35,083 nt of DNA from the NCBI RefSeq assembly GCF_012843435.1, contig NZ_JABAFC010000039.1:1-35083 (forward strand). The letters run 5' to 3'. How positions within the stretch are numbered: the stretch's first letter is position 1; every line of letters begins with the position of its first letter. This stretch comes from Psychrobacillus sp. BL-248-WT-3 (GTDB lineage Bacteria; Bacillota; Bacilli; Bacillales_A; Planococcaceae). A model generated the notes under the pieces. The model was not told where the DNA came from. It did not search any database and saw nothing but the letters and a program-made list of their open reading frames with translations. A program made the position numbers and the translations under genes. Of the stretch, positions 1-35,083 are shown one piece after another.

Positions 1-43
1 AGCCGGTGAAATTTTACTTATTGTAAAATTTCATCGGCTTTTT
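1..43. terminator. Intrinsic terminator, probably bidirectional
   Basis: A near-perfect 17-bp stem (1-17 with 23-39, one G-U-type mismatch) and a 5-nt loop are followed by TTTTT on the + strand. It lies 57 bp past the clpB stop on the - strand and could also end a + strand gene outside the window. The - strand T-run would fall off the window edge, so termination of clpB here is inferred. Confidence 0.75.
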
Positions 44-99
44 CATTTAAGAGGATGGTTTTGTCCCAGTCTCTTTTATTTGATAGCTGTATAGCGATA

Positions 100-2226
100 C
101 TATTTCACCATTAGCTGGCCATCCTCCAGGCTCGCTACAATTGTGCTACCAGGCAGGACGTTCCCTCCAATTAGCATTTTTGCAACTGCTGTTTCTAGAT
201 ATCGTTGGATAAATCTTCTGAGCGGTCTTGCGCCATAAGCAGCATCAGTTCCCTCTTCCACGATCCACGTATAGACATCTTCCTCGACCTCTAAAGTAAC
301 TTCCTGTTCTAGCAGACGATTTTGCAGTTGTTTTACATACTTTTTCGCTATCATTTCAAAGTGATGAGTCGTTAAGGAATGGAACATAATAATGTCATCC
401 ATACGGTTTAATAGCTCAGGCTTGAAGTGTGCACGAAGAGCGGTCATTACCAGTTCCTCGTCCGTTTCTGACACTTGTCCGGTTGTATTGGATAAGTATT
501 GGGAGCCTATATTGGAAGTTAAAATGACAACTGTATTTGTAAAGTTGACGATTCTCCCCTGACTATCGGTTATCCTTCCATCATCCATTAGCTGTAACAA
601 AATATTAGCAACATCTGGATGAGCCTTTTCTATTTCATCTAACAGCACTACTGAATATGGATTTCTTCGCACAGCCTCTGTTAACTGACCGCCTTCCTCA
701 TAGCCTATATATCCAGGTGGTGCGCCGACTAATCGAGATACGCTATGCTTTTCCATATATTCCGACATGTCTATACGAATGAAGTGTTCCTCTGAGTCAA
801 ACAGGTTAGCAGCTAAAGATTTAGCAAGCTCTGTTTTTCCTACACCAGTCGGTCCTAAAAATAAAAACGAACCAATTGGTTTATTCGGTTCTTTTATACC
901 TGCACGTGCACGCCAAACAGCCTCTGTCACTAATTGTACTGCCTGATCTTGACCAACTACACGTTCTCCCAATGTCTCTTTAAGGCGAAGAAGTTTTTCT
1001 CTTTCTCCTTCTACCAGCTTAGTTACTGGGATGCCAGTCCATCTTGAAATAATATGAGCAATTTCATCTGCAGTGACTTCTTCTCGAAGTAAACGTGAAT
1101 CATAATCATTGTTTATCTCATCTTCATATGATTGAAGTTCCTTTTCTAAAGGTGGTATTTTACCATGACGTAGCTCTGCTGCTTTATTTAAATCGTATTT
1201 ATTTTCTGCTTCCTCTAGCTCTCTACGATAGCGGTCTAACAGCTCTCTCTTTTTTTGAACTACTTGAATGGACTCTTTTTCTGCTTCCCATTTTTTACGC
1301 ATATCTGCTGAGGACTTGTCTAACTCCTCTAACTCCTGACGCAATTGTTCTAATCGCTTTTTGCTAGCTGAATCCTTTTCTTTCATCAGCGCTTGCTCCT
1401 CAATTTGGAGCTGCATCATTCTTCTAGTTACTTCGTCCAGCTCTTGAGGCATTGAATCTATTTCCGTACGGATCATGGCACATGCTTCATCTATTAAGTC
1501 TATTGCCTTGTCAGGAAGAAAACGTTCTGTAATATAGCGGTTGGAAAGCTGAGATGCTGCTACAATTGCTCGATCGTGTATACGTACACCATGATGTAAT
1601 TCAAAGCGTTCCTTTAAACCACGAAGGATGGATACTGTATCCTCTACAGAGGGTTCTCTTACTAATACTTGCTGAAAACGGCGCTCTAACGCAGGATCCT
1701 TTTCAATATACATACGATATTCATCAAGAGTAGTCGCTCCAATACAGTGCAATTCTCCTCGTGCGAGCATTGGCTTTAACATATTCCCCGCATCCATGGC
1801 ACCATCTGATTTCCCAGCACCAACTATAGTGTGGATCTCATCAATAAATAAAATGATTTTTCCTTCACTCTCTTTGATTTGCTTAAGTACTGCTTGAAGT
1901 CTCTCCTCAAATTCTCCACGATACTTTGCTCCTGCAATTAGCGAGCTCATATCTAATTCGAAAATCTCTTTATCCTTCAAACCCTCTGGTACATCTTTTT
2001 TTACAATTCTTTGTGCCAGTCCCTCTACAATAGCGGTTTTACCAACCCCTGGTTCTCCGATCAGGACAGGATTATTTTTAGTTTTTCTTGATAAAATACG
2101 AATGACATTTCGAATTTCCTGATCTCTACCGATAACCGGGTCCATTTTGCCGTCTTTTACTGCATTTACTAAATTACGTCCGTACGTTTCTAAAGGACTT
2201 TTTTGATCTTGTTGGTTCATTTGCAT
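100..2226 (-). CDS. clpB: ClpB-type AAA+ disaggregase lacking the N-terminal domain
   Basis: Hsp100 chaperone that extracts polypeptides from aggregates together with DnaK in the cytoplasm. The 708-residue product has AAA-1 (Walker A GEPGVGKT at 57-64, Walker B FIDEIH), a long coiled-coil middle domain at about 260-385 and AAA-2 (Walker A GPTGVGKT, Walker [10 protein letters not shown]). The full-length middle domain identifies ClpB rather than ClpC or ClpE. After the TSNIGS motif of AAA-2 there is no (I/L/V)GF loop, so a partnership with ClpP is not expected. Usual ClpB proteins are about 860 residues; this one begins almost at AAA-1 and lacks the roughly 150-residue Clp-N domain. The start is supported by GGAG eight bases upstream and by the CtsR operator immediately before it, so the short form looks native rather than a truncated call. 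Confidence 0.9.
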
Positions 2227-2250
2227 ATTAACAGCTCCATTTCACAAAAC

Positions 2251-2273
2251 TTTGACCTTTATTGACTATTATA
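2251..2273 (-). promoter_or_regulatory. CtsR operator overlapping the clpB promoter
   Basis: Read on the - strand, AGTCAATAAAGGTCAAA (2267-2251) matches the CtsR heptad repeat (A/G)GTCAAA-NAN-(A/G)GTCAAA with a single mismatch. A perfect -10 box TATAAT (2273-2268) abuts it upstream, so the operator would cover the transcription start. CtsR is the class III heat-shock repressor of Bacillales clp genes; heat-inducible clpB expression is inferred from this site. Confidence 0.85.
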
Positions 2274-2367
2274 AATATAAATCCTTGTAGCATAATTTGT
2301 AAAGTATTAAGCTTTATGTAACAGAATATATGCTATATTTATAGGTACATATAAAGGTGGTGTTGAG

Positions 2368-3060
2368 GTGGATCATACTTTAGTATCCCCAGATATTAGT
2401 TTATTATTTAAACAATACGGTTCTATTATAAAATTAGAGAAGGATCGTTCAGTTTATATAGAAGGCGAACTAGCACAAGACGTATATTTTATTGTAAGCG
2501 GCTCTATTGCGATAAATAAAGATACAGAGGGCGGCAAATTACTCACTTTAAGAATAGTAGGTCCCGAAAACTGTATAGGTGAATCTGGTGTTTTCGCAGA
2601 TAATACTCATCATAGTTTTTCTGCTCTTACGTTGGAGACTACACAGCTATTAGTGCTTCCAAAAAATAAATTAGAAAAATTCCTTGTTAATTCTACTCAG
2701 TTAATGGTGGAATGGACAAAATATATACAGCTTATTTACTTAAAAAACCAGACAAGGTTTCGTGATTTGATGCTTTATGGTAAAAAAGGCGCTCTATATT
2801 CTACTTTAATACGCTTGTGTAACACGTATGGTGAACCATTATCTGATGGTAGGATTAAAATTAATTTTTCACTTACTAATCAGGAAATAGCTAACCTTTG
2901 CTCGATGAGTAGGGAAGTAGTTAATCGAATGTTAAATGATATGAAAAGTGAGGGTCTAATTTCGTTTCATAAAGGTATTATTACAATTAACGATTTAGAG
3001 TTATTAAGAAGAGAAAACCAGTGCGAAAGCTGTCCTCTTTGCGTTTGTCGGATAGATTAA
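2368..3060 (+). CDS. fnr: Fnr-type Crp/Fnr regulator with C-terminal Fe-S ligand cysteines
   Basis: Predicted oxygen-sensing transcription factor of anaerobic metabolism. An N-terminal cyclic-nucleotide-binding-like beta-roll (about 12-125) is followed by a dimer helix and a winged HTH (about 168-200, recognition helix containing SREVVNR). The tail carries C219, C222, C225 and C227. From family knowledge, B. subtilis Fnr (238 residues) binds [4Fe-4S] through C227, C230, C235 and D141; shifted by the 8-residue length difference these fall on C219, C222, C227 and D133, all present here. That agreement is the main reason for calling Fnr rather than a generic Crp-like protein. The start is GTG, with AAGGTGG seven bases upstream. 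A possible extended -10 (TGCTATATT, 2331-2339) precedes it. It is divergent from clpB. No full TGTGA-N6-TCACA site was seen nearby. Confidence 0.78.
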   Translation: MDHTLVSPDISLLFKQYGSIIKLEKDRSVYIEGELAQDVYFIVSGSIAINKDTEGGKLLTLRIVGPENCIGESGVFADNTHHSFSALTLETTQLLVLPKNKLEKFLVNSTQLMVEWTKYIQLIYLKNQTRFRDLMLYGKKGALYSTLIRLCNTYGEPLSDGRIKINFSLTNQEIANLCSMSREVVNRMLNDMKSEGLISFHKGIITINDLELLRRENQCESCPLCVCRID

Positions 3061-3093
3061 TTAGCTTCATAAATTCAAAAAACGCATATAATC

Positions 3094-3139
3094 AAACAAG
3101 GCACCTCCTGTTCGACTTGAACAGAAGATGCCTTGTTTT
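3094..3139. terminator. Bidirectional terminator between fnr and yitW
   Basis: A long hairpin has arms AAACAAGGCA-CCTCCTGTTC and GAACAGAAGA-TGCCTTGTTT, with a few mismatches in the middle. It is T-rich on the + strand exit and has matching A-rich sequence on the other side. It sits between the convergent fnr (+) and yitW (-) stops. Confidence 0.8.
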
Positions 3140-3180
3140 GTTTTAAACGTCCTCTTTTATAATTAGAGGAGTCTTAATAA

Positions 3181-3489
3181 TTATCGAATACCTAATGCAA
3201 TTTTTGCATATCGAGACATATTGTCTTTTGACCATGGTGGGTTCCAGACAATATTAACCTCAGTGTCTTTAACTTCAGGTAGCTCAGCTAGTGCTGTTTT
3301 AACCTGATCTACTATCATTGGACCCATCGGGCAACCTATAGAAGTTAGTGTCATCGTAACTGTTGCTTGTCCCTCATCAGTTAGATCCACATCATATACT
3401 AAACCTAAATTGACAATATCTACGCCTAGCTCTGGGTCAATAACATTTTCCAGGGCAGCCATCATACTATCTTTCATATCTTGATCCAT
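3181..3489 (-). CDS. yitW: MIP18/DUF59 family Fe-S cluster assembly factor
   Basis: A 102-residue DUF59 (MIP18/PaaD/SufT-like) protein, the same length as B. subtilis YitW. Members help deliver or mature Fe-S clusters. Visible family marks are the DPELGVDIVNLGLVY segment near residue 18 and a conserved cysteine in the TSIGCPMGP loop (about 50-57), thought to contact the metal or cluster. It lies 48 bp downstream of yitV on the same strand, probably cotranscribed, as in B. subtilis. GGAGG precedes the ATG. The Fe-S role is known for the family; the client of this protein cannot be told from sequence. Confidence 0.88.
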   Translation of the reverse strand: MDQDMKDSMMAALENVIDPELGVDIVNLGLVYDVDLTDEGQATVTMTLTSIGCPMGPMIVDQVKTALAELPEVKDTEVNIVWNPPWSKDNMSRYAKIALGIR

Positions 3490-3537
3490 ACTAATACCTC
3501 CTTACATCTTTCATTCATCATAACAAAGATATATCAA

Positions 3538-4296
3538 TTATGCCAAACGGTTAGCTAACCATTCCGTTGAACGAAGCATACCTTTTCTTGAAACTGCATG
3601 GCCAACGCTTTTTTCTTTCATAAACTCAATCTGAGCATCACCATATTGTTCAATCAAATCTTCCACAAATTTGTTAGTAGGTGCGAACGGTACTACTTCA
3701 TCCTTCATACCATGCCAGAAAAATAGTGGCTTATTTTCTAGTTTCTCTAATTGTTTAGAAGCATCAAATATAGATAATGTATCAAACATTTTTTTCTTTT
3801 CTTCTTCGTTCATTGGAATCTTAAATCCTCTTTGCTCAACTAAAGTCATTTGATCTTTAGCAAGGTTTACAAATCCCGGGGTTCCCATCATAATAGCAGC
3901 CGCATCAATCCATGGGTATGCCGTTAAGCAGCCCAGTGTTGTAATTCCACCCATAGAGGTTCCAGAAACAGCTATCTTTTGACCGTTGTCGTACCCACGT
4001 TCTTTTAAGACGTTTTTAAGTTTCCCCAACTCTTCAATAGATGTTAAAACAATCTCCCAAAAGCGAAGACTAATCTGTATTTGGTCAAGTTCAATATCTC
4101 GATCCCCGTGTAAATGAGCATCAGGCATGATAACTCTACAGCCTTTATTGACTAACTGGTATGCATAGTGTAAATTATGCTCTTTGGCACTTTCAAAACC
4201 GTGTAGGAAGAAGACTACTGGAGCATTATTTGTAAAGTTTTCTTCTGATATATGTAGCACAGGGATGTCTCCCCAATTTTCTAAATTAGTAATCAT
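3538..4296 (-). CDS. yitV: Alpha/beta-hydrolase, YitV-like esterase
   Basis: A 252-residue alpha/beta-hydrolase, close to the roughly 255 of YitV. The oxyanion strand VVFFLHGFESAKE (about 28-40) is followed by the nucleophile elbow GTSMGG (serine about 114), a late Asp in the WHGMKDEVVP segment (about 195-204) and a His in the SVGHAVSRKG segment (about 230-239), giving a complete Ser-Asp-His triad. No signal peptide is seen, so it is cytoplasmic. The natural substrate is not known; carboxylesterase is the safe description. AAGGGGTG precedes the ATG. It heads a unit with yitW and is divergent from yitU, so this neighbourhood is the B. subtilis yit cluster with altered gene orientation. Confidence 0.85.
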   Translation of the reverse strand: MITNLENWGDIPVLHISEENFTNNAPVVFFLHGFESAKEHNLHYAYQLVNKGCRVIMPDAHLHGDRDIELDQIQISLRFWEIVLTSIEELGKLKNVLKERGYDNGQKIAVSGTSMGGITTLGCLTAYPWIDAAAIMMGTPGFVNLAKDQMTLVEQRGFKIPMNEEEKKKMFDTLSIFDASKQLEKLENKPLFFWHGMKDEVVPFAPTNKFVEDLIEQYGDAQIEFMKEKSVGHAVSRKGMLRSTEWLANRLA

Positions 4297-4375
4297 TGAA
4301 TATACACCCCTTATTCGTTATATTACTATTTTAACAAAGTAAAAGTTTTTTTACAAAATCGCGAACCAATACATT

Positions 4376-4404
4376 TTGACGGAACATCTGGAACAAGATA
4401 AACT
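4376..4404 (+). promoter_or_regulatory. Sigma-A type promoter for yitU-yitS
   Basis: TTGACG (4376-4381), a 17-bp spacer and TAAACT (4399-4404) match the housekeeping -35 and -10 boxes at 5/6 and 4/6. They stand 26 bp before the chosen yitU start. Confidence 0.55.
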
Positions 4405-4430
4405 TTAATAAGATGAGGGGGAATATGCAC

Positions 4431-5240
4431 ATGGAACGACACTTAATCGTATTAGACTTAGATGGAACTTTATTAACCGACCAAAAGGTTATTTCTGATA
4501 ACACGAAAAGAATTTTATTAAAGGCTAAGGATGAAGGGCATGAAGTAATGATTGCAACGGGTAGACCCTATCGCGCAAGTGAAATGTATTATCATGAACT
4601 TGGGTTAACTACTCCTATTGTCAACTTCAATGGGGCATTCGTACATCACCCTAGAAATCGTTCATGGCAAATGATACATAAACCAATTAGCTTGAATGTT
4701 GTAAAAGAAGTAGTTGAGGCAGTCCAAAGCTATTCGATAAAAAATATGCTCGCAGAAGTCCTAGATGACGTATACTTACATTATCATGATGAACAAATGA
4801 TCTCCGCTTTAGTACAAGGAAATCCCAATATAACTACTGGTGACCTTCGACAATTTTTAAACGCCGATCCAACTAGTTTACTCATACATGCAGAGGAAAA
4901 TTCAGTAGATGATGTTAGAAAGCATTTAAAAGAAGTTCATGCAGAAGTTATTGATCACCGCCGTTGGGGAGCACCTTGGGATGTTATTGAAATTGTTAGA
5001 CACGGTCTGAATAAGGCAGTAGGTCTCGACCATGTATCCAAATATTTAAATATCCCTAAAGATAGAATTATTGCATTTGGAGACGAGGATAACGATTTAG
5101 AAATGATTGAATATGCTGGCGTTGGTGTCGCAATGGGTAATGCTATTTCCCCTTTGCAAAATATCGCAAATGAAATTACTGCAACAAATAATGAAGATGG
5201 TATTGCAGAATTCTTAAAAGAAAGATTAAAATTGAATTAA
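4431..5240 (+). CDS. yitU: Cof-type HAD-IIB sugar-phosphate phosphatase family protein
   Basis: Haloacid-dehalogenase superfamily hydrolase of the Cof/IIB branch. Motif I is DLDGTLL with the nucleophile Asp, motif II is the ATGRPY segment, motif III is the Lys of LNKAVGL, and motif IV is GDEDNDLEMI. The cap domain lies between motifs II and III. Such enzymes dephosphorylate phosphosugars or flavin nucleotides; the substrate here is undetermined. ATG codons at 4413 and 4425 are also in frame, but the first overlaps the GAGGGGGA ribosome site. The ATG at 4431 sits nine bases after that site and gives 269 residues, matching YitU (about 270). ATG 4425 (271 residues) is the alternative. The DegV gene follows after 29 bp. 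Confidence 0.88.
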   Translation: MERHLIVLDLDGTLLTDQKVISDNTKRILLKAKDEGHEVMIATGRPYRASEMYYHELGLTTPIVNFNGAFVHHPRNRSWQMIHKPISLNVVKEVVEAVQSYSIKNMLAEVLDDVYLHYHDEQMISALVQGNPNITTGDLRQFLNADPTSLLIHAEENSVDDVRKHLKEVHAEVIDHRRWGAPWDVIEIVRHGLNKAVGLDHVSKYLNIPKDRIIAFGDEDNDLEMIEYAGVGVAMGNAISPLQNIANEITATNNEDGIAEFLKERLKLN

Positions 5241-5269
5241 TATAATTCACAAATTTTAGGAGGACAAAA

Positions 5270-6121
5270 ATGAGAATATTTGCCGACAGTGCAAGTGACT
5301 TACCAAAATTATTTTTTGAAACAAATCAAGTCGAGTTAGCACCACTTCGTGTTCATATTGACGATAAAGAATATGAAGATATAAACGACATTGTATCAAC
5401 AGAGGTATACGCAGAGATTAGAAATGGTAAGCAGCCTAAAACTTCTCAAACTTCTCCTGAACATTTCCTTCGTATTTTTGAGGATCTTGCTAAGTCAGGA
5501 GAAGAAGGTATTTACATCGCTTTCTCCTCAGAGTTATCAGGTACTTATAGTACGGCTGTGATGATGAAGGAACAATTATTAGAGACATATCCGGATATGA
5601 AGCTAACTATCATAGATTCAAAATGTGCTTCACTTGGATATGGACTGCTTGTAAAAGAAGCAGTAAAACTAAGAAATGAAGGACTAAGCCTTTCGGAAAT
5701 TGAAGAGAAAATTAGATGGAATGCTACACATATGGAACATCTTTTCACTGTAGATGACTTAGATTATATGGCCCGCGGTGGACGAGTTTCCAAAGCAAGT
5801 GCATTTATCGGTGGCCTGTTAAACATCAAGCCTGTACTTCATGTAGAAGAGGGCAAACTTGTACCGATTGAAAAAATTCGCGGCACTAAAAAAGTAATGA
5901 AACGTATAGTAGAATTAGTAGAGGAACGCGGAGGAAATTTAGAAGGACAAGTAATTGCTATTAGTCATGCAGACGTATTAGATCGAGCACAAGAACTAAA
6001 AGAAATGATATTAGAAAAAATGCAGCCTACAGATGTAGAAATTCATCTGATTGGTTCCACCATTGGTGCCCACACTGGCCCCGGAGCAATCTCTGTCTTC
6101 TTTTTGAACAAAGAAGCATAA
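5270..6121 (+). CDS. yitS: DegV family fatty-acid-binding protein
   Basis: A 283-residue DegV protein. Family members bind a fatty acid between two alpha/beta domains, and FakB homologues present it to the kinase FakA. Characteristic segments are FADSASDLP at the N-terminus, the SQTSPEHF loop (about 61-68) whose Thr/Ser contact the carboxylate, SSELSGTY (about 87-94), DSKCASLGYG (about 116-125), and the ARGGR segment with its glycine-rich turn (about 168-173). A strong AGGAGG site precedes the ATG. It is cotranscribed with yitU and followed by a terminator. A FakB-like role is inferred, and no fakA is in the window. Confidence 0.85.
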   Translation: MRIFADSASDLPKLFFETNQVELAPLRVHIDDKEYEDINDIVSTEVYAEIRNGKQPKTSQTSPEHFLRIFEDLAKSGEEGIYIAFSSELSGTYSTAVMMKEQLLETYPDMKLTIIDSKCASLGYGLLVKEAVKLRNEGLSLSEIEEKIRWNATHMEHLFTVDDLDYMARGGRVSKASAFIGGLLNIKPVLHVEEGKLVPIEKIRGTKKVMKRIVELVEERGGNLEGQVIAISHADVLDRAQELKEMILEKMQPTDVEIHLIGSTIGAHTGPGAISVFFLNKEA

Positions 6122-6136
6122 AACTTTTAATAGATT

Positions 6137-6172
6137 AAAAGACAAATCTTCCAGCAGATTTGTCTTTTTTAT
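6137..6172 (+). terminator. Intrinsic terminator after yitS
   Basis: A 13-bp perfect stem (6137-6149 with 6156-6168, loop TCCAGC) exits into a run of T. It lies 15 bp past the DegV stop. Confidence 0.9.
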
Positions 6173-6259
6173 TGGAATTAGAATAGTTCCTCCATGTTGT
6201 CACATAATAAGGTCGACCTGAATAAATCATGTCGACTTATGACGAAATGGAGTGAAAAA

Positions 6260-6763
6260 ATGGGTATTTTATCTGGGAATCAAAAAGAGCAACCATTACA
6301 TTGTGGTGAAGTTTTTGCTATTTGGACTAATTTAACAACCAACCAAGGATTAATTGCTGCACACCAAACCTTTTATAATCACGCTGGAGATACAGATCTA
6401 AAAAAAATTCTTGAAGATTCCGTGGATGCCATGAAAGATGAAAACAAGTATTTGGAAAGGATTCTCAAGGAAAATGGCATTGGACTTCCACCTGCCCCTC
6501 CTGAGCGTCCTGTAGCTCAAGTAGAAAATATCCCACCAGGTGCAAAATTCAATGATCCTGAAATTGCAGCTGCGTTAGCAATCGATGGCGCTTCAGGATT
6601 AGTAGCCTGCAGTAAGGCAATGGGCATTTCTACAAGAGAAGACATAGCTACCATGTATGGCCAATTCCATATGAAAAAAGCTCAATTAGGTGCAAAATTA
6701 TTGCAGTTAACGAAGGAAAAAGGTTGGTTAATCCTACCTCCACTTCATACAGAACATCACTAA
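6260..6763 (+). CDS. DUF3231 family protein, single-domain form
   Basis: A 167-residue DUF3231 protein, predicted all-helical and ferritin-like, of a family common in spore-forming Bacillales. Many members hold two such domains in about 330 residues; this has one. The N-terminal half carries LHCGEVFAIWTNL and HQTFYNHAGD, and the C-terminal half GASGLVACSKAMGIS, a pattern of conserved His, Glu and Cys typical of the family. An upstream ATG (6194) is in frame but lacks a ribosome site; ATG 6260 follows GGAG by seven bases. The biochemical function is unknown. A relation to spore-coat proteins of the CotF kind has been suggested for the fold, but is unproven here. The stop codon abuts the repeat that follows. 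Confidence 0.75.
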   Translation: MGILSGNQKEQPLHCGEVFAIWTNLTTNQGLIAAHQTFYNHAGDTDLKKILEDSVDAMKDENKYLERILKENGIGLPPAPPERPVAQVENIPPGAKFNDPEIAAALAIDGASGLVACSKAMGISTREDIATMYGQFHMKKAQLGAKLLQLTKEKGWLILPPLHTEHH

Positions 6764-7013
6764 CAAGAAAAGCGCAAGCGCCTGTCACTGCCCCGACAGG
6801 CAAATGCAGAAAAGCGAGGAGGCAGTTCCTCAGCCACCGGAGCTTTTATCCATTTGACCCCGAGGGGCAAGGCGATGAAGCTGGACATCAAGAAAAGCGC
6901 AAGCGCCTGTCACTGCCCCGACAGGCAAATAGAGAAAAGCGAGGAGGCAGTTCCTCAGCCACCGGAGCTTTTATCCATTTGACCCCGAGGGGCAAGGCGG
7001 TGGAGCTAGACAT
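6764..7013. repeat. Two head-to-tail copies of a 125-bp structured intergenic repeat
   Basis: Copies at 6764-6888 and 6889-7013 match at 120 of 125 positions with no indels. Each begins CAAGAAAAGCGCAAGCGCC and ends GAGCT(A/G)GACAT or similar. Each contains small inverted pairs such as CCTGTC/GACAGG, and is clearly richer in G+C than its surroundings. I recognise the style of this element from intergenic regions of other Bacillaceae, but cannot name a registered family. The + strand reading frame across it is an accident of the repeat. Confidence 0.9.
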
Positions 7014-7037
7014 CAATTCAATTTATCTTTCTAACTA

Positions 7038-7075
7038 AAAAAACTATCTCTTGGCACTCAAGAGATAGTTTTTTT
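7038..7075. terminator. Bidirectional terminator between DUF3231 gene and amylase-like gene
   Basis: A perfect 12-bp stem (7042-7053 with 7059-7070, loop GCACT) is flanked by A-runs on the left and T-runs on the right, so it can act on both strands. It abuts the stop of the amylase-like gene. Confidence 0.9.
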
Positions 7076-7076
7076 A

Positions 7077-8519
7077 TTATTTCGCTTTGTTTTCATCGTC
7101 TCTTCTTCTTTGCTTTCCTTTTTTCCAAACAATTACGAGGAATAAGATAAATAACAAATAAGAGATTACCATTGCGATTATATAAGCTGTATTTAAACCT
7201 TTGCGGTCTGTTACTTGAAAGACTTCCACAATTTCACGATCAATAACTATGCGGTATGAGCCATCATCCGTGGTTCTAATTAAATCGGATTCAAAAATCC
7301 CTCTAACTTCCTTGTCTTCTCCTACAACTTCACTAGAAAGGTCAATACGTTGGGTAGCGCTAGTATTATTTACAACTATAATAAACGTTTCTTCTTCTGA
7401 TTCACGCTTATATACTGCATAACCATTTTCATTTTTTAGAACTTCTATGTCACCAGATCTAAGTGCATCTGATTTATTACGAATGGAGTTAACATCTTGG
7501 ATATACTCGATTAACTCTTCATCTACACGAAAATTCATGATTTGATGGCTTTCTTCTGGTACCTGACCGTTCATGGCAATTTCCGTTCCATATGTCATAT
7601 AAGGTACTCCAGGTAGTGTCAGTAGTGTTCCAATAGCAGCGCGAATGCGCGTCGGAGGGAACATGTTTTCCAAAGCACTATGGTAAGTAAAACGTTCTGA
7701 TACTAAATTGTCAATTAGGAGTAAGTCATTGGATTCAACCGAACTAATAACATCTGAAGGGTAATCCGTGTTTTTGAACGCATCTCTTAGTGCGACCATA
7801 CGTTGTTCTGAATAGTTGACATCAAAATTCGCATCGCTTTCCTCTAATGCTATAACATACATTGGATTTCTTACTTCTTTTAAGGCTGTAATCATTTCGT
7901 TTATAAATTCTGTAGGTGCGCCTTCTATTTCAGAAAGCTTCACTCCATCAATTTTGTACTTAGTAGCAAAAGCTACAATAGTGTCTTTAAGTTCAATTTG
8001 GACTTCTGGATTTTCTAAATCTAGTTTTAGTACGCCGTCTTTGGACATGATCCAATCTTGCTTGTCCTCTTCACTGGCCCAAGTATGCTGCGCACTATAG
8101 TTATTCAATGGAAATTCTATCATTAGTTTCATCTTTTGATTATGTGTTTTCTCAATCAAAGCTTCTAATTCATCAGCTGTTCCAAAATGTTTTTCAATTT
8201 CATTAAAATCTAAAATTGCTTTACCATCATAGGATTCCGTTGAGAAAACTGGACCGATAGAGAGTATTGAAAAGCCTAAATCACGTATGTGATCCATTTT
8301 GTCCATGATTCCTTTAAAATCTCCTCCAGCGAAGGCTAGATGATCTTTCGTATTAACATTGTAGTCATTTGCGACTGTGCTATTAAAATATCGGTCAACG
8401 TATAAGTCATAAATACTTTCATTTTGTATAGATGAATCCGCTGCTTGAGCACTAAAAGCAGTTGTCATCCATAGGCTGCTGAAAAGTACACTACAAACAA
8501 GCCATTTTTTAAATTTCAA
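7077..8519 (-). CDS. Membrane-anchored GH13 alpha-amylase homologue with lost catalytic residues
   Basis: A 480-residue secreted protein: signal peptide (about 1-26, ending AQA), a GH13 (beta/alpha)8 barrel, a C-terminal beta domain, one transmembrane helix (about 447-467) and a basic tail facing the cytoplasm. The architecture and the ESIYDLYVDRYF, GGDFKGIMDKMD, YGTEIAMNG and MNFR segments match the membrane-anchored alpha-amylases of Bacillaceae. The conserved catalytic regions are altered. Region I is EFPLNN instead of D-x-V-x-N-H. Region II is GVKLSEIEG (192-200), with Ser196 where the Asp nucleophile belongs. Region III reads VIALEES, with the acid/base position shifted or lost. Region IV is DNLVSERF (270-277), with Leu-Val replacing the His-Asp of NHD. 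The frame is open, so this is probably a non-catalytic glycan-binding or regulatory protein rather than a decayed gene. The start is TTG, six bases after GAGGAGG. Confidence 0.85.
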   Translation of the reverse strand: MKFKKWLVCSVLFSSLWMTTAFSAQAADSSIQNESIYDLYVDRYFNSTVANDYNVNTKDHLAFAGGDFKGIMDKMDHIRDLGFSILSIGPVFSTESYDGKAILDFNEIEKHFGTADELEALIEKTHNQKMKLMIEFPLNNYSAQHTWASEEDKQDWIMSKDGVLKLDLENPEVQIELKDTIVAFATKYKIDGVKLSEIEGAPTEFINEMITALKEVRNPMYVIALEESDANFDVNYSEQRMVALRDAFKNTDYPSDVISSVESNDLLLIDNLVSERFTYHSALENMFPPTRIRAAIGTLLTLPGVPYMTYGTEIAMNGQVPEESHQIMNFRVDEELIEYIQDVNSIRNKSDALRSGDIEVLKNENGYAVYKRESEEETFIIVVNNTSATQRIDLSSEVVGEDKEVRGIFESDLIRTTDDGSYRIVIDREIVEVFQVTDRKGLNTAYIIAMVISYLLFILFLVIVWKKGKQRRRDDENKAK

Positions 8520-8554
8520 GGTAATCCTCCTCTACATCGGGTCAACATAAAATT

Positions 8555-8584
8555 GTCTTGTTTATTTATACCCTAAAACAAGAC
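8555..8584. promoter_or_regulatory. Inverted repeat upstream of the amylase-like gene, possible operator
   Basis: GTCTTGTTT (8555-8563) and AAACAAGAC (8576-8584) form a perfect 9-bp inverted repeat with a 12-bp spacer that contains TATAAA on the - strand. It lies 36 bp before the TTG start of the amylase-like gene. The position suggests an operator over the promoter; the cognate regulator is unknown. Confidence 0.4.
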
Positions 8585-8800
8585 TTATCATCGTTAATTT
8601 TAACAAAGCTACGTTTCAATCGCTATGTTTTAAAAAGAAATACGTAGAAAATAAAAAAGTATTCGTCCAAACTGTGTCATATTAATAGCTTCTAGGGTTT
8701 CTAATCGTTTCCGGTCGGCTTTTGCTAAGACATTACTGCTGTATTGAAGAATTTTTTAAGTTCCTTTTAGATATTGAAAGTCTTCAGTCGGAATCTATTT

Positions 8801-9044
8801 GTTTCCGGTCGGCTTTTGGATAGACTTTGGCCATATCATTATCGGAGAAGTTTTAGGAGTGTTGTCGTGACTACCGTCACGACAACACTCTAATTTCGGT
8901 AATCTTATGGCTTAATTCTATCCGTCGCCTCCCTACAACTATTAGAAAAGGAATAAAGGCGTTTTAGCTAATGAAAGAATAAATAACTTTTCGAATGGTC
9001 AAGCGACTCGCGAAGATGCAATTTCGCGAACTCTTCGCTTTTTT
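8801..9044 (+). ncRNA. Candidate structured small RNA, copy A
   Basis: Read on the + strand the sequence folds as one extended arm: GGATAG/CTATCC, then GCCATA/TATGGC, then ATTATCGGAG/TTTCGGTAAT with wobble pairs, then a perfect 15-bp stem GAGTGTTGTCGTGAC (8857-8871) with GTCACGACAACACTC (8876-8890) capped by TACC. Downstream is a short ATTAG/CTAAT helix. The unit ends in a terminator-like hairpin (9001-9038) running into TTTTTT. No convincing promoter was identified and expression is inferred. Alternatives are a folded mobile repeat or a terminator-bearing remnant. Confidence 0.45.
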
Positions 9045-9168
9045 AAAGAATAATTCTTACTTATTTTTTTGAAAAGCTAATAAGAAGAATATCTATATCT
9101 TTAATGATAAACCAGTAAATCCTTACTTCCTATTTTGAGATATTAAAACCTTAAGCCATTGTCTATTC

Positions 9169-9410
9169 GTTTCCGGTCGGCTTTGGGATAGCTATGGCCA
9201 TATCATTAACGAGAAATTTTGGAGTGTTGTCGTGACTAACGTCACGACAACACTCTACTTTCGGTAATCTTATGGCTTAATTCTATCCGTCGCCTCCCTT
9301 CAACTATTAGAAACGGAATAAAGGCATTTTAGCTAATAAAGGAATAAAAATATTTTCTAATGGTCAAGAAGCTCGCGAAGATGCAATTTCGCGAGCTATA
9401 GGCTTTTTTT
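9169..9410 (+). ncRNA. Candidate structured small RNA, copy B
   Basis: This is the second copy of the element, with the same order of helices. The 15-bp stem is identical (9222-9236 with 9241-9255) but its loop is TAAC instead of TACC. The third helix is kept despite several base changes (ATTAACGAGA in place of ATTATCGGAG). The ATTAG/CTAAT helix is extended by one pair. The end hairpin GCTCGCGAA/TTCGCGAGC (9371-9379 with 9388-9396) is followed by TTTTTTT at 9404-9410. Two copies keeping structure through sequence change favour a functional RNA, but two copies alone cannot prove it. Confidence 0.45.
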
Positions 9411-9537
9411 ATATAGAAGTTCTTACTTATTTTTTTCAAAACGTTATTAGTAGTATATTACTTTATTTATTCAACCATTAATTGGCGAGTTTGGTTGGCT
9501 ATTTTATGCGTTCTGAAGCTGCAGATGTTTCTGCTGA

Positions 9538-10347
9538 TTATTCAAATTCATTCTTCCGTTTATTGAAAAAGTCGTAGAAAAATCTTACGTTTTCAAGCTC
9601 AGTCCATCTATTTGTTGTCAAAAGGGGTGCGTCAAGATTATAAATCTTAGCATCTAATGTTCCCAACATAAATGGAGAATGTGTCGCTATAATAAATTGA
9701 CAGTCAAAAAACCTTGCGAGTTTATTGATTTCTTCTGCCAACTTAATTTGGTTTGTAGGAGAAAGAGAGGTTTCAGGTTCATCGAGCAAGTATAATCCGT
9801 TTGGGACAAGATATTCATCAAATATCTGCATGGATGTCTCACCGTTAGAATACTTCTCATTAGAAAATTTCATAATCTTCATTTGTTTGTACATCTGTGA
9901 AGAATGTTTCAACTCTTCCAAACGTTCCTTAGTATATCCCAACCTAGAGTGTTGGTACAGGTAACCTTCCTTAAGAACCGCCTCCTGCTGAATCTTCTTG
10001 ATCTCATATAAAATATCTTCGCTTTTGATGTACAAACTATTATACGGTAGTTGATCTGACTCTCCGTCACTCTTATTTTCACCTAGCGCGTAGGAACATT
10101 CTGATATGTAATCTAACGGGTATATGTTATGGCTATTATTTGTTATTTCCTCAGCCCCCGTAATTTTAAGCTTGTTTGCCATTAAATTTAATAGTGTGGA
10201 CTTACCGGAACCATTGTTACCATACACTACTGTAATGTTATGAAAGACTAACACTTCTCCAGTTATTTTTCTAAACACATTGTATGGATATGCATTTGGA
10301 TTATTGACTGTATGAAGTGAAAGCTTGAAGCTTTTCAGATAGATCAT
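9538..10347 (-). CDS. Orphan ABC/SMC-like AAA family ATPase
   Basis: A 269-residue stand-alone ATPase of the predicted-ATPase (COG3910-like) type. Walker A is YGNNGSGKST (about 43-52), a signature-like YSNGETS lies at about 165-171, Walker B with catalytic Glu is LYLLDEPETSLSP (about 185-197), and the H-loop is ATHSPFML (about 220-227). There is no transmembrane segment, long coiled coil, nuclease domain or adjacent transporter gene, so it is not an importer component. Related single ATPases occur in defence and repair contexts, but none of the usual partners is next to it and I assign no function. The ATG is preceded by GGGAGG at nine bases. It is flanked by the structured repeats on one side and a decayed gene on the other, suggesting an accessory island. 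Confidence 0.75.
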   Translation of the reverse strand: MIYLKSFKLSLHTVNNPNAYPYNVFRKITGEVLVFHNITVVYGNNGSGKSTLLNLMANKLKITGAEEITNNSHNIYPLDYISECSYALGENKSDGESDQLPYNSLYIKSEDILYEIKKIQQEAVLKEGYLYQHSRLGYTKERLEELKHSSQMYKQMKIMKFSNEKYSNGETSMQIFDEYLVPNGLYLLDEPETSLSPTNQIKLAEEINKLARFFDCQFIIATHSPFMLGTLDAKIYNLDAPLLTTNRWTELENVRFFYDFFNKRKNEFE

Positions 10348-10395
10348 ATGGGTTAACCTCCCTTTTGGAATAATGAATAGCTATAATCAATATTA

Positions 10396-10578
10396 TCATT
10401 TTTTTATTATTGCTCTAGAGGGTTGAATCTTAAATAAACCTTCATTTTCACCATAGCCTTCTTAAAGGGACTATAAATCATCACGTAAGATATGGATAAT
10501 AGCTTCTAGCTCACGATAAGGATAGCGTCTACCGAAGCAAAAATCTACCATCGCTCTTCCCTGTATTACAATGGGCAT
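10396..10578 (-). pseudogene. Probable remnant of a short decayed gene
   Basis: From 10578 a 35-codon frame on the - strand encodes a protein-like peptide with VDFCFGRRYPYRELEAIIH, then stops at 10471. After a frame change the sequence continues as GYGENEGLFKIQPSRAII and stops near 10396. There is no ribosome site before the first ATG. Charge and hydrophobic patterning look like real protein broken by a stop and a frameshift. I do not recognise the family. It could also be chance; this is a tentative call. Confidence 0.25.
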
Positions 10579-10597
10579 AAACTTTTTATTTAAATAC

Positions 10598-10628
10598 AAA
10601 AAAACTCCCATGTAAACATGAGAGTTTT
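10598..10628 (-). terminator. Intrinsic terminator after yisL
   Basis: On the - strand a 12-bp stem, AAAACTCTCATG with CATGGGAGTTTT (one T-G wobble, loop TTTA), is followed by a T-run. It begins 6 bp past the yisL stop. Confidence 0.88.
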
Positions 10629-10633
10629 AATTA

Positions 10634-10996
10634 TTATGCTAAAAAGTTAATACCCATTGGAAGCTTGAATCCAAGGAATAAAGCAACAAAGAAGAACACA
10701 AATACTAATACAAGGAACGTCGTATATGGTTTACCTTTTGCTTTTTTAACTAAAGTCATTTCCATCATACCAATTACAAGAATACCGGCTATAAACTTCA
10801 AGCCATACAGCATGCCTTCTCCATAATCCATCCCTTTGATGAATAAAGCAACTCCTGTAAGGATGATAAGCAAATAATCTAAACGTAAAATTATCTGAAC
10901 AACCTTTGAATTAGACATTGCTAGAGCAACAAAAAACAAAATTAATGCTACTACCCAAGTTGTTATGTGTAAGTGCGTACTTGCTAAGAAATCCAT
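10634..10996 (-). CDS. yisL: YisL family (UPF0344) small membrane protein
   Basis: A 120-residue integral membrane protein with four predicted helices. The N-terminal HLHITTWVVALIL and the RLDYLLIILTG stretch match YisL (about 118 residues). The function is unknown in the family. It lies just downstream of yisK, as in B. subtilis, and ends the unit with its own terminator. GAGGTG precedes the ATG. Confidence 0.85.
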   Translation of the reverse strand: MDFLASTHLHITTWVVALILFFVALAMSNSKVVQIILRLDYLLIILTGVALFIKGMDYGEGMLYGLKFIAGILVIGMMEMTLVKKAKGKPYTTFLVLVFVFFFVALFLGFKLPMGINFLA

Positions 10997-11053
10997 TGTT
11001 TCACCTCAACGTTAATTTTAATATATCTTTACTATACCACTTTTAAACTACCA

Positions 11054-11950
11054 TTACTCAAACTTGTTTACAAGCGTTCCGATTCCTTCAATAGAAACTT
11101 TCACAATATCGCCTGATTTTAAGAATTTTGGAGGATTGAATCCCTTACCTACTCCTGCAGGCGTACCTGTTAAAATAACATCTCCGGGCTCCAAAGTTAC
11201 AATTTTTGATATCTCACAAATAATATTCTCAACCGAATAAATCATATCGGAGGTAACACCATTTTGACGAATTTCATCGTTAACTTTTGTAACAATCGTT
11301 AGGTCCTGAGGATTTGGAATTTCATCCTTCGTTACCACATAAGGTCCCATAGGACATGACCAATCTAAACTTTTACCTAAGAAGAACTGCTGATGTTTCT
11401 TTTGAAGATCTCGTGCGGTAATATCATTAGCAATTGTGTAACCAAATACATAATCATAGGCTAATTTAGAAGGAATATTCTTTCCTTCTTTTCCTATTAC
11501 GATTGCAAGCTCCCCTTCGTAATCTAACGAAGAAGTAACCTCTGAGTGGACTGGTAACGTTTGTTCATCTGCGGCAATTGTTGTCGGAGCCTTTGTAAAT
11601 ACAACAAAGTCCTCCGCTACCCCACCCATTTCCTTTGCATGATCGGCATAGTTTTTACCAATTGCCATTACATTTTTGGGTGTGCGAGGTATCGGTGATA
11701 GCCATTCAATTTCTGTAAATGAGCGTTTAAAACGATTTGGATCCTCTTCTTTTAAAGCTGTTTCTATTAAAACACGTATTTGTTCAATAAAATCCATCCC
11801 GAAGCTGACACCTTGGACGATAGTTGCAGGAAAATTAGGTAGTACTTGTAATTCTTCTTGAATAGTAAGTACATCCCATACTGCTTCTTCTTTTTTTACT
11901 TTTGGACCAAAATAAATTTTATCGTTTAATCGGTATGACAATAGCTTCAT
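11054..11950 (-). CDS. yisK: Fumarylacetoacetate hydrolase family protein YisK
   Basis: A 298-residue FAH-superfamily enzyme. The C-terminal FAH fold begins near residue 95 with the GKNYADHAKEMG segment. Metal ligands are supplied by the YEGELAIVIGKEGKNI region (Glu-x-Glu near 145-147) and a later Asp in the GYTIANDITARDLQ segment (about 171-184). The GDVILTGTPAGVG stretch near the end is diagnostic. B. subtilis YisK is about 301 residues and has been described as an oxaloacetate decarboxylase; other members hydrolyse or decarboxylate acylpyruvates. The exact substrate here is inferred. A short (57-bp) gap separates it from yisL, probably one transcript. AGGAG precedes the ATG. Confidence 0.85.
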   Translation of the reverse strand: MKLLSYRLNDKIYFGPKVKKEEAVWDVLTIQEELQVLPNFPATIVQGVSFGMDFIEQIRVLIETALKEEDPNRFKRSFTEIEWLSPIPRTPKNVMAIGKNYADHAKEMGGVAEDFVVFTKAPTTIAADEQTLPVHSEVTSSLDYEGELAIVIGKEGKNIPSKLAYDYVFGYTIANDITARDLQKKHQQFFLGKSLDWSCPMGPYVVTKDEIPNPQDLTIVTKVNDEIRQNGVTSDMIYSVENIICEISKIVTLEPGDVILTGTPAGVGKGFNPPKFLKSGDIVKVSIEGIGTLVNKFE

Positions 11951-12028
11951 CTATAAACACTCCTCTAAAGAAATTTGAATCTATTAATATAGTCTATTAC
12001 AAACTTTGTTTAATTTCATCTTTTTCGA

Positions 12029-13189
12029 TCATATTTTCGAATAAGTCAGTTTTCTCCACAATAATTCGACAGGACCTTGTTTAAACTTAGTAAACCATAT
12101 TTCTGCAAAAATAATTTGAATTACATATATTCCTATTGCCATCCATGTACCTGTGGCTATGTCGACCTTACCGTATAAACCAAATCCGTAACCGTAGAAA
12201 ATGGTAGTTGCAAGAATAGATTGCATTAAATAAATGGTCATAGACATTCTTCCAGCTTTAGCAATTGGGGATAATAGTTTTCCTACTATAGGAATTGTAC
12301 AAATCAATGCAAGGAAGCCACCGTAAGCAATTGCTTGAAGAGGCCCTCCAAAAGTGTCTTGGACCGTCATTGTAAATAAATCATCGCCTTTATTAAACGG
12401 TAACCATTTAATAGCTGTTCCTGCTGCCATTGTAACAATTACTGTAATGATCCAAAATAGCTTCAGCTCTCTTGCTCGTTCGATTAGTCTTAGCTTTGCA
12501 GCCGCCGATCCAATCATTAAAAGCGGTAATATCGTACAAAGAATAAGCACTACATTTAAACCGTATCCTTGCATATAAAACCAATCAGCTAATCTTTGTC
12601 CAAACACATCGAACCATGATCCTTGTGAATAGGCTACGGCCGATTCCTCTACCTTTTGAATTGCTGTATAAAGAACGGACTCTTCAGGGGCTACTTTTGT
12701 CATTAAGTATACCAATCCAGTTAACAGGCCATTCGGTATTAAATACAAAACAGCTGCGATTATTATTAACCAAAGTGGCTTTAATTTCATTAATACGATT
12801 AAACACAATCCGGCTAATGCATAGGTAATCAAAATGTCACCAGACCAAATTAAAAATGCATGAATACACCCAATTCCTAGTAGTATCAATAGCCTTCTTA
12901 CTGCGAGGCGGGAAAAGGATGTGCCCTTTGCCTCCGACTTCATAAATTGCATTGCTAATCCGTATCCAAATAGCATTGCAAACAGCGGATAGACACTGCC
13001 TTGTACGAAAATATCAATCCACTTATAGGTTTCTTGATCAGATGGAGTTTGATACCAGTCATATGGATTCACATAAATATACGGACCATGAAAAAATAGC
13101 ATATTCACTACGAAAATTCCTAGTAAAGCAAAGCCTCTCATTACATCGATAGAAATGATTCTTTCTTTTTCTTGCGTCGGTAAAATCAC
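12029..13189 (-). CDS. DUF418 (YeiB-like) multipass membrane protein
   Basis: A roughly 386-residue membrane protein with about ten hydrophobic segments. The N-terminal ERIISIDVMRGFALLGIFVVN motif and the C-terminal DUF418 region, with RMSMTIYLMQS and the GPVELLWR ending, are typical of the YeiB/YxaH/YrkO group. A transport or envelope role is suspected in the family; the substrate is unknown. Two starts are possible: TTG at 13192 and GTG at 13189. The AGGGGG site overlapping the addA stop stands four bases from TTG and seven from GTG, so GTG is preferred. The close spacing suggests cotranscription with addB-addA. Confidence 0.82.
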   Translation of the reverse strand: MILPTQEKERIISIDVMRGFALLGIFVVNMLFFHGPYIYVNPYDWYQTPSDQETYKWIDIFVQGSVYPLFAMLFGYGLAMQFMKSEAKGTSFSRLAVRRLLILLGIGCIHAFLIWSGDILITYALAGLCLIVLMKLKPLWLIIIAAVLYLIPNGLLTGLVYLMTKVAPEESVLYTAIQKVEESAVAYSQGSWFDVFGQRLADWFYMQGYGLNVVLILCTILPLLMIGSAAAKLRLIERARELKLFWIITVIVTMAAGTAIKWLPFNKGDDLFTMTVQDTFGGPLQAIAYGGFLALICTIPIVGKLLSPIAKAGRMSMTIYLMQSILATTIFYGYGFGLYGKVDIATGTWMAIGIYVIQIIFAEIWFTKFKQGPVELLWRKLTYSKI

Positions 13190-13200
13190 CAAACTTCCCC

Positions 13201-16200
13201 CTAAATAATTACTGTTTTATTTATATCAAATAGATATAATACTTTCTCTTTTATATCGACCTTCAATATGTCTTCGATAGCCTTTTCATATAATGAAAGC
13301 TGTATTGCGTATCTATTTTTCATCTCTTTTAGTAAAAGATCCTCGTTGCTTTGTAAATGCTTTACTTTATCTGTTTTATAATCTAGCAGCACCCACCGTC
13401 CATCTTCCTCTTGGAATAAACAGTCTACAACCCCTTGGACAATCTGCTTATCGCCATCTTGGTCAACTAAAGCATAGGTAAAAGGAAATTCTCTCATAAC
13501 GTTTTTAGCAATCCTTAAACGTTCGGCCATTTCAGAATGAAAGAAAGGGACCATCTTTTCTGGATTAATCGCTTCTTTTTCAGCATTAGTAATGATTTCT
13601 CGTTCTTTTAGTCTCTCTGCAAATGCCAGTACTTGTTCGGCGGTCTTTCGTTCAGATAAATCTACATGCTGCATAAACGCATGGACAGCCGTACCTGCTT
13701 CGGCTCCTGTCAATTTCGTTCCTTCCTGTAAAAAGAAAGGACGCTTAGCCACTTTACTTTTTACAGGAGTAGTAGTAGGGCCAAAGAACTCTTCATCATG
13801 GCGCTCGGACAATAATTGTAGGCGCTTCATCTCGCTCACTGACTGCTTAGAACGTTTATGAGTGGAAGCTTCAAATTCGTAGCGCGTATCAAAGATTTTC
13901 TTAACATCTTCTAATAACGCTGGATTTTCCAACTGCAATAGTTCCTGAAGTGAAGTTTCCTCTTTTTTCTCTTCTTCCTGGTGAACTTTAAGCTCATCTA
14001 TATGCTTAGCAACTATATTCCACTTGGAGGGACCCTCCACTATGTTTGCCTCGTTTATTTGAGATAACTGACTATAATCTCGGTGTCGAGCAAGAGCAGG
14101 ACCTATCCAATCCAAATATCCTTTCGCTTTTGCCCTTTTATAATCTGGGATCATTTCATCACTCATAAGCGTTTGAGAATCCTCCCATTTGTCTAGGGTT
14201 TTTGCTAAATCCTTTATAGTAGCTACTAGGAATAAGTGCTCCTTGGCACGAGTCATCGCCACATAGAGAACTCGCATTTCCTCTGCTTTTAGTTCCATTT
14301 GTTTCTTTTCTTTTACCGCTAGGAATGGAAGCGATGTGAAAGAAATACGTTTGATAGGGTCTATTGCCTTTACGGCAAGTCCAAAGGTTTGATCAAATAA
14401 ATATGACTCGTTAAAGTCCATTTGGTTAAATGGTCTTCCCATCCCTGCGAGGAACACGACAGGAAATTCCAGACCTTTGGAGGAATGGATGGTCATTAAG
14501 CGAACAACATTTTCTTTTTCACTAATAGATCTAGCTGCGCCTAAATCGTCTCCGCGCTTTCTCATCCGATCTATAAAACGTAAGAAACGGAACAATCCAC
14601 GGAAGGATGTCTTTTCATAAGCAACTGCTCGGTCATGTAACACACGCAGGTTCGCTTGGCGCTGTTTTCCGTTAGGCATAGAGCCTACTATTTCATAGTA
14701 ATGGGTGTCCAAATAGATTTGCCATATTAAGTCTGCCAAAGAGCCTCTTCTACTAAGATCTCTCCAATCTTCAAATTGTAGCAGGAATCTTTGGAGCTTC
14801 TCTGCCGTTTCAGAGGATAAGCCTGCTCCTCCACTAGAGACAAATAGCTTCAACGCTTCATAAAATGATTCCTTCGGTGCAGCTAATCGGATAAGCGCAA
14901 GCTCTGATTCAGTTAAGCCAACGAAAGGTGCTCGAAGAACAGAAGCTAGTGAAATATCCTGGTAAGGATTATCAATTGTACGTAGGGTATGTAGCATGAT
15001 TAGAACTTCTATCGCTTCAAAGTAACCTTTGGAAAGCTCTGCATATAAAGGAATTCCTGCCTCTTTAAACTGTTCATTGACTTCCTGCGACCAGGTCATG
15101 GACCGCATAAGAATGACCATATCGCTATATTGAACAGGGCGTTCTTTCTTTTTCCATGGATCATAGACTGTATGTCCGCTCGCGATCATTTCTTTTATTT
15201 TTGAAATGATATAACGTGCCTCTGCTTGGGATTTTTTTAATTCCTCCTCGGCATCAACAGATGAAAAACCTTCCTCATCTGCATCTACCTCGGCACTACC
15301 ATCCTCCACTTCATATAACAACGCAAGCTCTACCGCTGCGTCTTTGTCATCATATGGAGCTTGAGGCTTTAGGGAAGCAGCATCATCATAATCTATTTCT
15401 CCAACATTTTTACCCATAATTTGTTGGAAGATATAGTTCGTTCCATGGAGCACTTCTTGACGACTTCTGAAGTTTGCATTCAAATCAATTTTCACTCCAG
15501 AATCTAATGGCTCTTCATTAAATACGCGATACTTTCCAAGAAAAAGCATAGGCTCTGCAAGTCTGAACCTGTAAATAGATTGTTTTACATCGCCAACCAT
15601 GAACATGTTCCCAGTTAATTCATCACCGCTTTTAACTAATTGAAGAATAGTTTCTTGGAGATTATTAGTATCCTGGTATTCATCCACGAGCACTTCTTTA
15701 AATCGCTCCTGATATTCCTTTGCAATTGCGGAAGAGACTAAATTTCCGTCCTCATCATGGTCAGTGAGTATCTCTAAGGCATAATGCTCGAGGTCAGAAA
15801 AGTCTACTAGCCCTCTATCATTTTTTGCTGCAGTGTATCTTTCTCCATAAGAAATAGCAAGATTTACTAATGTTTTTAGGTGAGGAGCCATCAATCTCAT
15901 CTCTTCTAAAAGTCGTTCAGGTGTTCGCGTAAAATATTTGTCCTTGAGATCGTTGACTACCTTTTTAGCCTTATTCCTCTTACTCGTAGCCTTCTTTTTC
16001 AGCTCTTCATCACAGGAATCCTTTCGAATGGAGGCAGCTTTTCCCCACTTTAATCCTTGGAAGTAATAATACGTGTCCTGCCAGCTCCCCATCTTCAGTA
16101 AGCGTATGGCTTCCTGTATAAGTTGTTGATCATTTATAGCCGTCTCTCCAAGTGGAGCAGGACCGTCAGGAAGATTCGCGAGCTTTCGAATATCCTCTGC

Positions 16201-16914
16201 CAGCGCCATCGCTTCCTCCAGCTGATAAATAATTGCGAGCTTTAATGGGTCGATGAATGGCAGTTCATCTATCGTCATGTCACTGTCTAGCTCATAAGCT
16301 TCCGGGATAGCCAGTAGCCATTTCTTTGGCTCTGGATGCACACGAGCATACGTATATAACTTATCGATCATCACTTCAATCGATTGGTCATCTCGATCGG
16401 AGGTGAAGCTGTCGGATAATAGATACATAGCGTCTGGATTTTCTGTCTGGTATGCTTCTTCTAGGATGTCTGCAAGAACATCGTCGCGTAGAAGAGCTGC
16501 CTCTGTGTCATCTGCTATTCGAAAGCCCGGATCGATTGTCAGCATATAGGAATACTGACGCACAATGTTTAAACAAAAGGAGTGCAAGGTGGAAATCTGT
16601 GCTTTGTTTAACAACGTCAGCTGCTTTCTTAAATGATTGGAGTTAGGGTCCAAGGCAATCGCTTTTTCTAACGCCTCTCTCATTCGATGACGCATTTCTG
16701 CTGCCGAAGCATTTGTGAATGTAACGACTAGCAATTCATCTACGTTTATTGGATTTTCCTTTGCAATCACCTTTTGTATAAGTCGATCGATGAGCACAGC
16801 TGTTTTACCAGAACCTGCAGCGGCAGCTACGAGCACATCTGAACCAGTTGCCCAGATTGCCTTCCACTGCGCTGGTGTCCAAGTTAAATCATCTGGCATC
16901 TTAGGAATCTTCAT
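13201..16914 (-). CDS. addA: ATP-dependent helicase/nuclease subunit A
   Basis: A 1237-residue AddA, the 3'-to-5' motor and one nuclease of the AddAB complex, which resects double-strand breaks to Chi and loads RecA. UvrD-type helicase motifs appear in order: Walker A AAAGSGKTAVL (about 32-42), the DEYQDTN Walker B (about 412-418), GDVKQSIYRFR, TIHSSKGLEFPVV (about 813-825) and VAMTRAKEHLFLV. The C-terminal RecB-type nuclease has GTAVHAFMQH, a late Asp, and LLDYKTDKV. The length matches the family (1232 in B. subtilis). Its ATG overlaps the addB stop by 14 bp, indicating translational coupling; AAGGAGATG precedes it. Confidence 0.97.
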   Translation of the reverse strand: MKIPKMPDDLTWTPAQWKAIWATGSDVLVAAAAGSGKTAVLIDRLIQKVIAKENPINVDELLVVTFTNASAAEMRHRMREALEKAIALDPNSNHLRKQLTLLNKAQISTLHSFCLNIVRQYSYMLTIDPGFRIADDTEAALLRDDVLADILEEAYQTENPDAMYLLSDSFTSDRDDQSIEVMIDKLYTYARVHPEPKKWLLAIPEAYELDSDMTIDELPFIDPLKLAIIYQLEEAMALAEDIRKLANLPDGPAPLGETAINDQQLIQEAIRLLKMGSWQDTYYYFQGLKWGKAASIRKDSCDEELKKKATSKRNKAKKVVNDLKDKYFTRTPERLLEEMRLMAPHLKTLVNLAISYGERYTAAKNDRGLVDFSDLEHYALEILTDHDEDGNLVSSAIAKEYQERFKEVLVDEYQDTNNLQETILQLVKSGDELTGNMFMVGDVKQSIYRFRLAEPMLFLGKYRVFNEEPLDSGVKIDLNANFRSRQEVLHGTNYIFQQIMGKNVGEIDYDDAASLKPQAPYDDKDAAVELALLYEVEDGSAEVDADEEGFSSVDAEEELKKSQAEARYIISKIKEMIASGHTVYDPWKKKERPVQYSDMVILMRSMTWSQEVNEQFKEAGIPLYAELSKGYFEAIEVLIMLHTLRTIDNPYQDISLASVLRAPFVGLTESELALIRLAAPKESFYEALKLFVSSGGAGLSSETAEKLQRFLLQFEDWRDLSRRGSLADLIWQIYLDTHYYEIVGSMPNGKQRQANLRVLHDRAVAYEKTSFRGLFRFLRFIDRMRKRGDDLGAARSISEKENVVRLMTIHSSKGLEFPVVFLAGMGRPFNQMDFNESYLFDQTFGLAVKAIDPIKRISFTSLPFLAVKEKKQMELKAEEMRVLYVAMTRAKEHLFLVATIKDLAKTLDKWEDSQTLMSDEMIPDYKRAKAKGYLDWIGPALARHRDYSQLSQINEANIVEGPSKWNIVAKHIDELKVHQEEEKKEETSLQELLQLENPALLEDVKKIFDTRYEFEASTHKRSKQSVSEMKRLQLLSERHDEEFFGPTTTPVKSKVAKRPFFLQEGTKLTGAEAGTAVHAFMQHVDLSERKTAEQVLAFAERLKEREIITNAEKEAINPEKMVPFFHSEMAERLRIAKNVMREFPFTYALVDQDGDKQIVQGVVDCLFQEEDGRWVLLDYKTDKVKHLQSNEDLLLKEMKNRYAIQLSLYEKAIEDILKVDIKEKVLYLFDINKTVII

Positions 16915-19900
16915 TTGTACTCATCTCCTTTTGTATCTTGTCCGCTATAACATCTAGTTTATCTACTTTTAACACTCGGACCTTTTGCTCCGGATCCTGC
17001 GGGTCGAATTGACAAACGCTCCTATATGAGCAAAATTGGCAAGGCATCTTATCCTTCATGACATATGGATATACTCTCGTGTCTCCTGCGTTCATGCCGT
17101 TCCCAGCCTGTTCATGCTTTTTACGGACAAAGGTTTGAAGAAGTTTCATTTGATTTGGTTCTACTACTTTAGAGGAGGATTTGGAAAGGCTGCCGTCCTT
17201 GTTCATCCGGACAGGAATAACCTTCGAAAAACCATCTATTTGCTCGTCCATCTCTGTAATCACTTCTGGGTCGGATAACAACAGTCCATTCATTTTATAG
17301 GATTTATATATGGAATCCTGTAGCTCCTCATCCTCTAATTCCTTCTCGCTTTGAATAAACGGATTATGCATATGAACGTAAAGTACACCAGCAGGCTCTG
17401 CTTCTTCCTGGAGCCATATTTTAGCGTTTTCTACAGCGACGTCTAAGTACGTTAACAGCTGTAAGGAAATACCGTGATACACTTCATTGAGATCAAGACC
17501 TTTTTTGGAGGACTTATAATCAATGATGCGCATGAACATATTGCCATTTACATTCGCTGCGTCCACTCGGTCAATTCTTCCACGCAATTGCATCTTACGT
17601 CTATGTTTTAATGGTATCTCTAGAGGTGGCAATTGTTCGCCTGGACCAAAGCCTGCCTCGATAGCAATTGGTACGAAGCCAGATACTTTGGAATGTCTGC
17701 TTAATGCCACTAACGTGTTTCCGACGATTTGCTCTAATTTTCTTTGAATATAACGATAACGATTCGTACTCAACAATAGCTGATGCACAAAAATTGGTAC
17801 GATATGGTCGACTGCCTGCTTGGCAAACTGCATGCATTGGGCTCTAGTCAACTGTCCCCACGTTAAATCTAAGCGAGAGGTTTCATCTGAAATCCATTTC
17901 ATTGCAGCATGAAAAAGATCTCCCATAGCCGGTGCCTCTAAGCGATATTCTGAACGCTCCTCTAGCTTTAACCCATACCCAGCAAAGTGGGCAAACGGAC
18001 AGCTATAATACTTTTCAACTCTTGAAACACTGGAATTAATCGTTTCTCCGTATAAAGCAGCCGTTATATCCGAGGATAGAAGGTCTGTTTTGTTTCCACG
18101 CAGCATTGGGCGAATAATTCGCTTAATAAGCGTAGACCAATAAGGATCCTCCATATAATACTGATACACAGCCTGCCATTCATCTGATAACTCTCCAGAC
18201 TGTAAAGCCTGTCGTAACTGCATCGACAGGTAAGCAAGAGTAGTTCTCGGGTGGCTGATTAACGTCATACTAAAGCTAGGATCCTTTACATCAGAAGGAT
18301 CGATTACCGCTATCTCTAGTGGTACCCCTCCTACAAGCTGTTGGAGCTTACTAATATACATAGAAGGCAACTGAGCCTTCCCTTCACTATCGGCAATAGC
18401 ATAGGAAACATACAAATAGTGAGAAGGCGTAGCAAAGGCTTTATAAGTCAAGTAATTTTCATCGAGCAATCTCATTCGAGAAGTCGGTGCGAGCTCAAAG
18501 CCTACTTGGGCGAACCACTCACGCTCCGTATCCGACAGCAAGCCCTCGTGATCGATTCTTTTTGGAAACACACCATCGTTCACTCCAACTACAAAAACCG
18601 CTTTTATATTCGTCAGACGCGCAGTATCAACGTTTCCAACAATCACCTGATCAATCGATGGAGGAATGCGAGAAAACTCTAGCTGGTCATAGCCCTCGTC
18701 AAGTATTTTCATAGTCTCTTCGAGAGACATTTCCTTCTCTCCGAACATTAGAACAAATTGATCTAGCACATCGACCCATTCATTCCACGCTTGGTCATGC
18801 TCTGTAGCCAGCAACAGCTGTCCGCTTTCCTCCTCCACTTCTTTAAGTTTTTGCAGTTTTTCGTACACCTGTAAGGATTCCATAAAGGTATAGAGCGCAA
18901 TAGCAATTTCTCTTCCTGTATTACATTCCTCCAGGGCATCTGCCAAATTCTTTATCGGCTGGATAAGAATATCTCTCGCCGCGTGAATATCAGCCTGAAT
19001 ACTAAGCTCTTCATCCGTTTGTACCTTTGAATAGAATTCTAGGCCTCTATACTTTTTGTACACCCATCTTCGACTATCGAACCATCTATCCCCGTATATA
19101 CCAAAGGACAGCACGAAATTCTCTAAACGATCTGCTCGTTCTCTCCACATCGTTTTAGGTGCATCAATCGGGAAGAATAGATCCGTTTTAATCGCTCGGA
19201 ACATCGGCTCATATTTCCAGTCCGATTGAATAATTTCTAAAACCGTTCTGCTGAGCTCGATCAGAGGATGGTGAAGCATAGATTTCTTTTTACTTATAAA
19301 AAATGGGATTTCATATTGGGGAAAAGTTGTCTCTATTAGCCCTTCATAACTTTCAGTATCTCGGTGTAATATTGCCATTTCGTTATAGCGGACATTTTTA
19401 AATTGAGCTAAATCTCTAATTTGTCTAGCAACTGCATGAATCTCGGCGCGTCTATTCATCGCCTCCGTTAGCCTTAGTGCTCCATTAGACATAACTTGAG
19501 GAGTTGGGATTTGGTCGAAATTAGCTTCAATATGAGCAAGCTCTTCTGCTACGAACCGTCTTTGATCTGTAAAATGCTTCGTTTCCTCTACCTGAATGTT
19601 TTCAGTCTGAGCCATTTCAATTAATCTAGCAGCTGTATTAGCAGGCTGGAAGAAAAGAGATTGCTCATCAAAGGCATCTGAAAGACTCTCCATTGGCAGT
19701 GCGATAGATAGTCTTTTTACCTTTTTCATCAATGCTTGGATAATTTCTAGTTCTCGAGCGGTAAAGGAGGTGAAACCATCAATATAAATTTCTGAGGTTT
19801 CCAAAAGATAGGAGTCCTTAATATTATTTGCGAGTAGTGTTAAATACCCTTCTCCGTCTACATAGCTTGTCCCTAGCCTTTGTTCGATTAAATCAAGCAT

Positions 19901-20395
19901 CATCATAATATCCGAGGATTTATCTAATAATGTTTGAGGGGCATCGACAGCCTTTAAGCTGCTAAAGGCATTGCTCATCGAAGAGGAGTCCACGCAATAA
20001 CGACTAAATTCCTTCAATAGCACCTCTATTTGGTCGGTGAACCCTCGCTTAGTAGATGCACGCTTAAACAAAGTAAATTCGTCCTTGTTGTCCTCTAATA
20101 AGCTACGAATAAGCATACGATAGCCAAAGCCGCTAATCTCTTCTTTAGCTATCCCACCTGTTTCTTGAAGAACACGCCAGGCAAGCCGTTTAAATGTACT
20201 CACTTGGGCGCGAATAATTCCAGTTACCCCTGAATCAGCGGCCATGTCATATTCACTGGAAAATGACATTTGGTCAGGTACTATATAAAAAATCGGATCT
20301 CCGAATGGAGCCGCATTTACTGATTGAACAATTTCTTGTTGCATAAACTTTGTCTTACCGGATCCAGACCGACCACTAATAATTCGTAATGACAA
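16901..20395 (-). CDS. addB: ATP-dependent helicase/nuclease subunit B
   Basis: AddB partners AddA; it carries the Chi-recognition site in an inactivated helicase and a second nuclease domain. The Walker A GRSGSGKTK is at the extreme N-terminus, and the PDQMSFSSEYD segment follows. The nuclease has LRGRIDRVD, IDYKSSKK and the Q-containing GISLQLLTYLD. The Fe-S staple needs one cysteine in YYSCPFAHF and three at about 1119, 1122 and 1128 (MPCQFCSYRSVC); all are present. The frame extends upstream to 20548, inside lepB. The TTG at 20395 follows AAAGGAG by ten bases and gives 1164 residues, against 1166 in B. subtilis, so it is chosen. ATG 20416 is the alternative but overlaps that ribosome site. 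Confidence 0.94.
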   Translation of the reverse strand: MSLRIISGRSGSGKTKFMQQEIVQSVNAAPFGDPIFYIVPDQMSFSSEYDMAADSGVTGIIRAQVSTFKRLAWRVLQETGGIAKEEISGFGYRMLIRSLLEDNKDEFTLFKRASTKRGFTDQIEVLLKEFSRYCVDSSSMSNAFSSLKAVDAPQTLLDKSSDIMMMLDLIEQRLGTSYVDGEGYLTLLANNIKDSYLLETSEIYIDGFTSFTARELEIIQALMKKVKRLSIALPMESLSDAFDEQSLFFQPANTAARLIEMAQTENIQVEETKHFTDQRRFVAEELAHIEANFDQIPTPQVMSNGALRLTEAMNRRAEIHAVARQIRDLAQFKNVRYNEMAILHRDTESYEGLIETTFPQYEIPFFISKKKSMLHHPLIELSRTVLEIIQSDWKYEPMFRAIKTDLFFPIDAPKTMWRERADRLENFVLSFGIYGDRWFDSRRWVYKKYRGLEFYSKVQTDEELSIQADIHAARDILIQPIKNLADALEECNTGREIAIALYTFMESLQVYEKLQKLKEVEEESGQLLLATEHDQAWNEWVDVLDQFVLMFGEKEMSLEETMKILDEGYDQLEFSRIPPSIDQVIVGNVDTARLTNIKAVFVVGVNDGVFPKRIDHEGLLSDTEREWFAQVGFELAPTSRMRLLDENYLTYKAFATPSHYLYVSYAIADSEGKAQLPSMYISKLQQLVGGVPLEIAVIDPSDVKDPSFSMTLISHPRTTLAYLSMQLRQALQSGELSDEWQAVYQYYMEDPYWSTLIKRIIRPMLRGNKTDLLSSDITAALYGETINSSVSRVEKYYSCPFAHFAGYGLKLEERSEYRLEAPAMGDLFHAAMKWISDETSRLDLTWGQLTRAQCMQFAKQAVDHIVPIFVHQLLLSTNRYRYIQRKLEQIVGNTLVALSRHSKVSGFVPIAIEAGFGPGEQLPPLEIPLKHRRKMQLRGRIDRVDAANVNGNMFMRIIDYKSSKKGLDLNEVYHGISLQLLTYLDVAVENAKIWLQEEAEPAGVLYVHMHNPFIQSEKELEDEELQDSIYKSYKMNGLLLSDPEVITEMDEQIDGFSKVIPVRMNKDGSLSKSSSKVVEPNQMKLLQTFVRKKHEQAGNGMNAGDTRVYPYVMKDKMPCQFCSYRSVCQFDPQDPEQKVRVLKVDKLDVIADKIQKEMSTNEDS

Positions 20396-20474
20396 GCTAA
20401 ACAAGCTCCTTTCCATAAAAAAAACGAATAATCTCCTACTCTCTATTGTACAAAACATAGTCAAGTGAGGGAAA

Positions 20475-21023
20475 TTATTCGGACGTAAAATTGAAGGTAG
20501 CATCTGCCAATGGAAGGTATTTGAATTTAACCTCTCCAATAACTTCATCTTTATCTATAAAATGAAAATACCGACTGTCTAGACTAGCAATTCGATTATC
20601 TCCTAGTACAAAAAGTTTGCCTTCCGGTACCGTTTTACTGCCAGTTAGTTCAAGTAAATTAAAGTCTTCCGTAAAATGTTCATCTGGATTTTTATAAGCA
20701 AGATTACTTTCTAGAAATGGCTCCTTTACCTGTTTTTCGTTCACAAATAGCTCATCATTTTCATACCGGATTGTATCTCCCGGCAACCCAATAACACGCT
20801 TTACAAAGTCTTCCTCACCATTGTTAAAAATGATGACGTCCATACGGTTGATCGGTGAGATTTTACTAATTAAAACCCTATCCTTATCCGCAAGGGTTGG
20901 CATCATCGACTTACCACTAACTTCATAATTTGTTACAAGAAACATTCGAACTATGACTACAATAGCTATAGCGATAGTTATGGCAATGACCCATTCCATT
21001 GTCTCCTGCTTAAATTTACTCAA
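20475..21023 (-). CDS. lepB: Type I signal peptidase
   Basis: A 182-residue SipS/LepB protease that removes signal peptides at the outer face of the membrane. One N-terminal membrane helix (about 12-30) is followed by GKSMMPTL with the nucleophile Ser39, then FVKRVIGLPGD with the general-base Lys75, and the GDNRIASLDSRYF box. Size and single anchor fit the Gram-positive sip group. The start is TTG after GAGGAGAG, overlapping the end of the upstream membrane-protein gene by 8 bp, so the two are translationally coupled. addB follows 79 bp downstream. Confidence 0.95.
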   Translation of the reverse strand: MSKFKQETMEWVIAITIAIAIVVIVRMFLVTNYEVSGKSMMPTLADKDRVLISKISPINRMDVIIFNNGEEDFVKRVIGLPGDTIRYENDELFVNEKQVKEPFLESNLAYKNPDEHFTEDFNLLELTGSKTVPEGKLFVLGDNRIASLDSRYFHFIDKDEVIGEVKFKYLPLADATFNFTSE

Positions 21024-21657
21024 ATGTCTCTCCTCTTTTTCTCTTTCTTTTTATATTGACTCCACTTATGTCTTCTTCTACTCTCTTTTCAATTCTTTTT
21101 TCCACATGCTTTCCTATAAACCATAAGATAGCAATAATTAGGATAACAATTGCAGTTCGAACCGGTTGTGTCACAAGTGCTTTAAGATCTGAGCCGATAA
21201 AGCTAACGACAAAAATCATAATGAGCTTTCCTGAGGCTACAGTCCATAAATACGTATGTTTTTTTATATTTGATAACCCTGCTACGATATTAACCAGAGC
21301 AGATGGAGTAAAAGGGAAACAGATCAATAGGAATAGTGGTCCAAAACCATTCCTCTCTACCCATAATATTAATTTTTGTATTCTTTCATGCCTAGTTATA
21401 AAACCTAAAACTCTGGCCCGTCCATATTTACGAATAACTAAAAAGACGGTATAAGCTCCAACAAAGGAACCAACCCATGATAATAAAAATCCAAACAATA
21501 AACCATAAGCAGCTACGTTAGCAACGATAAAAACGACTAATGGTAAAAATGGCAGAAAGGCTTCCAGAAAGGGCAGAAGAATGCCGATAATCGGGCCAAG
21601 TGTCCGATATTCTTTTGTTAAATCAGTAAGTGTCTCAAACGATAACCAATCTGGCAT
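21016..21657 (-). CDS. TVP38/TMEM64 (VTT domain) membrane protein
   Basis: A 213-residue multipass protein of the DedA/VTT superfamily. The GFLLSWVGSFVGAYTVFLVIRKYGR segment and the FPFTPSALVNIVAGLS loop, with its re-entrant proline/glycine pattern, are the family core. The C-terminus is a charged, Lys/Arg/Glu-rich cytoplasmic tail of about 30 residues. Family members are linked to lipid scrambling or membrane homeostasis; no substrate can be given here. GGAGGAGAG precedes the ATG. It heads the unit with lepB. Confidence 0.85.
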   Translation of the reverse strand: MPDWLSFETLTDLTKEYRTLGPIIGILLPFLEAFLPFLPLVVFIVANVAAYGLLFGFLLSWVGSFVGAYTVFLVIRKYGRARVLGFITRHERIQKLILWVERNGFGPLFLLICFPFTPSALVNIVAGLSNIKKHTYLWTVASGKLIMIFVVSFIGSDLKALVTQPVRTAIVILIIAILWFIGKHVEKRIEKRVEEDISGVNIKRKRKRGETFE

Positions 21658-21700
21658 GTCTCTCTCCTCCGCCTATGTATATTTATACTTTCCCCTTTTA

Positions 21701-21729
21701 TTGTATACATAAAACTATACTCTTATAGT
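21701..21729 (+). promoter_or_regulatory. Candidate azlCD promoter with overlapping palindrome
   Basis: TTGTAT (21701-21706), a 17-bp spacer and TATAGT (21724-21729) form a plausible promoter; a perfect TATAAT overlaps at 21729-21734. ACTATA (21714-21719) and TATAGT (21724-21729) are an inverted repeat across the -10 region that could be an operator. Confidence 0.4.
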
Positions 21730-21767
21730 ATAATTTTTTCATTATGTAAAAAGGATGTGAATATTTT

Positions 21768-22475
21768 GTGAATAGATTTTTCGCGAGCGGGATGCGGGAT
21801 GGACTAAGTATCGCTATTGGTTATTTTCCCGTGGCTCTCACCTTTGGCCTATTAGCAAAAACCTCAGGATTGTCTCTTCTGGAGTCAACCGCCATGAGCA
21901 TATTTGTTTACGCTGGAGCAGCCCAATATATGTCCTTAACGCTTATAACAAAAGGGGTAGACCCTATATTAATTGTATTAAATACTTTTGTAGTAAATAT
22001 CCGTCACTTTCTTATGACGGCATCACTCAATGAAAAGATGCAAAGCGAGAAACGATGGATTAAAGGCATTTATGCATTTGGGATAACGGACGAAGCCTTT
22101 TCGGTTCTTGCTACTAAAAAAGGCGAGAAAATTTCCACCCCGTTTGCATTTGGTGTCGTGATTATTGCCTATAGTAGCTGGGTTGTCTTCACTGCAATTG
22201 GTCATGCGATTGGTGCAAACCTCCCTGCTTTTTTAAAAGCAGCGATGGCTATAGCTTTATATGCCATGTTCATAGGATTACTAGTCCCGTCTATGAAGGG
22301 TAACCGAAAAGTAGTGATGCTAGCCCTCATTTCTGCTGTGATTAATGCTTTTTTTTACTGGACTAGCTTACTTTCTACTGGATGGGCTATATTAGTCGCA
22401 ACGCTTGCTTCTTCTATTCTAGTTGAAATCATCTATGCAAGAAAACAAAAAAGCTTGCCAAAAGGAGTGTTATAA
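21768..22475 (+). CDS. azlC: AzlC family branched-chain amino acid exporter, large subunit
   Basis: A 235-residue membrane protein of the AzlC/YgaZ family, which works with the small subunit AzlD/YgaH in export of branched-chain amino acids or analogues. Markers are the N-terminal GMRDGLSIAIGYFPVALTFG, FVYAGAAQYM and VVNIRHFLM segments, and about seven membrane helices. The start is GTG with AAGGATG upstream. The stop is 1 bp before the azlD start, so the pair is translationally coupled. Confidence 0.92.
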   Translation: MNRFFASGMRDGLSIAIGYFPVALTFGLLAKTSGLSLLESTAMSIFVYAGAAQYMSLTLITKGVDPILIVLNTFVVNIRHFLMTASLNEKMQSEKRWIKGIYAFGITDEAFSVLATKKGEKISTPFAFGVVIIAYSSWVVFTAIGHAIGANLPAFLKAAMAIALYAMFIGLLVPSMKGNRKVVMLALISAVINAFFYWTSLLSTGWAILVATLASSILVEIIYARKQKSLPKGVL

Positions 22476-22476
22476 A

Positions 22477-22785
22477 TTGGGTAGTTGGTATTGGTGGATG
22501 CTCTTTGGCATGGCAGTTGTTACTTACATTCCTCGGGCATTTCCTTTAACATTTTTGGAAGGCAAGGAACTGCCACCTGTTATTTCAGGTATATTACGTA
22601 ATATACCTTTTGCTGTTTTAGGAGCATTAATATTTCCAGCAGTTTTATACATACAAGAAGGCGATATATTTTTTGGTTTTATAGGTGCGATCATTGCTTT
22701 TACTCTCGCTTTTTTATTTCAAAATGTGATGGTTGTCGTCCTTGGAACAGTTGGTTTTTTAGCAGTTTATAGCCTCTTTATATAA
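22477..22785 (+). CDS. azlD: AzlD family branched-chain amino acid exporter, small subunit
   Basis: A roughly 102-residue protein with about four helices and the family segment VTYIPRAFPLTFL, followed by a helix pattern ending VGFLAVYSLF. The frame opens upstream at 22423 inside azlC, but TTG 22477 follows AAAGGAG by nine bases and lies 1 bp past the azlC stop. It gives a protein of the usual AzlD size beginning GSWYWWMLF after the start residue. Confidence 0.88.
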   Translation: MGSWYWWMLFGMAVVTYIPRAFPLTFLEGKELPPVISGILRNIPFAVLGALIFPAVLYIQEGDIFFGFIGAIIAFTLAFLFQNVMVVVLGTVGFLAVYSLFI

Positions 22786-22996
22786 AGGTTTAACTTCTTT
22801 AAAAATTTTTATTTATTAAAGCTTTGTTAAAGTTATTGGCTTATTTGGACTAACAATTCTTATTTATAGTGACTGTAAACATATTCAAATGACTATCAAA
22901 TAAATTATGAAATTGGGGTTGGCAACAGTTTTTTTGCTTTGTTTATGCAAGTAAATTTATAATCAATATATCGATGTATCAAGGATGTTCCTATTT

Positions 22997-23130
22997 ATTG
23001 ATTGGAGCGCCAGACGGCGACTCCAGTGGGATGAGTGAGACAGATAAGACATCACAACCACGCGCGCAAGCGATGGGTGATGGCTTATCGCTCACCCCAC
23101 GGAAAGCGTCCGGTTGGCGCGGAAATCAAT
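22997..23130. repeat. 134-bp foldback intergenic element
   Basis: The ends pair exactly: ATTGATT (22997-23003) with AATCAAT (23124-23130) and GCGCCA (23007-23012) with TGGCGC (23115-23120), separated by a GGA/GGA internal loop. Inside, GTGGG/CCCAC and GATAAG-CATCAC with GTGATG-CTTATC form further helices. It is G+C-rich in an A+T-rich spacer and resembles a repeat I know from intergenic regions of many Bacillaceae, with blocks such as GACTCCAGTGGGA and GGAAAGCG. It is most likely a small non-autonomous mobile repeat. The rest of 22786-23310 shows nothing else that I can support. Confidence 0.85.
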
Positions 23131-23312
23131 TCAACTCTCTGATTTATAGATTTCTTTTGTATGCATCATAAATCACCCCTACTCTTTAACATAGCCTTAT
23201 AGCTCATCCATGAATATAAAACTATGTTATTTATTATTTTTTTGAGCCCTTCAAAAATTTATATTCAATTAATCAATTAAGTGGTTCAAATTACCCTATT
23301 TTTAAAAACCTC

Positions 23313-23341
23313 TTGACGGTTATGTTTTTATTGTTTAAAGT
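23313..23341 (+). promoter_or_regulatory. Promoter of the S-box operon
   Basis: TTGACG (23313-23318), a 17-bp spacer and TAAAGT (23336-23341) form a sigma-A type promoter. Initiation near 23348 would place the riboswitch aptamer about 30 nt into the leader. Confidence 0.55.
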
Positions 23342-23379
23342 TTAAAACAATTCTTACAACAATTAAATAGCACATCACT

Positions 23380-23566
23380 TTCTTATCTAGAGAAACCGAG
23401 GGATCAGGCCCTATGACGTTTCGGCAACAGGTTCAAATCTTTGAATACTGTGCCAACTCCTGCAAGCACACTGCTTGAAAGATGAGAAAAGTTGGCTTTT
23501 TCGTAAATTTTGGAGAGCTTTCTTTTTCTTATCGTTTTTAGATAAGAACAAGGAAGCTCTCTTTTT
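23380..23566 (+). promoter_or_regulatory. SAM-I (S-box) riboswitch with terminator
   Basis: The aptamer (about 23380-23486) has the S-box hallmarks in order: CTTATCTAGAG, the GAGGGATCAGGCCCTATGA core, CGGCAAC, GTGCCAACTCCTGC and GAAAGATGAG, where the last block closes P1 with CTTATC. The expression platform is a long hairpin, GAGAGCTT (23513-23520) with AAGCTCTC (23554-23561) and inner TCTTATC/GATAAGA, followed by TTTTT. High S-adenosylmethionine should favour termination, so metNIQ and the M20 gene should be expressed when methionine/SAM is low. Confidence 0.97.
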
Positions 23567-23636
23567 CTCGTGATAGAAAGGTAGATGACTATCTTTTGTC
23601 TGTAACGAACCAATGATGTATGAGGAGGTAATTTGA

Positions 23637-24662
23637 ATGATCGAGTTTAAAAATGTTTCCAAGACCTTTCGTCTTGGCAAGCGGGAGGTGCATGCAGTAA
23701 AAGATGTTTCTCTAAAAATAAAAGAAGGTGAGATATTTGGCATCATAGGATTTAGTGGTGCGGGAAAGAGTACGCTGCTCCGACTAGTTAATATGCTGGA
23801 ACGTCCTTCTGCAGGCTCTGTATTTATTCAGAATATCGATGTCAAATCATTGACTTCCAAACAGTTACGAGCAAGACGAAGAAATATTGGAATGATTTTT
23901 CAAAACTTTAACTTGTTCCACTCTCGCACAGTTGGCGGAAATATTGCTTATCCTCTAAAGCTAGCAGGCTTGAGTAAAAATGAAATTACAAAAAGGGTGA
24001 ACGAACTTCTTAGCTTTGTCGGGCTCTCTGATAAGGAGAAAGATTATCCAAGCCAGTTGTCTGGTGGTCAAAAACAACGTGTTGGTATTGCTCGGGCACT
24101 TGCTACCTCACCTGATATTCTCATTTGTGACGAAGCAACTTCTGCATTGGATCCAGAAACTACTGCAGAAATCCTTCGCTTACTTAAAAAGGTGAATAAG
24201 GAATTTGGAATTACCATTTTGTTAATCACACATGAAATGCACGTCATTCAGTCCATTTGCGATCGAGTAGCTGTCATGGAAAATGGAGAGGTTATTGAAT
24301 CAGGAGACGTATTCGATGTATTTACTGATCCACAGCATCTTACCTCTCAGCGCTTTATACGATCGGTGCAACAGGATTTACCTTCTCCTCAAATTTTAGA
24401 GGATTGGCGTTCTCGAGGAGGCAACGGCTTTTATCGAGTAATCTTCAAGGGAGACGTAACAAATAAAGCCATTTTATCTCAAGTAACTCAGAAGCATCGC
24501 ATTCATTTCAATATTGTTTATGGTTCTATACGAGAGTTACAGGAAAGGCTTTTTGGAGATTTAATAGTGTCTTTTGAAGGCGACACCGTGGCAATTCAAA
24601 GTGCCATTAATGAGCTAGAGACAATCGTTGACATTCAGGAGGTGGCAAAGCATGAAGGTTGA
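23637..24662 (+). CDS. metN: Methionine ABC transporter ATP-binding protein
   Basis: A 341-residue MetN: ABC ATPase with Walker A GFSGAGKST (about 38-46), signature LSGGQKQR (about 140-147), Walker B ILICDEATSALDP and switch His in LITHEMH, followed by a C-terminal ACT-like C2/NIL domain (about 265-341) that binds methionine and inhibits transport. The NIL domain separates MetN from other polar-amino-acid ATPases. AGGAGG precedes the ATG. The S-box upstream confirms control by SAM. It overlaps metI by 11 bp. Confidence 0.96.
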   Translation: MIEFKNVSKTFRLGKREVHAVKDVSLKIKEGEIFGIIGFSGAGKSTLLRLVNMLERPSAGSVFIQNIDVKSLTSKQLRARRRNIGMIFQNFNLFHSRTVGGNIAYPLKLAGLSKNEITKRVNELLSFVGLSDKEKDYPSQLSGGQKQRVGIARALATSPDILICDEATSALDPETTAEILRLLKKVNKEFGITILLITHEMHVIQSICDRVAVMENGEVIESGDVFDVFTDPQHLTSQRFIRSVQQDLPSPQILEDWRSRGGNGFYRVIFKGDVTNKAILSQVTQKHRIHFNIVYGSIRELQERLFGDLIVSFEGDTVAIQSAINELETIVDIQEVAKHEG

Positions 24663-25314
24663 TTGGAGTACTTTCTGGCCAAGAATTGTAGAAGCAACAG
24701 GAGAGACCATTATTATGGTTATTGCCACTTTAGTATTTGGTTCTATTTTAGGAATAACGATTGGTCTTCTATTATTCGTAACACGAGAAAGAAACATTTT
24801 AGAAAATAAAATTGTTTTTCAAGTGTTGAACATATTAATCAATATTATTCGACCAATCCCCTTTATCATCTTTTTAGTAGCCATCTCTCAGCTCACAAGA
24901 TTAGTGATGGGTTCAACGATTGGTACTGCGGCCGCCATTTTCCCAATGACGATTGTCGCCAGCTTTTCTATAGCTCGAGTTGTGGAAAATAACTTAGTAA
25001 GCATAGATCCTGGGGTGATTGAAGCAGCGCAAGCGATGGGTGCAAGTCCATTACGAATTATATTTACCGTTTTAATACCTGAAGCTTTAGGACCTCTTAT
25101 TCTCGGCTTAACCTTTATAACTGTTAGCTTAATAGACTTTTCTGCTGTGGCAGGAACAGTCGGTGGAGGCGGACTCGGTCATATAGCAATGACCTATGGA
25201 TATCAGCGTTTCGACGGAAGCGTTATGCTCGTAACCGTTATAATACTCATCGTTTTAGTTCAGCTTGCCCAGTGGTTAGGAAATGCATTATCTAAAAAAT
25301 TCATCAGACGATAA
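24652..25314 (+). CDS. metI: Methionine ABC transporter permease
   Basis: A 220-residue MetI with five membrane helices and the coupling-helix EAA-type motif EAAQAMGASPLRIIFTVLIP (about 124-143). The frame opens at 24628, but ATG 24652, eight bases after AGGAGG and overlapping the metN stop, is the natural start. The C-terminal half has the GTVGGGGLGHIAMTYGYQRFD segment typical of MetI. Confidence 0.95.
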   Translation: MKVDWSTFWPRIVEATGETIIMVIATLVFGSILGITIGLLLFVTRERNILENKIVFQVLNILINIIRPIPFIIFLVAISQLTRLVMGSTIGTAAAIFPMTIVASFSIARVVENNLVSIDPGVIEAAQAMGASPLRIIFTVLIPEALGPLILGLTFITVSLIDFSAVAGTVGGGGLGHIAMTYGYQRFDGSVMLVTVIILIVLVQLAQWLGNALSKKFIRR

Positions 25315-25325
25315 GGAGAATAGAT

Positions 25326-26189
25326 ATGAAAAAAATTAGTTTATTAGTCATTGCTCTTCTGGCAGCAATAGTCTTAGCAGCTTGTAACGACTCTTCAGCT
25401 GCTTCAGACAAGGATACAGTTAAGGTGAAAATTGGTGTGAATGGCTCTGATGGTGCCCAATGGCCAGTTTTAAAAGAGAAAGCAGCTAAAGAAGGAATTG
25501 AAATTGAGTTAATCGAGTTTGCAGACTACACTTTACCCAATAATGCCTTAGCACAGGGAGATATCGATTTAAATGCCTTCCAGCATATTTCCTTCCTTTC
25601 TCAATATGTAAAAGAAAGTGGAAATGACCTTGTTCCAATTGGTTCAACCATGTTTGCTCCTCTTGGCGTTTATTCGGAAAAAATTAAAGACATCAGTGAA
25701 ATCAAAAAAGGCGATAAAATTGCTATTCCAGATGATCCATCTAACCAGGCTCGTGCACTTCGTTTGTTAGAGTCTGCTGATTTAATCACCCTTTCAGACA
25801 GCTTCGGGCTTTTTGGAGATCCAAGCGGCATTGTAGAAAACCCATTGAACTTAGATATTATTCCTATGGTTGCCCAACAAACACCACGAGTGCTGCCGGA
25901 CGTTACTGCTTCTATCATTAATAACGGTGTTGCCGGTCAGGCTGGCTTCTCACCTGGTGAGGACCCTATATATAAAGAAGAAGGAAAGGATGAATCCATC
26001 TATCCTTATGTCAACACAATAGTAGCCCGTGGAGAAGACAAAAATAACGAAACATACACACGTATTGTCGAATTATATCAAGAAGAAGATATCCAGAAAG
26101 TTATCACCGAGGATACAAAAGGCGGATCCGCTTTAGTAATTTTAACGCAGGAACAACTAGATCAAACATTTGAAGATCTAATCAAATAA
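25326..26189 (+). CDS. metQ: Methionine-binding lipoprotein, NlpA family
   Basis: A 287-residue substrate-binding lipoprotein. The signal peptide ends in a lipobox LAAC, with lipidated Cys at about residue 20. The mature domain has VKIGVNGSDGAQWPVL, the QHISFL segment (about 84-90) and KKGDKIAIPDDPSNQARALRL in two blocks (about 125-145), all NlpA/MetQ signatures. It delivers methionine or derivatives to MetNI. The ATG follows AAGGAG; the gene begins 11 bp past metI. Confidence 0.95.
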   Translation: MKKISLLVIALLAAIVLAACNDSSAASDKDTVKVKIGVNGSDGAQWPVLKEKAAKEGIEIELIEFADYTLPNNALAQGDIDLNAFQHISFLSQYVKESGNDLVPIGSTMFAPLGVYSEKIKDISEIKKGDKIAIPDDPSNQARALRLLESADLITLSDSFGLFGDPSGIVENPLNLDIIPMVAQQTPRVLPDVTASIINNGVAGQAGFSPGEDPIYKEEGKDESIYPYVNTIVARGEDKNNETYTRIVELYQEEDIQKVITEDTKGGSALVILTQEQLDQTFEDLIK

Positions 26190-26207
26190 AAAATAGGAGG
26201 AATACAG

Positions 26208-27410
26208 ATGAGTATTGTAAAAGAACCAAAGGAATTATTGCTAAAGTCAATTGAGGAAAACAAAGAATTATACGTGCAGGTCAGTCAGGAAATCCATAAT
26301 AACCCTGAAATCGGCAACCAGGAGTTCTTCGCTAGTGCAAAACATGTAAAGCTACTACGTGACGCCGGTTTCGAGGTAACTACTTCCGTTGCAGGCCATG
26401 AAACATCCTTCTACGCTATTAAAAAGGGAGTAAAAGAAGGGCCAACCGTAGCTTACCTTGCAGAGTATGATGCCCTTCCTGGACTAGGTCACGCATGCGG
26501 ACATAATATTATCGGAACAACGAGCGTTGCTGCTGGAATTGCCTTGGCAGAGGCCCTCCCTCTTACAGGAGGAAATGTAGTCGTTCTTGGGACGCCCGCT
26601 GAGGAAGGTGGACCAAATGGAAGTGCTAAAGGAAGCTTCGTCAAGCACGGTTTCCTTAAGGATGTTGATGTTGCACTAATGATTCACCCTTCCGGCAAGA
26701 CTTCTTTAACTGGTGAAACATTGGCCGTGGATCCATTAGATTTTCATTTTCATGGGAAAGCAGCACATGCATCTGGATCTCCTGAGAAAGGTATAAATGC
26801 TTTAGACGCTGTCATTCTTTTATTCAATGGCATTAATGCCCTTCGTCAGCAGCTTCCAAGCACTGTACGTATCCACGGGATCATCACCCACGGTGGAGAT
26901 GCTCCAAACATTATTCCTGACTACGCGTCTGCCCGCTTCTATATCCGAGCAGAGAGTTGGAAGAAAACAGAGGAAGTAGCAGAAAAAGTCCGTGCTATTG
27001 CAAATGGCTCAGCACTTGCAACAGGAGCCTCCGTACGAATTGAGCGATTCCAAAACGAGGTTCAGGACTTTGTATTAAATTCTAAATTAGATGAAATTCT
27101 TCATGAAGAGCTTGAAGCAGTCGGAGAGTTTGTCCATACAGAAAAACGAAAAGGCAAAGGATCAACAGACGCTGGCAACATCAGCTATGCTGTCCCTACT
27201 GCCCATCCACATATTAAAATTGGCCCAGATGATTTGGTCGGTCACACCATCGAGTTCCGTGAAGCTGCCAAATCCCAGCTTGGCGACGAGGCACTAATTA
27301 AGGGAGCTAAGGCTCTAGCCAATACCGGCTACCGCATCCTAACTGATGCTGAACTGCTTCATAACGTACGAAAGGAATATGAAGAAGCGCTAGCCAAGAA
27401 GCAAGATTGA
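26208..27410 (+). CDS. M20 family amidohydrolase/dipeptidase (AbgB/PM20D2-like)
   Basis: A 400-residue M20 metallo-amidohydrolase of the ACY1L2/PM20D2-like branch. Active-site marks are Asp88 in AEYDALPGLG, the HACGHN box (95-100), the Glu pair in GTPAEEGG (about 131-133), His160 in MIHPS and a late His in GHTIEFRE. A dimerisation domain with HFHGKAAHASGSPEKG is inserted in the middle. Relatives cleave N-acyl amino acids or dipeptides. It lies 18 bp after metQ with a strong AGGAGG site and no terminator between, so it should share the S-box control. That makes an N-acyl-methionine or methionine dipeptide a plausible, unproven substrate. Confidence 0.88.
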   Translation: MSIVKEPKELLLKSIEENKELYVQVSQEIHNNPEIGNQEFFASAKHVKLLRDAGFEVTTSVAGHETSFYAIKKGVKEGPTVAYLAEYDALPGLGHACGHNIIGTTSVAAGIALAEALPLTGGNVVVLGTPAEEGGPNGSAKGSFVKHGFLKDVDVALMIHPSGKTSLTGETLAVDPLDFHFHGKAAHASGSPEKGINALDAVILLFNGINALRQQLPSTVRIHGIITHGGDAPNIIPDYASARFYIRAESWKKTEEVAEKVRAIANGSALATGASVRIERFQNEVQDFVLNSKLDEILHEELEAVGEFVHTEKRKGKGSTDAGNISYAVPTAHPHIKIGPDDLVGHTIEFREAAKSQLGDEALIKGAKALANTGYRILTDAELLHNVRKEYEEALAKKQD

Positions 27411-27473
27411 GCTGAATACCTGATTCGATGAATGAAAGCCTATGGTTAGGTTGTAGCTATGTCCATTTGGATA

Positions 27474-27606
27474 AAAGTGTTGCAGTAGCAACTGGAAGTA
27501 CTGCACCAGGGCAAAGTGTTGCGGGAATGGACGGAAGTGTTGCGGGAATGACTTCAAGTTTTGCGCGCTTTACCCAAAGTGTTGCGCTTATGGCTTAAAG
27601 TGTTGC
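27474..27606. repeat. Seven-copy tandem repeat with 21-bp period
   Basis: The core (A/G/C)AAGTGTTGC recurs at 27474, 27495, 27513, 27534, 27555, 27576 and 27597; the steps are 21 bp except one of 18. Units 3 and 4 share GTGTTGCGGGAATG. Stop codons interrupt every + strand frame that would span it, so it is not a coding repeat. It fills the gap between the M20 gene and csbA. Confidence 0.85.
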
Positions 27607-27704
27607 ACCTATCCAAGTATCTCACTTTACCAATTGACTTCCTCTTGCCACCCCTGTTTGAGGAAGTCTACTTCACTATAACTTTCCATCAATTCGATGT
27701 ATTT

Positions 27705-27737
27705 AAAAAAATCCGCCCTTTATGGGGCGGATTTTTT
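27705..27737. terminator. Bidirectional terminator shared by the M20 gene and csbA
   Basis: A 13-bp perfect stem, AAAAAATCCGCCC (27706-27718) with GGGCGGATTTTTT (27725-27737), loop TTTATG. T-runs exit on both strands. The last codons and stop of csbA form part of the hairpin. Confidence 0.92.
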
Positions 27738-27971
27738 GTCGCGCGCTTTCATATAGCTGGCATACCAAAATCCAAATGTCAGAGATGCAGCATCTAATAT
27801 ATAAATCCACCAACGATGAGTATAGCCTGCATACACAGAGGCTGCGAACAGAGCAACTGTTAGTAGCAAGGCGACATATCGATTAAAGGTTATTCGAGTA
27901 AATAGCACAACTAACAAAGCAGGTGCAACAATCGCAAGTATAACTTGTGTTGGTATAGATAAAGTTTCCAT
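27720..27971 (-). CDS. csbA: CsbA-like small membrane protein
   Basis: An 83-residue protein with three hydrophobic segments. The PALLVVLFTRITFNRYVALLL stretch, in two overlapping parts, and the WWIYILDAASLTFGFWY helix match B. subtilis CsbA, a sigma-B-controlled membrane protein of unknown function that lies between the minJ region and uvrBA. Here it follows minJ by 8 bp, with GGAGAA before the ATG, and no uvrB follows in the window. The TAA stop falls in the loop of the terminator. Confidence 0.75.
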   Translation of the reverse strand: METLSIPTQVILAIVAPALLVVLFTRITFNRYVALLLTVALFAASVYAGYTHRWWIYILDAASLTFGFWYASYMKARDKKSAP

Positions 27972-27979
27972 TGTTTCTC

Positions 27980-29149
27980 CTACCTCACTAAGATTAATCC
28001 TAGTCTGTAATGGTCATGTCTAAACAAAACATGCTGTCTCAATCGAAGCTCTCCATTATGATCCAATACTTCTAATCTACAATGGGCTGCATTGATTTGA
28101 ACGGCTTCATACAGTTCTTGCTCATCTGTTACTTTTTGTCCGTTTACCTTAACGATACATTCTCCAATTTTTAAGCCCATCTTTTCTGCTGGAGAGTCGG
28201 AAAGCACACCAGCAATCATTACCCCATTCGATTGCGGAGATACAGCAAAGGAGCCATTACGCTCTCTTCTATACTCAATAAAGGATATTACTAGTCTTCC
28301 TATTACTCCCAACGCCAAAGCTATTAGACTGATAAGTGGTTCTATATAGCCTACCGCTGCTACAACTGTCACGATTATCCCTAATTGCCAAACCTTTTTT
28401 CCGTACATAGGGAAAAAATTCTCTGCCAGTGAATGTCTGCTTTTTTGTTGGAAGCCTATTACAAAAGGAAACAATACTAAAGAAAATGTAGACTCTCCTA
28501 AAGTAAACTGTGGCCAGAACGGTAGATATGTATGTATAACATCTCCAGGTATGACTAATAGAATCGGTAACAACCAAAGTCGTTTAGTTACATATTCCAT
28601 TGCCTCGCTGCCTCTTGCCGTTTTAACCAATCTAGGCGAAGCGTTTGTCGCTCCATGCTTTTGGATAATAAAACCCTCTGCTATCAGCAATAAACCTGCT
28701 AAAATAGCAATTGGAACAATAACTTGTCCATCTATATCTTGTCCAACAATTTCCCATGAAAATATTTCATAAGACCAATCATAGAAAAACATGATATAAA
28801 AAGTAGCTACCGCTAAGGCAATTGCATAAATTGCAGAGCCGACCTGATACATAAAGAGTAGAACAAATAAAATCATCCATACACTATAAACCATTAACCA
28901 AGTGGACGGTATAACCAATCCAACCGCTACACTAATTACAGATATAATAATTGCCCATACATAACCATCTAGCAAAAAATGCTTGGCCTCTGTCCAACCC
29001 CAAAGTATTCTCGCTCGAAATTGTTTTCTCTCTCTCTTCACCCGAAAGTATCCGATTAATACAGAAAAAAGAAGTGTTATATAAACAGCTGGATGAAGGA
29101 AGAAACGTCCAATCCCTTTTGCCAATTCTATTAATATTTCTTGTACCAT
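27980..29149 (-). CDS. minJ: MinJ, topological determinant of division-site selection
   Basis: A 389-residue polytopic membrane protein: about eight hydrophobic segments in residues 10-290 and a C-terminal PDZ domain (about 305-385) with GVMIAGVLSDSPAEKMGLK and the GECIVKVNGQKV strand. B. subtilis MinJ (YvjD, 397 residues) has the same layout and bridges DivIVA to MinD at poles and septum. The gene lies between ctpB and csbA as in B. subtilis, without swrA. GAGGAGG precedes the ATG and may be masked by an RNA hairpin. Confidence 0.88.
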   Translation of the reverse strand: MVQEILIELAKGIGRFFLHPAVYITLLFSVLIGYFRVKRERKQFRARILWGWTEAKHFLLDGYVWAIIISVISVAVGLVIPSTWLMVYSVWMILFVLLFMYQVGSAIYAIALAVATFYIMFFYDWSYEIFSWEIVGQDIDGQVIVPIAILAGLLLIAEGFIIQKHGATNASPRLVKTARGSEAMEYVTKRLWLLPILLVIPGDVIHTYLPFWPQFTLGESTFSLVLFPFVIGFQQKSRHSLAENFFPMYGKKVWQLGIIVTVVAAVGYIEPLISLIALALGVIGRLVISFIEYRRERNGSFAVSPQSNGVMIAGVLSDSPAEKMGLKIGECIVKVNGQKVTDEQELYEAVQINAAHCRLEVLDHNGELRLRQHVLFRHDHYRLGLILVR

Positions 29150-29156
29150 ACGAATC

Positions 29157-29203
29157 CTCCTCGCTTACAACATAGTCTTCCTATTATTGTAACAAACGAG
29201 GAG
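29157..29203 (-). promoter_or_regulatory. Hairpin covering the minJ ribosome-binding site
   Basis: In the - strand transcript CTCCTCG (29203-29197) can pair with CGAGGAG (29163-29157), which is the minJ Shine-Dalgarno core, and TTACA (29192-29188) with TGTAA (29169-29165) inside it. The hairpin has no T-run after it, so attenuation of translation fits better than termination. Confidence 0.4.
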
Positions 29204-29231
29204 AACTTCCGTATAGGTTTATTGTCTCAAG

Positions 29232-30653
29232 TTACTTATTTAAGCTGTGAATTATATAACTTACACCCATTTGAAGCTGCTGATCATTCTCTTTTCGTGC
29301 CTTATACTCATTAATTGTGTTCGTTAAGTCCTGAAAGAATGTCTCATCTAGCTTCGAATTAATTTCTAGTTTATTTTGCTCTCTATATTTATCTATAGCT
29401 TCAACAGTAGCTTCATCAAAATAACCGTCCTTGCGTGATATATTGTAGCCTAATCCACTAAGAATTTGTTGTACGTACTTAATTTCATCTCCATAATCTC
29501 CTTGGTGGAAATCACCATGATAATATTTAATATCTGTGTTGAATAACTCATCCTGCTCTACCTTCAAATCTGCCTCTATCCCCTTATGATGAATCCATTG
29601 TTGCTTTGGAGTTAACCACTTATGGGTAGAAATTTTTAACTTTCCGCCATTAGACAAAGGATGTGTTTCTTGAACAGTACCTTTACCAAAGCTTGTTTCA
29701 CCTACGATCATAGCACGACTATTATCTTTTAACGCCCCAGCCAAAACTTCACTTGCAGATGCACTACCTCCATTTTGCAATAGAACAACTGGTAGCTTGT
29801 TCAGGTAAGGGTTATCCTTATTTACCGTATTCAATGGTTCTAAAACACCTTTAGCATCTTGCATGTAAGCAAACGTACTTCCGTTTTGTAGAAGGGTTCC
29901 TATAATAGAAGAAACGCTAAATAAATAACCTCCTGGATTACCTCGGACATCCACAACTAGTCCGTTTATTCCACGTTCTACAAGCGCTTTGGTTTGCTTT
30001 TCCCACTCTTCAGCAGTTTTTTCTCCAAAAATAGAAATAGTGACTATCCCTAGAGACTTTCCGTCAACCTCTAGTACTTCACTGGAAACAGTATGCAACG
30101 CGATTGTCTCTCGTTTCATATGTAACTCTACATGACGATTTTCGCTTGGACGATATATCGTCATTTTAAGACTACTACCTTTGTCGCCACTTAATAATCG
30201 AACTAATTCAGCCATAGTTTTACCATCTACTCGTTCACTGTTCACCCGTACGATTTCATCCTGAGGCTTCAAACCTGCTTTGTAAGCTGGAGAGTCTTTA
30301 ATGGGAGCCACTACAATAAACTTACCGCCAGAATTCATAATTTCTACACCAATACCAACCCGTTCCTCAGCTAAAGAAGATTCTTGCGTCTCCGCTTCCT
30401 CTTTCGTTAAATACGAAGAATGTGGATCTTCTAAAGCTTCAGCCATGCCTCTAATTGCACCCTCTACTAATAACTTTTCATTCTTTGAGAAAACTGCCTC
30501 TTTTTTTATTAACTGATACGCTTCATCAATCACTTGACTACTACTAACGTTACTTTTCTCTGGCTCTGACGATTTTCCAGACATCCATAAATACCCTAAT
30601 ACCAACACAATGACTAAAATGAATCCAAATAAAATAATCCGATTTTTGCGCAA
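29232..30653 (-). CDS. ctpB: Carboxyl-terminal processing serine protease (S41)
   Basis: A 473-residue secreted protease with an N-terminal membrane anchor (about 6-24), PDZ domain (about 96-180), S41 core and a C-terminal peptidoglycan-binding domain (about 388-440). Catalytic Ser299 (in GGSASASE), Lys324 (SFGKGT) and Gln328 keep the 25- and 4-residue spacing of B. subtilis CtpB, which cleaves SpoIVFA to activate sigma-K during sporulation. The frame opens with TTG 30659, but that codon touches the AGGAGG site; TTG 30653, six bases away, is preferred. Its position next to minJ matches B. subtilis. It could have a vegetative peptidoglycan role, given the binding domain. Confidence 0.92.
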   Translation of the reverse strand: MRKNRIILFGFILVIVLVLGYLWMSGKSSEPEKSNVSSSQVIDEAYQLIKKEAVFSKNEKLLVEGAIRGMAEALEDPHSSYLTKEEAETQESSLAEERVGIGVEIMNSGGKFIVVAPIKDSPAYKAGLKPQDEIVRVNSERVDGKTMAELVRLLSGDKGSSLKMTIYRPSENRHVELHMKRETIALHTVSSEVLEVDGKSLGIVTISIFGEKTAEEWEKQTKALVERGINGLVVDVRGNPGGYLFSVSSIIGTLLQNGSTFAYMQDAKGVLEPLNTVNKDNPYLNKLPVVLLQNGGSASASEVLAGALKDNSRAMIVGETSFGKGTVQETHPLSNGGKLKISTHKWLTPKQQWIHHKGIEADLKVEQDELFNTDIKYYHGDFHQGDYGDEIKYVQQILSGLGYNISRKDGYFDEATVEAIDKYREQNKLEINSKLDETFFQDLTNTINEYKARKENDQQLQMGVSYIIHSLNK

Positions 30654-30725
30654 GTTCAACCTCCTAGTTTTCCACTAATATATGTGAGGAAAACGAAGTT
30701 TAATACTTGCCCAAAAATCAGATTC

Positions 30726-31304
30726 TTATTTTAGTTTATCGACATAATCTATCAGCATTTCCTCATTCATTGGACCAACTATCATATTTTGAATGATGCC
30801 ATTCGTATCAATCATATAAGTAGTTGGAATAGGGATCACCTTATAGGCGTTTCCTATTTGCCCTTCCTCATCCATAGGTATTGGAAAGGTTAGACCGTAG
30901 TCTTCTACAAACGAAGACACCTCATCTACTCCATTATCCTTGTTCGTAAGGTTGACTGCTAAAATTTCCACATTAGCTTCTTCAGACATATCTTCATAGT
31001 AGTTTTGCATATGTGGCATCTCTGCTTTACAAGGAGGACACCATGATGTCCAAAAATTTAATACTACTTTTTTTCCTTTATAGTCTGACAACGAGACCTC
31101 TTTTCCGTCTAGTGTTGTCAAAGTAAAATCTGGGGCTGCATCACCTTTACCAGTCCCTTGGTTTACTGGGTTTTCAGCCATATCTGTTCCCATTTGCTCC
31201 CCTTCAAAAGGATCTTCCTTTTCATCAATATTATTTTTTACAAATGATATAGTAGCAATAGCTATTAAGGAACCTATAATTAGTAATCCAATTATTTTTT
31301 TCAC
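30726..31304 (-). CDS. Membrane-anchored TlpA/ResA-like thiol-disulfide oxidoreductase
   Basis: A 192-residue extracytoplasmic thioredoxin-fold protein. One N-terminal helix (about 4-22) anchors it, then a linker, then the fold with the redox motif W-C-P-P-C (Cys89, Cys92) and the cis-Pro loop IPIPTTYMID. ResA relatives reduce apocytochrome c; others act in spore cortex or cell-wall protein folding. There is no cytochrome-maturation gene nearby, so the partner is not clear. It sits between the M23 hydrolase gene and ctpB. A terminator separates it from the M23 gene, so it likely has its own promoter; a TATAAT at 31349-31344 (-) is a candidate. The start is GTG after GGAGG. Confidence 0.9.
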   Translation of the reverse strand: MKKIIGLLIIGSLIAIATISFVKNNIDEKEDPFEGEQMGTDMAENPVNQGTGKGDAAPDFTLTTLDGKEVSLSDYKGKKVVLNFWTSWCPPCKAEMPHMQNYYEDMSEEANVEILAVNLTNKDNGVDEVSSFVEDYGLTFPIPMDEEGQIGNAYKVIPIPTTYMIDTNGIIQNMIVGPMNEEMLIDYVDKLK

Positions 31305-31436
31305 ACTTAACCTCCACTTTACTTATAAAATATTATTATTTTAATTATATGCATAAATCTAAGTAGATACTATTCACTAGCTTAAGTTTTATACAATTTG
31401 TGTACAAAAAAAGACTTCCATCAAATCTCTTATTCT

Positions 31437-31474
31437 AAAAAAAAAGGCATCCAATTATATAATAATTGAATGCC
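31437..31474 (-). terminator. Intrinsic terminator after the ftsE-ftsX-M23 operon
   Basis: On the - strand GGCATTCAATTAT (31474-31462) pairs with ATAATTGGATGCC (31458-31446) across a 3-nt loop and exits into nine T. It ends the ftsE operon 17 bp past the M23 stop. Confidence 0.92.
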
Positions 31475-31490
31475 CCATGTTACTTTTATT

Positions 31491-32798
31491 TTATAGAGAA
31501 ATGTATCTCAATGGATTCACTGAGTTACCAGCCATACCTTCCCAATATCCTAAATGGATTTCAAAGTGAAGATGTGGTCCAGTGGAATTACCTGTAGTTC
31601 CGATTGCTCCGATACGTTGACCTTTAGAGACAACTTGTCCAACTCCTACACCTATACTGCTTAAATGAGCATATAATGAAGTGAAAGTTTGACCATCAAT
31701 AGAATGTGTCACCATAATTACATTACCGTATGTGCTTAAAGGTGATGCATACGATACGACTCCATCAGCAGCCGATAATACTGGTGTTCCAGTGCTGTTG
31801 GCAATATCTATACCATAATGCATTTTTCCTTTACCGTAGATTGGATGCATTCTGTATCCATAACCAGAAGTAAAGCTTCCGGATGCAGGTTTTGTCCAGT
31901 TACCAGCTGAAACGGCAGGAATCGCAGTTGAAGATCCGCTAGCAGCCTGCTGACGTTTACGTTCTGCAGCCGCTTTTTTCTTTTTCTCTTCTGCTGCTTT
32001 TCTAGCTATTTCTGCTTGACGCTTTTGCTCTGCAACAATTTTATCTTGAATCGCTTTATCTAAGTTTAAAACTTCTTCATATTCTGTTTCCATCTGTTCT
32101 TTATCTTCCAGAAGCTTAGCTTGTTCAACTTCTAGTTGATCTACTAATGTGCTCTTAGAAGATTTTTGACCATCTAAATTAGCTTTTAAGGAAACAAGCT
32201 GCTCTTTACTTGCTTCTTGCTCTTGACGTTTCTTCTCTAGGCTTGCCGTTTGCTCTTCAAGTTCTTTTTTATCTTCTGCCTGCTCTTTTAGAATTTTACG
32301 GTCAGCTTCCATCAATGTATTAACTGCTGAAAAGCGGTCAATAAAATCTACAAAGCTATTAGCTCCAAGTAATACGTCTAAATAATTGACTGATCCACCA
32401 CTAACTTGAACAGCTCTTATTCTTTCTTTTAGCAATTCATCGCGAGCTGCAATTTTCTGTTCTAACTCAGCGATAGAGGCTTTTAATGCTTCGATTTCGC
32501 TTGTAGTTTTTTCAATCTCATTTAAAACCGCTGAAATACTTTTTTCAGTTGCCATAATTTTATTATCCAACTCTTGAATTTGAGCCATAATTTGATCAAT
32601 TTTAGACTCGTTAGTATCAATTTTTGTTTCAGTTTCTTTAATATTCGATTGAATAGTGCTTTTCTTTTCTTGGATGTTCTGTTTTTCTTTTTTAAGGTCG
32701 TCCAATGAATTGGCAAGAGCGCTTGGCGTGTTAAATAGTAGCGCTCCGGATGCAGCGATTGCAACAATACGCAACATCCATTTGGATTGTTTTCTCAA
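31491..32798 (-). CDS. Secreted coiled-coil M23 peptidoglycan endopeptidase, FtsEX partner
   Basis: A 435-residue protein: signal peptide (about 1-30, ending ALA), a long coiled coil (about 32-265) of the PcsB/EnvC type, a Lys/Ala-rich linker, and a C-terminal LytM/M23 domain (about 310-430). All metal and catalytic residues are present: His327 and Asp331 (HYGID), His378 (YAHLS), His409 and His411 (HLHFE), so it should be an active endopeptidase, not only an activator like EnvC. FtsEX controls such hydrolases through its extracellular loop (PcsB in streptococci, CwlO in B. subtilis, EnvC in E. coli). Immediate cotranscription after ftsX supports the same arrangement. The start is TTG, nine bases after AAAGGAG. 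Confidence 0.92.
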   Translation of the reverse strand: MRKQSKWMLRIVAIAASGALLFNTPSALANSLDDLKKEKQNIQEKKSTIQSNIKETETKIDTNESKIDQIMAQIQELDNKIMATEKSISAVLNEIEKTTSEIEALKASIAELEQKIAARDELLKERIRAVQVSGGSVNYLDVLLGANSFVDFIDRFSAVNTLMEADRKILKEQAEDKKELEEQTASLEKKRQEQEASKEQLVSLKANLDGQKSSKSTLVDQLEVEQAKLLEDKEQMETEYEEVLNLDKAIQDKIVAEQKRQAEIARKAAEEKKKKAAAERKRQQAASGSSTAIPAVSAGNWTKPASGSFTSGYGYRMHPIYGKGKMHYGIDIANSTGTPVLSAADGVVSYASPLSTYGNVIMVTHSIDGQTFTSLYAHLSSIGVGVGQVVSKGQRIGAIGTTGNSTGPHLHFEIHLGYWEGMAGNSVNPLRYISL

Positions 32799-32826
32799 AT
32801 CTTATTGCTCCTTTCAAGATACCTTC

Positions 32827-33714
32827 TTATACTCGTAAAAATTTTCTAACTGACATGAAACTACCCCAAATACCGATTAAAACTCCCATTAATAGAATTA
32901 ATGCGTTTAACTGATAAATGAATGGGGAAAACTCTAGTAAATTAAATAAATTTCCTAGCTCTAATTTAGGCTGTAATGCATTATAAAGATTATAGTAAAG
33001 CACCGTAACTAACGTGATTGGTACAATCGCTCCTAAAATACCAAGCCACATACCTTCTAATATGAAGGGGATACGGATAAACCAGTTTGTAGCTCCAACT
33101 AGTTTCATAATCTCTATATCTCGTCGTCTAGCAACAATCGTGATTCGAATAGTATTCGAAATTAAGAACATAGCTGTAAATAATAGAGCAAGGATCAACA
33201 CTACGCCCACGTTTCTACCCATATTAAGTACAGAGAATAATCTTTCTATTTTACCTTCTCCGTAGCTCACCTCAAATGTGTTATCTAACTTATCGATTTC
33301 CTTCGCAATCGCTTCAGTCTCTTGAGGATCTACCGCTTTTGCATAAAAAACATTATGTAATGGGTTTTCTTGTTCATATAACTCTAAATCTGATCCAAAA
33401 TCCATAACAAGTTTCTTTAGTTCTTCTCCCTTAGTCGCATATACTAGCTCTGCAACACCTGGAAGATTTTTAATGTCTTCTTCTAGCTTGGTGATTTCTT
33501 CTTCACTTGCTGTCAATTCGACGTAAATTTTTACTTCTACGTCTCTTTCTAGGTCGTCTGCTACTTTATTTAAATTCATCATAATCATGACGAATACGCC
33601 TACCAGTAATAATGTAACGGTAACAGCACTGACGGATGCAAATGTCATCCAACCATTTCTGCTGATACTTTTTAAGCTATCTCTGAAGTGTCGTCCTGCT
33701 GTTCTAGCCTTCAT
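32827..33714 (-). CDS. ftsX: Cell-division ABC transporter permease FtsX
   Basis: A 295-residue FtsX with four membrane helices (near 22-44, 170-192, 217-240 and 266-288). Its large extracellular loop (about 50-165) is the part that binds the coiled coil of the hydrolase. The ARRRDIEIMKLVGAT segment (about 199-213) before helix 3 is diagnostic. It overlaps ftsE by 11 bp, and GGAGGAG precedes the ATG. With FtsE it transmits ATP hydrolysis across the membrane rather than moving a substrate. Confidence 0.95.
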   Translation of the reverse strand: MKARTAGRHFRDSLKSISRNGWMTFASVSAVTVTLLLVGVFVMIMMNLNKVADDLERDVEVKIYVELTASEEEITKLEEDIKNLPGVAELVYATKGEELKKLVMDFGSDLELYEQENPLHNVFYAKAVDPQETEAIAKEIDKLDNTFEVSYGEGKIERLFSVLNMGRNVGVVLILALLFTAMFLISNTIRITIVARRRDIEIMKLVGATNWFIRIPFILEGMWLGILGAIVPITLVTVLYYNLYNALQPKLELGNLFNLLEFSPFIYQLNALILLMGVLIGIWGSFMSVRKFLRV

Positions 33715-34390
33715 ATCCGTAATCTCCTCCGTACTCGTCTCGAGTGATTAAGCCACCCTCAACTACAATAACACGGTGTCGAATTGTATTTACAATTTCT
33801 CTATTATGAGTTGCCATAACAATTGTAGTTCCTCGGGAATTAATTTCTTCAAATGTGTTCATAATTTCCCATGAAGTTTCGGGGTCTAAATTTCCGGTCG
33901 GCTCATCTGCAATTACTAGTTTAGGAGTATTCACAATGGAGCGCGCTATAGAAACACGTTGTTGTTCCCCGCCTGATAGTTCTGTCGGGAACATTCTAGC
34001 TTTATTTTTTAGTCCCACTAGCTCCAATACATCCATTACTTTTTTCCGGATCACCTTAGGGGATTCCTCTATTACTTCTAAAGCAAAGGCAACGTTTTCA
34101 TAAACGTTCAGTCGAGGAAGTAGTTTGAAATCTTGAAAGACAACGCCAATCTGTCTTCTTAAGTAAGGAACATTTTTATTTTTTAAGGTTGCTAAATTCA
34201 TACCATTGACTATGATCGTACCTGACGTTGGGCGTTCTTCTCGATACATCATTTTAATAAATGTCGATTTTCCTGCACCACTGGGTCCAACTACGTATAC
34301 AAATTCGCCCTGCTTAATATTTACGTCAATCCCGTTAGCTGCAACAATACCATTAGGATATTTTTTATAGACTTTAGTCATTTCTATCAT
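33704..34390 (-). CDS. ftsE: Cell-division ABC transporter ATPase FtsE
   Basis: A 228-residue ABC ATPase with Walker A GPSGAGKST (about 36-44), Q-loop FQDFKLL, signature LSGGEQQR (about 138-145), Walker B VIADEPTGNLDP and switch His in MATHNREI. The opening MIEMTKVYKKYPNG and overall length match FtsE of Bacillales. It is the first gene of the ftsE-ftsX-M23 operon. AGGTGG precedes the ATG. Confidence 0.96.
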   Translation of the reverse strand: MIEMTKVYKKYPNGIVAANGIDVNIKQGEFVYVVGPSGAGKSTFIKMMYREERPTSGTIIVNGMNLATLKNKNVPYLRRQIGVVFQDFKLLPRLNVYENVAFALEVIEESPKVIRKKVMDVLELVGLKNKARMFPTELSGGEQQRVSIARSIVNTPKLVIADEPTGNLDPETSWEIMNTFEEINSRGTTIVMATHNREIVNTIRHRVIVVEGGLITRDEYGGDYGYEG

Positions 34391-34435
34391 TTTATACCAC
34401 CTAATTACTTTCTTTTATTAAATACAACAATGCTT

Positions 34436-34444
34436 ATTATAACA
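34436..34444 (-). promoter_or_regulatory. Extended -10 promoter element of ftsE
   Basis: On the - strand TGTTATAAT (34444-34436) is an extended -10 (TGn before a perfect TATAAT), 46 bp before the ftsE ATG. No good -35 box is seen at 16-18 bp. Confidence 0.45.
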
Positions 34445-34813
34445 CTTGATGTCTTTCTTAATGTTACAAATAGATTTCATTTTGTAGGTAAATTTAGTCA
34501 GAAAAACTAAAATATTAGCGATTTTTCAGTTTTTTTAGTGTTTTTTACTCAGTTACAAAAGGACTATACCCTTTATTTCTACACTTTCTTTCATAATTCC
34601 TGCTATATTTTGTTGCCAGTGAAAATATTAATAACTACAGGTTTATTTCTCCAATATAGTTAACATTCTGTGAAAATCGACAAATAAAGCTATGAAGTTG
34701 GGATCGTTTCTTGGTGCGAATTTGGGATGTGATATGAGGGTCTTGTAATATTTATGGGATTTTTTGGACGGAATTGATTGAGTTTGGGTAGGTATTGGAG
34801 ATTAATGGATGAT

Positions 34814-34995
34814 GATAGGTGTGGGTTGCGGGGATTTAGGTGACACTTTGCTTTATTTATGTGCGTTTCCCTGAGGTTTAGTTTATACCTTCTCTATGTT
34901 TAGGTGCGTTTGGTGGGGTTAGGTGCGGATTCCTGAGTTTTAGGTGACACTTTGCTTTATTTATGTGCGTCTCGCTGGTTGTTAGGTTACACCAG
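34814..34995. repeat. Intergenic repeat tract with an exact 32-bp direct repeat
   Basis: A 32-bp sequence starting TTTAGGTGACACTTTGC occurs identically at 34835-34866 and 34939-34970, 104 bp apart. Between and around them the shorter motif TTAGGTGCG recurs (34900, 34919), with variants near 34815 and 34983. The tract is G/T-biased on the + strand, and no open frame spans it. The remainder of the gap between ftsE and the edge gene (34445-34813) is A+T-rich; I see nothing further in it. Confidence 0.8.
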
Positions 34996-35063
34996 CACTA
35001 TAATTAGAGAACGTATAAAATTTTGTGTAAATGACCATAACTTTCCTATAGGAGATGATCATT

Positions 35064-35083
35064 ATGCAAAATTACGAAAATAT
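35064..35083 (+). CDS. Start of a + strand gene cut by the window edge
   Basis: AGGAGATGATC stands just before an ATG at 35064, and the first six codons read MQNYEN. The ribosome site and spacing are convincing, but the fragment is too short to identify. In B. subtilis the neighbour here would be cccB/prfB on the ftsE strand, so a divergent gene at this place differs. Confidence 0.45.

Follow-up and report, generated by a model that had tools for sequence, protein, structure and literature searches.

Group IIC (class C) introns are reported to insert right after rho-independent terminators and to prefer the lagging-strand template (PMC8919778, PMC4424553). REP units measure 20–40 bp (PMC3733652). 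The bcr1 repeats of the Bacillus cereus group are 147–167 bp long and are presented, in the title of a reference, as mobile-element-like and group-specific (PMC2267715).

The window analyzed here is a stretch of 35,083 nucleotides from Psychrobacillus sp. BL-248-WT-3 (contig NZ_JABAFC010000039.1). An earlier note on this DNA had singled out two tandem, highly structured units. We conclude, with a probability of about 0.78, that each unit is a worn copy, standing in tandem with the other, of a non-autonomous, terminator-targeting, hairpin-rich mobile repeat of Psychrobacillus. Like group IIC introns, the repeat lies behind an intrinsic terminator (18 of 25 right ends, 22 of the 25 being from one species) and has its sense strand on the lagging-strand template (96 of 100 loci, two of the four lists used being lists of best matches); unlike them, it has neither a reverse transcriptase gene nor the GTGCG start. 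Its behavior is that of a IIC insertion, although the repeat itself falls outside that class. With the REP and REPIN sequences served by RAYT it shares an intergenic position, palindromic structure and a high copy number; a Y1 gene that is a candidate for a RAYT occurs in 18 of 19 genomes. The repeat differs from them in length, reaching 680–763 bp against the 20–40 bp of REP units in that source, and in that no RAYT gene was flanked by repeat copies at the 20 loci scanned. Unlike the MITE of a DDE transposon, it leaves no target-site duplication (23 elements). Compared by description, it resembles bcr1 and other repeats of the B. cereus group in being structured and dispersed, and differs from bcr1 in length.

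The window locus

The units lie between the genes for an alpha-amylase family protein and an AAA ATPase. The features of the region, with scores from the covariance model R1 whose training set included both window copies, are as follows.

7077..8519, minus strand: flanking gene, alpha-amylase family protein (PF00128, E 1.5e-25)
8697..8755, plus strand: third, truncated copy, a fragment of the 5′ arm of the hairpin (nhmmer --max, shuffles, repeat family D2, genome G061)
8757..8783, plus strand: left-end region of copy 1, worn, starting with TAAG; its position with respect to the core corresponds to that of the family's sharp left end, TAAGAAAA... (by eye, low similarity)
8784..8952, plus strand: core hairpin of copy 1, nested helices P1 to P6 (R1, 131.8 bits, E 4.4e-28)
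8953..9046, plus strand: 3′ module of copy 1, a CGCGAA-GATGCAAT-TTCGCG hairpin (aligned in 20 copies)
9116..9151, plus strand: left-end region of copy 2, worn (assigned by eye, as for copy 1)
9152..9317, plus strand: core hairpin of copy 2 (R1, 125.2 bits, E 2.0e-26)
9318..9412, plus strand: 3′ module of copy 2, a GCTCGCGAA-GATGCAAT-TTCGCGAGC hairpin (alignment)
9472..9497, minus strand: possible worn hairpin CAACCA/TGGTTG, lacking a T-run, downstream of the ATPase gene (by eye)
9538..10347, minus strand: flanking gene, AAA ATPase (PF13304, AAA_21, E 7.2e-15)

The two tandem copies, at about 8757–9075 and about 9116–9440, are strongly structured and approximately 86% identical over most of their length. 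A 224-nt block recurs in the window at 85% identity with an offset of 365 bp; blastn aligned copy 1 with copy 2 at 86% over most of copy 1, and MAFFT paired 8757–9075 with 9125–9440. The folding energy is −88.0 kcal/mol for copy 1 (z −8.4) and −86.3 kcal/mol for copy 2 (z −7.7), values as low as these being reached by 0 of 200 dinucleotide shuffles in either case. The identity of 85–86% and the shuffles bear out the two look-alike structured units of the earlier note and confirmed that the copies are real rather than due to chance. The 15-bp GAGTGTTGTCGTGAC stem, with its differing loops (TACC and TAAC), and the other helices named there are present in both copies. The note was also right in that the units share no open frame, the ORF list having no entry of at least 80 aa for 8520–9537, and match no known Rfam class, no Rfam 15 family reaching its gathering score over the copies (the best permissive match scored 27.3 bits against a cut-off of 58).

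The truncated third copy was detected by nhmmer with an E value of 0.014 in the window and of 0.0012 at the matching place in G061, a genome of the same species. Its alignment exceeded 500 of 500 mononucleotide shuffles with the left consensus of the G015 type and 499 of 500 with that of the G007 type. The motif that marks the right end of other family members (see below) is not recognizable in the window, where the best match has 17 of 24 letters (at 9408); the possible hairpin at 9472–9497 occupies the place where the family's right end would abut.

In the rest of the window's own genome (G000), blast found three more partial copies of the 3′ module. R1 gave four matches in this genome, two of which are palindrome shadows, so that the two window copies remain; G061 carries the same copies at the window locus. 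At about 1190–1440 of locus L004, also in the own genome, an imperfect minisatellite made of AACCTTGCAGAGATGGCG-like units adjoins a partial element copy. Elsewhere in the window, a SAM riboswitch (RF00162, 86.8 bits) occupies 23380–23488 of the plus strand. The genes behind it (23637–26189) look like those for an ABC transporter ATPase, a permease and a lipoprotein, which we take to be the usual methionine-uptake arrangement.

A dispersed family in Psychrobacillus

Searching DNA with copy 1 yielded matches in 18 of 18 genomes of the genus, the own one included, and in 0 of 43 others. From the 30 loci so obtained 25 were aligned, five short matches being omitted. Alignment A3 and model R1 comprise 24 of these 25 (L030 was left out as near-identical to L017), and alignment A2 comprises 20, four more truncated copies being omitted. 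R1 describes a single hairpin of about 170 nt with many compensatory changes. It matched all 19 Psychrobacillus genomes, with 4–146 matches each among at most 147 candidates scored per genome. The training copies came from 13 of these genomes; the six others gave 10 (G001), 26 (G002), 139 (G011), 36 (G013), 33 (G017) and 4 (G061) matches. The R1 counts include palindrome shadows on the opposite strand, which by our count make up 22 of the 82 matches in G015 and leave 60 loci there. Across the wider family, R1 matched 28 of 200 genomes, namely the 19 of Psychrobacillus and nine of two related genera (six of g11 and three of g3), with up to 14 candidates scored per genome. A 21-base pattern was found in 78 stretches, all from Psychrobacillus.

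An origin from a plasmid or phage was discarded, as blastn found no match in either collection; seven viral contigs contain the 16-mer TCGGTAATCTTATGGC, which may be chance. Literature searches, mostly outside subscription journals and including exact-sequence queries, retrieved no description of the element.

The covariance model, of a kind that the earlier note had proposed to build, did describe a conserved, covarying structured family. With a hand-written structure of 57 pairs, 86.3% of the cells in A3 (24 copies) are paired and 21 pairs have changed on both sides. None of 500 shuffles reached the observed value in four of five measures; for the remaining measure, further pair types, 40 of 500 did. 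When the partner columns were slid, pairing fell to 37–49%, a control that is favorable by construction because the structure was read off the same consensus.

Strand and transcription

Covariation of this kind could be taken as proof of an RNA. The stems of 137 distinct aligned sequences contain 315 G-U and 247 A-C cells. A single fixed U-G pair contributes 114 of the G-U cells, so that without it A-C is the commoner of the two. In a comparison of the strands of copy 1, the minus strand folded with a z of −7.8 and the plus strand with −8.1. Since G-U and A-C cells are about equally frequent and both strands fold alike, the pairing names no RNA strand. Copying errors inside a hairpin may yield paired changes as well. 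Covariation was therefore set aside as proof of an RNA.

The earlier note had read the units as paired small RNAs transcribed from the plus strand, each with its own terminator. The very stable fold with its compensatory changes would suit such genes, and so would the terminator scan of the plus strand from 8500 to 9550, which returned two sites against 0.4 expected, one of them (9026–9038) ending copy 1. The terminal hairpin with its T-run is indeed there in both window copies but is no family trait, a run of at least five T in the last 30 nt occurring in 2 of 20 aligned copies, both from the window. The promoter scan fell below chance (one site against 3.5 expected), neither strand is favored by the G-U and A-C counts, and the sequence is dispersed over many sites in 19 of 19 genomes, being present or absent at one and the same gene end. 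The small RNA genes thus appear very improbable, and a plus-strand small RNA family was abandoned in favor of a mobile, terminator-targeting repeat, represented in the window by a worn tandem pair and one fragment.

Ends and full length of the element

G015 and P. antarcticus have a sharp left end, which reads TAAGAAAAGCGCAAGCGCC or TAAGAAAAACCGGGC...GCCCGGTCC and is followed by the core. On the opposite strand this end consists of a hairpin followed by TTTTTCTTA, and it is terminator-like at a fixed offset in 36 of 72 elements. These 72 were obtained from 89 non-overlapping hits by dropping repeats of one core and those with short flanks. To the right, coverage declines gradually (51 elements), because interiors vary and other repeats are nested in them.

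The full length is best seen in young copies of P. antarcticus, which measure 680–763 bp and include two pairs, one of 680 bp at 98.5% identity and one of 763 bp at 90%. Both pairs end in ...TATATACTTTCTTATCTTTT. The members of the first pair, L216 and L220, are 98.5% identical over the 680 bp and have different flanks, which points to recent copying. The right-end motif, scored as at least 18 of 24 letters, was recognized in 25 of the 72 elements, 22 of these being from P. antarcticus. When long terminal inverted repeats were looked for by eye, the only sequence that one end had in common with the complement of the opposite end was TAAGAAA, at differing offsets. Many P. antarcticus copies have a second repeat, TTGATTGGAGTG...CGGAAATCAGTAG, fused into their right part (L216, about 4750–4885; L209, about 5240–5440).

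Presence and absence at one gene end

The region 3′ of dtd was compared across the 19 genomes. We take dtd, whose product served as query protein, to encode D-aminoacyl-tRNA deacylase, and yrvJ to be the gene converging on it. Within 700 nt 3′ of dtd (361 nt in G006), the core was found in eight genomes at E ≤ 1e-10, weakly in three and not in eight. The end of yrvJ is visible within 520 nt in about half of the genomes. Genomes G005 and G014, from two species, share one terminator (...GTACAACTTTTTTT) 3′ of dtd. In G005 the yrvJ end lies about 12 nt past it and there is no insert; in G014 an element begins right behind it with AAGAATTAGAAAGTATA, its left end having been lost. No copy is present 3′ of dtd in G000 and G061, the genomes of the window's species. 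In G013, the first 60 nt past dtd (L318) contain a lone P6-like hairpin before the next gene; it may be a remnant that has come to serve as a terminator.

Close relatives of the window's ATPase gene were found in two genomes, G061 and G004, and a fragment in G016. There is no core 3′ of the relative in G004, a locus that does not qualify as a clean empty site because the next gene there differs.

Terminator-like hairpins at the right end

Beyond the right end there is usually an A-run followed by an inverted repeat, resembling an intrinsic terminator, presumably that of the facing gene. Junctions were scored by requiring at least five T in the last nine positions and a single hairpin of −6 kcal/mol or better. 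By this rule, 18 of 25 recognizable right ends abut a terminator-like hairpin with its T-run, as compared to 9 of 288 random positions. When the junctions were displaced by ten shifts of 10 to 300 nt, the counts were 3, 0, 0, 0, 0, 1, 1, 0, 0 and 1 of 23–25. As judged by reading, the 18 passing junctions comprise twelve that are mutually unlike and have the appearance of host terminators, four at which another copy supplies its terminator-like left end (tandem insertion) and two that fall inside other repeats. Among the seven failing ones, L193 abuts the left end of another copy, and at L184 the hairpin is strong but the T are too few; L153, L162, L178, L188 and L194 have no such signal or lie within another repeat. 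With right ends recognizable in 25 of the 72 elements, and 22 of the 25 belonging to P. antarcticus, the evidence for the target rule comes from a minority of elements, mostly of one species. It is carried over to the window by homology, because the right ends of the window copies are not recognizable and their left ends are worn.

No target-site duplication was found in 23 elements: the mean was 1.65 nt against 1.66 nt in permuted data, and 582 of 1000 permutations were as high. According to the earlier note, dispersed copies with target-site duplications would point to a mobile repeat; the dispersal was found and the duplications were not. The family is repeated genome-wide, is present or absent at one gene end, and has one sharp end, head-to-tail copies and no target duplication.

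Orientation on the chromosome

In G015, G004, G008 and G003, each chromosome arm has a single turning point of GC skew and of coding strand. The core lies on the strand running against fork movement at 41 of 43 loci in G015 at E ≤ 1e-10 (56 of 60 in the whole list) and at 11 of 12 in G003 (E ≤ 1e-10). Among the best matches listed for the other two genomes, it does so at 23 of 24 loci in G004 and at all 21 in G008. Pooled over the four genomes and with shadows removed, 96 of 100 scored loci are against the fork. Gene direction predicts 81.9 (P 2e-5), an expectation computed from the 74–87% of sampled coding sequence that is leading; in G015 alone the excess is small (P 0.026). Most of the polarity is thus explained by gene direction, and the remainder fits insertion into one strand of the fork.

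Neighboring genes were counted at 76 loci, using crude ORF calls of at least 90 aa and keeping orthologous loci from closely related genomes. On the right-hand side, the neighboring gene points toward the element at 66 of 75 loci. On the left-hand side, the neighboring gene is co-directional with the element at 47 of 76 loci, and at 38 of these it lies no more than 50 bp away.

Related repeats in other genera

The left end TAAGAAAAGCGNAAGCGCC occurs in 67 of 250 genomes of an order-level draw, all from the same bacterial family, and a reversed control pattern occurs in none. In genus g7, TAAGAAAAGCGNAAGCGCC ends head-to-tail units of about 123 bp, several of which lie behind terminators as seen by eye; one stretch (G115:C2:59142-59898) holds seven TAAGAAAAGCGGAAGCGCC copies at an exact spacing of 123 bp. 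These repeats share the left end and the head-to-tail tandem units with the Psychrobacillus element but differ in their unit length of about 123 bp and in their interior. No paper describing them and no published name was found. Repeats of this kind may also exist in other Bacillales. The own genome has one exact TAAGAAAAGCGNAAGCGCC match and might thus contain, beyond the window, a copy bearing this left end.

Proposed insertion route and candidate enzymes

Dispersal, structure, polarity and junction statistics were computed; what is said here of the enzyme and of an RNA or DNA route is our interpretation. Where the lagging-strand template exposes a terminator hairpin, a new copy would enter behind it, and insertion would run in the direction of the terminator (the minus strand in the window), as with group IIC introns. 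The far end of the element is often itself, in the direction of insertion, a hairpin followed by TTTTTCTTA, which may turn the inserted copy into a new target. Copies would thereby stack, giving the tandem pair of the window. The mover would act in trans, the candidates being a group II intron reverse transcriptase and a single-strand Y1 (RAYT-like) transposase.

RVT_1 and Y1 domains were sought in the 19 genomes, and 1500 bases on each side of the genes were scanned at 30 reverse transcriptase and 20 Y1 loci (out of 47 and 27 matches). These loci yielded no autonomous relative, none having a core or left end at the gene; the marginal exceptions are a worn core at one edge of L259 and, near L272, a motif resembling the right end. 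All seven reverse transcriptase loci scanned with group II models, out of the 30 fetched, match them (46–167 bits). Five of the seven introns (L232, L233, L234, L235 and L236) start with GTGCGCC behind a terminator-like hairpin and a T-rich stretch; by our reading of this start and position they are probably class C. A RAYT-like Y1 gene (177–246 aa; L261–L280) is present in 18 of the 19 genomes, with one to three matches each. The best NCBIfam model for the four Y1 proteins scanned is NF047646, REP-associated tyrosine transposase (59–80 bits; one of the four reaches the cut-off of 80). Among 80 of the 112 genomes first chosen, the RAYT gene occurs in 32 of 50 positive and in 15 of 30 negative for the left-end pattern. 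Within genera no link between pattern and RAYT was seen (23/34 against 7/11, 8/12 against 6/8 and 1/4 against 2/7), the test being weak because the pattern catches one subfamily only.

Copying through RNA, with a group II (class C) intron protein acting in trans at forks on a SINE-like transcript, is possible but doubtful. The RNA would be the minus strand and its 3′ end the terminator-like left end, which in this sense is a hairpin with a T-run (36 of 72 at the fixed offset); target and strand preference are those published for class C introns, and the genus has introns behind hairpins. However, the element lacks the GTGCG start, and in the single full copy scanned (L216:4240-5100) no group II model matched at E 5 or below, the best Rfam score being 25.8 bits against a threshold of 70. 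RVT_1 was without a match in three of the 19 genomes, among them G000 (G061, of the same species, has four), and copy number does not track the number of reverse transcriptases, as judged by eye. It is unlikely that the element moves as single-stranded DNA through a RAYT-like Y1 transposase, as a giant relative of REP or REPIN. The near-universal Y1 gene and its best model, a subterminal hairpin and the lack of target duplication speak for this route; against it are the 20 Y1 loci, none with a core or left end beside the gene, the missing link between gene and pattern within genera (the weak, one-subfamily test) and the want of a fixed tetranucleotide at the junction (by eye).

The repeats might instead be terminators or 3′ untranslated structures kept by the host, spread by recombination and blocking read-through between convergent genes. 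That the neighboring gene on the right faces the element at 66 of 75 loci would agree with such a role, as would the P6-like hairpin between dtd and the next gene in G013. We consider it quite improbable, given that the core was not found 3′ of dtd in eight of 19 genomes, that junctions are exact and that a 98.5% identical copy sits in different flanks. The mobile terminator-targeting repeat is thus the reading we retain.

Significance

The element could conceivably, though this is unlikely, be a bacterial counterpart of SINEs: a protein-less RNA that borrows the IIC reverse transcriptase and its terminator route, whose own terminator becomes the next landing site and which reaches dozens of polarized copies per genome. 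As a caution, an intergenic hairpin of a bacterium may covary strongly without being a regulatory RNA. Terminators are safe harbors for insertions, and the element family offers a countable and testable system for mobilization in trans, be it by an intron reverse transcriptase or by RAYT. A protein-less element that lands mostly at terminators, in one direction, and is able to rebuild its own target would explain the tandem structured intergenic repeats of this bacterial family.
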